A DNA stretch of 64,000 nt from Thermoanaerobacter ethanolicus JW 200 (GTDB lineage: Bacteria; Bacillota; Thermoanaerobacteria; Thermoanaerobacterales; Thermoanaerobacteraceae), in the NCBI RefSeq assembly GCF_003722315.1, contig NZ_CP033580.1, forward strand, positions 1,735,001 to 1,799,000, written 5' to 3'. Position numbers and translations under genes: made by a program. The notes below the pieces were generated by a model. It did no database searches. It was not told where the DNA came from and was given only the letters and a program-made list of their open reading frames with translations. Below, piece by piece: positions 1 through 64,000 of this stretch; the first letter of the stretch is position 1, and each line of letters starts with the position of its first letter.

Positions 1-67
1 AAGCTTTTATTTAGCTTAAGTAAATGTATACAATATAGATATAGAGAAAATTCTTAGAGGTGATAGA

Positions 68-1108
68 ATGGAAAACATAAAAGTGGTTGTATGGGGACTT
101 GGTGCAATGGGAAGTGGTATTGCTAAGATGATACTTTTTAAAAAAGGAATGGAAATAGTTGGAGCAATTGATACAGATCCAAATAAAAGAGGAAAGGATT
201 TGAATGAAATTTTAGGGACAAATTCTAAACCTGTTTACATTACTTCTGAACCTCAAGATATTATAAAAAAAGGAAGTGCTGATATAGCGGTTATTGCTAC
301 ATCCTCCTATGTAGAAAAGGTTTTCCCACTCATTAAATTGGCGGTAGAAAATGGCATCAATGTCATTACAACTGCTGAGGAGATGGCGTATCCTTCTGCA
401 CAACATCTAGAATTAGCCAAAGAAATTGACAGACTTGCAAGAGAAAATGGCGTATCTGTCTTAGGTACAGGAATAAATCCGGGATTTGTATTAGACTATT
501 TAATCATTGCACTGACGGGAGTTTGCGTAGATGTTGATTCCATTAAAGCAGCAAGAATTAATGACTTATCTCCTTTTGGAAAAGCTGTTATGGAAGAACA
601 AGGGGTGGGCCTCACTCCTGAGGAATTTGAAGAAGGCGTAAAAAACGGGACTGTTGCAGGGCATATAGGATTTCCTGAGTCTATTTCGATGATTTGTGAT
701 GCTTTAGGGTGGAAACTTTCAGGTATTGAGCAGACAAGAGAGCCTATAGTTTCTAAAACTTATAGAGAGACCCCTTATGCAAGAGTTGAGCCGGGTTACG
801 TTGCTGGATGTCGCCAAATAGGGTATGGAAAGGTAGATGGAGAGGTAAAAATAGAATTGGAACATCCGCAACAGATATTACCTCAAAAAGAAGGAGTAGA
901 GACTGGAGACTATATTGAGATTAAAGGAACTCCAAATATAAAGTTGTCTATAAAGCCTGAGATACCTGGAGGTCTAGGTACTATTGCTCTTTGTGTCAAT
1001 ATGATACCTCATGTCATAAACGCAGAGCCGGGTCTTGTTACAATGTTAGATTTGCCGGTACCTAGAGCTATTATGGGTGATGCAAGAGATATGATCAGGA
1101 GGAGATAA
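68..1108 (+). CDS. ord: 2,4-diaminopentanoate dehydrogenase
   Basis: Predicted to deaminate 2,4-diaminopentanoate oxidatively to 2-amino-4-oxopentanoate with NAD(P)+, the step between the aminomutase and the thiolase in ornithine fermentation. The 346-residue protein opens with a Rossmann fold (VWGLGAMGSG at about residues 8-17) and resembles dihydrodipicolinate-reductase-type dehydrogenases. The start is supported by AGAGGTGAT just upstream. The function is assigned largely from its place as first gene of the run ord-ortA-ortB-oraS-oraE. The 67 bases before it hold only this ribosome site and a weak TACAAT box, so the true operon promoter may lie outside the window. Confidence 0.92.
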   Translation: MENIKVVVWGLGAMGSGIAKMILFKKGMEIVGAIDTDPNKRGKDLNEILGTNSKPVYITSEPQDIIKKGSADIAVIATSSYVEKVFPLIKLAVENGINVITTAEEMAYPSAQHLELAKEIDRLARENGVSVLGTGINPGFVLDYLIIALTGVCVDVDSIKAARINDLSPFGKAVMEEQGVGLTPEEFEEGVKNGTVAGHIGFPESISMICDALGWKLSGIEQTREPIVSKTYRETPYARVEPGYVAGCRQIGYGKVDGEVKIELEHPQQILPQKEGVETGDYIEIKGTPNIKLSIKPEIPGGLGTIALCVNMIPHVINAEPGLVTMLDLPVPRAIMGDARDMIRRR

Positions 1109-1109
1109 A

Positions 1110-1415
1110 ATGGCTCAAAAAGGCGATTGGGTAAAAATTAAACAGGTAATTTTAGAACCAGAGGAAAGAGCTGAAAATATACCTCAAGATACAAAAGAGA
1201 CTCCCTTGACAATGTGGGTTAAAGGTTTACTTTTACAAGATGGAGAGATTGGCGACACAGTCAAAATTAAGACTTTTACAGGCCGAATAGTGGAAGGAGT
1301 TTTAATAGACGTAAATCCCCGGTATATTCACGATTTTGGCAATCCAATTCCTGAGCTTATAAAAGCAGGTATAAAAGCAAGAGAGATATTGTATGGCGGT
1401 GAAGAGAATGAGTAG
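1110..1415 (+). CDS. ortA: 2-amino-4-ketopentanoate thiolase, alpha subunit
   Basis: Small (101 aa) subunit of the PLP-dependent thiolase that cleaves 2-amino-4-ketopentanoate with CoA to acetyl-CoA and D-alanine. It follows ord by one base and has an AGGAGGAG ribosome site inside the end of ord. The length and position match the ortA genes of ornithine-fermenting clostridia. It has no signal peptide or membrane segment. Its 3' end overlaps the start of ortB, consistent with coupled translation of the two subunits. The alpha subunit has few diagnostic motifs, so the call rests on context and size. Confidence 0.88.
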   Translation: MAQKGDWVKIKQVILEPEERAENIPQDTKETPLTMWVKGLLLQDGEIGDTVKIKTFTGRIVEGVLIDVNPRYIHDFGNPIPELIKAGIKAREILYGGEENE

Positions 1416-2820
1416 GTATAAGGAAGTAATGGCAAGGAAAAACGAAATAATGAAAAAATCTTTAGGAATAGATTATGAGAGATTTGAATCAGGTGGAATT
1501 GCTTTTGACTATGAAAGAATGATGAAGGAAACAGGCTATACATTAGAAGAGATTATTAAAATACAAAGAGAAGCAAATGTAGGGGATACTCCACTTATAG
1601 AGCTTAAAAATTTAACAGAATTAGCGAGAAAAGTTTCACCAACAGGAAAAGCTGCCAGAATTTTTATAAAAGATGAAGCTTGTAACCCTTCAGGAAGCTT
1701 TAAAGAAAGGCGGGCTAGTGTTTCTATATATCACGCAAAACAAAAGGGATATAAGGGAGTCATAGCTGCTACTAGTGGTAATTACGGAGCAGCAGTGGCT
1801 TCACAAGCTGCCATGATAGGTTTAAAATGCATTGTCGTCCAAGAAGCTTATGATAGCAGAGGCATAGGGCAGCCAGAAATATTGGAAAAAGGAAGAAAAT
1901 GTGAAACATTTGGTGCAGAAGTGATACAATTAACTGTTGGACCGGAATTATTTTATGTAAACTTGATGCTATTAGAAGAGACGGGATATTTTAATGCTTC
2001 TTTGTACACTCCTTTTGGAGTTGCTGGTATTGAAACATTGGGATATGAAATAGCTCAGCAAGTAAAAGAGAGGACTGGCAAATTTCCTGATGTTGTTGTG
2101 GCCACCCATGCCGGTGGAGGCAATTTGACAGGTACTGCGAGAGGACTTATAAAAGCAGGAGCTACTCATACAAAGGTGTACGGAGCAAGTGTTGATTTGA
2201 CAGGGCTTCACATGGCCTCAGATAAAGATTTTAATAGAAAGTCTTTTACGACGGGACATACAGGATTTGGAATTCCTTTTGCGACTTGGCCGGATAGAGC
2301 AGATGTGCCTCGAAATGCTGCAAGGCCTTTAAGGTACATGGATGGGTATTACCTTGTCAAGCAAGGGGAAGTCTTTTACATGACAGAGCTTTTAGCTCAA
2401 TTAGAAGGTTTAGAAAGAGGACCAGCGGGAAATACCTCTTTAGCGGCAGCTTTCAGTTTGGCACAGCAAATGGAAAATGACCAGATAATAGTGGTGCAGG
2501 AGACAGAATATACAGGGGCAGGTAAAAATCCAACGGCTCAGCTTACTTTTGCTATGCAAAACGGCATAAAAATTCTAATAGGAAATCCTGATGATGAGAT
2601 ACCAGGACAAAATATAATTTTGCCTGAACATCCTTCTATGATAAAGGCAAGAGAAGTCAATCTTTCAAATTTGAAAAAATCCTATATTAAAAACTGTGTC
2701 CAACATTTTGGAATAATGCCTAAAGAGGAGGACATCAAGTTTTTAGCAGAAGATACTAAGTCCAGTGAAGAATTTGTGAAAGAAGTAATTTCAGAATTAC
2801 AGAATGGAGGGTTAGTATGA
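1408..2820 (+). CDS. ortB: 2-amino-4-ketopentanoate thiolase, beta subunit
   Basis: Catalytic subunit of the thiolase, a fold-type II PLP enzyme related to threonine synthase. The motif GSFKERR holds the probable PLP lysine (about residue 99), and TSGNYGAA binds the cofactor phosphate. I prefer the ATG at 1408 (470 aa, GGTGA five bases upstream) over the in-frame ATG at 1393. Both overlap the end of ortA. With ortA it converts 2-amino-4-ketopentanoate plus CoA to acetyl-CoA and alanine. The last bases (ATGA) overlap oraS. Confidence 0.92.
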   Translation: MSRYKEVMARKNEIMKKSLGIDYERFESGGIAFDYERMMKETGYTLEEIIKIQREANVGDTPLIELKNLTELARKVSPTGKAARIFIKDEACNPSGSFKERRASVSIYHAKQKGYKGVIAATSGNYGAAVASQAAMIGLKCIVVQEAYDSRGIGQPEILEKGRKCETFGAEVIQLTVGPELFYVNLMLLEETGYFNASLYTPFGVAGIETLGYEIAQQVKERTGKFPDVVVATHAGGGNLTGTARGLIKAGATHTKVYGASVDLTGLHMASDKDFNRKSFTTGHTGFGIPFATWPDRADVPRNAARPLRYMDGYYLVKQGEVFYMTELLAQLEGLERGPAGNTSLAAAFSLAQQMENDQIIVVQETEYTGAGKNPTAQLTFAMQNGIKILIGNPDDEIPGQNIILPEHPSMIKAREVNLSNLKKSYIKNCVQHFGIMPKEEDIKFLAEDTKSSEEFVKEVISELQNGGLV

Positions 2821-3191
2821 GACGAGAAGATGATTTTGAAACAAGAAGCAAACACTTAAAGCACATGACAGATGAAGAATTAGACGCATATTTCTGGAAA
2901 TTGGCAGAAAAAATTGTAGATCCTTTGATAGAGTTGGCATATTATCACACATCTCCATCTATTGAGCGTTCTGTGCTTTTACGAATGGGTTTTTCTAGTA
3001 TTGAGGCAAAGGAGATTGTAAACAGAATTGAGGAAAGAGGGCTTTTGCCAAAAGGAGCAGGAAATATTGTGTTGAAAGTTGCAGAAAGGGTTAAAAAGGA
3101 TTACCTCACTGCCGGAAAATCCATAGCTAATGGAGAGTACTTGGAGGTGCTTGATGATATAGCAAGGGAGGCTAGTAAAAATGAAGCTTGA
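2817..3191 (+). CDS. oraS: D-ornithine 4,5-aminomutase, S (small) subunit
   Basis: Small subunit (124 aa) of the adenosylcobalamin- and PLP-dependent mutase that moves the terminal amino group of D-ornithine from C5 to C4. The ATGA overlap with ortB, and the 11-base overlap of its end with oraE, indicate translational coupling. The protein is mostly helical and charged, without membrane segments. The sequence style and length agree with OraS of Clostridium sticklandii. The assignment is strengthened by the unmistakable oraE directly downstream. Confidence 0.92.
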   Translation: MRREDDFETRSKHLKHMTDEELDAYFWKLAEKIVDPLIELAYYHTSPSIERSVLLRMGFSSIEAKEIVNRIEERGLLPKGAGNIVLKVAERVKKDYLTAGKSIANGEYLEVLDDIAREASKNEA

Positions 3192-5385
3192 AAAGGATAA
3201 AAAAATAGATATTGAAGAAATTTTAAAGGATTTGGACAAATATGTGCCTAGGAGAAGAGGATGGCACTGGAGAGAGGATGTAGGTAAACACAAAATTGGC
3301 GATTTTGAGTATTATCAGGTTTCAAAACCACTTAAAAACAGTATTCCTTTACCTGCTGCAAAACACTTTGGAAACATTGACCCTCAGCCAGATTGTGTGA
3401 TAACCACAGAAATAGCTTCAGGAAGGTTTGAAGATGATATAAGGCGCATGAGAATGGCAGCATGGCATGGAGCAGACCACATAATGGTTATTAGAACGTT
3501 AGGACAAAGCCATTTTGATGGACTCATTGAAGGAACACCTGAAGGTGTAGGAGGAGTTCCTATTTCGAGAAAACAAATAAGAGCGACGAGAAAAGCATTG
3601 GATTTAATTGAAGATGAGGTCGGTAGGCCTATAAACTTTCACTCTTATGTAAGTGGGATAGCCGGTCCTGAAGTAGCTGTTATGTTCGCTGAAGAAGGGG
3701 TAAATGGTGCCCATCAAGACCCTCAGTACAATGTCCTTTATAGAAATATAAACATGGTAAGGTCTTTTGTAGATGCAGCAGTTGCTAAGAAAATAATGGC
3801 AGATGCTAATATACTTCAAATTGATGGTGCTCACAATGCCAATGCAACAGCAAAATATGGATGGAAAGTTATGCCTGAACTTTTAGTTCAGCACGCTATA
3901 AATACACTTTATTCGAGAAAAGTAGGAATGAAACCAGAAAACATAGCCTTATCTACAGTGCCACCAAATGCTCCACCAACTCCTTCCATACGTTTGGATT
4001 TGCCGTATGCAGTAGCTTTGAGGCAGCTTTTTAAAGATTATAAAATGAGAGCGCAAATGAACACAAAGTATATCGAACACGATATGAGAGAAGCAACTGT
4101 AACACATGTGCTTAACCTTTTAATATCTCGATTGACCTCAGCAGATATACAAAGTACTATTACTCCTGATGAGGGAAGAAATGTCCCATGGCATTACAAC
4201 AATATCAACGCAATAAACACTGCTAAACAAGCCCTTATCGGCATGGACGGTCTAAAAGAGATGGTAAAACTCAATTTTGATGGGGAGTTAGGGAAAAAAG
4301 TCAGAGAATTAAAAATGAGAGCTATTCTCTTTATGGAGGAAATTTTAGAAGTTGGAGGATACTTTAAGGCAGTAGAAGAAGGCTTCTTTGTGGATTCAGG
4401 CTATTATCCAGAGAGAAATGGAGATGGCATTGTAAGAACTATAAATGGCGGTATTGGCGCCGGTACTGTTTACAAAAGAGATAAAGACTATATTGCACCA
4501 GTATGCTCTCACTTTGGATATAACAATTTGCCAGAAGGGCTTAATAAACCTTGCGATTTAATAGATGGATGTACTCTTTGCAAGCATGAGAAAATCCATT
4601 ATATAGACGAATTAGATGAGAATGACAATGTAGAAAATAGATTGAAAGAAACTGTTGAGTACAGAAAAGGAGATAAAATAAAGCCAGAAGTTGAATGGGC
4701 AGGAGACGGCATAATAAGCATGAACCTATTTTTGCCTGTAAATGAAAGGACTGCTGAATACGCGGCTATTAAATACGCAGAAAAGCTGGGGCTTACTGAT
4801 GTAGTCGTTTTAGGTAAACTTCCAATGCATCCTGCAGAGGGAACGTACGTGGAAGTAAGAGGGCGTGTTCAATTTTCTATTGACAAAAATGAATTAGAAA
4901 TACCGCCGGAAGAGGAAATACTTTCAGATGAGGAAATAGAAGAAGATATTAAGAGAAAGCCTATGAAGGTGGTTGCTGCAACTGTAGGAAATGATGAACA
5001 TTCTGTGGGCTTAAGAGAGATTTTGGACATAAAACACGGTGGAATTGAAAAATACGGCATAAAATTTACTTACCTTGGTACTTCTTGTCCTGTAGAAAAG
5101 TTAGTTGATGCAGCTATAGAGGAAAATGCTGATGCTATTTTAGTTAGCACTATAATAACCCATGATGATGTCCATATAAAGAATATGAAAAAAATTCACG
5201 ACCTCTGTGTAGAAAAGGGAATAAGGGATAAAGTAATTTTAGTAGGTGGAGGTACGCAAATTACAAACGACCTTGCTAAAAGTGTTGGCTTTGATGCAGG
5301 ATTTGGAAGAGGTACAAAAGGAAATCAAGTGGCAAGTTTTTTAGTTAAAAAAAGAAGGGAAAAGGAAAATGAGGAAAACAATTGA
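3181..5385 (+). CDS. oraE: D-ornithine 4,5-aminomutase, E (large) subunit
   Basis: Large catalytic subunit (734 aa) binding adenosylcobalamin and PLP. The first two thirds form the TIM-barrel part, and the C-terminal third is a Rossmann-like B12 domain. The segment NDEHSVGLREI supplies the lower-axial histidine (about H607). The lysine 11 residues later (about K618, in DIKHGG) has the same spacing as the PLP lysine of characterized OraE. GTSCPVEKL follows, as in the family. AGGGAGG lies before the ATG. The last 17 bases overlap the next gene, the presumed reactivation factor. Confidence 0.95.
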   Translation: MKLEKDKKIDIEEILKDLDKYVPRRRGWHWREDVGKHKIGDFEYYQVSKPLKNSIPLPAAKHFGNIDPQPDCVITTEIASGRFEDDIRRMRMAAWHGADHIMVIRTLGQSHFDGLIEGTPEGVGGVPISRKQIRATRKALDLIEDEVGRPINFHSYVSGIAGPEVAVMFAEEGVNGAHQDPQYNVLYRNINMVRSFVDAAVAKKIMADANILQIDGAHNANATAKYGWKVMPELLVQHAINTLYSRKVGMKPENIALSTVPPNAPPTPSIRLDLPYAVALRQLFKDYKMRAQMNTKYIEHDMREATVTHVLNLLISRLTSADIQSTITPDEGRNVPWHYNNINAINTAKQALIGMDGLKEMVKLNFDGELGKKVRELKMRAILFMEEILEVGGYFKAVEEGFFVDSGYYPERNGDGIVRTINGGIGAGTVYKRDKDYIAPVCSHFGYNNLPEGLNKPCDLIDGCTLCKHEKIHYIDELDENDNVENRLKETVEYRKGDKIKPEVEWAGDGIISMNLFLPVNERTAEYAAIKYAEKLGLTDVVVLGKLPMHPAEGTYVEVRGRVQFSIDKNELEIPPEEEILSDEEIEEDIKRKPMKVVAATVGNDEHSVGLREILDIKHGGIEKYGIKFTYLGTSCPVEKLVDAAIEENADAILVSTIITHDDVHIKNMKKIHDLCVEKGIRDKVILVGGGTQITNDLAKSVGFDAGFGRGTKGNQVASFLVKKRREKENEENN

Positions 5386-6712
5386 CATACTTGTAGCCGA
5401 GATTGGAAGTACTACGACAACTGTAAATGCTTTTGTTCTGGGCAGTGATCCTGTTTTTATAGGTCAGGGGATGGCTCCTACCACAGTCTTAGATGGGGAT
5501 GTGAATATTGGTCTTGTGGGGGCTATTGAGAATTTAAAAGATAAAATTGGAGATTTTGTATATAGTGAGATGCTTGCTTGTAGCAGTGCTGCTGGTGGCC
5601 TCAAAATGACTGTACATGGCTTAGTCTACGACATGACTGTAAGGGCAGCTAAAGAGGCTGCCCTTGGGGCAGGAGCCAATATAAAACTTATAACAGCAGG
5701 AAAACTGAGAAGAACGGATTTAGAAAAAATAAAACAAATAAAACCAAACATAATACTTTTAGCAGGTGGAGTGGATTACGGAGATAGAGAAACTGCTCTT
5801 TATAATGGAGAAAAATTGGCGGAATTAAAGTTGAATGTGCCAGTAATTTATGCAGGCAACATAGAAAATAGAGAAGAAATTTCCTACATTTTTCAAGAAG
5901 CCGGTCAGGAAGTATACATTGTAGACAATGTTTATCCATCAATTGACAATTTAAATGTAGAACCGACAAGAAAAATGATTCAGAAAGTTTTTGAAAAGCA
6001 TATTGTAACAGCGCCAGGTATGAGTAAAGTAAAAGAATTGGTGACAGGAAATATAATCCCAACGCCAGGTGCTGTCATGGAATGTGCTATGCTTCTTTAT
6101 AATGACATAGGTGATTTGATGGCAGTCGATATAGGTGGAGCTACTACAGATGTTCATTCTGTTACTGAAGGAAGCGATGAAATACAAAAAATAACTGTAA
6201 ATCCAGAGCCTTTGGCTAAACGCACAGTAGAGGGGGATTTAGGGGTTTTTGTTAATTCAAGAAATTTATTTGATTTGTGCGGAGAGGATATATATAAAAA
6301 ATTCAGTAATGCAGATGAACTAATAAACAATATAAAGCCAATACCCCAAAAAGAAGAAGAAAAAGAATTTGTGTTGTATCTTGCAAGCAAGGCATTAGAA
6401 GTGGCAGTAAAGCGTCACGCAGGTAAATTAAGCAGTTATTTTGGACTTACAGGAAGAACCTTTTATGCGGAAGGAAGAGATTTGACAAATGTTAAATGGA
6501 TAATAGGTACCGGTGGAATATTTTCAAGACTTGAAGGAGGAGAAAAATTATTAGAAAATATAAATGATGGAGGAAGTGGAAAAGAGCTTTATCCTCCTTC
6601 ATCGGCAAAAGTTTTAATTGACAGAGATTATATCATGGCGGCTTGTGGTGTTTTGTCTAAGAAATATCCTGACGAAGCTTTGAAATTAATCAAAAATAGC
6701 TTTGGCATTTAG
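5369..6712 (+). CDS. GlmL/MutL-family ATPase-like protein of the ornithine operon
   Basis: A 447-residue ASKHA-fold protein. An N-terminal phosphate loop AEIGSTTTT (about residues 10-18) and a central DIGGATTDVHS are typical of the MutL/GlmL family. Members sit beside B12-dependent mutases and are thought to reactivate or chaperone them. The gene overlaps oraE by 17 bases, so the same role for ornithine aminomutase is a reasonable inference; the biochemistry is not established from sequence. It matches the unnamed ORF found at this place in clostridial ornithine clusters. Confidence 0.85.
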   Translation: MRKTIDILVAEIGSTTTTVNAFVLGSDPVFIGQGMAPTTVLDGDVNIGLVGAIENLKDKIGDFVYSEMLACSSAAGGLKMTVHGLVYDMTVRAAKEAALGAGANIKLITAGKLRRTDLEKIKQIKPNIILLAGGVDYGDRETALYNGEKLAELKLNVPVIYAGNIENREEISYIFQEAGQEVYIVDNVYPSIDNLNVEPTRKMIQKVFEKHIVTAPGMSKVKELVTGNIIPTPGAVMECAMLLYNDIGDLMAVDIGGATTDVHSVTEGSDEIQKITVNPEPLAKRTVEGDLGVFVNSRNLFDLCGEDIYKKFSNADELINNIKPIPQKEEEKEFVLYLASKALEVAVKRHAGKLSSYFGLTGRTFYAEGRDLTNVKWIIGTGGIFSRLEGGEKLLENINDGGSGKELYPPSSAKVLIDRDYIMAACGVLSKKYPDEALKLIKNSFGI

Positions 6713-6728
6713 AAATGGGGGAGATTAA

Positions 6729-7793
6729 GTGTATCCCTTGTTGAGAATAAACTTAGAAAAACTTCGAGAAAATACGCAAACTATCGTTAATTTGTGTGAA
6801 AAGAGAAATATAAAGGTAGTAGGTGTTACAAAAGTTTTTTGTGCTATTCCAGAAGTAGCACAGACGATGGTAAAAGGTGGAGTAGAAATTTTAGGAGATT
6901 CTCGAATTAAAAATTTAAAAAAATTACAACACATACCGGTACCTAAAATGCTTCTTCGAATTCCCATGAAAAGTGAAGTGGAAGAAGTTATAAAATATGC
7001 AGATATAAGCCTAAACTCAGAAATAGATACAATAAAAAGTCTGTCAGAAGAGGCAAAAAAACAAAGGAAAATTCATGAAATAATCCTAATGGTAGACTTA
7101 GGGGATTTGAGAGAGGGCGTATTGAAAGAGGATGTTATTCCAATAGTAGAACAAATAGTAAAACTAGAAGGTATAAGATTAAGGGGAATAGGTACTAATT
7201 TAACTTGTTATGGTTCGGTTATTCCTACGCCAGATATATTAGAAGAGCTTGTGGAAATAAAAAATTCTATCAACAAAAAATTCAACTTGAATTTAGATAT
7301 AGTCTCAGGAGGAAACTCAAGCAGTCTGTACTTAGTTCAAAATGGTCTCATACCAAGAGGAATAACGCAACTTAGAATAGGAGAAGCTATTGTCTTAGGT
7401 AGGGAAACGGCTTTTGGAGACAGAATTCCCCATACTTATGACGATGTATTTACTTTAGAAGCACAGATAGTCGAATTAAAAGAAAAACCTTCTTATCCAC
7501 GAGGTATATTAGGAATGGACGCTTTTGGAGAAAGACAAGTATATGTGGATAGAGGGATAATGAAAAGGGCAATTTTGGCTGTAGGAAAACAGGATGTCAA
7601 TATGAATGACCTAATTCCTATGGACAGTTCTATTGAATTAATAGGTTCAAGCAGTGACCATTTAATTGTTAATGTTACAAATTCCCAATATCCGTATAAG
7701 GTAGGAGATATAATAAAGTTCAAGCTGAGATATGGAGGGATTTTATCCTGCTCTACATCTGAATATGTAGAAAAAGTCATTGAAGAGGCGTAA
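6729..7793 (+). CDS. orr: ornithine racemase
   Basis: PLP-dependent alanine-racemase-family protein (354 aa). The N-terminal barrel carries VVGVTKVF, whose lysine (about K35) would hold PLP, and PRGITQLRIGEA is typical of the family. It would convert L-ornithine to D-ornithine, the substrate of OraSE. The start is GTG with GGGGGAG upstream. As last gene of the ornithine operon it completes the route from L-ornithine to acetyl-CoA and alanine. Its stop codon lies inside the hairpin at 7781-7809. An alanine racemase is the main alternative, but context strongly favours ornithine. Confidence 0.88.
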   Translation: MYPLLRINLEKLRENTQTIVNLCEKRNIKVVGVTKVFCAIPEVAQTMVKGGVEILGDSRIKNLKKLQHIPVPKMLLRIPMKSEVEEVIKYADISLNSEIDTIKSLSEEAKKQRKIHEIILMVDLGDLREGVLKEDVIPIVEQIVKLEGIRLRGIGTNLTCYGSVIPTPDILEELVEIKNSINKKFNLNLDIVSGGNSSSLYLVQNGLIPRGITQLRIGEAIVLGRETAFGDRIPHTYDDVFTLEAQIVELKEKPSYPRGILGMDAFGERQVYVDRGIMKRAILAVGKQDVNMNDLIPMDSSIELIGSSSDHLIVNVTNSQYPYKVGDIIKFKLRYGGILSCSTSEYVEKVIEEA

Positions 7794-7809
7794 AAAATAC
7801 GCCTCTTCA
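7781..7809 (+). terminator. hairpin at the end of the ornithine operon
   Basis: Perfect 12-bp stem (7781-7792 with 7798-7809) and AAAAA loop, containing the orr stop codon. The T-tract after it is weak (GTTTGTTG). A near-copy in inverted context occurs at 8073-8101, so the hairpin may also be the outer end of the palindromic element described next. Confidence 0.6.
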
Positions 7810-8072
7810 GTTTGTTGACAAAGTTAAAAAATATTCAAAGGAGATATTTTGCATCGTCGCTCCGATGTTCCAAAACGACAAAACTAAAGCTCGACCTTCG
7901 GGTTCCGGCAGGGTACCGGGCACAATCGGCATCCATGCCTTAAGGTGCCCGCCTCCGCCCTCCTTGGCTTCGGCCCTGCCTCCACCCTCGGTCTTGCTAA
8001 GTTTTGTTACCGCTTTGTAACAAGTCGCTCCTTATGCAAAATATCTCCTTTACGAAAGTTTGTCTACAGTCT

Positions 8073-8101
8073 AAAGAGGCGTAAAAAATAAGCCTCTTTT
8101 T
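8073..8101 (+). terminator. Rho-independent terminator
   Basis: 8-bp stem AAAGAGGC (8073-8080) with GCCTCTTT (8092-8099), ending in a T-run that continues to 8101. It resembles the hairpin at 7781-7809 and probably ends any transcript crossing the palindromic element. Confidence 0.65.
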
Positions 8102-8172
8102 GTATTATGAAAAACATTAATTTACTGTTATAATAAAAATAAAAAGGAATAATATTTTTGGGAGGTTTTAGT

Positions 8173-8589
8173 GTGATAATAGGGTTAGGACATGTAGCCT
8201 ACAAAGTTAAAGACCTTGATGAAAGTTTAGAATTTTACTGTGGCAAATTGGGACTAAAAGAAGCTTTTAGGCTTAACCATGAAAATGGAGAATTAATGCT
8301 TGTGTACTTAAAAGTGGTGGAAGGACAATTCATTGAACTTTTCCCCAGAGGGATAGACAAGGGAAAAGATGAAGATGAAAGGATAGGGTTTAAACATTTG
8401 TGTCTACATGTAGATGATATTTTTGCTACATTAGAAGAACTAAGAAAGAGAGGCTTGGAAATAAAGGGGCAGCCTATGATGGGGGCAGATGGAAATTATC
8501 AATATTGGATAGAAGACCCTGATGGAAATAGAATAGAACTAATGCAAATAATGCCGGGTTCTTTGCAAGATAAAGCAAAAGAATTATAG
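8173..8589 (+). CDS. VOC-family (glyoxalase-like) protein
   Basis: A 138-residue protein of the vicinal oxygen chelate fold with two beta-alpha-beta modules. Candidate metal ligands are the histidine in GHVAYKV, the glutamate in FIELF, the histidine in CLHVDD and the glutamate in RIELMQ. This four-ligand pattern suits lactoylglutathione lyase or methylmalonyl-CoA epimerase relatives. The start chosen is GTG 8173 because GGAGG at 8161-8165 is seven bases upstream; an in-frame TTG at 8158 would place that site inside the gene. It appears monocistronic. The substrate cannot be told from sequence. Confidence 0.8.
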   Translation: MIIGLGHVAYKVKDLDESLEFYCGKLGLKEAFRLNHENGELMLVYLKVVEGQFIELFPRGIDKGKDEDERIGFKHLCLHVDDIFATLEELRKRGLEIKGQPMMGADGNYQYWIEDPDGNRIELMQIMPGSLQDKAKEL

Positions 8590-8600
8590 AAAATTAAGTG

Positions 8601-8629
8601 TTGACAACCACTTTTTTAAGTGGTATTCT
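8601..8629 (+). promoter_or_regulatory. promoter with palindromic spacer upstream of the Rrf2 gene
   Basis: TTGACA (8601-8606), a 17-base spacer, then TATTCT (8624-8629). The spacer begins a 7-bp inverted repeat (8607-8613 with 8618-8624, TTTT loop), a natural operator position. The same hairpin followed by TTCTTTTT could also act as the terminator of the VOC gene. Confidence 0.6.
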
Positions 8630-8677
8630 TTTTGTTGAAATCCTGGTAAAATAGTAGGAATTCAGGGGTGGATAATC

Positions 8678-9127
8678 GTGAAACTATCTACAAAAGGTCG
8701 ATATGGGATACAAGCTATGTTTGAATTAGCTCTTTACTACGGGGAGGGCCCGATTTCTTTAAAAACTATAGCAGAAAATGAGGGACTTTCTGAGCATTAT
8801 TTAGAACAGCTTATAGCAATTCTTAGAAAAGCTGACCTTGTGAAAAGTGTCAGAGGAGCACAGGGAGGATATATGCTAGCAGCTCCTCCTGATAAGATAA
8901 CCGTTGGAGATGTGATAAGAACATTGGAAGGATCACTGGCTCCTGCAGATTGCGTTTTGGAAGATACTCCTTTTGAGTGCAGCAGAGCAGGAGGTTGTCC
9001 GACGAAGTTGGTGATGGAAAGAATAAGAGACAGTATAAATAAAGTGATAGACTCTATTACTTTACAGGATATGGTGGATGATTACAGGCGATTAAATCAA
9101 AAAAGTGCTTTTATGTATTACATTTAG
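8678..9127 (+). CDS. Rrf2-family transcriptional regulator (IscR-like)
   Basis: A 149-residue winged-helix regulator. The N-terminal STKGRYGIQAMFELA and the recognition region LSEHYLEQLI are typical of Rrf2. A cysteine cluster (CVLEDTPFECSRAGGC, about residues 91-108) could hold a [2Fe-2S] cluster as in IscR or a cysteine-metabolism sensor. The start is GTG with GGGGTGG upstream. It directly precedes mnmA, a sulfur-transfer enzyme, whereas relatives often also have cysteine desulfurase and scaffold genes here; none is present. Autoregulation through the palindrome in its promoter is an inference. Confidence 0.88.
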   Translation: MKLSTKGRYGIQAMFELALYYGEGPISLKTIAENEGLSEHYLEQLIAILRKADLVKSVRGAQGGYMLAAPPDKITVGDVIRTLEGSLAPADCVLEDTPFECSRAGGCPTKLVMERIRDSINKVIDSITLQDMVDDYRRLNQKSAFMYYI

Positions 9128-9173
9128 GGAAATAATAATTTTAGGACTTTTAAGGGAGGATTTTATATATAAT

Positions 9174-10268
9174 ATGGAGATAAACAATAGAGTAGCAATT
9201 GGAATGAGTGGAGGAGTAGATAGCTCTGTAGCTGCATATCTTTTAAAAAAAGAAGGATTTGATGTTATAGGCCTTACAATGAAAGTATGGGTAGACCATG
9301 AAGCTAAAGCTTTTGATAGCGATAAGAGCTGTTGTTCTTTAAGAGCTACACAAGATGCAAAAAAAGTTGCAGAGATGTTGGGAGTACCTCATTACACAGT
9401 TGATTTTAGTGAAGTCTTTTATGATAAAATAGTAAATTATTTTATCAATGAATATTTAAAAGGAAGGACTCCTAATCCTTGTGTATTGTGTAATAGGCAA
9501 ATAAAATTTGGAGAGCTTCTAGAGAAAGCATTTGAGTTGGGAGCTTATTACATTGCTACAGGCCATTATGTCAGAAAAGACTATGATGAAAAAACAAAAA
9601 GATATTTATTAAAAAAAGGTATAGATTCTTCTAAGGATCAAAGCTATGTCTTATATCGTTTGACACAGAAGCAGTTAGAACATGCTCTTTTCCCTTTAGG
9701 AAATTACAAAAAAGAAGAAATAAGAGCTTTGGCAGAGGAGTTAAAGCTACCTGTTGCTAAAAAGCCAGAGAGTCAAGAAATTTGTTTTATCCCAGATAAT
9801 GATTACAGCGGATTTATAAAAAGGCAAGTTAAAGATGAAATAAAGCCAGGAGAATTTAGAGATGTTCACGGTAAATTTTTAGGGTATCATAAAGGAATAA
9901 TACACTATACAATTGGTCAGAGAAGAGGATTGGGTTTATCTTCTGATAGACCTTTATACGTCGTGGATATAGATGTGAAAAACAATGTGGTTGTTGTTGG
10001 ACATCAAGAAGATGTTTGGGGAGAGGAGCTAATATCCTCAAATAACAATTTTATTTCCATTGAAAAACTTAAAAGGGAAATGAAGGTAACTGCAAAAATA
10101 CGCTATACAGCTAAAGAAGAAGAGGCTATAATAAAGCCATATGAAGAAGATAAAGTATTAGTAAAATTTTTAAAACCTCAAAGAGCTATAACTCCAGGAC
10201 AATCAGTTGTCTTTTACGATAAAGATGTAGTAGTAGGAGGAGGAATAATTGAAAAAAAGGTGAGATAG
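9174..10268 (+). CDS. mnmA: tRNA-specific 2-thiouridylase MnmA
   Basis: Adds sulfur to U34 of tRNA Lys, Glu and Gln. The PP-loop GMSGGVDSS (residues 10-18) binds ATP. The two catalytic cysteines are C103 in NPCVLCNRQ and C204 in SQEICFIPD. ATG 9174 gives a normal 364-residue protein beginning just before the PP-loop; upstream in-frame starts would add an unrelated extension overlapping the Rrf2 gene. The ribosome site GGGAGGA (9154-9160) is rather far, about 13 bases. It is probably co-transcribed with the Rrf2 gene and ends at the terminator at 10269. Confidence 0.95.
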   Translation: MEINNRVAIGMSGGVDSSVAAYLLKKEGFDVIGLTMKVWVDHEAKAFDSDKSCCSLRATQDAKKVAEMLGVPHYTVDFSEVFYDKIVNYFINEYLKGRTPNPCVLCNRQIKFGELLEKAFELGAYYIATGHYVRKDYDEKTKRYLLKKGIDSSKDQSYVLYRLTQKQLEHALFPLGNYKKEEIRALAEELKLPVAKKPESQEICFIPDNDYSGFIKRQVKDEIKPGEFRDVHGKFLGYHKGIIHYTIGQRRGLGLSSDRPLYVVDIDVKNNVVVVGHQEDVWGEELISSNNNFISIEKLKREMKVTAKIRYTAKEEEAIIKPYEEDKVLVKFLKPQRAITPGQSVVFYDKDVVVGGGIIEKKVR

Positions 10269-10297
10269 TGCACACAAAAAGTGTGCATTTTTTATTT
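10269..10297 (+). terminator. Rho-independent terminator after mnmA
   Basis: Stem TGCACAC (10269-10275) with GTGTGCA (10281-10287), AAAAA loop, followed by TTTTTTATTTT. Confidence 0.85.
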
Positions 10298-10354
10298 TAA
10301 AGAGGGAAATCTATAAAAAGCAGAAACTTTTTTAGATTTCAAAGGAGGGCTTTT

Positions 10355-10516
10355 ATGAATAGAGACAAATATATAAAGGGATTTTTGGCAGGAATAGTAG
10401 CTGCTGCATATATAATTCCCAAAATAGATATGAGAAAATATAGACGTTATAAAGATATGATAGAAAAAAATATGACAAAAATATGGCGTACAATGAACAA
10501 AATAAAAATTAGATAG
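10355..10516 (+). CDS. small basic membrane-anchored protein, unknown function
   Basis: A 53-residue ORF with a good AAAGGAGG site and ATG 10355. After a short polar start it has a hydrophobic stretch (GFLAGIVAAAYIIP, about residues 9-22). The rest is very basic and rich in lysine, arginine and tyrosine. This layout suggests a single membrane anchor with a cytoplasmic basic tail, loosely like small YtxH-type proteins of Clostridia. It lies between mnmA and the AI-2E family permease gene and is probably co-transcribed with the latter. I cannot assign a function. Confidence 0.65.
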   Translation: MNRDKYIKGFLAGIVAAAYIIPKIDMRKYRRYKDMIEKNMTKIWRTMNKIKIR

Positions 10517-10533
10517 ATTTTTCAGGTGATAAA

Positions 10534-11559
10534 ATGCAAGTTAAAAAAGTGTATCTACTTTTTTTAATCATTGGTGCCATAGGCTTATTGTATTTTTTTA
10601 TAAAGAATTGGGTGAGTATTAAAAATATACTTTCCCCTTTTTTTGTTTCCGCTTTAATAGCCTATTTATTAAATCCAATGGTAAAATTTTTTAATTCAAA
10701 GGGCTTTTCTACTTTTTTGTCTATTCTTCTAGTGTTTTTAATTGTTGCTTTGGTAATACTATTTTTTTCTTTTTACATTCTCCCTTTGTTGATAAATGAA
10801 ATAGTTATTTTTGTGAAAATGATACCTTTCTATACTAAAGAACTACAAAAAATTTTGATTCAACTAAAATTTAACTATTTTTCTTATTTGCCACCTCAAT
10901 TTGAAAAAGTTTTAGATAAAAATTTGAATGCCCTAAATAATCTTTTTGCCTCTCGTGTCGATTTGGTTTTTAAATCTACTGTTGCAATATTAAAAGATAT
11001 TATAGACGTGATAATTGTACCGATTATTACTTTTTATCTTTTAAAAGATAAAAATGTATTTGAAAAAGAAATTGAAAGAATGATTCCCTCCAAATATCAT
11101 GATAGTTTTTTTGCTCTTTTAAAAAAAATAGACAAAATTTTAAGTAAATACATAAGAGCACAAATATATCTTTCTATCTTTGTTGCTATTTTTACAAGTA
11201 TAGGCCTTTCTCTAATTAAAGTTAAATATGCTTTTTTAATAGGAATATTGGCAGGAATATTAAATATAATTCCCTACATAGGGCCTATCTTATCAATTAT
11301 TCCTGCTGTTTTAATAGGGCTCCTTGATTCTTTATCTAAAGGCTTTTGGGCTTTACTTGTGTGTCTTTTAGTGCAACAGATAGAAAATGCCTTTATAACA
11401 CCTAAAATAATTAGCGACAGTGTAGGGCTTCATCCTATTACAGTGATTTTTTCATTGATTGCAGGAGAGGAACTTTTTGGCGTCTGGGGGCTTTTATTAT
11501 CTGTGCCTGTTGTAGCAATAGGGAAAGTTATTGTAACAGAAATTTTTATTGAGAAATAA
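10534..11559 (+). CDS. AI-2E family (PerM/YtvI-like) membrane transporter
   Basis: A 341-residue polytopic membrane protein with hydrophobic segments near residues 5-50, 58-85, 150-170, 205-230, 235-275 and 300-335. The conserved family core NIIPYIGPILSIIPA and the C-terminal HPITVIFSLIAG are present. Family members are proposed exporters or Na+/H+ antiporters. A gene of this type often lies directly before alaS in Clostridia, as here. The substrate is unknown. Codon use is extremely T-rich because of the hydrophobic content. Confidence 0.82.
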   Translation: MQVKKVYLLFLIIGAIGLLYFFIKNWVSIKNILSPFFVSALIAYLLNPMVKFFNSKGFSTFLSILLVFLIVALVILFFSFYILPLLINEIVIFVKMIPFYTKELQKILIQLKFNYFSYLPPQFEKVLDKNLNALNNLFASRVDLVFKSTVAILKDIIDVIIVPIITFYLLKDKNVFEKEIERMIPSKYHDSFFALLKKIDKILSKYIRAQIYLSIFVAIFTSIGLSLIKVKYAFLIGILAGILNIIPYIGPILSIIPAVLIGLLDSLSKGFWALLVCLLVQQIENAFITPKIISDSVGLHPITVIFSLIAGEELFGVWGLLLSVPVVAIGKVIVTEIFIEK

Positions 11560-11567
11560 ACCAGTTA

Positions 11568-11596
11568 TTGACTTGTTATATTCAATCTTGTATAAT
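11568..11596 (+). promoter_or_regulatory. promoter of alaS
   Basis: TTGACT (11568-11573), a 17-base spacer and TATAAT (11591-11596), a near-consensus housekeeping promoter. It lies between the permease gene and the terminator-like leader of alaS, with the group IIC intron downstream. Confidence 0.75.
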
Positions 11597-11610
11597 ATAC
11601 TCAAAAAAGA

Positions 11611-11647
11611 GCGGGTAAAAGCCCGTCCCCAATTTGGGACGGTTTTT
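11611..11647 (+). terminator. terminator (possible attenuator) in the alaS leader, target of the intron
   Basis: Stem CCGTCCC (11623-11629) with GGGACGG (11636-11642), followed by TTTTT. It starts only about 25 bases after the TATAAT box. A competing hairpin, GCGGG 11611-11615 with CCCGT 11622-11626 (one G-T pair), would break the terminator stem, so conditional read-through into alaS is plausible. The leader is far too short for a T-box. The group IIC intron begins two bases after the T-run. Confidence 0.65.
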
Positions 11648-11649
11648 AT

Positions 11650-13560
11650 GTGCGCCCGGCATGGGCGATAACTAGGCGGTGAAAGTCCGCTGTGGGCTTG
11701 GTAGTGGGAACCACTAGCCAAGAGCAAGGGTGTCCATCGTGAGGTGGAATCTGAAGGAAGCTTAAGGCAAAATCTCGGTCTGATGAACAAGAACCAGATA
11801 AGAGGCTGAATTGGGGTGGATGAGTTTGCGTAACAAAACGAAGTCCAACACTACCCGAATCCCATACAGTAAATCTGGCAGATATATGAGATGAAAGTTA
11901 TCGTTCTTACCCGGGGAGGTCTCAAGGATAAGTCATGGAAGTAAAATCTGAAGTGACAACCCATGCAGTGATGTATGGCTGAACCTTGAGAAGTCAGCAG
12001 AGGTCATAGTACTTATCTAGACATGAATAGATAAGGAAGGACCGAACGTTAGGAGGTTTTGGAAATCTTATGGACTCGAAAGATATGCAGAGACTGCAGA
12101 CAACTCAACCAAGAGGCTATCCGTTGAATAGAGAAATGGAATTTCAAAAGACAACGGAAGTGCATAGTATATCATCGGCGTCGGAAGATGGAAGAAACGA
12201 AGTACAAAGATATACCAGCAAGATGCTTGAAATGATAGTAGAACGAAGGAACATGGAAGCAGCATACAAGCGCGTTGTTGCAAATAAAGGAAGCCATGGA
12301 GTCGATGGGATGGAAGTAGATGAACTTCTACCGTATCTCAAAGAAAACTGGGCAACCATAAAACAACAACTGCTGGAGGGGAAATACAAACCACAACCAG
12401 TGCGAAGAGTAGAAATTCCCAAACCAGATGGAGGAGTAAGACTACTAGGAATACCTACAGTACTAGACAGACTAATACAACAAGCAATAGCCCAAATACT
12501 AAATAAAGTCTACAACCATACATTTTCAGATAGCAGTTATGGATTCAGACCAGGACGCAGTGCAAAAGACGCAATAAAAGCCGCAGAAGCATACATAAAT
12601 GAAGGATACACATGGGTTGTAGATATGGACTTAGAAAAGTTCTTTGACAGAGTAAACCACGACATAATAATGTCCAAACTAGAAAAGCGGATAGGAGATA
12701 AAAGGGTACTAAAGTTAATACGAAGATACCTAGAATCAGGAGTAATGATAAACGGAATCAAAGTATCAACAGAAGAAGGGACACCCCAAGGAGGGCCATT
12801 AAGTCCCCTATTAGCAAACATAATGTTGGACGAACTAGACAAAGAACTTGAGAAACGAGGGCATAAATTCTGCCGATATGCAGATGACTGCAACATATAT
12901 GTAAAAAGCAGGTCTGCAGGAAACAGAGTAATGAAGAGCATAAAGAAATTCATAGAAAGCAAATTAAAACTAAAAGTCAACGAAGCAAAAGTGCTGTAGA
13001 TAGACCATGGAGAAGAAAATTTCTTGGATTTTCATTCTATACAAAAGAAAACGAAGTAAGAATAAGAATCCATGAAAAATCCATCAAAAGGTTTAAGGAA
13101 AAAGTAAGAGAAATAACCAATCGGAACAAGGGAATAAGCATGGAAAACAGAATAAAAAGACTAAATCAAATAACAACAGGATGGGTCAACTATTTTGGAT
13201 TAGCAGACGCGAAAAGCATAATGAAAACCCTTGACGAATGGATAAGGCGAAGACTAAGGGCATGTATATGGAAACAATGGAAGAAGATAAAAACGAAGCA
13301 TGATAACTTAGTAAAACTAGGAGTAGAAGAACAAAAAGCCTGGGAATACGCCAATACAAGGAAAGGCTACTGGAGAATATCCAATAGCCCAATCCTAAAT
13401 AAGACTCTTACAAATAAATACTTTGAAAGCATAGGTTATAAGAGTTTATCCCAAAGATATCTAATTGTACACAATTCCTAATGAACCGCCGTATACCGAA
13501 CGGTACGTACGGTGGTGTGAGAGGACGCTGAATAAAATAATTATTCAGCTCCTACTCGAT
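11650..13560 (+). mobile_element. group IIC intron inserted behind the alaS leader terminator
   Basis: Starts with GTGCGCC (11650), as many bacterial group II introns do. The structured 5' RNA part runs to about 12069, then the reverse transcriptase. Domain V lies near 13483-13524 with the CGC catalytic triad, and domain VI runs to CCTACTCGAT at 13560. Insertion immediately 3' of a Rho-independent terminator is the hallmark of class C introns, and the encoded protein resembles GsI-IIC type enzymes. It has the same orientation as alaS, so splicing would restore the leader-alaS junction. The ends are inferred, not proven. Confidence 0.88.
12070..13481 (+). pseudogene. group II intron reverse transcriptase/maturase, frameshifted
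   Basis: The first frame (12070-12999) contains the RT fingers and palm with GIPTVLDRLIQQAIAQ, SYGFRPGRSA, EEGTPQGGPLSPLL and the catalytic RYADDCN. At 12988-12990 the frame breaks at a run of four A: reading on gives VNEAKVL and stop. Moving back one base gives SAVDRPWRRKFLGFSF, the expected continuation. Maturase (X/thumb) sequence then runs in that frame to 13481. One missing A in the run explains it. The ORF 13140-13481 is thus only the C-terminal part. A natural mutation, a sequencing error or programmed slippage are possible; no canonical slippery heptamer is seen. Confidence 0.88.
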
Positions 13561-13582
13561 TGTATCAAAAAGGAGGATTTTT

Positions 13583-16216
13583 ATGGAAAAACTCGGGATG
13601 AACGAAATTAGAGAAAAATTTTTAAGCTTTTTTGAAAGCAAAGGGCACCTGAGACTACCAAGTTTTTCTCTAATTCCTAAAAATGATAAAAGTTTATTAT
13701 TAATTAATTCTGGAATGGCTCCTTTAAAACCCTATTTTACAGGAAAAGAAACTCCCCCCAGCAAACGAGTAACTACTTGCCAAAGATGTATAAGGACACC
13801 GGATATTGAAAGAGTGGGTAAAACAGCACGTCACGGTACTTTTTTTGAAATGTTGGGTAACTTTTCTTTTGGTGATTATTTCAAAAAAGAAGCTATTCCG
13901 TGGGCCTGGGAATTTGTAACAGAAATTTTGAAGTTGCCAGTTGACAGGTTATGGGTATCAATTTATGAGGAAGACGATGAAGCATTTGAGATTTGGAATA
14001 AAATAGTTGGGTTACCTCCTGAAAGAATTGTGAGGATGGGGAAAGAAGATAATTTCTGGGAGATTGGCACAGGACCTTGTGGCCCCTCTTCAGAGATTTA
14101 TTTTGACAGAGGTGAAGAAAAAGGCTGTGGGAAGCCTACTTGTGGAGTTGGCTGTGATTGCGATAGGTTTATTGAATTCTGGAATTTAGTTTTTACCCAG
14201 TTTAATAAAGACGAACGAGGAAATTATCACAGGTTGCCAAATCCAAATATTGATACAGGCATGGGACTTGAGAGGATAGCCACAATAATGCAGGGAGTCG
14301 ACAGCATATTTGATGTAGACGTAATAAGAGGCATTACTAATTTTGTGTCTAAGATTGCGGAAGTAGAATATGGAAAAGATGCAGAAAAAGATGTGTCTTT
14401 GAGAGTTATCACTGACCATATAAGAGGGATAACTTTCATGATATCAGATGGAATTCTGCCTTCTAATGAAGGAAGAGGCTATGTTTTGAGAAGGCTTTTA
14501 AGAAGGGCTGCAAGGCACGGTAAATTGCTGGGGATAAACGATACCTTCTTGTATAAAGTGGTTGATTCAGTCATAGAAAATTATGGAGAGGCATATCCTG
14601 AAATAATTGAGAGAAAGGACTATATAAAGCGAATAATCAAACTGGAAGAAGAAAGATTTAAGGAGACAATAGACCAAGGACTTACAATTTTACAAGATTA
14701 TATAAGCGAACTAAAAGTACAAGGAAAAACCGTATTAGAAGGTTCTAAAGCTTTTAAACTATACGATACCTATGGGTTCCCATTGGATTTAACAAAAGAA
14801 ATTTTGCAAGAAGCTGGCATTACTGTTGATGAAGAAGGATATACAAAGGAGTTGGAGAAACAAAGGATAAGAGCGAGAAGCAGCAGAAAAGAAGATAATA
14901 GTTTGTGGGAACAAGACATATATTCTACTTTAGGAGATATTAAAACAAAATTTGTGGGATATGATACTTATGAAAGCGATTCAAAAGTTTTAGCTATTGT
15001 AAAAGATGAAGAGCTTGTTGAGGAAGCAGAAGCTGGAGATGATGTGAGTATCATATTAGATGTTACTCCTTTCTATGCTGAAAGTGGTGGGCAGATAGGA
15101 GACAAGGGAGTTCTAGAGAATGAAAATGCTTTGATAAAAGTAAATGACTGTAAAAAAATAGGAGATAAGTTTATACACACTGGAACAATTGAAAGAGGTT
15201 TAATTTCAGTAGGAGATGAAGTAAAAGCTCAAATTGATGTGGTAAGTCGAAGGAATGCTGCAAGAAACCACACTGCAACTCATCTTCTTCATAAAGCCCT
15301 AAAGGAGATTTTAGGCGACCATGTTCATCAAGCTGGTTCTCTTGTGGCTGATGATCGATTAAGATTTGATTTTTCACATTATCAAGCGGTGACTAAAGAA
15401 GAGCTAAAGCAAATAGAAAATAGGGTTAATGAAAAGATATACCAAAGTTTAAATGTTCATATTGAAGAAAAAACTTATGATGAGGCAGTGAAAGAAGGGG
15501 CTGTTGCGTTATTTACAGAAAAGTATGGTGATAAAGTAAGGGTTGTAAAAATTGATGATTACAGCATGGAACTTTGCGGTGGAACTCATGTTAAAAATAC
15601 TAACGAAATAGGGATTTTTAAGATTGTATCTGAAAGTGCAGTTGGTGCAGGTTTAAGAAGAATTGAAGCTTTAACAGGACTTGCTGCAATAAAATATTTA
15701 GGAGAGAAAGAAGAAATATTAAAAGAGGCTTCTGATTTATTAAAAGTCCAAGATAAAGAGATAATTTCAAAAATTGAGAGTTTGCAGCAAGTTTTAAAGA
15801 CAAAAGATAAAGAGATAGAACAATTAAAAATAAAAATGGCTTCTATTTTGGCTGATAGTTTAATCAATTCTGCTATTTCATTAGATGGTATAAAAGTAGT
15901 GGTTTCAAAGGTTGAAGATTATGATAGTGAGGCTTTGAAGGCATTAGGAGATATTTTAAAAGATAAATTAAAAATTGCTGCAGTAGTATTAGCATCTTCT
16001 ACCCCAGAAAAAGCTATATTTGTCGGTATGGCTACTAAAGATGTTGTTCAAAAAGGGATAGACATGGGAGCTATTATTAAAGAGGTGTGCAAAGTATCTG
16101 AAGGAAATGGCGGTGGAAGACCAGACATGGCTCAAGGAACAGGCAAAAATCTATCTAAGGTAGATGAAGCGTTAAACAAAGCGATAGATATTGTAAAAGA
16201 ACAGTTAAAAAATTGA
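13583..16216 (+). CDS. alaS: alanine--tRNA ligase
   Basis: Full-length class II synthetase (877 aa) charging tRNA-Ala. The catalytic domain starts with RPSF-type residues and motif 2 ([18 protein letters not shown]). The editing domain has HTATHLLH (about residues 563-570) and CGGTH (about 665), the zinc-binding pair that clears mischarged serine. The C-terminal C-Ala domain contains [18 protein letters not shown] precedes ATG 13583. Its promoter and leader terminator are separated from it by the 1.9-kb intron, so expression may depend on read-through and splicing. Confidence 0.97.
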
Positions 16217-16223
16217 GAAAAGC

Positions 16224-16253
16224 TTGACTAGCCAAGTAAATATAGGTTATTAT
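16224..16253 (+). promoter_or_regulatory. promoter upstream of ireB
   Basis: TTGACT (16224-16229), an 18-base spacer and TATTAT (16248-16253) between alaS and ireB. Confidence 0.55.
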
Positions 16254-16293
16254 AAAGTTGATGGTAGTTAAATGTATCTAGAGGTGATATATT

Positions 16294-16551
16294 ATGGTAG
16301 ATAAAAACGAACAGACTCTGAGGTATCACGTTACAACTGATAGAAAAACTGTTAAAGAGATATTGACAGCAGTGTATGAAGCACTTTCTGAAAAAGGTTA
16401 TAATCCAATTAATCAAATAGTAGGTTATATATTGTCTGGGGATCCTACTTATATAACCAGCCATAAAAATGCGAGAAATTTGATAAGAAAAATTGAAAGA
16501 GATGAATTAGTAGAAGAACTTTTGAGAGAGTATTTGTCTTCCCAAAAATAA
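16294..16551 (+). CDS. ireB: IreB-family regulatory protein (UPF0297)
   Basis: An 85-residue protein containing [16 protein letters not shown] and [18 protein letters not shown], the signature of IreB. In Enterococcus IreB is a substrate of the PASTA kinase IreK and controls cephalosporin tolerance. The N-terminal threonines (near QTLRYHVTT) correspond to the phosphorylated region. It is followed by a hairpin and ruvX, the order alaS-ireB-ruvX being standard in Firmicutes. Its kinase is not in the window. Confidence 0.93.
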
Positions 16552-16559
16552 GAAAAATG

Positions 16560-16588
16560 AAATTGCCTCACTTTGTGTGAGGCAATTT
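16560..16588 (+). terminator. hairpin between ireB and ruvX
   Basis: 12-bp perfect stem 16560-16571 with 16577-16588 (ATTGCCTCAC type arms), TTTGT loop, only a short T-run after it. Probably a partial terminator or processing site, as ruvX follows within 20 bases. Confidence 0.6.
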
Positions 16589-16606
16589 TAGAATGGAGAG
16601 GTTTCT

Positions 16607-17026
16607 TTGAGGATTATGGGTTTAGATGTGGGTGATAAAACAATCGGGGTAGCTATCAGTGACTTATCAGGCACAATTGCACAGGGACTTACTACTATTA
16701 AAAGAAGTAGTAACAAAAAAGATTTTGAGAGAATAAAACAAATAATAAATGAATATGAAGTGGGAATGATAATTGTAGGATTACCTAAGAATATGAATGG
16801 CACTTTGGGGCCACAAGGACAAAAAGTTGTGAGATTTGTTGAACACTTGAAGGAAGCTATTAATATACCAATAATATTGTGGGATGAAAGGCTTACTACA
16901 GTAGAAGCGGAGAGGGTTTTAATAGAAAAAGCTGATATAAGTAGGGCAAAGAGAAAAGAAGTAATTGATAAGCTGGCTGCAGTTCTTATACTTCAGAACT
17001 ACTTAGATTCACAAAAAAATAAATAA
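16607..17026 (+). CDS. ruvX: RuvX/YqgF Holliday-junction-resolvase-fold protein
   Basis: A 139-residue RNase H-fold nuclease with [17 protein letters not shown] at the N-terminus, [11 protein letters not shown] in the middle, and [12 protein letters not shown] followed by [15 protein letters not shown] carrying the later acidic residues. Family members act in pre-16S rRNA 5' maturation and perhaps recombination. The start is TTG 16607 with GGAGAGG upstream; the ATG four codons later would cut into the first strand. It stands in the usual alaS-ireB-ruvX order. Confidence 0.93.
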
Positions 17027-17041
17027 ATTTTTATTAAAAAC

Positions 17042-17070
17042 TTGACAGTCTTTTTGGTATGTTATACAAT
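17042..17070 (+). promoter_or_regulatory. promoter of the DUF1292 gene
   Basis: TTGACA (17042-17047), 17-base spacer, TACAAT (17065-17070), 35 bases before the ATG. Confidence 0.75.
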
Positions 17071-17105
17071 TACATTATCTTGAAGTAGAATTGAGGTGAA
17101 ATAGT

Positions 17106-17393
17106 ATGGAACCAGAAATCATTCAGCTAATCGACGAGCACGGCCATGAAGTAGACTTCGAACTTGTAGCATCATTTGACCTTGACGATACCAGGTATGC
17201 AGTTGTGGTCCCTGTCGATGGTGATGGAGAAGATGCTTACATCCTGAGAGTGGAACAAGATGAAAATGGCAATGATATTTTTGTAGGGATTGAAGACGAA
17301 GATGAGTTCAATGATGCTGTCGAAGCATACAATGAGCTGATGGAAGAGTATGAAGAATATTATGATGATGAAGATTTTGACGATGAAGAGTAA
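17106..17393 (+). CDS. DUF1292 acidic protein (YrzB-like)
   Basis: A 95-residue, strongly acidic protein. A beta-rich DUF1292 core (FELVASFDLDDTRYAVVVPVD, then AYILRVEQDE) is followed by an Asp/Glu/Tyr-rich tail (about residues 75-95). The ribosome site is GAGGTG. It has its own promoter and terminator. In Firmicutes this gene usually follows ruvX. The function is unknown; the tail suggests cation or basic-protein binding, which is only an inference. Confidence 0.85.
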   Translation: MEPEIIQLIDEHGHEVDFELVASFDLDDTRYAVVVPVDGDGEDAYILRVEQDENGNDIFVGIEDEDEFNDAVEAYNELMEEYEEYYDDEDFDDEE

Positions 17394-17413
17394 ATTAAAA
17401 TTAGAATGAAATT

Positions 17414-17450
17414 AATTAAGATATACCGTTTTGGTATATCTTAATTTTAT
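17414..17450 (+). terminator. Rho-independent terminator after the DUF1292 gene
   Basis: 14-bp perfect stem 17414-17427 with 17433-17446, loop GTTTT, followed by TTAT. Confidence 0.75.
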
Positions 17451-17556
17451 ATACCCACAAAATTTAATTTCTATGTAAAAGGGAAATTGGATTCTCAATT
17501 GAAATATCTCTGTCCACTATAAAATTTGATATTTACTAAAAAATCGAAAAAAATAT

Positions 17557-17595
17557 TTGACAATTGAAAATGAATATCATAAACTAATATTAGTT
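17557..17595 (+). promoter_or_regulatory. promoter and palindromic operator of the Fur-family gene
   Basis: TTGACA (17557-17562), a 17-base spacer, TAAACT (17580-17585). A perfect 14-base palindrome AACTAATATTAGTT (17582-17595) covers the -10 box and start region, a plausible autoregulatory site. It is AT-rich like Fur/PerR boxes but not a clear match to either consensus. Confidence 0.55.
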
Positions 17596-17618
17596 GATAT
17601 TATTTGGCGGTGATTTAG

Positions 17619-18059
17619 ATGAATGAAATTGAAAAATTTAAAGAAAAATTAAAAGATAAGGGATATAAGTTGACAACTCAAAGGCGTGTGATATTGGACG
17701 TCATTATGGAAAATAGGGATAAACATCTTTCCTCTGAGGAAATATATGACCTTGTAAGGCTAAAATATCCTGAAATAGGGCTTGCTACAGTTTATAGGAC
17801 CCTTCAGTTATTTGAGGAATTAGGTATTGTCTATAAATTAAATTTTGACGATGGTCGAAATAGATACGAGCTATATCATAATGAAAACCATCAGCATCAT
17901 CATTTGATTTGTTTAAAATGCGGAGCAGTTATAGAAATGGAAGGAGACCTTTTGGAGAATTTAGAAGAGGCAATAGAAGAGACTAAAGATTTTGAAATAA
18001 TAGATCATAATGTGAAATTTTTTGGTTATTGTAGCAAATGTAGGAGCAGGTATAATTAA
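17619..18059 (+). CDS. Fur/PerR-family metalloregulator
   Basis: A 146-residue regulator. The winged helix (LTTQRRVILDVI, then EIGLATVYRTLQLFEELGIV) is followed by the metal-binding half with HQHHHLICLKCG and C-terminal CSKC. The two CxxC pairs form the structural zinc site seen in Fur and PerR. Sequence alone does not decide between iron sensing (Fur), peroxide sensing (PerR) and zinc sensing (Zur). The palindrome at its promoter suggests autoregulation. It is transcribed alone, with the RNase J promoter downstream. Confidence 0.9.
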   Translation: MNEIEKFKEKLKDKGYKLTTQRRVILDVIMENRDKHLSSEEIYDLVRLKYPEIGLATVYRTLQLFEELGIVYKLNFDDGRNRYELYHNENHQHHHLICLKCGAVIEMEGDLLENLEEAIEETKDFEIIDHNVKFFGYCSKCRSRYN

Positions 18060-18111
18060 ACTTATAGTGAGATTTTGGATTTTGTTTAAGAAATAATTTA
18101 CATTAATAGGG

Positions 18112-18140
18112 TTGAAGTATTTTTTCAAATAAAGTATAAT
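18112..18140 (+). promoter_or_regulatory. promoter upstream of the RNase J gene
   Basis: TTGAAG (18112-18117), 17-base spacer, TATAAT (18135-18140). A leader of about 90 bases with T- and G-runs follows. Confidence 0.65.
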
Positions 18141-18236
18141 TAATATTAACTGGTGTAAGGTACGGGTAAGTTTTTTTGGGTTTTTGGGGGAAAATAAAAT
18201 TAAAGCTAAAAATATCTAATGAAAGGAGATAAGTAT

Positions 18237-19901
18237 TTGGCACACAAGGCAAAACTTAAAATCATTCCTTTGGGCGGGTTAAATGAGATCGGCAAAAACA
18301 TGACTGTTTTTGAATTCGGAAACGACATTATAGTTGTGGATTGCGGTCTCGCTTTTCCAGATGATGAAATGTTGGGAATAGATTTGGTCATTCCCGACAT
18401 TACTTATTTATTGAAAAATAGGGAAAAGGTTAAGGCAATTGTTTTAACACATGGTCATGAAGACCATATTGGAGCTTTACCATATGTCTTAAAGCAACTT
18501 AATGTTCCTGTATATGGGACTCGTCTGACTATAGGTTTAGTAGAATATAAGTTAAAAGAGCATGGTATTTTAAAAGATAGTAAATTGATAACGGTGAAGC
18601 CAAGAGAGATTGTCGAAATTGGTCAGTTTAAAGTGGAGTTTATAAGAACCTCTCATAGCATTGCAGATTCTGCGGCTTTAGCTATTCATACTCCTGTTGG
18701 GACGGTTTTCCACTCGGGGGATTTCAAAGTAGACTTTACCCCTATAGGGGGAGAAATACCAGACTTACACCGCTTTGCCCAGTTAGGGGAAAAAGGTGTA
18801 CTAGTAATGCTATGTGATAGTACCAATATTGAAAGACCGGGTTATACCATGTCAGAAAGGACAGTGGGAGAGACTTTTGACAGTATATTTAGAAAAGCAG
18901 AACAACGAATCATAGTGGCAACTTTTGCTTCTAACATCCACAGAGTTCAACAAATTATAGATTCTGCGCACAAGTATGGAAGAAAGGTTGCTATTTCAGG
19001 CAGAAGCATGTTAAATGTAGTTAATGTAGCGATGGAATTAGGCTATTTAATTGTTCCTGATGGCCTTTTGATTGATATTGATGAAGCCAATAAATTGCCT
19101 CATGATAAAGTTGTCATTATAACGACAGGCAGCCAAGGGGAACCTATGTCAGCTCTTACCAGAATGGCTTCTTCTGAGCATAAAAAAGTAGAGATTGTAC
19201 CGGGAGATACAGTGATAATTTCTGCTTCTGCTATTCCGGGAAATGAAAAACTTATTTCTCGCGTCATCAACCAATTATTTAAAAAAGGTGCCAATGTAAT
19301 TTATGAAGCATTGGCAGATATTCACGTATCGGGTCACGCCTGTCAAGAAGAGATTAAGCTACTTCATACATTAATAAAACCTAAATTTTTTATTCCTGTT
19401 CATGGAGAATACAGACATTTAGTTCAGCATGCTAAGCTTGCAGAGACTTTAGGAATGCCTCCCCCAAATATCTTTGTAGTAGATAATGGGACAGTATTAG
19501 AGTTTACAAAAAATTCTGGAAGGATTGCAGGAACAGTAACAGCAGGGAAAGTGTTGGTAGATGGCTTGGGAGTTGGAGATGTAGGGAATATCGTTTTAAG
19601 AGATAGAAAACATTTGGCTCAAGATGGCTTGTTAGTAGTGGTGGTTACTATTTCTAAAGAGACTGGAGGAATTATAGCGGGTCCCGACATAATTTCCAGA
19701 GGATTTGTATATGTGAGAGAATCAGAGGATTTAATGGAGGAATCCAAAAATATTGTCAGAGATGTGTTATCAAAGTGTGAGAAAGAGGAAGTTAGCGAAT
19801 GGGCTACTATAAAATCAATGATAAAAGACAATTTAAGCAGCTTCTTATATGAAAAAACTAAGAGAAATCCTATGATATTGCCAATCATAATGGAAATTTA
19901 A
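18237..19901 (+). CDS. rnj: ribonuclease J
   Basis: Metallo-beta-lactamase/beta-CASP nuclease (554 aa) for 5'-3' exonucleolytic and endonucleolytic mRNA turnover and rRNA maturation. The metal motif HGHEDH is at about residues 72-77. Later metal histidines lie in HSGDFKVD and the C-terminal PVHGEYRHL, and the beta-CASP segment contains GSQGEP. I choose TTG 18237 because AAAGGAGAT lies just upstream; the ATG at 18219 would put the ribosome site inside the gene. ylbF, whose product works with RNase Y in Bacillus, follows directly. Confidence 0.95.
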   Translation: MAHKAKLKIIPLGGLNEIGKNMTVFEFGNDIIVVDCGLAFPDDEMLGIDLVIPDITYLLKNREKVKAIVLTHGHEDHIGALPYVLKQLNVPVYGTRLTIGLVEYKLKEHGILKDSKLITVKPREIVEIGQFKVEFIRTSHSIADSAALAIHTPVGTVFHSGDFKVDFTPIGGEIPDLHRFAQLGEKGVLVMLCDSTNIERPGYTMSERTVGETFDSIFRKAEQRIIVATFASNIHRVQQIIDSAHKYGRKVAISGRSMLNVVNVAMELGYLIVPDGLLIDIDEANKLPHDKVVIITTGSQGEPMSALTRMASSEHKKVEIVPGDTVIISASAIPGNEKLISRVINQLFKKGANVIYEALADIHVSGHACQEEIKLLHTLIKPKFFIPVHGEYRHLVQHAKLAETLGMPPPNIFVVDNGTVLEFTKNSGRIAGTVTAGKVLVDGLGVGDVGNIVLRDRKHLAQDGLLVVVVTISKETGGIIAGPDIISRGFVYVRESEDLMEESKNIVRDVLSKCEKEEVSEWATIKSMIKDNLSSFLYEKTKRNPMILPIIMEI

Positions 19902-19918
19902 CCAGGAGGCTCTTAAAT

Positions 19919-20248
19919 ATGAACGTCTACGACAAAGCTTATGAACTGGCTAATGCCATAAGACAGTTGCCAGAATACAAAGCTTTTAAAGAGGCGTATC
20001 AAAAAATAAATGAAAATGAGCAAAATAAGAAAATGTTAGAGGATTTTAGAAAAAAGCAATTAGAGATTCAAGCTAAAGAGTTGTCAGGTGAAAAAGTGGA
20101 TCCTAAAGAAAAAGAAGTGTTAGAAAAGCTATGGGAGATATTAAATCTTAATCCAGAGTTAAGTTCGTACTTGTCTTTAGAATACACTCTTGGCAAGATA
20201 ATGGATGATATACTAAAAATAATCATGGAACCGATGGAGATGAAGTAG
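19919..20248 (+). CDS. ylbF: YlbF/YmcA-family protein
   Basis: A 109-residue helical protein (VYDKAYELANAIRQLPEYKAF at the start) of the YlbF/YmcA family. In Bacillus such proteins form the FeS-containing Y-complex that directs RNase Y. It follows the RNase J gene by 17 bases, with AGGAGG upstream, giving an RNA-decay pair. It ends one base before the next gene. Whether this copy is the YlbF or the YmcA ortholog is unclear. Confidence 0.82.
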   Translation: MNVYDKAYELANAIRQLPEYKAFKEAYQKINENEQNKKMLEDFRKKQLEIQAKELSGEKVDPKEKEVLEKLWEILNLNPELSSYLSLEYTLGKIMDDILKIIMEPMEMK

Positions 20249-20719
20249 ATGAAAAGAATAGATACTAAGTACATTGTAAAAGCAGGAGCCATTGCAGCTA
20301 TTTACTTTGTTGTTACTATTCTTTTGGGCAGTGTTTCTTATGGCCCTATTCAATTTAGAATATCTGAATCTTTAGTTGTATTACCCATGGTAGAGCCGGC
20401 AGCAATATGGGGGGTTTTTATAGGATGTTTATTAGCCAATATAGGAAGTCCTTTTGGACTTCTCGATATTTTAGGTGGAAGTTTAGTGACATTACTTGCT
20501 GCGTACCTTACATCAAAAACTAAAACTTTTTACAAAGGCATATTGCCTCCTATAATACTAAATGCTCTTATTGTTTCAATATGGGTAAGTTATTTCACGA
20601 AAATGCCCTATTATCTTGTAGCTTTGTATATCGCTTTAAGTGAAGCTATTGTGACAGGTGTATTTGGGTATGTAGTGATTGCAGTATACAAAAGATTAAA
20701 AGATAAGTATTCTTTATAA
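20249..20719 (+). CDS. QueT-family transporter (ECF S-component-like)
   Basis: A 156-residue membrane protein with about five hydrophobic segments and the QueT pattern: SYGPIQFRISESLVVLP, then GVFIGCLLANIGSPFGLLDILGGS. QueT proteins are predicted substrate-binding components for queuosine precursors, used with a shared ECF module encoded elsewhere. The gene starts one base after ylbF stops, so it is in the same operon. No preQ1 riboswitch is visible upstream. The substrate is inferred from family only. Confidence 0.8.
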   Translation: MKRIDTKYIVKAGAIAAIYFVVTILLGSVSYGPIQFRISESLVVLPMVEPAAIWGVFIGCLLANIGSPFGLLDILGGSLVTLLAAYLTSKTKTFYKGILPPIILNALIVSIWVSYFTKMPYYLVALYIALSEAIVTGVFGYVVIAVYKRLKDKYSL

Positions 20720-20757
20720 AAACAGGTAAGCGGAAGGCTTACTTGTTTTTATTTTTA
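20719..20757 (+). terminator. Rho-independent terminator after the queT-like gene
   Basis: 13-bp stem 20719-20731 with 20737-20749 (one G-T pair), GGAAG loop, followed by T-rich TATTTTT. Confidence 0.8.
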
Positions 20758-20771
20758 ATTAATTATATAAT
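20743..20771 (+). promoter_or_regulatory. candidate promoter of mltG
   Basis: TTGTTT (20743-20748), 17-base spacer, TATAAT (20766-20771); the -35 lies in the tail of the preceding terminator. Confidence 0.5.
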
Positions 20772-20803
20772 TTAGGTATACCTACCCAAGGGAGAGAAAT
20801 GTA

Positions 20804-21859
20804 ATGAATAATGTCGAATACAAAAGAAAAAGTAGATTTGCTGTGGTAATAACGACTATAATTTTTTTGTTTTTCTCTGCTTTTGTATACTATCAAAGCT
20901 TTTTTCAACCAGTAACTACAAAAAGTGATGCGCCTCAAAAGATTATAAATATTCCAAAAGGGTATTCTACCGTGCAAATAGCTAAGGTGTTAAAGGAGAA
21001 TAATTTAATTAAGAATGAGTGGTTTTTTATATGGAGAGCAAAAGTTTTAGGTGCTGATGGAAAATTACAAGCAGGAAAATATCTTTTAAGCCCTAACATG
21101 ACTACTGATCAAATAATAGAAAAAATATTTGCAGGTAAAGCACAAAAGGATACAATAAAAGTGACAATTCCGGAAGGTTATTCTGTTAAAGATATAGCCA
21201 ATAAGTTATCGCAATTAGGCTTAGTAAATAAAGATAAATTTTTAGAAGTTGCACAAAAAGATACTTTTAACTACGATTTTTTAAAAGACATACCTAAAGA
21301 TAGACCAAGTAGATTAGAAGGGTATCTTTTTCCCGATACTTATCAAATACCTATAGAGGCTGGCGAAAAAGAAATAATAAATATTATGCTTAAAAGGTTT
21401 CAACAAGTTTATAATAGTACTATAAAGGATAATGCAAAATATGTAGGAATGACACCTGATCAAATTGTGATAATAGCTTCTCTGATAGAAAAAGAGGCTG
21501 TGGTAGATAAGGACAGACCTCTAATTGCAGGTGTTATATACAACCGTTTGAAAAAACATATGAAACTACAAATAGATGCTACTGTACAATACGCATTAGG
21601 GGAACACAAGGATAAGCTTTTGTACAAAGATTTGGAGGTAGATTCCCCTTACAATACCTACCAACACTATGGACTTCCTATAGGTCCCATTTGTAATCCT
21701 GGACTTAAATCTATTAAAGCAGCTCTTTTTCCAGCTAAGCATGACTTTTACTATTATGTTGCAAAGAAAGATGGGTCTCATATTTTCAGTATAACTTATG
21801 AAGACCATTTAAAAGCTCAGAAAGAAATTGAAGCAAATGAAAATAATAATACTAAATGA
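20804..21859 (+). CDS. mltG: endolytic murein transglycosylase MltG
   Basis: A YceG-family protein (351 aa) that cleaves nascent glycan strands and so sets their length. One N-terminal membrane helix (about residues 13-31) leads to an extracytoplasmic LysM-like part (IPKGYSTVQIAKVL) and then the YceG domain. IIASLIEKEAVVDKDRP holds the catalytic glutamate (E229 or E231). GVIYNRLKKHMKLQIDATVQYA and YHYG-like YQHYGLPIGPICNPG follow, as in the family. It starts a unit with the methyltransferase and U32 genes. Confidence 0.94.
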   Translation: MNNVEYKRKSRFAVVITTIIFLFFSAFVYYQSFFQPVTTKSDAPQKIINIPKGYSTVQIAKVLKENNLIKNEWFFIWRAKVLGADGKLQAGKYLLSPNMTTDQIIEKIFAGKAQKDTIKVTIPEGYSVKDIANKLSQLGLVNKDKFLEVAQKDTFNYDFLKDIPKDRPSRLEGYLFPDTYQIPIEAGEKEIINIMLKRFQQVYNSTIKDNAKYVGMTPDQIVIIASLIEKEAVVDKDRPLIAGVIYNRLKKHMKLQIDATVQYALGEHKDKLLYKDLEVDSPYNTYQHYGLPIGPICNPGLKSIKAALFPAKHDFYYYVAKKDGSHIFSITYEDHLKAQKEIEANENNNTK

Positions 21860-21871
21860 AAGGGTTGAGTT

Positions 21872-22510
21872 ATGGAAATAACTCCAAATGATATAAAATT
21901 TATAAGATGGATAGCTCATAAATTTGGATATCCTTTAGATGAGATGGAGAAATATGCCTACGAAAATTATATCCCTATTGCAAAACCGGAGGTCGCTGAT
22001 TTTTTAAGCTTTATTGTGAAGCTAAAAAAGCCTAACAATATATTAGAGATAGGTACTGCTATTGGCTATTCTACTATAATAATGGCAAAAGCTTATTCAG
22101 AAGTTAGTGTAGTCACTATTGAAAGGGATATAAATTTGGCTGAAATAGCTAAAGAAAATTTTAAGAAAGCAAAAGTAGAAGATAGAATCGAGCTTATTTG
22201 TGGAGAAGCACAGCAAGTTCTTCCAAATTTAACTAAGATGTACGATTTGATTTTTGTAGATGCGGCGAAAGGGCAATATATAGAATTTTACAAAGAACTG
22301 AAAAGACTTTTAAGCAAAGAGGGCGTAATCTTGTGGGACAATATTTTGTATAAGGGATATGTTGTAAATGAGAAAAATGTAAAACATAAGAGAAGAACTA
22401 TTGTGTACAGAATGCGAGAATTTATAGAAATATTATATCAAGATAAAACTTTGTACACGGTAATTTTGCCTTTAGGAGACGGATTAGCGGTAAGCTTTAA
22501 GGAGGAATAA
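21872..22510 (+). CDS. O-methyltransferase (YrrM/TrmR-like)
   Basis: A 212-residue class I SAM-dependent methyltransferase with motif I ILEIGTAIGYSTIIMA (about residues 55-70) and LIFVDAAKGQY carrying a conserved aspartate. In Bacillus the homolog TrmR methylates 5-hydroxyuridine at position 34 of tRNA. The U32 gene immediately downstream is a tRNA-hydroxylation candidate, so the pair could make 5-methoxyuridine. That pathway link is inferred from the Bacillus yrrM-yrrN-yrrO neighbourhood. Confidence 0.85.
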   Translation: MEITPNDIKFIRWIAHKFGYPLDEMEKYAYENYIPIAKPEVADFLSFIVKLKKPNNILEIGTAIGYSTIIMAKAYSEVSVVTIERDINLAEIAKENFKKAKVEDRIELICGEAQQVLPNLTKMYDLIFVDAAKGQYIEFYKELKRLLSKEGVILWDNILYKGYVVNEKNVKHKRRTIVYRMREFIEILYQDKTLYTVILPLGDGLAVSFKEE

Positions 22511-22512
22511 TC

Positions 22513-23730
22513 ATGTTAGAGCTTTTGGCACCAGTTGGAGATTTGGAAAGATTAAAAATAGCTATAAATTACGGAGCAGATGCGGTATATTTTGGAGGGA
22601 AACATTATAGTTTAAGGGCTTCTGTTGGTTTGACTCTTGAAGAGATAAAAGAAGCAATAAAATATGTGAGGAAAAGTGGAAAAAAAGCATATATTACTAT
22701 AAATATCTTTCCCCACAATGAGGATTTGGAAGGATTGCCTGAATACATTAAATCAGTTGTTGACCTTGGCATAGATGCTATTATTCTTTCTGACCCAGGG
22801 ATTTTTTCTATTGTAAAAGAAGTAGCTCCTGAAGTAGATGTTCATATAAGTACGCAAGCAAATAATGTGAATTATAAAAGTGCTCTGTTTTGGCATAATT
22901 TAGGTGCAAAAAGAATAATTTTGGCAAGGGAACTATCTTTAAAAGAGATAAAAGAGATAAGAGAGAAGACACCAAAAACTTTAGAATTAGAGGCATTTGT
23001 CCACGGGGCTATGTGCATTTCTTACTCAGGAAGGTGCCTTTTAAGCAATTACCTTACAGGAAGAGATTCTAATAAAGGTGAATGTGCACAACCTTGCCGG
23101 TGGAAATATTATCTTGTAGAAGAAAAAAGGCCAGGAGAGTATATGCCCATTTTCGAAGATGAAAGGGGCACATATATTATGAATTCTAAAGACCTATGCA
23201 TGATAGAGTACATTCCAGAACTTGTTGAGGCTGGAGTTACAAGTTTTAAAATTGAGGGAAGAAACAAAAGTGCCTACTATGTTGCTGTAGTGACACGGGC
23301 TTACAGAAAGGCGATTGACGATTACCTTGAAAAAGGAAAAGATTATGTTTTTGACAAAAAACTTCTTGAAGAGGTTTCTAAAGCAAGTCACAGAGGATTT
23401 ACCACAGGGTTTTATTTTGGCAAACCAGGTCCTGATGCTCAAAATTATGAGTCTTCAAAATATATACGGACTCATGATTTTGTAGGAATTGTTAAAGATT
23501 ATGACCCAAATACAGGAATTGCTGTTGTAGAGCAAAGAAATAGGATGTTTGTGGGAGATAAAATTGAGATTATGGGTCCTAAAGTAGAGTTTGAGCAGCA
23601 AATTGAAAAAATGTGGGATGAAGAAGGAAATGAGATTGAAGTAGCTCCCCATCCTCAAATGATAGTGAAAATTCCTGTAAAGTATCCTGTAGAAGAATTT
23701 TTTATACTGCGTCGAGAAATTAAAAATTAG
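22513..23730 (+). CDS. U32-family protein (TrhP/YrrO-like, tRNA 5-hydroxyuridine formation)
   Basis: A 405-residue member of the peptidase U32 family, annotated historically as a protease but linked in Escherichia and Bacillus to prephenate-dependent hydroxylation of tRNA U34. The N-terminal barrel has NYGADAVYFGGKHYSLRA. The cysteine cluster CISYSGRC, GECAQPCRW (about residues 165-196) suits an FeS cluster. The C-terminal domain ends in the usual beta-barrel. It begins two bases after the methyltransferase gene with AAGGAGGAA upstream. Protease activity is unlikely. Confidence 0.88.
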   Translation: MLELLAPVGDLERLKIAINYGADAVYFGGKHYSLRASVGLTLEEIKEAIKYVRKSGKKAYITINIFPHNEDLEGLPEYIKSVVDLGIDAIILSDPGIFSIVKEVAPEVDVHISTQANNVNYKSALFWHNLGAKRIILARELSLKEIKEIREKTPKTLELEAFVHGAMCISYSGRCLLSNYLTGRDSNKGECAQPCRWKYYLVEEKRPGEYMPIFEDERGTYIMNSKDLCMIEYIPELVEAGVTSFKIEGRNKSAYYVAVVTRAYRKAIDDYLEKGKDYVFDKKLLEEVSKASHRGFTTGFYFGKPGPDAQNYESSKYIRTHDFVGIVKDYDPNTGIAVVEQRNRMFVGDKIEIMGPKVEFEQQIEKMWDEEGNEIEVAPHPQMIVKIPVKYPVEEFFILRREIKN

Positions 23731-23733
23731 GTT

Positions 23734-23782
23734 AAAACTTGCTCCTTTTGGGAATACTTTTTCCTGAAAGGAGCAAAGTTTT
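23734..23782 (+). promoter_or_regulatory. hairpin enclosing the ribosome site of the PBP2 gene
   Basis: Arms 23734-23748 and 23767-23782 pair over 15 bases with one bulged A, leaving an 18-base loop. The 3' arm contains AAAGGAG, the ribosome site of the following gene, and ends at its ATG. It could hide the site or act as a weak terminator of the U32 gene. Confidence 0.6.
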
Positions 23783-25390
23783 ATGGAAAATAGAAATTAT
23801 AGGATTGTTTTTTTGAGGGTAGTTTTGTCAATTTTAACGTTAACATTGATTTTTAGGCTTTTTTACATTCAGGTAATCAAAGGAGATTTTTATTCTCAAA
23901 AAGCAGTGGAACAAAAAATTAGAAGCTTTAAAATTTTGGAGAGAAGAGGAGAAATATACGACAGGAATATGATTCCTTTTACTGATAGAGAATATAAAGA
24001 ATATATATTTGCGATACCTAAAATGTTAACTGACAAAGAAAAAGCCGCTAAGGTTATAAGTGAAATTGCCGCAGTAAACTGTGAGGATGTGTTAAAATCC
24101 TTAAAAAGTGCAAAAGATTATGTGGAATATGAAGTTAAATTTAACTCAAACAACAAATTACCTATAGGCATTTTTAAGTTAGCTTTGCCTCAAAGGTATT
24201 CGCAAAATTCTTTAGCAAGACATGTAATAGGGTATGTAGGAGAGAAAAAGATGGGTTTAGAAGATACTTTTAATGAAATTTTAAATAGCAAAAGGGAAGA
24301 TAGCATTGCAGTGTTTACTGATGGGAATAATACTGATTATATAAAAGGGTTAGGAGTAAGGTTAAAAACTTCTGGAAAAGAAGTTTTGGGGGTAAAAACT
24401 ACTCTTGATTATCACATACAAAAGTCAGTAGAAGATGCTCTTGACAAGAATATGGTAGATGGAGCAGCAGTGGTATTAGATATAAAAACAGGTGATATAC
24501 TTGCAATGGCAAGTAGGCCTAATTTTGACCAAAATAATATTCAAGCTTATTTAAATAGCTCTAACGAAGAATTTATAAACAAAGCTGTCTCAATGTATCC
24601 ACCTGGCTCTATTTTTAAAATTGTAATAGCTGCTGCAGCGTTAGAATATAATAAAGTGAATTTACAGGATACTTTTTATTGCAGTGGTAGTTATGATATA
24701 AATGGAATAGTATTTCACGATTACAAAGGAGAAAGTCATGGAGTAATAAACATGGTAAAAGGTTTTGCAGTTTCCTGCAATACTACTTTTATAAAGATTG
24801 GGCAAATAACAGGGGCCAAAAATATTTTGGAGATGGCGAGAAAATTTGGAATAGAAAGTGATGATGGTCTGCCAATACCTGAGCAAATAGGGAGATTGCC
24901 TAAATTGTCTGATACTTATGGAGCAGGTATTGGGAATTTGTCAATAGGGCAAGGAGATGTGCTGATGACGCCTCTTCAAGCAGCTGATATCGCAGCGACA
25001 ATAGCTAATAACGGTGTTAGGAATGTTCCACGTTTAGTGACTGCAATAGTTGATGAAGAAGGGAAAGAAATTGAAAAATTGTCTCAGAAAAAGTCTTACA
25101 GAGTGATAAGCGAAAAAACAGCCAAAATTTTAAAAGGAATGATGAGAGAAGTGGTTATTGACCAAGAAGGGACAGGAAAAAGGGCTGAGACTACCTATGG
25201 CAGTGCTGGTAAAACAGGTTCTGCTGAAGTTAGCAAGGAGCTAAATATATATCATGCTTGGTTTACAGGTTTTGTTCCTTTTGATAAGCCTAAATATGCA
25301 ATTTCGATTTTTGTAAAAAATGGAGATACTGGAGGAACTAAAGCTGCCCCTCTTTTTAAAGAAATAGCGGAGGAAATAATGAAATATTGA
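23783..25390 (+). CDS. penicillin-binding protein 2-type transpeptidase
   Basis: Class B PBP (535 aa) cross-linking peptidoglycan. An N-terminal membrane anchor (about residues 8-28) is followed by a dimerisation domain and the transpeptidase domain. The active-site triad is S276 in PGSIFK, SCN at 331-333 and KTGS at 477-480. The lack of long inserts favours an MrdA/SpoVD-like class B enzyme. It is the gene next before sigK, so a role in elongation or in spore cortex is open. No PASTA domain is present. Confidence 0.93.
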   Translation: MENRNYRIVFLRVVLSILTLTLIFRLFYIQVIKGDFYSQKAVEQKIRSFKILERRGEIYDRNMIPFTDREYKEYIFAIPKMLTDKEKAAKVISEIAAVNCEDVLKSLKSAKDYVEYEVKFNSNNKLPIGIFKLALPQRYSQNSLARHVIGYVGEKKMGLEDTFNEILNSKREDSIAVFTDGNNTDYIKGLGVRLKTSGKEVLGVKTTLDYHIQKSVEDALDKNMVDGAAVVLDIKTGDILAMASRPNFDQNNIQAYLNSSNEEFINKAVSMYPPGSIFKIVIAAAALEYNKVNLQDTFYCSGSYDINGIVFHDYKGESHGVINMVKGFAVSCNTTFIKIGQITGAKNILEMARKFGIESDDGLPIPEQIGRLPKLSDTYGAGIGNLSIGQGDVLMTPLQAADIAATIANNGVRNVPRLVTAIVDEEGKEIEKLSQKKSYRVISEKTAKILKGMMREVVIDQEGTGKRAETTYGSAGKTGSAEVSKELNIYHAWFTGFVPFDKPKYAISIFVKNGDTGGTKAAPLFKEIAEEIMKY

Positions 25391-25458
25391 TGTACGTGCA
25401 CCATTTTGTATAAACCTCATATAATAGATGTGTAATGTTGAAAAAAGGGGTGGCGGCA

Positions 25459-26154
25459 ATGTGGGAAGTTGTTGTTGCAATTTTGGCATCAATTGTAAAG
25501 GAAATCTTAAATCTTGGTTACTTGACAAACACCAACTCTTTTCCCAATCCACTTACTCCAGAAGAGGAAAAAAAATATTTAGAAGCTTATAGAAACGGTG
25601 ATGAGGAAGCGAGGAATATTTTAATAGAGAGGAACTTGAGATTGGTAGCCCATGTAGTAAAAAAATACAGTGGAACTGGTAAAGATATAGACGACTTGAT
25701 ATCTATTGGAACAATAGGGCTTATAAAAGCAATTTCTACTTTTGATTCCTCTAAAGGTACACATCTTGCCACATATGCAGCTAGATGTATAGAAAATGAA
25801 ATACTTATGTCTATACGAGCGGAAAAAAAGATGAAAGGAGAGATTTTTTTACAGGATCCTATTGGTGTTGATAAAGAGGGCAATGAGATATCTTTGATGG
25901 ATGTACTTGGCACAGAGGAAGATGAAATATCAGAGCAAGTGGAGAAAAAACTTCAAATTAAAAAGTTGTACAGTAAAATGAACAGCGTTTTAAAAAATAG
26001 AGAACGGTTAATTATAGAAATGAGGTATGGTCTGTACAATGGGAAAGTGAGGACTCAAAGAGAAATAGCAAAGATGCTTGGTATATCTCGTTCCTATGTC
26101 TCAAGGATTGAAAAGAAGGCTTTAAATAAGCTTTTTAAAGAGCTTTCCATGTAA
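25459..26154 (+). CDS. sigK: RNA polymerase sporulation sigma factor SigK (pro-sigma-K)
   Basis: Late mother-cell sigma factor, 231 aa from ATG 25459 (GGGGTGG upstream; the ATG at 25435 lacks a ribosome site). A hydrophobic pro-sequence of about 20 residues (VVVAILASIVKEILNLGYL) precedes the NSFPNPL junction, where SpoIVFB cleaves in Bacillus. Region 2 has DLISIGTIGLIKAI and YAARCIENEIL, and region 4 has TQREIAKMLGISRSYVSRIEK. The gene is intact, not split by a skin element. A CATATAAT box at 25418-25425 resembles a SigE -10, but no good -35 was found. Confidence 0.95.
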   Translation: MWEVVVAILASIVKEILNLGYLTNTNSFPNPLTPEEEKKYLEAYRNGDEEARNILIERNLRLVAHVVKKYSGTGKDIDDLISIGTIGLIKAISTFDSSKGTHLATYAARCIENEILMSIRAEKKMKGEIFLQDPIGVDKEGNEISLMDVLGTEEDEISEQVEKKLQIKKLYSKMNSVLKNRERLIIEMRYGLYNGKVRTQREIAKMLGISRSYVSRIEKKALNKLFKELSM

Positions 26155-26188
26155 AACTGTTTGTATTGACAGTTTATTTTTTTTTATT
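26154..26188 (+). terminator. Rho-independent terminator after sigK
   Basis: Stem AAACTGT (26154-26160) with ACAGTTT (26169-26175), followed by a long T-tract. It overlaps the -35 of the next promoter. Confidence 0.7.
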
Positions 26189-26195
26189 ATATAAT
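26166..26195 (+). promoter_or_regulatory. promoter of yqeG
   Basis: TTGACA (26166-26171), an 18-base T-rich spacer, TATAAT (26190-26195). Confidence 0.65.
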
Positions 26196-26217
26196 TTTAA
26201 CAAAATGAGGTGAACAT

Positions 26218-26718
26218 ATGTATGAAAAGTTGATTCCTGATATGATAGTGGAAAATATTTATCAAATTGATTTGGATTTTTTAAAAGAAAAAGGAATTAC
26301 TAGTCTTGTCTTAGATATTGACAACACATTGGTACCTCAAAAATCAAAATTTCCTGATAAACAAACTATCGAATGGTTGGAAAAAATGAAAGAAGAAGGA
26401 TTTAAAATTTGCCTTATTTCAAATAACACTAAAAGGCGAGTGAATGAATTTAAAGAAAAAGTTGGTGTACCTGGAATAGCTTGGGCTATTAAACCGAGAA
26501 AAGGAGCTTTTAAAAAGGCTTTAAAGATTTTAGATGCTAAGCCTAATGAGACTGCTTTGATAGGAGACCAAATATTTACTGATATTTTTGGGGGAAAAAG
26601 AGCAGGCTTATATACTATTTTAGTAAAGCCTTTATCGAAAGAGGAATTAGGATGGACTAAGCTTATGAGAAGGGCGGAAAGACATGTACTTAAAAGGATT
26701 GAGAGATATGGAGATTAA
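26218..26718 (+). CDS. yqeG: YqeG-family HAD phosphatase
   Basis: A 166-residue HAD subfamily IIIA protein. Motif I is LDIDNTLVPQ (about residues 33-42), motif II is CLISNNT, and motif III/IV is ALIGDQIFTDIFGGKRAG. It resembles YqeG and mitochondrial Gep4/PTPMT-type phosphatidylglycerophosphate phosphatases, so a lipid phosphatase role is possible. In Bacillus yqeG precedes the GTPase gene yqeH and then aroE; here yqeH is missing and the end overlaps aroE. Confidence 0.87.
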   Translation: MYEKLIPDMIVENIYQIDLDFLKEKGITSLVLDIDNTLVPQKSKFPDKQTIEWLEKMKEEGFKICLISNNTKRRVNEFKEKVGVPGIAWAIKPRKGAFKKALKILDAKPNETALIGDQIFTDIFGGKRAGLYTILVKPLSKEELGWTKLMRRAERHVLKRIERYGD

Positions 26719-27562
26719 TTCAAGTACTAAATTGTATGGTCTTATAGGTCATCCTGTAGAACATAGTTTATCCCCTTTAATACATAACTACGCTTTTAAG
26801 TCTTTAAATTTAAATTGTGTCTACACTGCTTTTGACGTTTTGCCAGAAAAACTTGAAGATGCAGTAAAAGGAGCCAAAGCTTTAGGAATAAAAGGATTTA
26901 ATGTGACTGTACCTCATAAAGAGAAAATAATTAAATACCTAGATGTGGTCTCAGAAGAAGCATTAAAAATTGGCGCAGTCAATACTGTAGTCAATGAAGG
27001 AGGAATATTAAAAGGATATAATACGGATGTCTATGGCTTTATAGACTCATTAACAGAAGTAGGAGAAAAAATTGAAGGGAGGAAAGCTGTTGTTTTAGGA
27101 GCTGGTGGGGCTTCTAAGGCAGTTTGTGTCGCTCTTGCTCTAAAAGGGATAGATTCGATAATAATTGCCAATAGAAGTGTTGAAAGAGCAAAAGATTTGT
27201 CAGAATATATTAAAAGGGAATTTAAGGTTCAGTGCGATTACTGTAGTATAAATGAAGTAGAAGAAATACCAGAAATAGCCATGCTTGTTAATACTACAAG
27301 CATGGGAATGTATCCAAATGTGGAAGATTCACCTGTTAGCGAAAGAGTGGTTTCAAAAGCTAAATTTGTATATGACCTTATTTACAACCCTTTTGAAACT
27401 ACTTTTTTAAAACATGCGAAAAAGAATGGAATAAAGTATTCTAATGGACTTTTTATGCTACTTAATCAAGCTAATTATTCTTTCAAGTTGTGGACAGGGG
27501 AATTTTTCGACAAAAATTTGGTATACATGTATTTAAAAGAAGGAATTACGCATAATTTGTAG
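26708..27562 (+). CDS. aroE: shikimate dehydrogenase
   Basis: NADP-dependent reduction of 3-dehydroshikimate to shikimate. Substrate-binding motif GLIGHPVEHSLSPLIHN lies near the N-terminus, then NVTVPHKEKI with the catalytic lysine. The nucleotide site is VVLGAGGASKAVC with NRSVERA, and the C-terminal part has MLLNQA. ATG 26708 (284 aa) has AAAGGA eight bases upstream and overlaps the end of yqeG by 11 bases; an in-frame ATG 24 bases earlier lacks support. aroK and aroQ occur later in the window. Confidence 0.96.
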   Translation: MEINSSTKLYGLIGHPVEHSLSPLIHNYAFKSLNLNCVYTAFDVLPEKLEDAVKGAKALGIKGFNVTVPHKEKIIKYLDVVSEEALKIGAVNTVVNEGGILKGYNTDVYGFIDSLTEVGEKIEGRKAVVLGAGGASKAVCVALALKGIDSIIIANRSVERAKDLSEYIKREFKVQCDYCSINEVEEIPEIAMLVNTTSMGMYPNVEDSPVSERVVSKAKFVYDLIYNPFETTFLKHAKKNGIKYSNGLFMLLNQANYSFKLWTGEFFDKNLVYMYLKEGITHNL

Positions 27563-27570
27563 AATATTTT

Positions 27571-27655
27571 ATAAAGAGTAGATGAAGTGAGGCTATATGT
27601 GGGCACTTTATGCCTCACGGATACAGTAGTGCAACCGGCTTATGTCGGCTTTATT
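27571..27655 (+). ncRNA. class II cyclic di-GMP riboswitch upstream of the pilus operon
   Basis: The stretch from GATGAA (27581) to about CAACCG (27637) closely follows the class II c-di-GMP aptamer I recall from Clostridium acetobutylicum. GGGCACTT (27601-27608) is followed by AGTAGTGCAACCG (27625-27637). GCACT pairs with AGTGC (27603-27607 with 27628-27632), and GTGAGGC pairs with GCCTCAC (27587-27593 with 27612-27618), the two conserved pairings. A short hairpin 27635-27648 followed by T-rich sequence may be the expression platform. P1 is not clearly resolved. In Clostridioides difficile this class also controls type IV pili. Confidence 0.85.
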
Positions 27656-27674
27656 ATTTTTGGAGGTATATTTT

Positions 27675-29351
27675 ATGGCCAAAAAAAAGCTAGGAGAGCT
27701 TTTAGTTGAGGTAGGGCTTATAACAGAAGAACAACTAAAGCACGCAATAGAAGTTCAGAGCAAAACAGGAGAAAAGTTAGGAAAAGTTCTCATTAAATTG
27801 GGGTATGTTACAGAAAGCCAAATACTAGAGGCTTTAGAATTTCAATTAGGTATTCCACATGTAGATTTGCAAAAATACTATATTGACCCAGATGTGGCAA
27901 AATTAATTCCCGAAGCTGTTGCTAAAAGACATACTATTATTCCTATAAAAAAAGATGAAGATGGTATATTGGTAGCAATGGCAGACCCTCTGAATATTTT
28001 TGCACTAGATGATGTGAGAATCATTACGAAACAAAATGTAAAGCCTTTAATTGCTTCTGAAGGAAGCATCTTAAAAGCCATAGATAGAATTTACGGAAGA
28101 GAACAGGCAGAAAAAGCAGTACAGGATTTTAAAAAGGAGTTTCAAAGTGAAAGTCAAGAAGAGCTGCCAGATGAGATTCTTGAAGAAGTACAAAACGCGC
28201 CTGCTGTACGCTTTGTAAATTCTATAATTGAGCAGGCAATAAAAAATAAGGCTTCAGATATTCACATTGAACCTACTGAAAAAGACCTTAGAATTCGATT
28301 TAGGATAGATGGACAATTAACAGAAGCTATGAGGACTATAAAAAGTACCCATGCCCCTGTTGTGACAAGAGTAAAAATTATGGCTAATATGAACATCGCT
28401 GAAAGAAGACTTCCTCAAGATGGCAGATTTGATTTTACTACAGGTGGTAAAAATATTGACATAAGAGTTTCTTCGTTGCCCACTGTTTTTGGAGAGAAAT
28501 TGGTATTGAGGCTTTTAGACAAGGAAAATTTTATAATGACAAAGGAGCAATTAGGTTTTGAAGAAGAGGATCTGGTGCTCTTTGATAAACTTATCAAAAG
28601 GCCTAATGGCATTGTGCTTTTGACTGGTCCTACAGGTAGTGGGAAAACCACCACTCTTTATGCAATGCTGAGAGAGCTTAACAAACCCAATGTTAATATA
28701 ATAACTGTTGAGGACCCTGTTGAGTATTCCCTTGAGGGAATAAACCAGGTACAAGTTAATGAAAAGGCAGGCCTTACCTTTGCGACTGCTCTTAGGTCAA
28801 TTTTGAGGCAAGACCCTGATATAATTATGATTGGAGAAATTAGAGATACTGAAACTGCTGAGATAGCTATTCGCTCTGCCATAACAGGGCACTTAGTCCT
28901 TTCCACTTTGCATACAAATGATGCGGCGGGAGCGGTGACTAGGCTTATAGATATGGGTATAGAGCCTTATCTTGTGTCTTCTTCTGTAGTAGGGGTTATT
29001 GCTCAGAGATTGGCGAGAAAAATATGTGATAACTGTAGAATTTCTTATAAAGCTTCCAAAGGCGAAAAAGAGCTATTGGGAATTTCAGAAAATGAAGACA
29101 TTACTTTATACAAGGGGAGAGGGTGCCCTGTTTGTAATAAAACAGGCTATAGGGGAAGAATTCCTATATATGAGATAATGACTGTTACTTCTGATATTAG
29201 AGAGCTTATAAATGCTAAGGTTTCCTCTGATGTTATTGGAGCTCAGGCTGTAAAAAATGGCATGAAAACTTTACGAGAAAGTGCTAAAAGACTTGTATTA
29301 CAAGGAAAAACTACAATTGATGAAATGATAAGACTAACTTACGAGGAATGA
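27675..29351 (+). CDS. pilB: type IV pilus assembly ATPase PilB with MshEN domain
   Basis: Extension motor of the pilus (558 aa). The N-terminus is an MshEN domain: two 24-residue repeats at residues 5-28 and 34-57 joined by five residues. Each has KLG at the start, G at position 10 and Q at position 24, so only the usual first Arg is replaced by Lys. Such domains bind c-di-GMP. The ATPase has Walker A GPTGSGKT (318-325), Asp and His boxes (STLHTND), and four zinc cysteines (CDNC about 450, CPVC about 485). ATG 27675 follows GGAGG at 27662-27666. Confidence 0.95.
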   Translation: MAKKKLGELLVEVGLITEEQLKHAIEVQSKTGEKLGKVLIKLGYVTESQILEALEFQLGIPHVDLQKYYIDPDVAKLIPEAVAKRHTIIPIKKDEDGILVAMADPLNIFALDDVRIITKQNVKPLIASEGSILKAIDRIYGREQAEKAVQDFKKEFQSESQEELPDEILEEVQNAPAVRFVNSIIEQAIKNKASDIHIEPTEKDLRIRFRIDGQLTEAMRTIKSTHAPVVTRVKIMANMNIAERRLPQDGRFDFTTGGKNIDIRVSSLPTVFGEKLVLRLLDKENFIMTKEQLGFEEEDLVLFDKLIKRPNGIVLLTGPTGSGKTTTLYAMLRELNKPNVNIITVEDPVEYSLEGINQVQVNEKAGLTFATALRSILRQDPDIIMIGEIRDTETAEIAIRSAITGHLVLSTLHTNDAAGAVTRLIDMGIEPYLVSSSVVGVIAQRLARKICDNCRISYKASKGEKELLGISENEDITLYKGRGCPVCNKTGYRGRIPIYEIMTVTSDIRELINAKVSSDVIGAQAVKNGMKTLRESAKRLVLQGKTTIDEMIRLTYEE

Positions 29352-30406
29352 GGGATATGGATACAAAGGAACTTTTAAAATTAGTAGTTGAAAGAAAAGC
29401 TTCAGACTTGCATATAACGGTTGGAGTACCTCCAGTTCTTAGAATTAATGGCTATTTAGAAAAATTAGAAGGGGAGCCTTTTACCCCTGGGCAGACTGAA
29501 GAAATAGTTAAGGATTTATTGACAAGTGAGCAATTGAAAAAGTTAGAACAAAATGGAGATATTGATTTGTCCTATTCAGTTACAGGATTAGGAAGGTTTA
29601 GAATAAATGTATACAAACAAAGGGGAAGTTATAGCCTTGCAATAAGGTCTGTAGCTTTGAGAATACCTACAATAGAGGAATTGGGACTTCCTCCAATGCT
29701 TAAAGACTTAGCTTTAAAGGCAAGAGGGCTTATATTGGTAACAGGACCTACTGGCAGTGGTAAATCTACTACACTGGCTGCGATGGTGGATTGGATAAAC
29801 TCTAAAAGGACTTGTCATATTCTCACATTGGAAGACCCTATAGAATATTTACATAAACACAACAAAAGCATAGTAAATCAAAGAGAGATTGGGCATGATG
29901 CGGCATCTTACGCTTCAGCTTTAAGGGCTGCTTTAAGGGAGGACCCGGATGTTATATTAGTGGGAGAGATGAGGGATTTAGAAACCATCCAAATTGCTAT
30001 AACTGCTGCTGAGACAGGCCATCTTGTTTTGTCCACTCTTCACACAATAGGAGCCGTTAAGACGATCGATAGGATTATTGATGTTTTTCCTCCCCATCAG
30101 CAGCAGCAGATAAAAATTCAGCTTTCAAATGTTTTAGAGGGAATTATTTCTCAACAGCTTATACCTAAAAAGGACAACAGCGGCAGAGTAGTTGCGACAG
30201 AAGTGATGATTGCTACTCCTGCTATAAGAAATCTCATAAGAGAAGGGAAGACTTTCCAGATACAGTCGGCAGTTCAAACAGGTAGCAAGTTTGGAATGAT
30301 GACAATGGATATGTCTATTTTACATCTGTTAAAAAGAGGAGTTATTTCTTTGGAGGATGCATTGACCTATTGTGTGGACCAGGAGAATTTTTCTCGCATG
30401 ATATAG
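29348..30406 (+). CDS. pilT: type IV pilus retraction ATPase PilT
   Basis: Twitching motor (up to 352 aa) that depolymerises the pilus. Walker A GPTGSGKST lies near residues 133-141, then REDPDVILVGEMRDLET and AAETGHLVLSTLHT. The C-terminal AIRNLIREGK, needed for retraction in PilT, is present. The start is either ATG 29348, overlapping the pilB stop as ATGA, or ATG 29357; the difference is three residues. Having both pilB and pilT predicts dynamic pili able to twitch or take up DNA. Confidence 0.95.
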   Translation: MRDMDTKELLKLVVERKASDLHITVGVPPVLRINGYLEKLEGEPFTPGQTEEIVKDLLTSEQLKKLEQNGDIDLSYSVTGLGRFRINVYKQRGSYSLAIRSVALRIPTIEELGLPPMLKDLALKARGLILVTGPTGSGKSTTLAAMVDWINSKRTCHILTLEDPIEYLHKHNKSIVNQREIGHDAASYASALRAALREDPDVILVGEMRDLETIQIAITAAETGHLVLSTLHTIGAVKTIDRIIDVFPPHQQQQIKIQLSNVLEGIISQQLIPKKDNSGRVVATEVMIATPAIRNLIREGKTFQIQSAVQTGSKFGMMTMDMSILHLLKRGVISLEDALTYCVDQENFSRMI

Positions 30407-30416
30407 AGGTGATTAT

Positions 30417-31628
30417 ATGCCGTTGTATGCATATAGGGCAAGGGATATGGGAGGAAATCTCGTTACAGGGACTTTGGAAGTTGATTCAAAGGCTCAGTGC
30501 ATTGATGTTTTAAAGCAAAAAAATTATTATATAATTGACATCAAAGAAGAAGTTGTAAAACAGGACATATTAGATTTTGGCTCTTTTAAAAAGGTAAAGA
30601 TAAAAGATATTGCTGTTTTTTGTAGACAATTTGCTACTTTAATAAATGCAGGTATACCCATCGTGACGGCTTTGGCCACTATTAAGGAGCAAGTGGAGAA
30701 TAAAAGGCTAAAAAGAGCTATAAGCGAAGTTTATGAGGAAGTTCAAAAGGGAAGGACTTTGTCTGATGCAATGAAAAAATACGGAGATGTTTTTCCTATG
30801 CTTCTTTATAACATGGTGGAAGTAGGGGAAGTGAGTGGAACTCTTGATAAAGTAATGAATGAAATGGCGGACCACTATGAGAAGGAAAATGAATTAAATC
30901 AAAAAGTAAAGTCTGCTTTGACTTATCCTCTTATTGTATCTGTTGTAGCTGTATTAGTTGTTATTTTTCTTTTGACAAATGTTTTACCTATTTTTGTAGG
31001 TATGTTTAAAAATGCTGGAGTTCAGTTGCCTCTTCCCACTCGAATACTTATTGCTATAAGCAGTTCTATATCTCAATATTGGTACTTTTACACAGGAGTA
31101 ATTTTGGTGATTTCTTATTCGATTTCGAGTTTTTTGAAGACACCTGAAGGAAGGCGCATTTATGACAGAATGCTTTTAAACATGCCAATCTTTGGCCCTC
31201 TAAACAAAAAGATTTTAATTTCCAGGTTTACAAGGACTTTAGGAACATTGATAAGTGCTGGTGTACCGCTTATGAAGGCAATGGAAGTAGTAGAAAAAGT
31301 TGTGGGTAATACAGTAGTAGCAGAGGGACTTGGGAAAGCTCAAGAGGATATAAAAAAAGGCTTACCCCTTTCAGAACCTTTAAAAAGAATTGGCATTTTC
31401 CCGCCAATGGTAATTCAGATGATAAGTATTGGTGAAAGTTCAGGTTCATTGGACAGCATATTAAATAAAACTGCGGATTTTTATGACGGAGAAGTGGATA
31501 CAGCCGTGTCACAAATGACAACTCTTCTAGAGCCATTAATAATTGTTATGCTGGCGACAGTGGTAGGATTTATAGTTATTTCAATTGTCATGCCGCTGTT
31601 CCAATTATACAATTTCATAGGTCAGTGA
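30417..31628 (+). CDS. pilC: type IV pilus inner-membrane platform protein PilC
   Basis: A 403-residue GspF/PilC family protein with two T2SSF repeats (about residues 65-190 and 268-390). Three membrane helices lie near 168-190, 215-235 and 370-395. FCRQFATLINAGIP and MVEVGEVSGTLD in the first repeat are echoed by FTRTLGTLISAGVP and MISIGESSGSLD in the second. It couples the PilB and PilT motors to the growing pilin helix. AGAGGTG precedes ATG 30417. Confidence 0.95.
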   Translation: MPLYAYRARDMGGNLVTGTLEVDSKAQCIDVLKQKNYYIIDIKEEVVKQDILDFGSFKKVKIKDIAVFCRQFATLINAGIPIVTALATIKEQVENKRLKRAISEVYEEVQKGRTLSDAMKKYGDVFPMLLYNMVEVGEVSGTLDKVMNEMADHYEKENELNQKVKSALTYPLIVSVVAVLVVIFLLTNVLPIFVGMFKNAGVQLPLPTRILIAISSSISQYWYFYTGVILVISYSISSFLKTPEGRRIYDRMLLNMPIFGPLNKKILISRFTRTLGTLISAGVPLMKAMEVVEKVVGNTVVAEGLGKAQEDIKKGLPLSEPLKRIGIFPPMVIQMISIGESSGSLDSILNKTADFYDGEVDTAVSQMTTLLEPLIIVMLATVVGFIVISIVMPLFQLYNFIGQ

Positions 31629-31652
31629 TATTAGGAAAGGGGGTGAAAAAGG

Positions 31653-32018
31653 ATGGAATGGTTTGTAAAAGCATTAAACAAGGATGAGAGAGGTTTTACA
31701 CTAATTGAATTGATTGTTGTCATTGCAATTTTAGGGATACTGGCAGCCATTGCAGTGCCAAGAGTGACAACTTCATTGTCAAATGCTAAGACTAATGCCG
31801 ATATAGCAAATGCACAAATTATTGGGCAAGCGGCTGAAAGATACTACATAGAAACAGGTAAGACAACCAATAAGATACAAGATCTAGTCGATGCAGGGTA
31901 TTTGAATAAAGAACCACAAGATCAATATAAAAATCCATTTACTCTTGAAATGACATCTGATGGTAAAGCAATAGTTAAAGATTCTAATGGTAAACAGCTT
32001 TATCCAGAAGTAAAATAG
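31653..32018 (+). CDS. pilA: major type IV pilin
   Basis: A 121-residue prepilin. A short positively charged leader ends at G-FTLIELIVVIAILGILAA: cleavage after Gly leaves N-methylated Phe1 and Glu5. After the hydrophobic helix (about residues 14-36) a small C-terminal domain contains ANAQIIGQAAERYY and no cysteines. Position directly after pilC and a hairpin just downstream suggest it is the most abundant product and hence the main subunit. AAAGGGGGTG precedes the ATG. Confidence 0.92.
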   Translation: MEWFVKALNKDERGFTLIELIVVIAILGILAAIAVPRVTTSLSNAKTNADIANAQIIGQAAERYYIETGKTTNKIQDLVDAGYLNKEPQDQYKNPFTLEMTSDGKAIVKDSNGKQLYPEVK

Positions 32019-32040
32019 TTTTTGCTAAATAATACATTTT

Positions 32041-32073
32041 GGGCACATTTTTGTGCCCTCCTTAATATTTTTT
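32041..32073 (+). terminator. hairpin after the major pilin gene
   Basis: Stem GGGCACA (32041-32047) with TGTGCCC (32052-32058), then a T-rich stretch ending in TTTTTTT at 32067-32073. Probably a partial terminator or 3' stabiliser that makes pilA more abundant than the genes after it. Confidence 0.65.
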
Positions 32074-32085
32074 TAGGAGGTCATT

Positions 32086-32844
32086 ATGAAGATACTACTT
32101 TACATACTGATATTTTTATTCGGCACAATTATAGGAAGTTTTTTAAATGTGGTCATACACAGAGTGCCAAGAAAAGAGTCAATAGTCTATCCTCCTTCTC
32201 ATTGCCCTAAATGTGGACATGAATTAAAAACTATTGATTTAATACCTATATTGAGTTATATTCTACTTAAAGGAAGATGTAGGTATTGTGGAGAAAAGAT
32301 TTCAGCAAGGTATCCTGTTGTTGAAGTATTGACTGGAATTGTGTTTTTGATAATTTACTATAAATTTGGTTTAGATTTTAAAGCTTTTTCTTACATGTTT
32401 TTAGCTTCTATATTGATTTCAATAAGTTTTATTGATATGGAACACAAAATAGTGCCAAATAAAATAATTATTGCAGGATTTGTAGGTGCTATAATCTTTC
32501 GATTGTTAATGTACAATTATGGATTTTTGGATTATGTATTGGGCTTAATTTTAGGTGGAGGAATTCTCCTTCTCATCTCTTTAATTTCTGGAGGAGAGAT
32601 GGGAGGAGGAGACATAAAACTTATGGCGTTAATTGGATTTTTTATAGGATGGAAGCTTACAATTTTAGTGCTTTTCCTTTCTGTAATCATTGGAGCATTG
32701 GGAGGAGCTATATTAGTAGCTTTGAAAATTAAAGGGAGAAAAGATTACATTCCTTTTGCACCCTACATTTCCATTGCATGGTTTATTTCAATTTTGTATG
32801 GGTATGAGATTCTTAACTATTATATAAAATTCATAAGAGGTTAA
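32086..32844 (+). CDS. pilD: prepilin peptidase / N-methyltransferase PilD
   Basis: Membrane aspartic protease (252 aa) that cuts and methylates the prepilins encoded around it. About seven hydrophobic segments are visible. An N-terminal cytoplasmic zinc loop has CPKC and CRYC (about residues 39-69) with the methylation-linked part. The catalytic aspartates lie in SFIDMEHKIVPN and the GGGDIKLMA motif. AGGAGG precedes ATG 32086. It would process PilA and the four downstream minor pilins. Confidence 0.95.
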   Translation: MKILLYILIFLFGTIIGSFLNVVIHRVPRKESIVYPPSHCPKCGHELKTIDLIPILSYILLKGRCRYCGEKISARYPVVEVLTGIVFLIIYYKFGLDFKAFSYMFLASILISISFIDMEHKIVPNKIIIAGFVGAIIFRLLMYNYGFLDYVLGLILGGGILLLISLISGGEMGGGDIKLMALIGFFIGWKLTILVLFLSVIIGALGGAILVALKIKGRKDYIPFAPYISIAWFISILYGYEILNYYIKFIRG

Positions 32845-32848
32845 GCTT

Positions 32849-33298
32849 ATGAAAAGAGAGGAAGGATTAACTTTAATAGAGCTTGTAACGGTTTTGGCAA
32901 TTTTCACAGTTATAGTTCTTATAGTTATTCCTTCGACTGACTTTTTTGATGCGACAAGGTCAAATGTAAGACTTACTCTTATAGCTCATGAAGTTGTGAA
33001 GGATTTAAGATATATTCAGCACAAAAGTATTTTCGAAAGAGAAAATTTATATTTTGAAATCAAACCCGATAAGACTGGTTATTACATAAATAGATATGAG
33101 GACGATAAAAATATTAAGACAAAGGATTTGCCTAAAGGAATTATAATAGAGAAAAATATACAAAAAGAAATAAGGTTTAATCAGATGGGGGTTCCATCTA
33201 CTGGAGGTTGTACAATAACTTTAAAAAATAACAAAAAAGAAATTTATATAACTGTGCTTCCTGCTACAGGGCGTATTATGATAAAGGGGAATTATTAG
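32849..33298 (+). CDS. minor (pseudo)pilin, GspH/FimT-like
   Basis: A 149-residue prepilin-like protein. The leader MKREEG is cut before LTLIELVTVLAIF, with Glu5 conserved. The globular part begins with RSNVRLTLIAHEVVKDLRYIQ and resembles GspH/FimT pseudopilins. Minor pilins of this type prime pilus assembly at the tip. It starts five bases after pilD, in the same operon. The precise role cannot be read from sequence. Confidence 0.83.
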   Translation: MKREEGLTLIELVTVLAIFTVIVLIVIPSTDFFDATRSNVRLTLIAHEVVKDLRYIQHKSIFERENLYFEIKPDKTGYYINRYEDDKNIKTKDLPKGIIIEKNIQKEIRFNQMGVPSTGGCTITLKNNKKEIYITVLPATGRIMIKGNY

Positions 33299-33308
33299 GA
33301 GTGATTTT

Positions 33309-33992
33309 ATGAAGATTTTAAAGGATAATAAAGGCATGACTTTAATAGAGGTACTTGTCTCAATAGCTATATTTGCAATAGTGGCAATACCTCTTTTGGG
33401 TATTTTTAGTCAATCTGCTATAACTTCTGCTAACTCTAAGATAAAGACAAAAGAAGCTACAATTGCGCAGACAATTGCAGAAAACATAAAGGCGGGAATT
33501 GTAAAAGACAAGGCAGACCTTGCCAAAGTAGTAACTGACTTTGAAAAAGAAGGCTTTATAGCCTATGTAGAACAGCAAACCTCTACAGGGGAAGTTTCTC
33601 AGTATCAAATAAAAGTAGGAAAAATTGGTTCAAACACTCCTATGTATACCCTTTATGTTATGGCGCCTGCAACGGAAATTACTTCTTATGTTCCTGTAGA
33701 AATACCTTCTGAGGAAGACCCAAGTGGAGGCGGTAGCAGCAGTAGTAATGATGTAATAAAGCATGTAGTGGACCTGATAACAATAGTGATAATTGCTACA
33801 TGGACTGCTTTATTTTTAGTTTTTGTGGTAATCACATTGGGCTGGAATGAGGTTACCAAAACAAAAATTTTCACTATAGCAGACACTATTGTTAACATGA
33901 TAATACAGGGAGTTACTAGTTTAAAAGCAATAGGGACAAAAGCTTCAGAAATTACTGGCGTTAAGGTTCCATGGTGGTTAAAATGGTGGTGA
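33309..33992 (+). CDS. minor pilin (PilV-like) with a second hydrophobic segment
   Basis: A 227-residue prepilin. Leader MKILKDNKG, then MTLIEVLVSIAIFAIVAIP as the pilin helix. After a normal-sized head comes a Ser/Gly-rich linker (about residues 139-147) and a second strongly hydrophobic stretch (about 153-177). An amphipathic tail ends in PWWLKWW. A second membrane segment is unusual for a pilin, which has to be extracted from the membrane. It could be a fusion or a membrane-retained assembly factor. The end overlaps the next gene. Confidence 0.78.
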   Translation: MKILKDNKGMTLIEVLVSIAIFAIVAIPLLGIFSQSAITSANSKIKTKEATIAQTIAENIKAGIVKDKADLAKVVTDFEKEGFIAYVEQQTSTGEVSQYQIKVGKIGSNTPMYTLYVMAPATEITSYVPVEIPSEEDPSGGGSSSSNDVIKHVVDLITIVIIATWTALFLVFVVITLGWNEVTKTKIFTIADTIVNMIIQGVTSLKAIGTKASEITGVKVPWWLKWW

Positions 33993-34465
33993 GAAAAGAA
34001 GAAGGATTTACCCTCATCGAACTTATCGTAACATTGGCAATACTCGGAGTGGTAATAGGAGTTTACTCTTCTTTATATTATTCGGGCTTTAAATCCTTCA
34101 TAAGCACTGAAAACAGTGTAGATGTAGAGCAAAATGTCAGGTTTGCTATGAATTATATCATATCTTTATTAGAAAAAGGCCCTTCTGAAGTCATTATTAT
34201 TGATAATGGCCATGGCTTATTGATGAAAGATGTGAATAATCGTGATGAGATTACAATAAAGCTAGACAACAAAAAACATGCTTTGTATATTAATGACAAT
34301 GTAGGTCACGAATTAGCTGTAAAGATTTACGGATTTAATATAATTCAAAAAAATGGCAACATGATAAATATTGAAATAATTGGACAAAGTGATGATAACG
34401 GCTCAAACAGATTTTCTCTTTCTACAGACGTTTTTTTAAGAAAGAGTGGTATAAATGTTCAATGA
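33983..34465 (+). CDS. minor pilin, PilW-like
   Basis: Prepilin-type protein of about 160 residues: leader ending in KEEG, then FTLIELIVTLAILGVVIGVY with Glu5. A PilW-like head follows (VDVEQNVRFAMNYIISLLE). The start is uncertain: ATG 33971, ATG 33983 or GTG 33989 are all in frame and inside the previous gene; 33983 gives a leader of ordinary length. The 3' end overlaps the next gene by 11 bases, so the minor pilins are probably translated in a coupled fashion. Confidence 0.8.
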   Translation: MVVRKEEGFTLIELIVTLAILGVVIGVYSSLYYSGFKSFISTENSVDVEQNVRFAMNYIISLLEKGPSEVIIIDNGHGLLMKDVNNRDEITIKLDNKKHALYINDNVGHELAVKIYGFNIIQKNGNMINIEIIGQSDDNGSNRFSLSTDVFLRKSGINVQ

Positions 34466-35114
34466 GAGAGGTTCTGCTTTAATTTTTACTTTAATGGTAA
34501 TTTTGATTCTCACAGTTTTAGCTGTAGCAATTTTAGAAGTAACTGTTACCAATTACAAAATTTCTCATGCTTATGCAAACTCTATCTCAGCTACTTATGC
34601 AGCAGAAGCTGGCCTTGAACGAGTAAAAAATGAATTTAACATAGCTTTGTTAGATGCTTATCAAGGAAAAGGGAAAGGAAAAGGGAAAGGTGAATTTTGG
34701 ATAAATGTAGTTGAAAATAAAAATACAACTAAAATTCAGTATAAACAAGATGCCAAAAATTTATTAAAGGAGTCATTTGGACTTGACATCCCAGTAGGGG
34801 AGTGGATTTCACTGGGTGATTCAGGACAAGAGTATAAAATTGACAGTATAGAAATGGTTCCTCCTTCAATTAAAGCTTTTGAAAATGAAGGAACTCAAGT
34901 TTTAAACTATAAAGTACGTGCATGGACGGAAGGTAGGATGAACAAAATCGTACGTTACGGTTATGCGGAGATTACATTTAATATTAATGTAAATATTACG
35001 AAGATGGGTTCTGATAAGAGTGCGAATTATAAGGTGGTTCTTAGTGGTAATACATCACAGTCTCCACCTATAGTAGATAAATGGACAATTGATTCAATTC
35101 CACAAACACAATAA
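34455..35114 (+). CDS. minor pilin / PilX-N domain protein
   Basis: A 219-residue protein with NERG-SALIFTLMVILILTVLAVA at the N-terminus, matching the PilX N-terminal pattern, which lacks the FTLIE consensus. A Gly/Lys tract (GKGKGKGKG, about residues 73-81) is encoded by two copies of a 12-base unit at 34665-34688. The remainder is beta-rich and threonine/serine-rich, as expected for an extracellular head. It closes the minor pilin set before comFB. An adhesin-like role is possible but not shown. Confidence 0.78.
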   Translation: MFNERGSALIFTLMVILILTVLAVAILEVTVTNYKISHAYANSISATYAAEAGLERVKNEFNIALLDAYQGKGKGKGKGEFWINVVENKNTTKIQYKQDAKNLLKESFGLDIPVGEWISLGDSGQEYKIDSIEMVPPSIKAFENEGTQVLNYKVRAWTEGRMNKIVRYGYAEITFNINVNITKMGSDKSANYKVVLSGNTSQSPPIVDKWTIDSIPQTQ

Positions 35115-35133
35115 AAATAAGGAGAGGGTTTTT

Positions 35134-35394
35134 ATGCATCTTAAAAATTACATGGAAGACGCTGTTGACCAAATGATGGATAAGGTTTTGAAAGATTTAG
35201 ACGTTTGTAAATGCGACAGATGTAGAATGGACATAAAAGCTTTAGCACTTAACAATTTACCTCCAAAATATGTTGTATCAGAAGAAGGAGAACTATATGT
35301 AAAGACAAATGAGTTAGTCAGGCAATTTGAGGTAGACATAATAAAAGCTATAACAATGGCTGCTATTAAAGTGAATAACAATAAGCGCCATTAG
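35134..35394 (+). CDS. comFB: ComFB-family protein (candidate c-di-GMP receptor)
   Basis: An 86-residue protein from ATG 35134 (AAGGAGAGGG upstream), shorter than the open frame that runs back into the previous gene. The ComFB signature is present: NYMEDAVDQMMDKVL, the cysteines of CKCDRC (residues 25, 27, 30) and NLPPKYVVS. ComFB is a late competence protein of unknown function in Bacillus; cyanobacterial homologs have been reported to bind c-di-GMP and to affect pilus-dependent motility. Its place inside the pilus operon, under a c-di-GMP riboswitch, suits that role. Binding here is inferred. Confidence 0.85.
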   Translation: MHLKNYMEDAVDQMMDKVLKDLDVCKCDRCRMDIKALALNNLPPKYVVSEEGELYVKTNELVRQFEVDIIKAITMAAIKVNNNKRH

Positions 35395-35404
35395 GAGGTA
35401 AAAA

Positions 35405-36364
35405 ATGCTTGGAATTGAAATAGGAAATTTTAATACAAAATTATTAATTGGAGAAAAAAAGAATAAATTCTTTGGTAAAAGGTTAATGATAAATACGCCT
35501 TCTAATGTGATAACTAATGGTAAAATTATTGATATAAATTCATTGGCAGATGTAATTAATGAGACTTTGAAAAGGAACAATATCAAAGAAAAACAAGTGT
35601 GTTTTACTATTTCCAGCTCAAATAATATAATAAGGGATTTAGAATTGCCACTAATGAAAGAAGAGGAAGTCGAAAAGGCCTTATACTATGAGATTGAGCA
35701 ATACATTCCTGATTATGAAAATTATGTAATAGATTATAGATATTTACCTAATATTGCGGAGAAAGATAAAATGATTAGAGTACTGATTGCCTCTTCTCCT
35801 AAGGATATAATAGAAAAATATGTTAAATTAGCAGAGATGTTAAAATTAAAATTAGAAGCCATTGATATTTATAGCAATTCAATTTATAAAGCTTGTAAAA
35901 AGGTGAATTTAGCTGAAGGAATAGTGTCAGTTGTAGATATAGGGGCAGTTGTTACCAATGTGACGGTGATTGATAACGGAAATTACATTTTTAGTAGGAG
36001 CATAGAGTTTGGTGGAAATAAAATTACACAAATAATTGCGAATGCCTTTAATATAGATTTTCAAGCAGCAGAAGAATATAAAAGGGCAAAAAAATTTATT
36101 GGAGAAGAAAACTATAAGGATATAGAAGATACTATACTTTTATCCTTTTCGGAAGTGTTTCAACAGCTAAGCAGAATATTTGATTTTTATTATGCCACAT
36201 ATCATAAAAATATACAAAAAATTATCATGTTAGGTGGTACTTCTAAACTTTTAGGATTGAGAGAATACGTGGAAGATTATTTTAGGATACCTACTTTTGT
36301 GATAGAAACAGAAGATTATTTATACTTTTTACCTGTTTATGGATGCCTTTTAAGGGGGGAATAG
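35405..36364 (+). CDS. pilM: type IV pilus assembly protein PilM
   Basis: An actin-like cytoplasmic ATPase (319 aa): MLGIEIGNFNTKLLIG at the N-terminus, VSVVDIGAVVTNVTVID as phosphate 2, and IIMLGGTSKLLGL near the C-terminus. PilM binds the N-terminal tail of PilN and links the motor complex to the membrane alignment proteins. AGGAGG precedes the ATG. The N-terminal partner motif is present in PilN downstream. Confidence 0.93.
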   Translation: MLGIEIGNFNTKLLIGEKKNKFFGKRLMINTPSNVITNGKIIDINSLADVINETLKRNNIKEKQVCFTISSSNNIIRDLELPLMKEEEVEKALYYEIEQYIPDYENYVIDYRYLPNIAEKDKMIRVLIASSPKDIIEKYVKLAEMLKLKLEAIDIYSNSIYKACKKVNLAEGIVSVVDIGAVVTNVTVIDNGNYIFSRSIEFGGNKITQIIANAFNIDFQAAEEYKRAKKFIGEENYKDIEDTILLSFSEVFQQLSRIFDFYYATYHKNIQKIIMLGGTSKLLGLREYVEDYFRIPTFVIETEDYLYFLPVYGCLLRGE

Positions 36365-36365
36365 G

Positions 36366-36899
36366 TTGAAGGATATAAACCTCATACCAGCTGAACTAAA
36401 GGAACAAAAAATGCGAAGAAAAAAACAAATATCCCGTCTTTTTTTTGTGTTTGTTTTAATCACCGTTATTTTTGCCTTAATAGCTTTTCCACTGGTATAT
36501 ATCAATAAATTGTATCAAGACTTAAAATACGCAGATAATGAATTAGGTAAATTTAAAGACATTTCTCAGTTGCAGCAAAATGTAAAAGATTTATCCGCTT
36601 ATATAGAAAAGAAGAAAAGCTTAATAGAAAAATTGAAAAAGCAAAAAGTGGATGCAGTAGGTATATTGCAAAATTTAGCCTCAAATATACCTGAAAAAGT
36701 ATCTATTGATTCTTTGAAATATGAGAAAAATATTTTGGAAATAGATGGACAAGCACTTTCAGAATCTGATATAGCAGCTTTTATGCTTAACCTAAGAAGT
36801 ATAAGTTATGTAGAAGATGTGAAAGTGATATCGGTGGATTTGACAGATAAAGGCCTTCTAAAATATGTTTTACAAGTAAAAATCAAGGTGGTATCATAG
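36366..36899 (+). CDS. pilN: type IV pilus assembly protein PilN
   Basis: A 177-residue bitopic protein. The cytoplasmic DINLIPAELKEQ is the conserved PilM-binding motif. One membrane helix lies at about residues 25-46, then a coiled coil (about 50-95) and a ferredoxin-like periplasmic-type domain. The start is TTG 36366, one base after the pilM stop, with GGGGGGAATAGG before it. It pairs with PilO to form the alignment subcomplex. No outer-membrane secretin gene follows, as expected in a Gram-positive. Confidence 0.9.
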   Translation: MKDINLIPAELKEQKMRRKKQISRLFFVFVLITVIFALIAFPLVYINKLYQDLKYADNELGKFKDISQLQQNVKDLSAYIEKKKSLIEKLKKQKVDAVGILQNLASNIPEKVSIDSLKYEKNILEIDGQALSESDIAAFMLNLRSISYVEDVKVISVDLTDKGLLKYVLQVKIKVVS

Positions 36900-37655
36900 A
36901 TGAAGCTTACAAGAAGAGAAAGAGTATTAATTTACTTTGCTGTCATACTCGGATTTTTTGCACTTTATTATCAATATTATTTAACTCCCAAAATTTTAGA
37001 AATACGAAATTTATCTATTGAATTAAAAAATAAAAGACAAATTTTAGAACAAGTAACTGCTTTAAACAATAAAAATTTAAGAGAAGGTTTAGACAAGCAA
37101 CAAACTCAACTAAAGGAATTAAGCATGATTTTACCAGAAGAAAGGGATATAGAAATTTTTCTTTTTAATTTACAACAAATGGTCAATGATACAGGTGTAA
37201 AGACAAAAAGCTTAACTTTTGAAAACCAAGATCAAAGTCAAAAAGAAACTAGTAATGTGAAAAAAGAAGATTTTGTGACAATACCCGTAAATATTACTGT
37301 TTCAGGTAATTACGATGAGATTATAGCTTTTCTAAATGAAATACAAAATTCTAAGAGACTTTGTAACATTCAAAGTTTCTCTATTGAAAAAGACCAAAAT
37401 CAGCACAACCTTCTTTTGACTCTACAGATCTTTATTTATTCAATGAAAGACAGTGGTGGTACTTCAATACCGACAGATTTTTTAAAAGGTAAAAGTGACC
37501 CTTTCAAGTCTCTGTATGATGATACCAGAAGTGAACAATCAAATAATGTAGAACAGCCTTCTGCTTCTCAATCTCCTCAAAACATAGATGTGAATAAGGT
37601 AATAACTGATACTATAGAAAAAGTTTTAAAAGAGAAAATACCTTCATTGCCTTAG
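36900..37655 (+). CDS. pilO: type IV pilus assembly protein PilO
   Basis: A 251-residue bitopic protein: short cytoplasmic tail, membrane helix (about residues 11-29), coiled coil (33-75), then a PilO-like domain with [16 protein letters not shown] and [17 protein letters not shown] low-complexity Ser/Gln/Asn-rich tail runs from about residue 200. It begins directly after the pilN stop and is the last pilus gene; aroK follows 13 bases later and may be in the same transcript. Confidence 0.9.
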
Positions 37656-37668
37656 GGAGGAAATATTC

Positions 37669-38184
37669 ATGAAAAACATCGTTTTAACGGGTTTTATGGC
37701 TACCGGGAAAACTACTGTTGGCAAAAAAGTAGCTACCACTATGTCCTTCGGTTTTATAGATACGGATAAAATGATTGAAAAAATGGCAAATATGACTGTT
37801 TCAGATATTTTTGAAAAATATGGAGAAGACTATTTTAGGAGATTGGAAAAAGCAGCGGTTATAAAAGCAGCTCGATTAAAAAATTTTGTGATTGCTACAG
37901 GAGGGGGTGTTGTATTAAATCCTTCAAATATTGTACAATTAAGAAAAAATGGAGTTGTAATTTGCTTTACAGCGAGGCCAGAAATTATATTGAGGAATAT
38001 AGGAAAGAATAAAGACAGGCCTCTTCTTATGGTGGATAATCCAGAAGAAAAAATAAGACAGCTTCTAAGAGAAAGAGAGCCTTTTTATAGGTTTGCTGAC
38101 TACACTATTGATGTATCCGATATGACAATAGATGAAGTAGCAGAGGAAGTTATAAAGGCTTACATTAGACTTAAGAAAGGATGA
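37669..38184 (+). CDS. aroK: shikimate kinase
   Basis: Phosphorylates shikimate at the 3-hydroxyl (171 aa). The P-loop is [12 protein letters not shown] (about residues 6-17), then the DTD motif in [18 protein letters not shown], and the GGG motif in [15 protein letters not shown]-like [10 protein letters not shown] and [13 protein letters not shown] follow as in the family. AGGGAGGAA precedes the ATG. Its ATGA end overlaps the Nfo-like gene. Confidence 0.95.
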
Positions 38185-39059
38185 GGGGATTGACGATAAA
38201 ATTTGGACCTTCTGGGAATTCCGACAGTTTTTACAAAGAAGGGCATAAGTCTTCTCTAGAGATGCCTGAATGGCTTTATAACATGGGGCTTGATGCGTAT
38301 GAATATTCTTTTTCAAGGGGAATAAAAATTAGCGAAAAGATGGCGAAAGAGGTTAAGGAAAACGCACAAAAATTCAACATAACTATTACTGTTCATGCTC
38401 CTTATTACATAAACTTAGCTACTACTGATAAAACCAAAATGGAGAATTCTAAAAGATACTTAATAGATAGTTTAATTGCGGGAAAATGGATGGGGGCAAA
38501 AAGGGTAACTTTTCATCCCGGCTCTGCGACTGAAGGGACGAGAAAAGAGGCTTTAGAGAGAGCAAAAAAAGTTTTAAATGAAATTTTAAAAGAGATGGAG
38601 GACAAAGGACTTACTGACGTAACCATATGTCCAGAGACAATGGGAAAGAAAAACCAATTGGGTACTTTAGAAGAAGTATTGGAGCTGTGCAATGTGGATA
38701 AGAGAATTATTCCCACTATAGACTTTGCCCATTTACATGCAAGAGATAATGGAAGGTTTAAGTCTATAGAAGATTATGCAGAGGTTTTGGATATTATTGA
38801 AAGGTATTTGGGAAAAGAAAGGGCGAAAAAGATACACGTCCATTTTAGCAGAATTGAATACACAGAGCAGGGAGAAAAAAGGCATTGGACGTTAAATGAC
38901 ACTCAATACGGGCCAGAATTTGAGCCTTTGGCACAGCTTTTCTATGAAAGAAAGATGGAGCCTATTGTCATATGTGAATCAAGGGGAACTATGGCAGAAG
39001 ATGCTTTAAAACTAAAAGAGATATATCTAAATATTGCAAAAAGGATGTCGAAAGTATGA
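38181..39059 (+). CDS. apurinic endonuclease IV-like TIM-barrel protein
   Basis: A 292-residue AP-endonuclease-family-2 (Nfo-like) protein. Candidate metal ligands lie in [38 protein letters not shown] and CESRG, following the usual order of the trinuclear zinc site. It would nick DNA 5' of abasic sites. Thermophilic Clostridia often carry an additional Nfo paralog of this kind, so the substrate could differ. It overlaps both neighbours (aroK and proB) by four bases. Confidence 0.85.
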
Positions 39060-40174
39060 GAATTGTGGTAAAAGTTGGTACAAGCACTTTGACATATGAA
39101 AATGGTAAATTGAACTTAGAAATAATGGAGAAGTTAGTAAGGCAAATTGCTAATTTATTAAACAGAGGAGAAGAAGTAGTATTAGTAACCTCTGGAGCAA
39201 TTGGAGCTGGAATGGGAAAATTAAATTTAAAGGAAAAACCTAAAACCATCCCAGAAAAGCAATCCCTAGCGGCTATAGGGCAAGGGCTTTTAATTGAGAT
39301 TTATGAAAAGTTTTTTAATGAATATGGCAAAATTACTGCGCAAGTTCTTTTGACAAAGGAAGATTTTAGCGATAGAAGAAGGTATTTAAATGTCAGTTAT
39401 ACCTTGTCAAATCTGCTCAAATGGGGCGTTGTGCCAATAATAAATGAGAATGATACAGTAACTGTTGATGAAATTAAAATTGGAGACAATGACACTTTAG
39501 CGGCGCTGCTTGCTAGTTTAGTTGAGGCTGACCTTTTGATAATTTTGACTGACATTGATGGACTTTATGATAAAGACCCTCGAATTTATAAAGAGGCAAA
39601 AATTATAGAAATCGTAGAAGAGTTTTCAGATGAATTGTTTAAAATTGCGGGTAGTGCTGGGACAAAAAGAGGAACTGGGGGAATGTATACAAAGATTCAG
39701 GCAGCAAAGATATGCTGGAATTCAGGAGTTAAGATGATTATAGCGAATGGGAAAATTGACAATGTATTAAATAGGATAGCAAATGGCGAAAAAATTGGCA
39801 CTACATTTTTGCCTATGAAAAACCCGATAAATAGCAGGAAAATTTGGATTGCTTTTAATGCGAAAGTGAACGGATTTCTTTTTATTGATGAAGGAGCAGC
39901 GAAAGCTATTATAAAGCATGGGAAAAGTCTATTACCAAGTGGAGTTGTAAAAACTGAAGGGGATTATGATGTAGGAGACTGTGTTGCAGTGGTTGACCAT
40001 CAAGAAAAAGAGATTGCCAGAGGACTTATTAATTATTCTTCAGAAGAAGTTGAAAAGATAAAAGGTTGTAAAACTCATAATATAGAAAAAATACTGGGTT
40101 ATAAGTATTATGATGAAGTGATTCATAGGGATAATCTTGTAATACTTGAAAGAGGTGAGAAGTATGGAAGTTGA
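39056..40174 (+). CDS. proB: glutamate 5-kinase
   Basis: First step of proline synthesis (372 aa). The amino acid kinase domain has [14 protein letters not shown] at the N-terminus, [11 protein letters not shown], and [21 protein letters not shown]-type residues in the middle; [19 protein letters not shown] is typical. A C-terminal PUA domain (about residues 280-365) has [18 protein letters not shown]. It starts as ATGA overlapping the Nfo-like gene and overlaps proA by 11 bases. Confidence 0.95.
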
Positions 40175-41408
40175 AGTAAAGGCGAAACAGGCAAAAGCTG
40201 CGGCAAGAAGAATGGCTGTGTTGGATGAAAATACAAAGAATTTAGCTTTGAATCACATGGCAGATGCTTTAATAAAAGATATTGGAAAAATACTTGAGGC
40301 TAATAAAAAGGATGTTGTGGAGGCTGAAAAAAGGAATATAAAAGCTTCTCTCATAGATAGACTAAAACTTGATGAAAAAAGAGTCGAAGCTATGGCAAAA
40401 GGATTAAGAGAGATTTCTGCTCTTCCTGACCCTGTAGGAAGTATAGAAAAGATGTGGAAGAGGCCAAATGGACTTCAAATTGGCAAAATGAGAGTGCCAA
40501 TTGGAGTAATAAGTATAATTTATGAATCTCGCCCGAATGTGACAGCTGATGCGGCAGGCCTATGTTTAAAGTCGGGGAATGCGGTGATTTTAAGGGGAGG
40601 AAGTGATGCGATCAATTCCAATATAGCAATTTCTTCTATTCTTGCTGAAGCTGCCTATGAGGCTGGTATTCCTGAAGGGGCAATACAGCTTATAGAAAAT
40701 ACCGATAGAGAAGAAGTAAACCGTATGATGAAGTTAAATGGTCTAATTGACCTCATTATTCCTCGAGGGGGAGCAAGTCTTATAAAAAATGTCATTGAAA
40801 ATTCTACAGTGCCTGTAATAGAGACAGGAGTAGGCAATTGCCATATTTTTGTAGATGAGACTGCCAAGTTTAATATGGCAAAAGACATCATTGTGAATGC
40901 AAAAGTACAAAGGCCAGGGGTATGTAATGCAGTAGAGACAGTTTTGGTTCACAAATCTATTGCAAAAGAATTTTTGCCTTTAATGGTAGAAGAATTGACT
41001 TCTTTGGGAGTAGAAATAAGAGGGTGTCAAATTACAAAAAAAATATGTCCTCAAGTTAAAGATGCTACAGATAAGGATTGGGAAACGGAATATTTAGACC
41101 TTATACTGGCTGTAAAAGTTGTAGATAGCATAGAAGAAGCCTTAGATCATATTTCAAAGTATTCGACAGGCCATTCGGAAAGCATTATTACAGAAAATTA
41201 TGAAAATGCCATGATGTTTTTAAAATCAGTAGATTCGGCTGCTGTATATGTAAATGCTTCTACTCGCTTTACAGATGGAGGAGAATTTGGTTTTGGGGCA
41301 GAGATAGGAATAAGTACACAAAAAATGCATGCGAGAGGGCCAATGGGACTTGAAGAACTTACCACCTACAAATATGTAATTTTAGGTAGTGGACAAATAA
41401 GGAAATAA
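40164..41408 (+). CDS. proA: glutamate-5-semialdehyde dehydrogenase
   Basis: Second step of proline synthesis (414 aa from ATG 40164, with GAGGTGAG upstream; the earlier in-frame ATG lies further inside proB). Aldehyde-dehydrogenase-like: [40 protein letters not shown]. The catalytic cysteine is in [13 protein letters not shown]. The C-terminus has [19 protein letters not shown]. ProC is not in the window. Confidence 0.96.
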
Positions 41409-41437
41409 GGTGTATTATAGTAAAGTGAGGTGAGATT

Positions 41438-41884
41438 ATGAAAAGAGTTTTGATAATTCATGGCCCTAATGTAAATCTGACAGGTAAAAGAGAAAAAGAG
41501 GTATATGGAGATATAAATTACGAAGAAATAAATAATCTGATAAAAAGAGAGGCTGCAAAATTAGATATAGCTGTCAAGATTCAGCAATCTAATAGTGAAG
41601 GAGAAATAATTAACCTTATCCATTCTGCAGAAAACAATTTCGATGCTATAATTATAAATCCGGCAGCTTACACTCATTACAGTTTAGCTATTATGGATGC
41701 TATTGCAGCTGTGTCAGTTCCAGTAATAGAAGTTCATATTTCAAATATTTTTGGAAGGGAGGATTACAGAAAGACCTCTGTTACTGCATCTAAGTGTAAA
41801 GGTGTGATAACGGGGTTTGGACCTTATAGTTATGTCCTTGCCCTCAATGCAGTTAAGTTTTTAGAGGATTCAATTGGGGGGTAA
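41438..41884 (+). CDS. aroQ: 3-dehydroquinate dehydratase, type II
   Basis: Third step of the shikimate pathway (148 aa). The flavodoxin-like type II enzyme shows [18 protein letters not shown] with the catalytic Arg/Tyr lid, [21 protein letters not shown] and the ending [23 protein letters not shown] precedes the ATG. With aroE and aroK it makes three shikimate genes in the window, but they are scattered. Confidence 0.96.
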
Positions 41885-41888
41885 AATC

Positions 41889-42953
41889 ATGAATAAAAGG
41901 TTACAAAATTTGAGAGAATTGATGAAAGAAAAAGACATAGAAGCGTTTGTTATTTATAAATTTGTCAATGTTACATATATTACTGGCTTTACTGGAGATG
42001 ACAGCGTAGCTCTTGTGACCCACGATAAAGCTATTTTTATTACAGATGGAAGATATACTGAGCAAGCACAAAAAGAAGTTAAAGATTTTGAAGTTATCGA
42101 GCACAAAACTGGCATAAAAGAAGTTTTAAAAGAATACATTAAAACATTGGAGATAAAGAAACTAGCCTTTGAAGAAAATATTTCTTATGGACAGTATAGG
42201 GAATTAAAAGAGCTCTTAGAGATTGAGCTAATACCACAGGCTAATTTGGTAGAGACTTTGAGAATGGTAAAAGATGAGGAAGAAATAGAAAACATAAAAA
42301 AAGCACAAAATATTACTGATAGGGCTTTTGAGCATCTGTTAAAATTCATTAAAGTAGGAATGACAGAAAAAGAAGTAGCATTAGAATTAGAGTATTTTAT
42401 GAAGAAACAAGGAGCAGAAGACCTATCTTTTGATACGATTGTAGCTTCTGGAAAAAGGTCTTCTCTTCCTCATGGAAAAGCTTCTGAAAAAGTGATAGAA
42501 AAAGGTGATTTTGTCACAATAGATTTTGGATGTAAAGTAGGTGGCTATTGTTCTGATATGACAAGAACAATAGTGATGGGGAAAGCCAGTGAAAAGCAAA
42601 AAGAGATATATAACATAGTTTTAGAAGCCCAGCAAAAAGCGATAGATAATATAAGAGCAGGTATCACTTCTAAAGAGGCGGATTTGTTAGCAAGGTCTGT
42701 TATTGAAGAAAAAGGTTATGGACAGTATTTTAGTCACTCTTTAGGACATGGAGTAGGACTTGAAGTTCATGAGGCGCCGAGCTTGTCTTTCAAAAAAGAA
42801 GAAATTTTAAAAGAAGGGGCAATTGTTACAGTAGAACCAGGTATATATATTCCCGATTTTGGTGGCGTAAGAATCGAAGATATGGTATTATTAAAAGAAG
42901 ATGGTGTTATAAATTTAACTAAATCACCGAAATATTTAATTGAATTAAACTAA
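41889..42953 (+). CDS. pepP: Xaa-Pro aminopeptidase (M24 family, YqhT-like)
   Basis: A metallo-peptidase of 354 residues from ATG 41889, after GGGGGG. A creatinase-type N-terminal domain precedes the pita-bread domain. The five metal ligands are visible: two Asp in TIDFGCKVGGYCSDMTRT, His in SLGHGVGLEVHE, Glu in TVEPGIYIPD and Glu in GVRIEDMVLL. It removes N-terminal residues before proline. The order aroQ-pepP-efp is conserved in Firmicutes. Confidence 0.92.
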   Translation: MNKRLQNLRELMKEKDIEAFVIYKFVNVTYITGFTGDDSVALVTHDKAIFITDGRYTEQAQKEVKDFEVIEHKTGIKEVLKEYIKTLEIKKLAFEENISYGQYRELKELLEIELIPQANLVETLRMVKDEEEIENIKKAQNITDRAFEHLLKFIKVGMTEKEVALELEYFMKKQGAEDLSFDTIVASGKRSSLPHGKASEKVIEKGDFVTIDFGCKVGGYCSDMTRTIVMGKASEKQKEIYNIVLEAQQKAIDNIRAGITSKEADLLARSVIEEKGYGQYFSHSLGHGVGLEVHEAPSLSFKKEEILKEGAIVTVEPGIYIPDFGGVRIEDMVLLKEDGVINLTKSPKYLIELN

Positions 42954-42971
42954 AGCGATGGAGGGATTTTT

Positions 42972-43529
42972 TTGATAGCAGCGGGTGATTTCAGAAAAGG
43001 AGTAACTATTGAGGTTGACGGACAGGTTTTTACAGTTGTGGATTTTATGCATGTTAAACCAGGAAAAGGTGCAGCTTTCGTGAGGACAAAACTTAAAAAT
43101 GTCATGACAGGAGCTGTAATAGAGAAAACTTTCAGCCCAACAGAAAAGTTTGAAGAAGCAGTTATAGAAAGAAGAGAAATGCAGTATTTGTACAATGATG
43201 GAGAACTTTATTATTTTATGGACACAGAAACTTATGAGCAAATTCCTTTAAATTATGATAAAGTTGAGGACGCAATTAAATACATAAAAGAAAATATGAT
43301 TGTTACAGTAAAGTTCTATAAAGGCGAAGCCTTTTCCGTTGAGCCCCCTACTTTTGTTGAACTGGAAGTTGTAGAAACGGAGCCTGGATTTAGAGGAGAT
43401 ACTGCAACAGGGGGTTCTAAGTCGGCAACTGTAGAAACTGGTGCTGTCATCCAAGTCCCATTGTTTATAAACGTTGGAGACAAAATAAGAATTGACACTC
43501 GAACCGGAGAATATTTAGAGAGGGTATAA
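42972..43529 (+). CDS. efp: elongation factor P
   Basis: A three-domain translation factor of 185 residues relieving ribosome stalls at polyproline. The KOW-like N-terminal domain carries the loop [16 protein letters not shown], whose lysine in PGKG would reach the peptidyl-transferase centre. The C-terminal OB domain ends in [17 protein letters not shown]. The start is TTG 42972 after GGAGGG. No modification enzyme gene is adjacent. Confidence 0.96.
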
Positions 43530-43577
43530 ACGCAGCAATTTGTCAAATACTATTTTGTAAAGGAGGGTATGTGGAAT

Positions 43578-44039
43578 ATGGAATACTTAAATGAAAGGGT
43601 TTCCTACTTAAGAGGGTTAGCAGACGGCTTAGGGATAGATGACAGCACAAAAGAAGGTAAAATAATTTTGGCAATTTTAGATACTTTAGAGGATTTCGCA
43701 GATGCTATAAATGAGCTGGAAGCTTCCCATTCCGAATTAGATGATTATGTGGGAGAAATAGATGAAGACCTTTCTGAAATTGAAAACCACATATATGGCG
43801 ATGAGGACTATGAGGATGAGGATGACGACTATGACTATGATTATGACGATGATGAGGAATATGAGGATGAAGACGAGGATTATGAAGAGTATGTAGAGGT
43901 AGAATGTCCTAATTGCCATATGTTGATGAGTGTGGAAGAAGAGCTTCTAGAAGATGAAGATGCTGAGTTGGTATGTCCTCATTGCAATGAAACCCTAAAA
44001 GTAAAAAATTTGAAAATTGTAGATGATGATGAAGATTAA
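43578..44039 (+). CDS. CD1247-domain acidic zinc-ribbon protein
   Basis: A 153-residue protein from ATG 43578 (AGGAGGG about ten bases upstream; ATG 43569 is too near that site). Three parts: an N-terminal helical domain (RVSYLRGLADGLGI, then ILDTLEDFADAINELE), an extreme Asp/Glu/Tyr stretch (about residues 74-110), and a C-terminal zinc ribbon with CPNC and CPHC. It matches the clostridial CD1247 N-terminal domain family. The function is unknown; it lies between efp and the spoIIIA operon and ends at a strong terminator. Confidence 0.78.
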   Translation: MEYLNERVSYLRGLADGLGIDDSTKEGKIILAILDTLEDFADAINELEASHSELDDYVGEIDEDLSEIENHIYGDEDYEDEDDDYDYDYDDDEEYEDEDEDYEEYVEVECPNCHMLMSVEEELLEDEDAELVCPHCNETLKVKNLKIVDDDED

Positions 44040-44040
44040 T

Positions 44041-44081
44041 AAAAAAATGCCCACTAACTAAAAGTTAGTGGGCATTTTTTT
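44041..44081 (+). terminator. Rho-independent terminator before the spoIIIA operon
   Basis: Long stem of ATGCCCACTAACT type: 44042-44059 pairs with 44063-44080 around an AAA loop, with an A-run before and a T-run after, so it could work in both directions. Confidence 0.9.
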
Positions 44082-44083
44082 AT

Positions 44084-44112
44084 TCATAAATATTTAGCCT
44101 TATAAATATAAT
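44084..44112 (+). promoter_or_regulatory. candidate SigE promoter of the spoIIIA operon
   Basis: TCATAAA (44084-44090), a 14-base spacer, AATATAAT (44105-44112). Compared with the Bacillus SigE consensus this is 5 of 7 in the -35 and 6 of 8 in the -10, at the right spacing. SigE drives this operon in Bacillus. Confidence 0.45.
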
Positions 44113-44135
44113 TTTACAAGGGGAGGGACAGGTAT

Positions 44136-45134
44136 ATGAACACAAGAAAAAATTTTGAGGAAGTACTTTATGCTCTTCCTCCGTCAGTAAGAGAGGTAAT
44201 TACAAAAATTCCTGATGACCTGTTGCAAGAAGTAGAAGAAATACGTCTTAGAGTAAATAGACCTCTCACAGTTTATTTAAAAAATGAAGAAAAGTTTGTG
44301 TCAAAAGGAGGGACTATTTCTTTTTCACCTTCTTTGGCCTATATTGTTACTTCTGAAGATTGTGAAAAAGCTCTTCAATTAATATCTAAATCTTCTCTTT
44401 ATGCTTTTGAAGAAGAAATAAGAAATGGATATATTACTTTAAAAGGTGGTTACAGAGTAGGTATAGTTGGAAAATGTGTGTTAGAAAATGGTTATATAAA
44501 GACTTTAAAGAATATTTCTGGATACAATTATCGAATATCAAAAGAGATAATAGGAGTGGCAGAGGAAATATTAAAATATTTAATTACTCCTTCTAAAGAC
44601 GTATATAACATTTTAATAATATCACCTCCTCAATGTGGCAAAACAACTCTCTTAAGAGATATTACAAGATGGATAAGTAATGGAATAGATTTTTTGGGAT
44701 TTAAAGGTAAAAAAGTAGGCGCAGTAGATGAGAGGTCAGAAATTGCCGGCTGTTACAATGGTATACCTCAAATGGATGTGGGAATTAGGACTGATGTGTT
44801 AGATGGATGTCCTAAGGCTTATGGCATGATAATGCTTATAAGGTCTATGTCTCCAGAAGTAGTAGTGACAGATGAGATAGGTAAAAAAGAGGATATAGAA
44901 GCGATTCATGAAGTGCTGAATACTGGTGTTAAGATTATAACTACAGTTCATGCAAATGACATTGAAGACCTTATGAAAAAACCTGTTTTAAAAGACGTTA
45001 TTTCTTTAAGATATTTTGAACGTTATGTAATTTTAAGCAATCGTTTAGGGGCAGGTACAGTAGAAAAAATATTAGATGAGAATTTTAATACTTTGTTTAA
45101 AGGGCCCTATAGGAGAGGAAGGACTGAAAAATGA
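44136..45134 (+). CDS. spoIIIAA: stage III sporulation ATPase SpoIIIAA
   Basis: Mother-cell ATPase (332 aa) of the SpoIIIA-SpoIIQ channel between mother cell and forespore. It is related to secretion ATPases. Walker A is PPQCGKTTLLRD (about residues 164-175), preceded by the N-terminal region with EEIRLRVNRPL. DERSEIAGC and VVTDEIGKKEDIEAI follow, then TTVHAND. GGGGAGGGA precedes the ATG. Its end overlaps spoIIIAB by four bases. Confidence 0.95.
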   Translation: MNTRKNFEEVLYALPPSVREVITKIPDDLLQEVEEIRLRVNRPLTVYLKNEEKFVSKGGTISFSPSLAYIVTSEDCEKALQLISKSSLYAFEEEIRNGYITLKGGYRVGIVGKCVLENGYIKTLKNISGYNYRISKEIIGVAEEILKYLITPSKDVYNILIISPPQCGKTTLLRDITRWISNGIDFLGFKGKKVGAVDERSEIAGCYNGIPQMDVGIRTDVLDGCPKAYGMIMLIRSMSPEVVVTDEIGKKEDIEAIHEVLNTGVKIITTVHANDIEDLMKKPVLKDVISLRYFERYVILSNRLGAGTVEKILDENFNTLFKGPYRRGRTEK

Positions 45135-45643
45135 AATTACTTGGAATAGTTTTAGTTATTTTTTCTACCAGTAGTTTAGGGTATTTGTTTGCTTTGAAAT
45201 ATAAAATGAGGCGTTGGATACTTAAAAGCATGATATCTTCATTAAATCTTTTTAAAATAGAAATCACATATTCAAAAGCTCCTTTAGGAGAAATACTCAT
45301 GGCAATTTCTCGCTCTTCAGATAAAAGTATAAAATTTGTTTTTTCTAAGACAGGAATGATATTATCACAAAATGAGGGTTATACTGCAGGAGAAGCTTGG
45401 GAGATAGCTTTAAATGAATGGGACAATGGCTATCTTAAAAAAGAAGATGTAGAAATTTTGAGGTCTTTTGGGTATGGACTTGGCAATTCTGACGTATACA
45501 ATCAAGAAAAAAATTTTGATTTAGCCATTGAGCTTTTAAAAAGGCAACTTAGTAACGCAGAAGAAGAGAGTAAAAAGAACGAAAAGCTGTACAAAAATAT
45601 TGGAGTTTTGGCAGGACTGGCGATAATCATATTGTTTTTATAG
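45131..45643 (+). CDS. spoIIIAB: stage III sporulation protein SpoIIIAB
   Basis: A 170-residue protein with an N-terminal hydrophobic segment (about residues 3-20) and a C-terminal one (about 153-169), a helical middle with LFKIEITYSKAPLGEI and an FGYGLGNSD motif. It is distantly like GspF-type platform proteins of secretion systems. It overlaps spoIIIAA by ATGA. Part of the channel complex in the outer forespore membrane. Confidence 0.93.
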   Translation: MKLLGIVLVIFSTSSLGYLFALKYKMRRWILKSMISSLNLFKIEITYSKAPLGEILMAISRSSDKSIKFVFSKTGMILSQNEGYTAGEAWEIALNEWDNGYLKKEDVEILRSFGYGLGNSDVYNQEKNFDLAIELLKRQLSNAEEESKKNEKLYKNIGVLAGLAIIILFL

Positions 45644-45655
45644 AGGAGGATTATA

Positions 45656-45853
45656 ATGAACATAGATATAATTTTTAAAATTGCGGCAATTGGCATTCTG
45701 GTAACAGTATTAAATCAAGTATTAATCCGTTCAGGGCGAGAAGAACAAGCAATGATGGTGACACTGGCAGGAATAGTAGTGGTTTTGATGATGGTGATAT
45801 ATATGATAAACAATTTGTTTAATGCAGTAAAAACAATATTTCAACTTTATTAG
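45656..45853 (+). CDS. spoIIIAC: stage III sporulation protein SpoIIIAC
   Basis: A 65-residue protein with two membrane helices (about residues 5-22 and 33-55) separated by the short polar RSGREEQA. Size and place are characteristic of SpoIIIAC. AGAGGAGG precedes the ATG. Confidence 0.93.
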   Translation: MNIDIIFKIAAIGILVTVLNQVLIRSGREEQAMMVTLAGIVVVLMMVIYMINNLFNAVKTIFQLY

Positions 45854-45861
45854 GTGATAGA

Positions 45862-46248
45862 ATGGAAATATTTCAAATTGTTATTTTAGGAATAGTGGTT
45901 TTGATTATTTTGACAGTTCTAAGAGAAACAAATCCTGAAATGGCAATAATTTTAAGTTTGGTAGCCGGAGTCATCATCTTTATGATGATTCTTCCAAAAC
46001 TCAGCGCAATTGTAGAAGTATTGAATACTCTTGCTAGAAAAAGTGGACTTGACAATATTTATTTTATGACAACTTTAAAAATCATTGGTATAGCTTATAT
46101 AACAGAATTTGGAGTTCAGCTATGTCTCGACGCAAATGAGAAAAATTTGGCTTCTAAAATAGAGATAGCAGGAAAGATAATCATAATTTTTTTATCAATA
46201 CCTATAATTGTTGCATTGATGGAAACAATTCTTTCAATAATGCCGTGA
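45862..46248 (+). CDS. spoIIIAD: stage III sporulation protein SpoIIIAD
   Basis: A 128-residue membrane protein with about four hydrophobic segments; LKIIGIAYITEFGVQLCLDANE is the conserved core. It begins nine bases after spoIIIAC. SpoIIIAC and SpoIIIAD are related to one another and are presumed ring or platform components of the feeding-tube channel. Confidence 0.94.
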   Translation: MEIFQIVILGIVVLIILTVLRETNPEMAIILSLVAGVIIFMMILPKLSAIVEVLNTLARKSGLDNIYFMTTLKIIGIAYITEFGVQLCLDANEKNLASKIEIAGKIIIIFLSIPIIVALMETILSIMP

Positions 46249-46259
46249 GGTGTAAAAGA

Positions 46260-47417
46260 TTGAAAAAGGTACTTTTTGTAATTTTAATGATTATGATTTT
46301 ATTAACAACTGCCAGAGCGGATACGGGACAACAAGATATAGAAAGCCAATTGAAAGGTATTGACACTTATCAGATTGACCGCTTTGTAAAAGAAGCTAAT
46401 CAAAAAAATGGCAATATACTTCCCTATGTTGATATAAAGACTTATATACAAGATGTGATATCAGGAAAACAACCTTTTAATATAAAGGAACTCTTTGAAA
46501 ATTTATTAAAATTGTTTTTCAAAGAATTATATTCTTCTGTAAGACTTTTAACACAACTTTTAATTTTGGCTGTAATTGGCGGCATATTAATGAATTTACA
46601 CGGTTCCTTTGAAAATGAAAATATAAGTGAGATTGCTTTTTTAGCGGTTTATATAGTTTTTATTGTAATAGCGGTTAAAAGCTTCACAGAAGCTTTAGGA
46701 ATTGGCAAAGAAGCAATTGACAGCATGGTTGATTTTATGCAATCGATGCTACCTGTACTTATAACTTTACTTGTTTCAGTAGGTGCTTTTACCTCTGCAG
46801 CGTTTTTTCACCCTGTTGTCATTGTGACAGTTGAGTTTATAGCCCATCTGATGAGGGATTTTGTGTTGCCTATTATTTTGCTCATGACAGCTGTAAAAAT
46901 TGTAGGAAATATTTCTGAAAAGTTTAGCTTGAATAAAATGGGGGATTTTTTTAAGACTTTGTCTACAGCTTCTATTTCAATTTTATTGAGTATTTTTTTA
47001 GGAGTAGTAACTATACAAGGTTTATCTTCTTCAATGGCAGATGGTATCATATCGAGAACGGCGAAGTATACAGTTGGTGCTTTTTTACCAGTAGTAGGAG
47101 GGCTTTTATCTGATAGTGTCGATGCAGTTATAGGGGCATCATTATTGATAAAAGGAGCAGTAGGCACTTATGGGCTTATAGCAATTGTGATAATTTCTGC
47201 AGTACCTTTAATAAAGCTTTTTTCTCTCATAATCATTTATCGCTTTGCAGCAGCAGTGATTGAACCAATCTCCGATAAAAGGATAGTAAATTGCCTTTCA
47301 GATGTGGCAACTTCTTTAACTTATGTTTTTGGGGTATTGGCTTCTGTTACTGTGATGATGTTCTTTACAATAACAGCTATTATAGGAACAGCTAATATTA
47401 CCACTATGCTGAGGTAG
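46260..47417 (+). CDS. spoIIIAE: stage III sporulation protein SpoIIIAE
   Basis: A polytopic membrane protein with an N-terminal signal-like segment (KKVLFVILMIMILLTTARA). I choose TTG 46260, after GAGGTG, which gives a proper signal peptide and 385 aa; the GTG at 46245 would overlap spoIIIAD and contain the ribosome site. It has a soluble stretch (about residues 25-90), then about seven membrane helices. Thought to form part of the channel in the mother-cell membrane. Confidence 0.93.
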   Translation: MKKVLFVILMIMILLTTARADTGQQDIESQLKGIDTYQIDRFVKEANQKNGNILPYVDIKTYIQDVISGKQPFNIKELFENLLKLFFKELYSSVRLLTQLLILAVIGGILMNLHGSFENENISEIAFLAVYIVFIVIAVKSFTEALGIGKEAIDSMVDFMQSMLPVLITLLVSVGAFTSAAFFHPVVIVTVEFIAHLMRDFVLPIILLMTAVKIVGNISEKFSLNKMGDFFKTLSTASISILLSIFLGVVTIQGLSSSMADGIISRTAKYTVGAFLPVVGGLLSDSVDAVIGASLLIKGAVGTYGLIAIVIISAVPLIKLFSLIIIYRFAAAVIEPISDKRIVNCLSDVATSLTYVFGVLASVTVMMFFTITAIIGTANITTMLR

Positions 47418-47425
47418 GTGAAACA

Positions 47426-47992
47426 ATGGAGTTTTTAAAAGACTGGATAACACAGATAATTTATATTGCAATCCTTTTGATAGTTTTAGAACTTTTAGTT
47501 CCTTCCTCCAGTTTAAAAAAATATGCTAAAGTTGCGATAGGGTTTGTAATCATGATTACTATCTTAAATCCTTTGATAAATTTTTTAAAAGGAGGAGCAA
47601 ATATAGAAGCCTACGTATTTAAAAATGATTATTTTTTAAAAAACATAAATATTGAGCAAATCTCAAAAGAAGCGGAAAAACAGAGGAATAATCTAATTGT
47701 GGCAGAATATAAAAAAAGGCTGATTGAACAGATTAAGGAAAAGCTTTTAAATCTGTATGAAATTGAGGGAGTGGGAGTAGATGTTTCTTTTATAGAAGAC
47801 CTAAATGACAAAGAGTTTGGAAAAATTAAAGAAATAACTTTATCTTTTAGAAATGCTAGAAGGGTTTCTCAAGATTCAGAAAAAATAGCAAAACCGACAG
47901 AAGATAAAAAATTTAACTATGAAGAGATTAAAAAAACAATAAGTGCATTCTATAATGTACCATTAAAGAATATAACTATAAAAGAGGAATAA
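47426..47992 (+). CDS. spoIIIAF: stage III sporulation protein SpoIIIAF
   Basis: A 188-residue protein with two N-terminal membrane helices (about residues 6-24 and 33-54) and a C-terminal soluble domain of ring-building type (from about residue 95, YEIEGVGVDVSFIED). Family length and order agree. AGGTGAAAC precedes ATG 47426. Confidence 0.92.
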   Translation: MEFLKDWITQIIYIAILLIVLELLVPSSSLKKYAKVAIGFVIMITILNPLINFLKGGANIEAYVFKNDYFLKNINIEQISKEAEKQRNNLIVAEYKKRLIEQIKEKLLNLYEIEGVGVDVSFIEDLNDKEFGKIKEITLSFRNARRVSQDSEKIAKPTEDKKFNYEEIKKTISAFYNVPLKNITIKEE

Positions 47993-48011
47993 ATTGAAGG
48001 GAGGTACTTGA

Positions 48012-48593
48012 GTGGATTTTGATAAACTTAAAGATAAGCTTTTAAAAGATAATAAAAAGTTGGTTGAGAATTTGACTGTTATCTTTTTAATAGGTTTAAT
48101 TTTGTTAATAGGTGCGAGTGCTCTTTCAAAACCTCGCCCTTCAAATAACAACGATAACAAAGAATTGGTATTAGCTCAAAAAGAAAGTAGTAGTGAAGAT
48201 TATGCTCAAAAATTAGAAAAGGATTTAAAAAATATATTGTCAAAAATTGAAGGGGTGGGAAATGTTGAGGTCCTCATAACACTAAATTCAGATGAAGAGG
48301 TAGTAGCGGCAATGGATGTAGTAGAATCCAGTACTACTACAAATGAAAAAGATAGTAGTGGAGGAATACGAGAAACCATTCAAACAGAATCAAACAACAG
48401 AGTAGTTACCTCTCAAGATACCTCTGGGCAAAATGCTCCTATTGTATTAAAAAGAATAATGCCAGAAATAAGGGGAGTGATTGTAGTTGCTGATGGAGCA
48501 AAAGATCCAAGATTAAGATACGAACTTTCTTCGGCAGTTCAAACTGCTTTAGGGATTCCTGCCTATAAAGTAAAGGTAATATCTTCAAAATAA
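48012..48593 (+). CDS. spoIIIAG: stage III sporulation protein SpoIIIAG
   Basis: A 193-residue bitopic protein. The start is GTG 48012 with GGGAGG upstream. A membrane helix lies at about residues 22-38, then a ring-building domain (KIEGVGNVEVLITL onward) interrupted by a Thr/Ser/Glu-rich insert around residues 105-135, then MPEIRGVIVVADGA. In Bacillus SpoIIIAG forms a large ring in the intermembrane space; the insert corresponds to its beta-crown region. Confidence 0.93.
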   Translation: MDFDKLKDKLLKDNKKLVENLTVIFLIGLILLIGASALSKPRPSNNNDNKELVLAQKESSSEDYAQKLEKDLKNILSKIEGVGNVEVLITLNSDEEVVAAMDVVESSTTTNEKDSSGGIRETIQTESNNRVVTSQDTSGQNAPIVLKRIMPEIRGVIVVADGAKDPRLRYELSSAVQTALGIPAYKVKVISSK

Positions 48594-48611
48594 GAGTGGG
48601 GAGGAGTTTTT

Positions 48612-49157
48612 ATGGTCTATATGAGAAAAAAGCTTATAGCGATTATATCCCTTGTCTTGCTAATTGCTATTGCTTTTGTTTTAAACTATGGGTATACCAA
48701 TAAAAAAGAAGAAGCTGCTAAAAATGAGTACAGTCAGAATTCGCAAGTTATTCAAACAAGTACTTCTTCTGCAAAAGAAACTAGTACAGAAAAAGATAAA
48801 CTTTTCACTGGAATATTTACTACTTATAGAGAAGAAAGAGAAATAAATAGGAGTAGAAGTATTGATGCTTTAAAAGAAATAGTAGAAAATAAAAATACCA
48901 GTGAAGCGACAAGAGACGAAGCTCAAAGGCAAATAATAAAACTTACAGAAATAACAAATCAAGAGATGATAATAGAAAATTTGATAAAAGCTAAGGGGTT
49001 TCAAGATGCAGTTGTGATGATAGATAATGGCATAGTAAATGTAATTGTACAGGCAGATAAACTGTCAGAAGAGGAAGTGGCACAAATTGTAGAAATTGTC
49101 TCAAGGCAGACAGGAGTCTCATTAGATAATATAAAAATTATGACGAGACTGGAATAA
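48612..49157 (+). CDS. spoIIIAH: stage III sporulation protein SpoIIIAH
   Basis: A 181-residue bitopic protein: membrane helix (about residues 6-25), a Ser/Thr-rich linker, then a ring-building domain with ETNRSRSIDALKEI-like EINRSRSIDALKEI and KGFQDAVVMIDNGIVNVIV. It binds forespore SpoIIQ across the intermembrane space in Bacillus. Last gene of the operon; GGGGAGG precedes ATG 48612. Confidence 0.94.
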   Translation: MVYMRKKLIAIISLVLLIAIAFVLNYGYTNKKEEAAKNEYSQNSQVIQTSTSSAKETSTEKDKLFTGIFTTYREEREINRSRSIDALKEIVENKNTSEATRDEAQRQIIKLTEITNQEMIIENLIKAKGFQDAVVMIDNGIVNVIVQADKLSEEEVAQIVEIVSRQTGVSLDNIKIMTRLE

Positions 49158-49167
49158 GAAAACTTAA

Positions 49168-49197
49168 TTGTTTTTGTAACTACAATTATGATATAAT
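49168..49197 (+). promoter_or_regulatory. candidate promoter of the Asp23-family gene
   Basis: TTGTTT (49168-49173), 18-base spacer, TATAAT (49192-49197). The -10 is strong, the -35 weak. Confidence 0.5.
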
Positions 49198-49255
49198 TTA
49201 TTTGACAAATATTTATTTTCTCTAAAAATTTTTGCTTTTTAAGGGGGTGAAATTT

Positions 49256-49660
49256 ATGGAAGAAAATGTAAATGCAAATGAAAATCAAGAGTTAGGAACT
49301 ATTAAAATCTCTGAAGAAGTAGTTAGTGTAATTGCAGGCTTGGCGGCAACGGAAGTACCTGGAGTGGCTGGAATGAGCGGGGGAGTCGTAAACGGACTTT
49401 CTGAAATGTTAGGAAGAAAGAATCTAGGCAAAGGTGTAAAAGTAGAGGTGGGAGAAAAAGAAGTATCAATAGATTTGTACTTAATTGTAGATTATGGTGT
49501 TAGAATTCCTGAAGTAGCTTGGAATGTACAAGAAAATGTTAAAAATGCTGTGGAAAATATGACAGGATTAAAAGTTGTTGAAGTCAATATTCACGTTCAA
49601 GGGGTAAATATGGATAAGGAAAATAAAAAACAACAGCAAGTTAAAGAGGAGGAAAATTAA
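49256..49660 (+). CDS. Asp23/Gls24-family envelope stress protein (YqhY-like)
   Basis: A 134-residue protein from ATG 49256 (AAGGGGGTG upstream). The Asp23 pattern is clear: TIKISEEVVSVIAGLAATEV, then VSIDLYLIVDYGVRIPEVA and VVEVNIHVQGV. YqhY in Bacillus is linked to acetyl-CoA carboxylase control and lies after accBC; here accBC is absent between spoIIIAH and this gene. Probably cytoplasmic and membrane-associated. Confidence 0.9.
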   Translation: MEENVNANENQELGTIKISEEVVSVIAGLAATEVPGVAGMSGGVVNGLSEMLGRKNLGKGVKVEVGEKEVSIDLYLIVDYGVRIPEVAWNVQENVKNAVENMTGLKVVEVNIHVQGVNMDKENKKQQQVKEEEN

Positions 49661-49664
49661 AATA

Positions 49665-49711
49665 TCTACTTAAACTAACCCTCTGCTAGACAGAGGGTTA
49701 GTTTAAGTAGA
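49665..49711 (+). repeat. 21-bp perfect inverted repeat between the Asp23 gene and nusB
   Basis: Arms 49665-49685 and 49691-49711 pair without mismatch around a five-base CTAGA loop. No T-run follows, so it is not a standard terminator, although it could still end or stabilise RNA. Confidence 0.8.
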
Positions 49712-49758
49712 GTTATGGTACAATATATGTAAGAAGTAAAATTCAAGGAGTTGGGACA

Positions 49759-50181
49759 ATGAACAGAACAGAAGCCAGGGAATGGATTGTAAAAATGCTT
49801 TATCAATACGACGTTTCAAGGCTACCTATAAGCAAAATATTTGAGAATTTTTATAAGGAAAACGACCCAGGCGAGCAAAAAGAGTACATAGAAAATACCG
49901 TAATAGGGGCTATTGAACATTTAGAGGAAATTGATAAGGAAATAGAAAGATACTCTCAAAATTGGGCTCTTAACCGCATGCCAAAAATAGATTTGGCTAT
50001 TTTAAGGTGCAGCATTTATGAGATGCAATACGGGAATATTCCTGTAAATATTTCTATAAACGAAGCAGTAGAAATAGCTAAAAAATACAGTACAGAAGAT
50101 TCTCATGTGTTTATAAACGGTTTGTTGGGAGCGTTTGTAAGGGATAAAGGATTGGAGGAAGGTAAATCAAATGATAATTGA
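49759..50181 (+). CDS. nusB: transcription antitermination / rRNA processing factor NusB
   Basis: A 140-residue all-helical protein: [17 protein letters not shown] at the N-terminus and [28 protein letters not shown] at the C-terminus are diagnostic. It acts with NusE/S10 at boxA in rRNA operons. AAGGAG precedes the ATG. It starts the group nusB-folD-xseA-xseB-ispA and overlaps folD by 11 bases. Confidence 0.95.
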
Positions 50182-51004
50182 TGGTAAGGAGATTTCTAAA
50201 AAGATAAGAGAAGAGGTAAAAAGAGAGATAAGGGAGTTTGGTTACAAGCCCAGATTAGCGATTTTGATGGCTGGAAATGATGAGTCTTCAAAAGTTTATG
50301 CAAACTCTAAAGTTAAAGCTTGTGAAAATGTGGGGATTGAAGCTGAAATCTATTATTTTTCAGAAAGTGAAGAGTCGAAGTTTTTTGACACCTTAAAGTT
50401 TTTAAATGAAGATAAAAATACCCACGGCATAATGATAGAAATGCCTCTTCCTAAAAACTTTAATGCTGAATTGGTATACGATACGCTAAATCCTTATAAA
50501 GACGTTGATTGCATATCTAATTATAATATGGGAAGGCTTTTTGCTGGAAAACCTCTTTTTGTTCCTTGTACTCCCAAAGCAATTTTACATATTCTAGAAA
50601 GTATTGATACTCAATTTGAGGGAAAACACGCAGTTGTAATAGGCAGAAGCAATATTTTAGGAAAACCTGTAGCTAAGCTTTTATTGGATAAAAATTGTAC
50701 AGTTACGGTATGCCATTCAAAGACAAAAGATTTGGCTTATTATACTAAACAAGCAGACATTTTGGTGTTGGCAGCCGGAAAAATGAATTTGGTAAAGGGA
50801 GATATGATTAAAGAAGGGACAATTCTTATAGATGCAGGTATAAACGTTTACGATGGAAATATATATGGAGACGCGGATTTTGAATCTGTAAAAGACTTGT
50901 GTTCTTATGTAACACCAGTTCCAGGAGGAGTTGGGCCTGTGACGACAGCTATGATACTTAAAAACACCCTGGAGGCTTTTAAATATGCAATTAAAAGCAC
51001 TTAA
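50171..51004 (+). CDS. folD: bifunctional methylenetetrahydrofolate dehydrogenase / cyclohydrolase FolD
   Basis: Interconverts methylene-, methenyl- and formyl-THF (277 aa). Family motifs are the YxxxK-like [41 protein letters not shown], the nucleotide loop [14 protein letters not shown], and [22 protein letters not shown] precedes the ATG. The end overlaps xseA by 20 bases. Confidence 0.96.
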
Positions 51005-52190
51005 CGTCAGTGAGATAACGGACTATATCAAGAGAATGATGGACAATGATATAATTTTGAGAAATGTCCGAGTAAGAGGAGAAATCTCTAATTTAAAATA
51101 TCACAGCACTGGAATATATTTTACTTTAAAGGATGAAGTAGCTTCTTTAAAGTGTGTGATGTTTAATGAATATAGTAGACTTTTAAATTTTACTTTGCAG
51201 GACGGTATGTCGGTGATTGCTACAGGTAGAATAACAGTTTATGAAAAAAGCGGTACTTATCAGCTTTATGTGCAGTCTATTCAATCGGAGGGTATTGGGG
51301 CTTTATACCTTGCTTTTAATAAGCTTAAAGAGAAACTGGAAAAAGAAGGACTTTTTGATTCTGATAAAAAGGAACCTATCCCTAAACATCCTAAAAAAAT
51401 TGCTGTGGTGACTTCTCCAACAGGGGCTGTAATACGAGATATAATAACAATTTCGAGAAGGAGAAATCCAACAGTAGACATTTTAGTGGTTCCTGTTTTG
51501 GTGCAAGGAAGCTCAGCCGCCGATGAAATATGTAATGCTCTTCGAATTTTGAACAAAAGGGAAGACATTGATGTAATTATTTTAGCAAGGGGTGGAGGTT
51601 CATTAGAAGAAATTTGGCCTTTCAATGAAGAAAAAGTGGCAAGATGTATTTATGCATCTCGCATACCAGTTGTTTCTGCTGTAGGCCATGAGACAGACTT
51701 TACTATTTCTGATTTTGTGGCAGATTTGAGAGCTCCTACCCCTTCTGCAGCTGCTGAAATTGTAGTACCAGACATAAAAGTTTACCAAAGGGAATTGTTT
51801 TTATTAAAAACGAAATTATTAACATTGATGACTGCTGAATTAAATCGCAAGAAAAAAGAATTTGAAGGGCTTAAAAGGGCTTTGTATCTTAATAGCCCCA
51901 CTAAGAAAAGTGAAATTTTAAGGCATAAAGTTGAAAATTTAACAGCCTCTTTATACAATGAAATGCTTTCTATATACCAACATAAAAGAAATGATTTTTT
52001 AATTTTAGCAGAAAAGTTGAATTCTTTAAGTCCTTTAAAAGTACTTACAAGAGGTTATACAATTGTTTTAGATAAGCAAGAAAAAGTTATTTCTTCTGTG
52101 AAAGATATAAAACCTTATGATGAAATAAAAATTTTATTTAAAGATGGCAAAGCTAAAGCGATTGTACAAGAGGTGAAAGAGAATGAATGA
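50985..52190 (+). CDS. xseA: exodeoxyribonuclease VII large subunit
   Basis: Single-strand DNA exonuclease subunit (401 aa). The N-terminal OB domain has [21 protein letters not shown]-type sequence and [16 protein letters not shown]. The catalytic domain has [35 protein letters not shown] and [26 protein letters not shown]; coiled coils follow. GGAGG precedes the ATG inside folD. It overlaps xseB by eight bases. Confidence 0.96.
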
Positions 52191-52410
52191 GGAATTGACT
52201 TTTGAAGAAGAAATGATGAGATTAGAAGAAATTGTAAATACACTAGAAAAAGGAAATTTAAGGTTGGAAGAGTCTTTTAACTTGTTTAAAGAAGGTGTTG
52301 AAATTTCTAAGAGATTAGAAAAAAGGTTAAGTGAGGTTGAAGGAAAGATAACCCTTCTCATCAACGAAAATGAAGAAATTGATTTTAAAGAGGAGGAAAA
52401 GGATGTTTAA
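52183..52410 (+). CDS. xseB: exodeoxyribonuclease VII small subunit
   Basis: A 75-residue helical partner of Xse[23 protein letters not shown] then [22 protein letters not shown] is the standard XseB pattern. It overlaps xseA at its start and ispA at its end, giving tight coupling. Confidence 0.95.
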
Positions 52411-53287
52411 AGAAAAGTTAAGAGAAAAACAACAGCTTGTTGAGAAAGAACTACACAGAATACTTGATATAGATGAAAAACCAGAGATAATTTATGAAGC
52501 AATGAGATATAGTGTGTTTGCGGGAGGGAAAAGGTTAAGACCAGTTTTATGCCTTTCTTCTTGTGAGCTTTTAGGAGGAGATATAAAAAAAGCTCTTCCT
52601 GTAGCTTGTGCGATTGAACTTATTCATACTTATTCTCTGATTCACGATGACCTTCCAGCCATGGATAATGATGATTTAAGAAGAGGAAAGCCCACGAATC
52701 ACAAAGTTTATGGGGAAGCTATAGCAATTTTAGCTGGCGATGGGCTTTTAAATTTAGGGTATGAAGTGTTAGTAAGACATGCTTTAGAACATCCTGAAGA
52801 TTATGAAAGAATATTGAAAGCTACCAATGAAATTGCGACAGCCTCAGGATGTAAAGGAATTATTGGTGGGCAAGTTGTAGATATACTATCTCAGAATACG
52901 GAGCTTACTTATGAAGAATTAAAATTTATGCATGAACACAAGACAGGAGCTTTGATAGAAGCCTCTGTTTGCGCAGGAGCTTACATCGCTGGTGCTACAG
53001 AAGAAGAGATTCATGCCTTAAGGGAATATGCACGCTTAATAGGTTTTGCTTTTCAAATAAAAGATGATATATTGGATGTAATAGGAGAAGAGGAAAAATT
53101 GGGTAAAAAAGTAGGTAGTGATAAAGAAAAAGGCAAGTTTACTTTTGTTAATATTTTTGGATTAGAAAAATCTCAAGAGATGGTTGTAGAGCTTACACAG
53201 AATGCTATAAAGATTTTAGATAGGTTTGGAGAAAAAGCAGAGTTTTTAAAAGAGCTTTCCAATTATTTGATTGAAAGAGTAAACTAA
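52403..53287 (+). CDS. ispA: polyprenyl (farnesyl) diphosphate synthase
   Basis: Condenses isoprenyl diphosphates (294 aa from ATG 52403, after GAGGAGG). The first Asp-rich motif is in [19 protein letters not shown], the second in [31 protein letters not shown] near the N-terminus binds diphosphate. The residues before the first Asp motif (ELIHTYSLI) suit a farnesyl-length product. dxs, the first gene of the same isoprenoid route, follows after OLE RNA and oapA. Confidence 0.94.
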
Positions 53288-53379
53288 AGCTTAAGGGAGT
53301 ATTGACAATGCTTTTTGAAAGAAATGAGTTTTTTGACAGTTAAATGACTGTAGCAACCTTCTACAGACTTTGTAGAGGT

Positions 53380-53409
53380 TTGATATTGTCATTTTTATTA
53401 TGTTATAAT
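53380..53409 (+). promoter_or_regulatory. promoter of OLE RNA
   Basis: TTGATA (53380-53385), 18-base spacer, TATAAT (53404-53409), about 12-18 bases before the RNA. A hairpin just upstream (AACC..GGTT, 53356-53380) may end the ispA transcript. Confidence 0.6.
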
Positions 53410-53420
53410 TAATATACCTT

Positions 53421-54020
53421 GAAAAGAAAGGCAAAGTGGTGCAGTATCCTAGTCAGAGGCGCTAATCCCGAAGACGGGCCTAAAAATCCGTCAAGGGCAC
53501 ATCGATGAAGTTCCTGGTGCTGGCTTTCAACGCCCAGTTGGGGGCTGGTGCTGGGAGTTAAGGAGGGGGGGCGATCCACAATGGCATGTGGGCGTTGACC
53601 CTTCCTCCGCGGAGACCTACTTGCGTGGCTTTTACAGGCTACGGGGTAGGATGAACCTGTCTCGCGGCCATAAAGCTGCGGACAGTGTAGCCTGCCTTGA
53701 GTGATTCGGGTGGATATCAGTTGTAAGCCATAATTCAAAGAGCTCTTGAATTACTGGCTATTGCTGATGAAACCCGAATTGCAAAAGAGGATAGGGGTTA
53801 GTCCCTCTGTTGAGGAAAACTCCTAGGCTGCGCCTTGCCGGGCGGCATATTGGGGATTACGGTGCGGACTAAGTGGTAGTCCAGTCTTACCTTTGGCGAC
53901 AAGGTAAAAGCGGGCTTAAAGGGGAACCGCTGAACGGCGACGTTCAGTGCACGCTTGGGAAATCCTACTGGACCTAAGCCGCAAAGTTTACCCAATATGC
54001 TACCACTTTGCCTTTATACA
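53421..54020 (+). ncRNA. ole: OLE RNA (ornate, large, extremophilic)
   Basis: About 600 bases, much richer in G+C than the surroundings and without a real gene. The ends close a perfect 14-bp stem, 53427-53440 with 54002-54015 (AAAGGCAAAGTGGT type). It lies directly before the OapA gene and between ispA and dxs, the published setting of OLE RNA. Segments such as CTAGTCAGAGGCGCTAATCC and GGGGATTACGGTGCGG agree with my recollection of the conserved core. OLE RNA forms a membrane ribonucleoprotein with Oap proteins and helps tolerance of alcohols, cold and Mg2+ stress. Exact ends are approximate. Confidence 0.92.
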
Positions 54021-54042
54021 TGTAGGAGGTCTTTTTTTTATT

Positions 54043-54630
54043 ATGAAAAATAAAAACATAAATACGAATTATAAGTGGATTTTACATATAACTATTATAA
54101 CCTTTTTTCTTGCCACTATATTAAATTTTTTTTCTGATGTTGCATTAAAAGAGAGCAATCTCCTTGTAGCCTTTTGTATTCTTGGTTTTATAGTGTTAAT
54201 TGGTATAATTTTTGATATAATAGGTACAGCAGTAATTTCAGGCAGAGAAGAACCTTTTCATACAATGGCGGCTAAAAAAGTATTTGGAGCAAAGGAAGCC
54301 ATAAAACTTCTTAGAAATGCTAATATTGTGGCTAATTTTTGCAATGACGTAGTAGGAGATATTTCTGGAATTGTTTCTGGTGCTGCTCTGATGGCAATAA
54401 TTGTAAAATTAGCTTTTGAGGGACCCAAAGGTTCTATTTATACTGCGATTTTAGGAGGTTTATTATCTGCCATTACAATTGGAGGAAAAGCTATTGGTAA
54501 AAATATAGGTATAGCTAAAAGCCAGTCTATTGTTTATACAGTTGCTGTAATTTTTGCTTGGATAGAAAAAAACACGGGTATAAAGATTTTGCCCGATTAT
54601 AAAAATAATAAAAGGAAAAAAAGAAAGTGA
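54043..54630 (+). CDS. oapA: OLE-associated protein A (membrane protein)
   Basis: A 195-residue membrane protein that binds OLE RNA and brings it to the membrane. ATG 54043 follows AGGAGGT (54024-54030); the longer open frame upstream runs through OLE RNA and is not real. Hydrophobic segments lie near residues 12-32, 40-62, 105-125 and 130-150. A DUF21/CNNM-like stretch contains GREEPFHTMAAKKVFGAKEA. The tail is very basic (KNNKRKKRK), fitting RNA binding. dxs follows nine bases later. Confidence 0.93.
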   Translation: MKNKNINTNYKWILHITIITFFLATILNFFSDVALKESNLLVAFCILGFIVLIGIIFDIIGTAVISGREEPFHTMAAKKVFGAKEAIKLLRNANIVANFCNDVVGDISGIVSGAALMAIIVKLAFEGPKGSIYTAILGGLLSAITIGGKAIGKNIGIAKSQSIVYTVAVIFAWIEKNTGIKILPDYKNNKRKKRK

Positions 54631-54639
54631 GGGTTTTAA

Positions 54640-56502
54640 ATGTTAGAACAAATTAACAGCCCTTATGATTTAAAAAAAATTGACAAAAAGGACTTTCCAC
54701 TGCTTTGTGAAGAAATACGCCAGTTTTTAATAGAAAAGGTGTCTAAAACAGGTGGGCATTTAGCTTCAAACCTTGGAATTGTTGAACTTACAGTTGCACT
54801 TCACTATGTTTTTAATTCACCTGTTGACAAAATAATTTGGGATGTTGGGCATCAATGTTATGTACATAAAATAATTACAGGTAGGAAAGACCAGTTTGAT
54901 ACTTTAAGGAAATTCAATGGCCTTTCTGGTTATACTAAAAGAACGGAAAGTGTGCATGATATATTTGGAGCAGGTCACAGTAGCACCTCTATATCTGCAG
55001 CATTGGGTATTGCCAAGGCAAGAGATTTAAAGGGTGAAAAATATTCTGTTGTAGCGGTAATCGGTGATGGAGCTTTGACAGGTGGCATGGCTTTTGAAGC
55101 ATTAAATAATGCAGGAAGGTCTAAAACAGATTTGATTGTCGTGCTAAATCACAATGAGATGTCTATTTCGGAAAACGTAGGTAGTTTATCTTTGTATTTA
55201 AGTAAACTTAGAACTGACCCTACTTACAACAAATTAAAACAAGAGGTTGATAATTTACTCAATATTGTACCTCCAATAGGAAAAAGCCTTCATAAATACA
55301 TTGAAAGAATTAAGGATTCTGTAAAACAGTTAGTAGTGCCAGGAATGTTTTTTGAAGAGATGGGCTTTACATATTTAGGACCTATTGACGGACATGACGT
55401 TGATAGCCTAATAGAGGTTTTAGAAAGAGCAAAGAAAATAAAAGGACCTATTTTAGTACATGTTATCACAAAAAAAGGCAAAGGCTATAAATTTGCAGAA
55501 AAATTTCCTGATAAATTTCATTCTGCAGCTCCTTTTGACATACAAACAGGTAAGTTTGTAAATGAGGGGCAGGCAACTTATTCTGATGTATTTGGGAAGA
55601 CTCTTACGGAAATGGCATTAAAAGATGACAAAATTATTGCAATAACTGCTGCCATGCCAGAGGGAACAGGGCTTATTCATTTTGCAAAATTGATTCCTGA
55701 AAGATTTTTTGATGTAGGAATAGCAGAGCAGCATGCTACTACCTTTGCAGCAGGAATGGCAGTGCAAGGATATAAACCTTATTTTGCAGTGTATTCTACC
55801 TTTTTACAAAGAGCTTATGACCAGCTTATACACGATGTATGTATACAAAAATTACCTGTTGTTTTTGCAATTGATAGAGCGGGAATTGTAGGAGAGGATG
55901 GAGAAACCCATCAAGGAGTTTTTGACCTATCATATTTGAGGCCTATACCTAATATAGCGATTATGTCTCCTAAAGATGCCAATGAATTAGTTGAAATGGT
56001 TAAATTATCAAGAAATCTTGACTTCCCTGTTGCCATAAGGTATCCAAGGGGAAAAGCGGGAGAATTCGATATTACAAGAGAATGCAGTATAGAGTTTGGA
56101 AAGGCAGAGTTAATTTCTGAAGGAACAGAAATAGCAATTTTTGCATTAGGAAGAATGGTAGGAAAGGTGTTAGAAGCAAAAGAAATTTTAAAAGCTTCTG
56201 ATTTGCAACCCTTTATTGTCAATTTGAGATTTGTCAAACCTGTAGATGAAGAGCTGATTTTTGATATCTCAAACAAAGTTAAATTTATTGTTACAGTGGA
56301 AGACAATGTCATAGCTGGTGGTGTTGGAAGCGCTATACTCGAGCTTTTAAATTCTAATGGAATATATAAGCCAGTTTTGCGTTTGGGGTTTCCTGATAAA
56401 TTTATTGAACACGGAGATGTGGAAAACTTGTTTAAAAAATACAATTTAGATGCCGAGTCTATCGCAAATACTATACTACAAAAATATAAGGAAATGAGGT
56501 AA
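54640..56502 (+). CDS. dxs: 1-deoxy-D-xylulose-5-phosphate synthase
   Basis: Thiamine-diphosphate enzyme (620 aa) starting the MEP isoprenoid pathway. TKTGGHLASNLGIVELTVALH near the N-terminus, the ThDP/Mg site VIGDGALTGGMAFEALNNAG, the flexible LNHNEMSISENVG, and DVGIAEQHATTFAAGMA with the catalytic glutamate are all present. The C-terminal transketolase domain is complete. Together with ispA it ties the cluster to isoprenoid synthesis. Confidence 0.97.
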   Translation: MLEQINSPYDLKKIDKKDFPLLCEEIRQFLIEKVSKTGGHLASNLGIVELTVALHYVFNSPVDKIIWDVGHQCYVHKIITGRKDQFDTLRKFNGLSGYTKRTESVHDIFGAGHSSTSISAALGIAKARDLKGEKYSVVAVIGDGALTGGMAFEALNNAGRSKTDLIVVLNHNEMSISENVGSLSLYLSKLRTDPTYNKLKQEVDNLLNIVPPIGKSLHKYIERIKDSVKQLVVPGMFFEEMGFTYLGPIDGHDVDSLIEVLERAKKIKGPILVHVITKKGKGYKFAEKFPDKFHSAAPFDIQTGKFVNEGQATYSDVFGKTLTEMALKDDKIIAITAAMPEGTGLIHFAKLIPERFFDVGIAEQHATTFAAGMAVQGYKPYFAVYSTFLQRAYDQLIHDVCIQKLPVVFAIDRAGIVGEDGETHQGVFDLSYLRPIPNIAIMSPKDANELVEMVKLSRNLDFPVAIRYPRGKAGEFDITRECSIEFGKAELISEGTEIAIFALGRMVGKVLEAKEILKASDLQPFIVNLRFVKPVDEELIFDISNKVKFIVTVEDNVIAGGVGSAILELLNSNGIYKPVLRLGFPDKFIEHGDVENLFKKYNLDAESIANTILQKYKEMR

Positions 56503-56504
56503 AT

Positions 56505-57299
56505 ATGGCTTCAAAAAAAGAAAGATTGGATGTTTTGCTTGTTCAAAAAGGTTTTTTCTCCTCAAGAGAAAAAGCAAAAGCTTCTATTATGGCAGGAGAA
56601 GTATATGTTGATGGCAAGAGAATTGAAAAAGCTGGAGAGTTTGTCAACATAGATTCTTCAATTGAAGTAAAAACTAATTCTTTACCTTATGTAAGTAGAG
56701 GTGGGCTAAAGTTACAAAAAGCGATAGAAACGTTTAATATTAATGTGACTGGCAAGATTGCCTTAGACATTGGAGCTTCCACAGGAGGTTTTACTGACTG
56801 CCTTTTAAAACACGGTGCTTTGAAAGTATATGCTGTAGATGTAGGATACGGGCAATTGGATTGGAGTTTAAGAAATGACCCTCGGGTCATAAACATGGAA
56901 AAGACTAATATAAGATTTTTAGAGACATTGCCTGAAATAGTGGACATGATCACAATAGACGTTTCTTTTATCTCCCTTGAACTTGTTATACCTTCTGCAG
57001 ATAAATTTTTAAAACCAGAGGGAGATTTGATAGCTTTAATAAAACCTCAATTTGAAGCAGGGAGAGAAAAAGTAGGTAAAAAAGGCGTCGTGAGAGACCC
57101 GGCTGTTCATAGGGAAGTGATTGAAAAAATTGTGACTTTGTTTCAAAAGTTTAACTACGGTATAATAGATATTACCTATTCTCCTATAAAAGGGGCAGAA
57201 GGCAATATAGAATATTTAATTTACGGCAAAAAGGGAATTGAAAAGCAACACAATTTTGACATTACGAAAATTGTAAAAGAGGCATTTAAAAATTTGTAG
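56505..57299 (+). CDS. tlyA: TlyA-family rRNA methyltransferase (YqxC-like)
   Basis: A 264-residue protein: an S4 RNA-binding domain (residues 6-65, RLDVLLVQKGFFSSREKAKA) joined to an FtsJ-like SAM methyltransferase (KIALDIGASTGGFTDCLL, VYAVDVGYGQLDWSLR, DMITIDVSFISLELVI). TlyA makes 2'-O-methylcytidine in 16S and 23S rRNA in Mycobacterium; Firmicutes homologs are less studied. It starts two bases after dxs. Confidence 0.93.
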   Translation: MASKKERLDVLLVQKGFFSSREKAKASIMAGEVYVDGKRIEKAGEFVNIDSSIEVKTNSLPYVSRGGLKLQKAIETFNINVTGKIALDIGASTGGFTDCLLKHGALKVYAVDVGYGQLDWSLRNDPRVINMEKTNIRFLETLPEIVDMITIDVSFISLELVIPSADKFLKPEGDLIALIKPQFEAGREKVGKKGVVRDPAVHREVIEKIVTLFQKFNYGIIDITYSPIKGAEGNIEYLIYGKKGIEKQHNFDITKIVKEAFKNL

Positions 57300-57348
57300 C
57301 AGGAAAATTTGTTTTTTTGTAGAATATGATAAATGTGGTGATATTATA

Positions 57349-58200
57349 ATGAAAAAAGTCGGTGTAATTCCAAATATTAATAAAGATAAAGACTTAGAAG
57401 TGACAAAATCTGTAGTAAAATGGCTATTGGAGCATGGTTCTGAACCATATCTTAACGAAATAGTTGCGTCTAAAATGGGTTATGATGAATACGGTAGAAA
57501 ATCTACAGATATATATAGTAAATGCGATTTTATAATTGCTTTAGGTGGAGATGGTACTATTTTAAATGTTGCAAGGCTTTGTGCGCCTTTTGACACGCCT
57601 ATTTTTGCCGTGAATTTAGGTCATCTTGGATTTCTTACGGAAGTAGATGTAAATGAGGTGTTTGTTTCTTTAGATAAAATATATAAAGGAGAATATACAG
57701 TAGAAAAAAGGATGATGCTAGAGGCAAATGTAGTTAAAAATGATATGGAGATTATTAATTTTAGAGCTTTGAATGATATTGTCATTACAAGAGGAGCTTT
57801 TTCAAGAATGGCTCGTATAAATACCTATGTCAATAATAACTATGTAGATACTTATTTAGCAGATGGAGTAATAATTGCAACTCCTACTGGTTCAACTGCT
57901 TATTCACTTTCAGCAGGAGGTCCTATTGTATATCCTACAGTAGAAGTTATAATAATAACACCTATATGTCCCCATACTTTATATTCAAGGTCTATAATAG
58001 TTTCACGAGAGGATGTCCTCAGGTTGGAAATAAGCGAAGAGAATCAAGATTTAATGATAACAACCGACGGACAACAGGGATATAAACTTGATTATAGAGA
58101 TATAATTTACATTAAAAAAAGCAATGAATATACCAATCTTATAAAAGTAAAAAATACCAATTTTTTTGACTTATTGAGGGACAAACTTACAGAAAGATAA
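57349..58200 (+). CDS. nadK: NAD kinase
   Basis: ATP-dependent phosphorylation of NAD to NADP (283 aa). ALGGDGTILNVARL (about residues 65-78) is the kinase motif, FAVNLGHLGFLTEVD binds substrate, and GVIIATPTGSTAYSLSAGGPIVYP forms the conserved central loop. A GGTG site precedes the ATG. Its stop codon lies in the 12-base sequence that is repeated at the far side of the IS element. Confidence 0.96.
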   Translation: MKKVGVIPNINKDKDLEVTKSVVKWLLEHGSEPYLNEIVASKMGYDEYGRKSTDIYSKCDFIIALGGDGTILNVARLCAPFDTPIFAVNLGHLGFLTEVDVNEVFVSLDKIYKGEYTVEKRMMLEANVVKNDMEIINFRALNDIVITRGAFSRMARINTYVNNNYVDTYLADGVIIATPTGSTAYSLSAGGPIVYPTVEVIIITPICPHTLYSRSIIVSREDVLRLEISEENQDLMITTDGQQGYKLDYRDIIYIKKSNEYTNLIKVKNTNFFDLLRDKLTER

Positions 58201-58406
58201 AATAGGGATGTGCAAAATTAATTAAAATAATCACGAACAAAAACCAAAATATGTATGACATACAATATATAGTAATCAACACTGACAATCAAACATAAAG
58301 GAAGTGGTAAGGGAAAAGAAAAGGCAAAAAGAGGAGCTAAAAAAGGGCATAAATATCCTGTAGAAGTCAAATGTTAAAAAATGGCATGAACTAAATTCAG
58401 CAAAAG

Positions 58407-59684
58407 TTAAGCCGATTGCATCAGAGCACTAAGAGACTTAAACTCATCAAATTTACCCAGTTTAATAGCTACAATAGCGACAGTAAGCAAAGTAATATGG
58501 CCAAAAGTATTAAGGTTGCTGACAGAATTAATATTTCTAACATAAGCCTTTTCAAAATCTAGAGCTTTAAATCGAGAATTATATCTTTCTGATTCTACTC
58601 TTAGTCTATAGACAGCCTTAAAATATAGGGAGTCTCTATTAATAGAAGACCTATAATCAGAAGATATAATAGCATACTTAGTACAGCCTCTATGCTTTTT
58701 GCCATTAAAATATTTAGGATGCTTTATAGGGCAGGCAGAGTCATCTTTAGAATTACAGAACTTGCAAACAAATTTTTGCTTAATAAAACCATCAAAATAC
58801 TGCTTGCCGTCTTTGAGCATTTTAATACCTGCTTCACAAACCATATAACCATCATCAGTCAGTGGGGGACTTTTAGAATTACGCTTGTTAAGAGGAATAA
58901 AACAATGACCATGGAGAGTATCTCTAACAAAATTATAAACTCTCTTAACATCATACCCCTTATCGGCAATAAAATTAACATACTTAAGGTTAAACCACTT
59001 ATTAGTCTTTTCAAGTAAAGACAAAGCAACTTCAAAATCGGGGACATCAGCGGGAGTAGTAGTTTCAGCGATAGGTAATCCAGAGATAGCATCAACAATA
59101 ATATGATTTTTATAGCCCCAATAAAACTTATAACGTTTATTAGAAGAATCATTAGAAGCAGAATAAACGCCTAATTTACAATCCTTATCAGACTTAGGCT
59201 GATTATCTTTAGAGAATTTATTTTTAGAAAAAGACTTAGGGTTATTTAACTTAGTGTTAGCTTTAATAGGGGTAGAGTCCATGGAAATAAACTCACCAGA
59301 GATAATGCCCATATTTTTGAGGATATTGACTTGATTTTGAAAGATAGAGGTCAAATAATCATGAGAGAACTCATTAATAAAACGGCGGAAAGTCCAATAA
59401 GAAGGAAGAGGTTTAAGGATGTTAAAGCCACAAAGATGAGCAATGATAAGATTATTGCGGAGATAATCTAAAAGGTCAGAAATTGTACCGAATCTTTCAG
59501 CTTTCATAACAATAAAAGCTCTAAACATTGCATGATGAGAATAACCCTTACGGCCAGGACTAGAGGAAGGGAATTCAGGTATTGAAGACAAGTCTAGATT
59601 TTTAAACATAGAAGAATAGAAATCAATTTTAGACAGAGAAGTAAAGAGTTCAGGTATATTTAAAAGCAATTGAAGCTGGTACAT
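58407..59684 (-). CDS. DDE transposase (IS5/IS1182-like)
   Basis: A 425-residue transposase reading leftward. A DUF772-like N-terminal domain (YSHHAMFRAFIVMKAERFG) precedes the catalytic core: first Asp in SMDSTPIKAN (about D139), second in FIADKGYDVKR, Glu in RLRVESERYNSRFK. A cysteine group (CKFCNSKDDSACP) lies between the second Asp and the Glu. The gene appears intact, so the element may be active. The ribosome site GGAGGGGG on the - strand is inside an inverted repeat. The family label is approximate; the IS1182/IS1634 groups look similar. Confidence 0.87.
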   Translation of the reverse strand: MYQLQLLLNIPELFTSLSKIDFYSSMFKNLDLSSIPEFPSSSPGRKGYSHHAMFRAFIVMKAERFGTISDLLDYLRNNLIIAHLCGFNILKPLPSYWTFRRFINEFSHDYLTSIFQNQVNILKNMGIISGEFISMDSTPIKANTKLNNPKSFSKNKFSKDNQPKSDKDCKLGVYSASNDSSNKRYKFYWGYKNHIIVDAISGLPIAETTTPADVPDFEVALSLLEKTNKWFNLKYVNFIADKGYDVKRVYNFVRDTLHGHCFIPLNKRNSKSPPLTDDGYMVCEAGIKMLKDGKQYFDGFIKQKFVCKFCNSKDDSACPIKHPKYFNGKKHRGCTKYAIISSDYRSSINRDSLYFKAVYRLRVESERYNSRFKALDFEKAYVRNINSVSNLNTFGHITLLTVAIVAIKLGKFDEFKSLSALMQSA

Positions 59685-59763
59685 GTAGGATTTCCCCCTC
59701 CTTAAAAAATATTTTCATGCGGTATATATAATAATTCGACAAATGGGAGGGGAAATCCTACAT
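59683..59763 (-). promoter_or_regulatory. inverted repeat enclosing the transposase ribosome site
   Basis: Arms 59683-59701 and 59746-59763 pair over 18 bases with one bulged C and leave a 44-base loop. On the - strand the second arm contains the GGAGG ribosome site and the ATG of the transposase. Transcripts entering from outside would carry both arms; those starting in the loop (TATATA-rich, candidate -10) would carry only the second. Confidence 0.65.
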
Positions 59764-59882
59764 AAAAGATAAAAAATTCAAGAGTGATAGGAAAAAAGTA
59801 TGTCTGTAGAATGGCTTAAATTAAGGCTTCTGAATTTTGCACAAGTCTAGAAAGATAAAAAGTAAAAGAGGTGAAGATTACT

Positions 59883-60338
59883 ATGATGAAAATAGCTCGA
59901 CACGCAAAAATTCTTGAAATAATCTCTGAAAAAGAAATTGAAACACAGGAAGAGTTAGCAGCTGAACTTCAAAAACAAGGTATTGATGTGACTCAAGCGA
60001 CTGTGTCAAGAGATATAAAAGAATTGAGACTGATAAAAGTTTTAACAGAGGATGGAAAAAGATATAAATACGCCCCGATGGGAAAAGTAGATAGCCATAT
60101 TACAGATAGACTAATGACTTTATTATCTGAGTCTATAGTGAGCGTGGATTATGCTGGAAATATCATAGCTATAAAAACGTTATCAGGCACAGCTCCCGCA
60201 GCAGCAGAGGCGATTGATACATTAAATTGGAAAGATATAGTTGGAACTTTAGCAGGTGACAATACCATTTTTGTTTTAGTGAGAAATGAAGAAGCTGTTC
60301 AAGAGCTATTGGAGAAATTCAGAAAGTTAGTTAAGTGA
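59883..60338 (+). CDS. argR: arginine repressor ArgR/AhrC
   Basis: A 151-residue hexameric arginine sensor. The N-terminal winged helix has [29 protein letters not shown]. The C-terminal domain has [15 protein letters not shown] and [13 protein letters not shown], which bind arginine. I choose ATG 59883 with GAGGTGA upstream over GTG 59871, which lies in the ribosome site; ATG 59886 is also possible. The IS lies directly upstream, so its native promoter may have been displaced. Confidence 0.95.
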
Positions 60339-60355
60339 TTTTTGGGGGTTTTGTT

Positions 60356-62056
60356 ATGCTTTTAGCACTTAGCATCCAAAACGTTGCACTTATTGACAAG
60401 GCAGAAATACAATTTGAAGAAGGATTCAATGTATTAACTGGAGAAACAGGAGCAGGGAAATCTATAGTTATAGACTCGGTTTTGCTGCTTTTAGGTAGTC
60501 GAGCCAGTAGAGATATAATACGTACTGGTGAAGAAAAAGCTATCGTAGAAGGAATATTTTTTGTGGATTCTAACAAGGATAAAATTGTAGAAATTTTAGA
60601 AGAAGTAGGTTTGAGCTTAGAAGAGGATGATACTTTGATAATAAATAGAGAAATTACAAGCAGTGGAAGAAGTTATTGTAGGATAAATGGCAGAATAGTG
60701 CCTCTTTCTTTTTTGAGTAAAATAGGTGCTTTCTTGGTAGATATTTTAGGTCAACATGAGCATCAGTTTCTTTTAGACAATACAAAACATCTTTCTATTT
60801 TAGATAATTTTGGTGACCAAAAGTTTAAAAGTTTAAAAGAAAAATTTAAAGAGCTGTTAGAAGAAGATAGAAAGATACAAAATGAGATTTCAAGTTTTTT
60901 TAAAGATGAAAAAGAAAAGAATGAAACAATTGATCTTTTGAAGTATCAAATTGAAGAGATTGAAAAGGCGAATTTGAGCGTAGAAGAGGAAACACAGTTG
61001 TTAGAAAAAAGAAATTTGCTTATGAATTTCGAAAAATTATTTACTGCTATGAATTCTAGTTACAAAATTTTGTACGAAGGTAGTGGGAGCTTTTCTGTTT
61101 TAGATAATTTACATGTTGTAATAAAAAATTTAGAAACAGCCTTTTCTATAGAGGAAAAGCTTAAAGGTTTAAAAGATAAGCTGGAGAATATTCTCTATGA
61201 ATTAGAGGATTGTGCTTTACAGGTACGGGATTACTTGAATGGCTTAGATTTTAACCAGCAAAGTTTAGAGGAAATAGAAATACGATTAGATCAAATAAAT
61301 TCCTTGAAAAGAAAATATGGACCTACAATACAGCATATTTTAGAATTTAAAGAAAATAAAAAAAGAGAATTAGAGAATATATTAAATTTTGAAGAAAAGC
61401 AAGAAGAATTGAAGCTTAAGCAGCAAAAGTTATGGAAAAAAATTTTAGAAGTTGGTGAAGCATTACATCTCAAAAGGAAGCAAATAGCAGATAACATAGA
61501 AAAAAATATAAATCAAATTTTAGTTGAACTTAATATGCCAAATGCTTATTTTAAAGTGAATATAGAAAAAATGGAAGAACCTACTGAAACAGGATTTGAT
61601 AAAATTGAATTTTTAATTTCTACAAATATAGGAGAGCCTTTAAAACCTTTGTCTAAAATTGCTTCTGGTGGCGAGCTTTCGAGAATTATGCTGGCATTAA
61701 AAACTATTCTCGCTTCCGCAGATGGAATTTCCACTTTGATTTTCGACGAAGTTGATACAGGAATAAGCGGGAAAACTGCCCAATTAGTAGCTGAAAAAAT
61801 GGCGTATCTTTCTAAAAAACATCAATTGATTTGTGTGACTCATTTACCTCAAATCGCTTCTATGGCAGATACACATTATCGAATCTCCAAAATTACAAAA
61901 AATGAAAGAACTTATATAAATGTGGAAAAACTTGACTATCAAGGTAAAATAAATGAATTAGCTCGTATTATGGGAGGATCACATGTTACTCAGACTACTT
62001 TAGAACATTCAAAAGAATTATTAGATATTGCATCTCAATTTAAAAGCAAAATTTAA
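60356..62056 (+). CDS. recN: DNA repair protein RecN
   Basis: SMC-like ATPase (566 aa) for double-strand break repair. Walker A GETGAGKSIV (about residues 30-39) and the arm of long coiled coils (about 150-370) are followed by the signature LSKIASGGELSRIMLALK and Walker B STLIFDEVDTGISG. The end LICVTHLPQIASMAD is conserved. ATG 60356 follows TGGGGGT; the earlier ATG overlaps argR. Order argR-recN-spoIVB-spo0A is as in Bacillus. Confidence 0.96.
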   Translation: MLLALSIQNVALIDKAEIQFEEGFNVLTGETGAGKSIVIDSVLLLLGSRASRDIIRTGEEKAIVEGIFFVDSNKDKIVEILEEVGLSLEEDDTLIINREITSSGRSYCRINGRIVPLSFLSKIGAFLVDILGQHEHQFLLDNTKHLSILDNFGDQKFKSLKEKFKELLEEDRKIQNEISSFFKDEKEKNETIDLLKYQIEEIEKANLSVEEETQLLEKRNLLMNFEKLFTAMNSSYKILYEGSGSFSVLDNLHVVIKNLETAFSIEEKLKGLKDKLENILYELEDCALQVRDYLNGLDFNQQSLEEIEIRLDQINSLKRKYGPTIQHILEFKENKKRELENILNFEEKQEELKLKQQKLWKKILEVGEALHLKRKQIADNIEKNINQILVELNMPNAYFKVNIEKMEEPTETGFDKIEFLISTNIGEPLKPLSKIASGGELSRIMLALKTILASADGISTLIFDEVDTGISGKTAQLVAEKMAYLSKKHQLICVTHLPQIASMADTHYRISKITKNERTYINVEKLDYQGKINELARIMGGSHVTQTTLEHSKELLDIASQFKSKI

Positions 62057-62069
62057 TATTTTAGTTTAA

Positions 62070-62173
62070 TCTCACTTCCTTTTACTATCGGATAATATAT
62101 TGACAGTATATAAAGCTTTAAAAAAGGTTAAGTTAATTTTAGATTAAAATAAGCTGCAAAAAAGGAAGTGAGA
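62070..62173 (+). promoter_or_regulatory. long-range inverted repeat hiding the spoIVB ribosome site, with a candidate SigF promoter in the loop
   Basis: TCTCACTTCCTTTT (62070-62083) is the perfect 14-base complement of AAAAGGAAGTGAGA (62160-62173), which is the spoIVB ribosome site. Between the arms lies GTATA (62106-62110), a 15-base spacer and GGTTAAGTTA (62126-62135), close to the Bacillus SigF pattern. RNA started there would lack the first arm. Confidence 0.6.
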
Positions 62174-62175
62174 GA

Positions 62176-63489
62176 ATGACAAAAAATACAGTAAAATTGC
62201 TACTTTTTATATCCTTAAGCTTTTTTTTAGTATTTGCAAATTATTTTACTCCTATACAAGATATAGCGAAAACTCCCTCAAGTTTTAAATTTTTTCAAGG
62301 TGAAAAAGTTAATTATAACTTTAATATACCAATAAAAGTAAGTTTTCAAGCTGATAAAAAAGGTTTTTTAAAAATTAATGAGACAGAAGATAAAAATGTT
62401 TTAAATTTGAAAGAACCTATTACTATAGAAGCGGTAAACACTGGCACAGTAAATTTGGATTTTAAGCTCTTTGGAATATTTCCTATAAAGCATATCAGTG
62501 TTGACATCGTTCCGACAATAAAAGTAGTACCGGGCGGCCAAGCGATAGGGGTCAAGTTAAATACAAAGGGAGTATTAGTAGTAGGCTATTCAGATATAAT
62601 GGGGGAGGACGGTAAAATTTATAGTCCTTATAAGCAAGGGAAAATACAGATAGGAGATATAATATTAGAAGTCAACGGCAGGGAAATAAAACAAGCAGAA
62701 GATATTACTAACATTGCAAATGAATTACGTGGGAAAGCTTTAAAATTAAAAATAAATAGAAAAAATCATATTTTTTATACTACCATTTATCCTATAAAGT
62801 CAAAAGAGGATAGACAATACAGAATAGGTCTTTGGGTGAGAGACCACACTGCTGGTATAGGTACTTTAACCTTTTATTATCCTACTAGCAAGATGTATGG
62901 AGCTTTAGGTCATGCTATAACTGATATAGATACTGGTCACATGTTATCAGTAGAAAATGGAGAGATTATGAATTCTCGAATTACTTCTATTGACCAAGGA
63001 AGAAGAAGTAAACCTGGGGAATTAAAAGGGATTTTTTTAGAAGAAGTTGATACAATAGGGAATATATTAAAAAACACTGAATTTGGAATTTACGGGAATA
63101 TGTATGAAGACTTTAAGAACGATTTGTATGGCGAGATTCCTATAGCATATCAAAGCCAAATAAAAGAAGGGCCAGCTAAAATATTGGCTACCATTGATAA
63201 TACAGGTATACAGCAATTTGATATTGAAATTATCAAAAAAGCGTATCAAGAAACTCCTAGCCCTAAAAGTATGATAATTAAAATTGTTGACAAGAATTTA
63301 TTAAAAAAGACTGGAGGCATAATACAGGGTATGAGTGGTAGTCCTATTATACAAGATGGAAAACTGGTAGGAGCAGTTACTCACGTTTTTGTGAATGACC
63401 CTACAAAAGGATATGCTGTTTATGCAGAATGGATGATTAATGAAATGAATAATCTACTTAATAATAAACAAGTCTTTACAAATAATTAA
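62176..63489 (+). CDS. spoIVB: SpoIVB serine peptidase
   Basis: Forespore-secreted S55 peptidase (437 aa) that in Bacillus cleaves SpoIVFA and so releases SpoIVFB to process pro-SigK. An N-terminal membrane/signal segment (about residues 7-24) is followed by a PDZ domain (about 110-200; GQAIGVKLNTKGVLVVGY, then GDIILEVNGREI). The catalytic part has the histidine in GALGHAITDID (about 245) and the serine in GMSGSPI (387-389). sigK is in the same window; spoIVFAB is not. Confidence 0.95.
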   Translation: MTKNTVKLLLFISLSFFLVFANYFTPIQDIAKTPSSFKFFQGEKVNYNFNIPIKVSFQADKKGFLKINETEDKNVLNLKEPITIEAVNTGTVNLDFKLFGIFPIKHISVDIVPTIKVVPGGQAIGVKLNTKGVLVVGYSDIMGEDGKIYSPYKQGKIQIGDIILEVNGREIKQAEDITNIANELRGKALKLKINRKNHIFYTTIYPIKSKEDRQYRIGLWVRDHTAGIGTLTFYYPTSKMYGALGHAITDIDTGHMLSVENGEIMNSRITSIDQGRRSKPGELKGIFLEEVDTIGNILKNTEFGIYGNMYEDFKNDLYGEIPIAYQSQIKEGPAKILATIDNTGIQQFDIEIIKKAYQETPSPKSMIIKIVDKNLLKKTGGIIQGMSGSPIIQDGKLVGAVTHVFVNDPTKGYAVYAEWMINEMNNLLNNKQVFTNN

Positions 63490-63505
63490 AATTTTTTGGG
63501 AAAAA

Positions 63506-63534
63506 GAAGGAAATTCAATTATTATGTAGAATAA
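63506..63534 (+). promoter_or_regulatory. SigH-type promoter and possible 0A box of spo0A
   Basis: GAAGGAAAT (63506-63514), an 11-base spacer, GTAGAATAA (63526-63534): both fit the Bacillus SigH consensus and spacing. TGTAGAA (63525-63531), one base from the 0A-box core TGTCGAA, overlaps the -10. Confidence 0.7.
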
Positions 63535-63572
63535 ATATTATATACTAATATTAGCAATGGGAGGTTAAATAA

Positions 63573-64000
63573 TTGGTTAAGAAGATTAGAGTAGGGATAG
63601 CAGATGATAACAAAGAATTTGCTACTATTTTAGCTGAGTATTTATCTACTCAAGAAAATATTGAAGTGGTTGGTGTTGCCAATGACGGCAACCAAGCGAT
63701 TGAACTCATTAAAAATCAACCGCCAGATTTGTTAATTTTAGATATTATAATGCCATATTTAGATGGCATTGGTGTTTTGGAAAAGATAAATGAAGAACAA
63801 TTAAAAAAGCCTAAAATTTTAGTCTTATCTGCAGTAGGCCAAGAAAAAATAACTCAACGGGCTATTGCATTAGGGGCAGATTATTATATTTTAAAACCTT
63901 TTGATTTAGCTATGTTGTCAAAAAGGATTTCTGAGCTTATGGAGCCTGAATTAGATGTAGTATCAAAGACTGTATTTCCTGTGGTAAAAGCGAAGAAAAA
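63573..64000 (+). CDS. spo0A: Spo0A, sporulation master response regulator (5' part; runs off the window)
   Basis: The first 142 residues are seen. Start TTG 63573 with GGGAGG upstream. The receiver domain is complete: acidic pair in VGIADDNKEF, phospho-acceptor D57 in LILDIIMPYLDG, conserved Ser in VLSAVG and Lys in YILKPFD. The linker (about residues 125-142) is also present; the DNA-binding effector domain lies beyond the window edge. Position after spoIVB is diagnostic for Spo0A. Confidence 0.95.
   Translation, partial: MVKKIRVGIADDNKEFATILAEYLSTQENIEVVGVANDGNQAIELIKNQPPDLLILDIIMPYLDGIGVLEKINEEQLKKPKILVLSAVGQEKITQRAIALGADYYILKPFDLAMLSKRISELMEPELDVVSKTVFPVVKAKK

Follow-up and report, generated by a model that had tools for sequence, protein, structure and literature searches.

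The window, by which we mean the whole 64,000-nucleotide stretch of Thermoanaerobacter ethanolicus DNA that was analysed, carries the genes recN, spoIVB and spo0A close to its right end (Table 1). recN and spoIVB are co-directional, no terminator was found between them, and they are neighbours in almost all of the sampled relatives. The TAA stop codon of recN (62054-62056) and the ATG start codon of spoIVB (62176) are separated by a gap of 119 bp, in which two complementary arms flank a predicted promoter. No LexA box that would tie read-through from recN to DNA damage was found near argR or the recN start. A multi-copy IS transposase gene is inserted between nadK and argR on the minus strand (58407-59684), and a long arm upstream of it covers its own ribosome site (TGTAGGATTTCCCCTCC / GGGGGAAATCCTACA). 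The spoIVB frame is broken by several stops in Thermoanaerobacter thermocopriae (G009; L026/L006) and interrupted by two TAA codons in another genome (G016; L020); sequencing error or real loss may be responsible in either case.

Table 1. Features of the recN-spoIVB region, with positions in the window
Feature	Position	Strand	Remarks
recN	60335..62056	+	TIGR00634, 572 bits; vegetative gene upstream of spoIVB, argR just before
Left arm TCTCACTTCCTTTT	62070-62083	+	Perfect complement of the spoIVB ribosome site; expected on read-through RNA only
-35 element GTATA	62106..62110	+	Invariant in the genus; pattern conserved across order and phylum
-10 element GGTTAAGTTA	62126..62135	+	Upstream GG typical of SigF-type promoters
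Predicted transcription start	62139..62142 (about 62141)	+	Conserved TTAG/ATAG; placed by spacing and conservation
Right arm AAAAGGAAGTGAGA	62160-62173	+	Shine-Dalgarno region of spoIVB; invariant in the genus
spoIVB, signalling (checkpoint) peptidase	62176..63489	+	TIGR02860, 562 bits (cut-off 305)
spo0A, control gene downstream	63573..64000	+	TTG start, runs past the window end; TIGR02875, 203 bits over 142 residues

Paired arms around the spoIVB ribosome site

The two arms form a perfect 14-bp pairing across 76 nt, and the whole ribosome site of spoIVB is covered by it. Between the recN stop and the left arm lie 13 nt, so that the arm starts with the 14th base, as stated in the initial annotation. 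When the upstream stretch was subjected to 20,000 dinucleotide shuffles, no perfect complement to the ribosome-site region exceeded 12 bases, compared with 14 in the real sequence. The same annotation had proposed that RNA reading through from recN would pair this arm with the ribosome site, and folding agreed with the proposal: in read-through RNA folded from the recN stop, the ribosome site is predicted to be buried (MFE -29.2 kcal/mol, z = -3.2). Because the host grows hot, the folding was repeated at 60-70 °C. The predicted cost of opening the ribosome site at 65 °C is 8.2-8.6 kcal/mol in the read-through RNA and 2.2-2.4 kcal/mol in the RNA started from the promoter, and the read-through hairpin is predicted to be still closed at 65-70 °C. 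The promoter-started RNA (from about 62141) lacks the left arm, yet is itself partly folded according to the prediction.

AT-rich DNA often contains short inverted repeats, and the arms could in principle have arisen by chance or mark the two ends of a small mobile element. This explanation is extremely improbable, given that the shuffles did not exceed 12 bp and that the arms are conserved in all genomes of the genus. A mobile element or repeat (MITE) was also excluded as a candidate because the region is single copy; no second copy of its 124 bp was found in the own genome.

A signal-responsive leader, namely an RNA thermometer or a riboswitch acting on all spoIVB transcripts, was considered in view of the thermophilic host and the hairpin-hidden ribosome site, which is typical of thermometers. 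We regard it as highly improbable. The hairpin is predicted to be closed even at 70 °C, and the region 61800-62500 gave no Rfam match at E<=1. In addition, the main transcript would lack the arm because the predicted promoter lies inside the loop.

A forespore-type promoter between the arms

The string GTATA-N15-GGTTAAGTTA at 62106-62135 is the sole match of its kind in the window. A looser pattern has one other match in the own genome, upstream of small tandem genes resembling SASP genes. The -10 version found in the sister genera is GGTTAATTTA. With the strict pattern GYATA-N15-GGnnAnnWTA, a match was obtained upstream of spoIVB in every usable locus of the order (23/23; shuffle expectation 0.00) and in 18 of the 78 loci drawn across the phylum (shuffle expectation 0.02). 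By comparative standards, therefore, the promoter between the arms is real. A conserved TTGACA at 62099-62104 was tried as part of a housekeeping promoter, and was rejected on the grounds that the bases 16-18 nt downstream are unlike TATAAT.

The initial annotation called this promoter SigF-like. Its position between the arms and its conservation stand, and its assignment to SigF is replaced by the broader term forespore-type, since SigF and SigG are inseparable here. In C. difficile, the SigF and SigG promoters are much alike, and those of SigF have a conserved G on the upstream side of the -10 element (PMC3789822). The spoIVB homologues have been placed under both SigF and SigG, and SpoIVB of B. 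subtilis is made under both factors (PMC3789822). The further suggestion that sporulation transcripts would be free of the blocking arm is supported by the predicted start at about 62141, which lies 3' of the left arm.

Conservation and re-making of the pairing

The left arm is present in 10/10 genomes of the genus (nine species) at a fixed spacing of 13 nt from the recN stop. It is 98% conserved within the genus, and there is little true covariation at this level because the arm is almost invariant; the outermost stem pair is lost in two genomes. Identity to Caldanaerobacter is 93% over the left arm, but only 46% in the stretch immediately preceding it and 53% in the leader. Caldanaerobacter has a single change in the left arm, which produces a G-U pair, and its stem extends outward by two further pairs.

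In two other families of the order, the arms have different sequences. Those of family f2 (AAATGCCACTCTC/GAGAGTGGTATTT) and family f3 (AAATCCCACTTTAAG/CTTAAAGTGGG) are unlike the arms of the window, and match their own ribosome sites. A G-U pair occurs in one f2 genome where its relative has A-U. The left arm of both families sits in the spacer of GTATA-N18-CATTTTA or of a one-base variant. Unrelated arms that match their own ribosome sites were also found in the phylum sample, for example at L092, L100, L102, L113, L128, L138, and L152. The initial annotation had named conservation of the pairing in relatives as a check, and the pairing was recovered throughout the genus, in re-made form in f2 and f3, and in scattered lineages of the phylum. 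The apparently independent re-making between families is the strongest support for the pairing.

The arms might instead act at the DNA level and not as RNA, by protein binding or looping, either as an inverted binding site or as an upstream element of the forespore promoter. The region from the left arm through the -35 element is conserved as one unit, and the arm of f2 and f3 is located inside the promoter spacer. However, the second copy falls precisely on the ribosome site, the two vary together from family to family, and the sister genera have the promoter without the arm; this reading is thus very unlikely. The 22 bases that separate the left arm from the -35 element are also well conserved, with 86% identity to Caldanaerobacter, so this segment may have a role as DNA upstream of the promoter. 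Conservation of the segment (62084-62105, ACTATCGGATAATATATTGACA) is strong in the genus, and for TTGACAGTATA it extends to the sister genera. ACT/AGT in the same region could lengthen the fold.

Genus g2 and the Thermoanaerobacterium-like genus g3 have kept the promoter, and the arm is absent from them. Most of their genomes have a terminator-like hairpin directly after recN, only some of which were caught by the automatic scan. In Thermoanaerobacter, no terminator was found after recN; in f3, an arm and a terminator occur together. Replacement of a terminator by the arm would fit this genus and its sisters, and fails across the phylum, where terminators were found at 8/11 loci with an arm and 19/54 loci without one. 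Terminators are, if anything, commoner with arms; therefore, the arm cannot be explained simply as a terminator replacement, and it is best seen as an additional safeguard.

The hairpin could also serve mainly to end or process the recN message, as a terminator, an RNase III site or a 3'-end stabiliser, and the hiding of the ribosome site would then be a by-product. The stem begins 13 nt past the recN stop with a spacing that is fixed in the genus, and similar stems at yunB and spoIIP of the same genome, with a U-rich stretch after them, could terminate. The spoIVB hairpin differs from these in that there is no U tract after the arm ending at 62173, and no terminator-like site was detected in 61900-63700. 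Moreover, the arm tracks the changing ribosome site between families and not a fixed stem. This explanation is unlikely, though less so than a role of the arms as a DNA element.

For the phylum sample, the arm was searched in one fixed interval (-150 to -30) upstream of spoIVB and, as controls, of spo0A and recN. Significant pairing with the ribosome site (p<=0.02) was found for spoIVB at 13 of 82 loci, for spo0A at 2 of 82 and for recN at 2 of 71 (Fisher test, spoIVB versus spo0A, p = 0.003; spoIVB versus recN, p = 0.006). Across the phylum, roughly three quarters of the loci or more have no significant arm. Wherever an arm-bearing lineage has a recognisable promoter, its arm starts 5' of the predicted transcription start, a position that is partly forced by the search interval because the leaders are short. 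Judged from this comparison, the pairing is maintained by selection: the arm has been re-made with new sequence, and the controls spo0A and recN are low. The proposed read-through lock appears to have arisen repeatedly.

A proposed read-through lock and other sporulation genes

The comparison supports the main idea of the initial annotation, and the arm is probably a read-through insulator that makes SpoIVB synthesis depend on the forespore promoter. Stray transcription from argR-recN would enter spoIVB, and the left arm of the read-through RNA would pair with the spoIVB ribosome site and block translation. The SigF/SigG-type promoter between the arms would start RNA at about 62141, past the blocking arm. 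Forespore transcripts would be translated freely because they start after this arm. The protease would thus be kept out of growing cells and the mother cell, despite the lack of a terminator separating spoIVB from recN. We infer the existence of the read-through RNA, the block of translation, the start site and the benefit to the cell.

During sporulation, some proteins have to be made in one of two cells and not the other, which is usually attributed to the choice of promoter. A lock acting on leaked RNA alone would add a second, translational layer of cell-type control, and such locks can be found from sequence alone. The initial annotation considered silence in growing cells, which is only half of the likely purpose. 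If SpoIVB is made in the mother cell, it triggers the processing of pro-SigK in that same cell (PMC4383634); therefore, vegetative read-through in the mother cell may be the greater danger, and the benefit of the lock may be greatest there.

Related arrangements are known from mobile elements and phages. In IS10-type transposase genes, the ribosome site is hidden only in RNA that enters from outside; spoIVB differs from them as a developmental chromosomal gene. In the lysozyme gene e of phage T4, the ribosome site is hidden in early read-through RNA and free in late RNA from an internal promoter. The T4 case concerns phage timing, whereas cell-type control would be at work in spoIVB. The closest case is sigG (spoIIIG) of B. 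subtilis, for which a read-through hairpin was proposed (Masuda 1988; Sun 1991), as described in PMC5942855. The spoIVB arrangement would work like the sigG hairpin, and differs from it in the gene, the upstream unit (the vegetative argR-recN) and the lineage, as well as in the re-making of the arm with new sequence between families. A literature search for the sporulation form of the mechanism found only the sigG case, and no spoIVB paper describing such a hairpin was found; both results are weak evidence, with subscription papers thinly covered. The kind of mechanism is therefore known already, as proposed for sigG and known for transposases, and the novelty lies in finding it on spoIVB and repeatedly among sporulation genes.

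A 1.26-Mb sample of the own genome was screened for such arms, covering 656 genes whose upstream space measured 60 nt or more. Multi-copy genes, mostly transposases, served as a positive control, and about a quarter of them (21/94) scored z<=-4, in line with the known shielding of transposase genes from transcription that enters from outside. Thirteen co-directional, single-copy genes reached the same threshold after removal of transposases, which were recognised by eye from their sequences, and four of the 13 are sporulation genes (spoIVB, spoVK, spoIIP, and yunB). With spoIVB left out, sporulation genes account for 3/12 of the matches, compared with 1/40 random controls (p = 0.03). Because this enrichment is only modest, spoVK, yunB and spoIIP were traced through the order. 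The bofC/cheW pair and two other high-scoring pairs were dropped, as their genes are divergent and the arm is the ribosome site of the neighbour. ytaF, with two copies and found in this genus only, was set aside.

Unlike spoIVB, the genes spoVK, yunB and spoIIP have short loops, and the arm lies in or near the promoter where one was recognised, in spoVK and yunB. The arms of spoVK (L165:8586-9494, minus strand; orthologues L213-L236) are CACATCCCAATAT/ATATTGGGATGTG in almost all f1 genomes. The spoVK loop contains a -10 element of the SigE/SigK type, that is, the mother-cell type (CATAGAAT or CATAAAAT), and the arms of f2 differ. In yunB (L188:803-1495, minus strand; orthologues L261-L284), the arm lies directly after the upstream stop codon and is kept in f1. 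The mother-cell-type -10 element CATAAAAT is in its loop, the f3 arms differ in sequence, and several stems in g3 contain a mismatch. spoIIP (L183:13304-14494, plus strand; orthologues L237-L260), which appears to follow gpr in this lineage, has an arm whose sequence changes yet still pairs in each of the order's 24 genomes. The stems of yunB and spoIIP, with the U-rich stretch after them, could double as terminators.

These cases raise the prospect of a general design in spore-forming Clostridia, to which we give an even chance. Sporulation genes located downstream of others (spoIVB, spoVK, yunB, and perhaps spoIIP, ytvI and ylbJ) would have promoters nested in ribosome-site hairpins that form only in read-through RNA, often with the blocking arm in the promoter spacer, so that cell-type control would be enforced in translation as well as in transcription. 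Strong upstream arms against the ribosome site were also observed in non-sporulation genes, namely a SorC/DeoR-type regulator (L158:17363-18319), rex (L180:5416-6087) and a lipase-like gene (L212:1623-2864).
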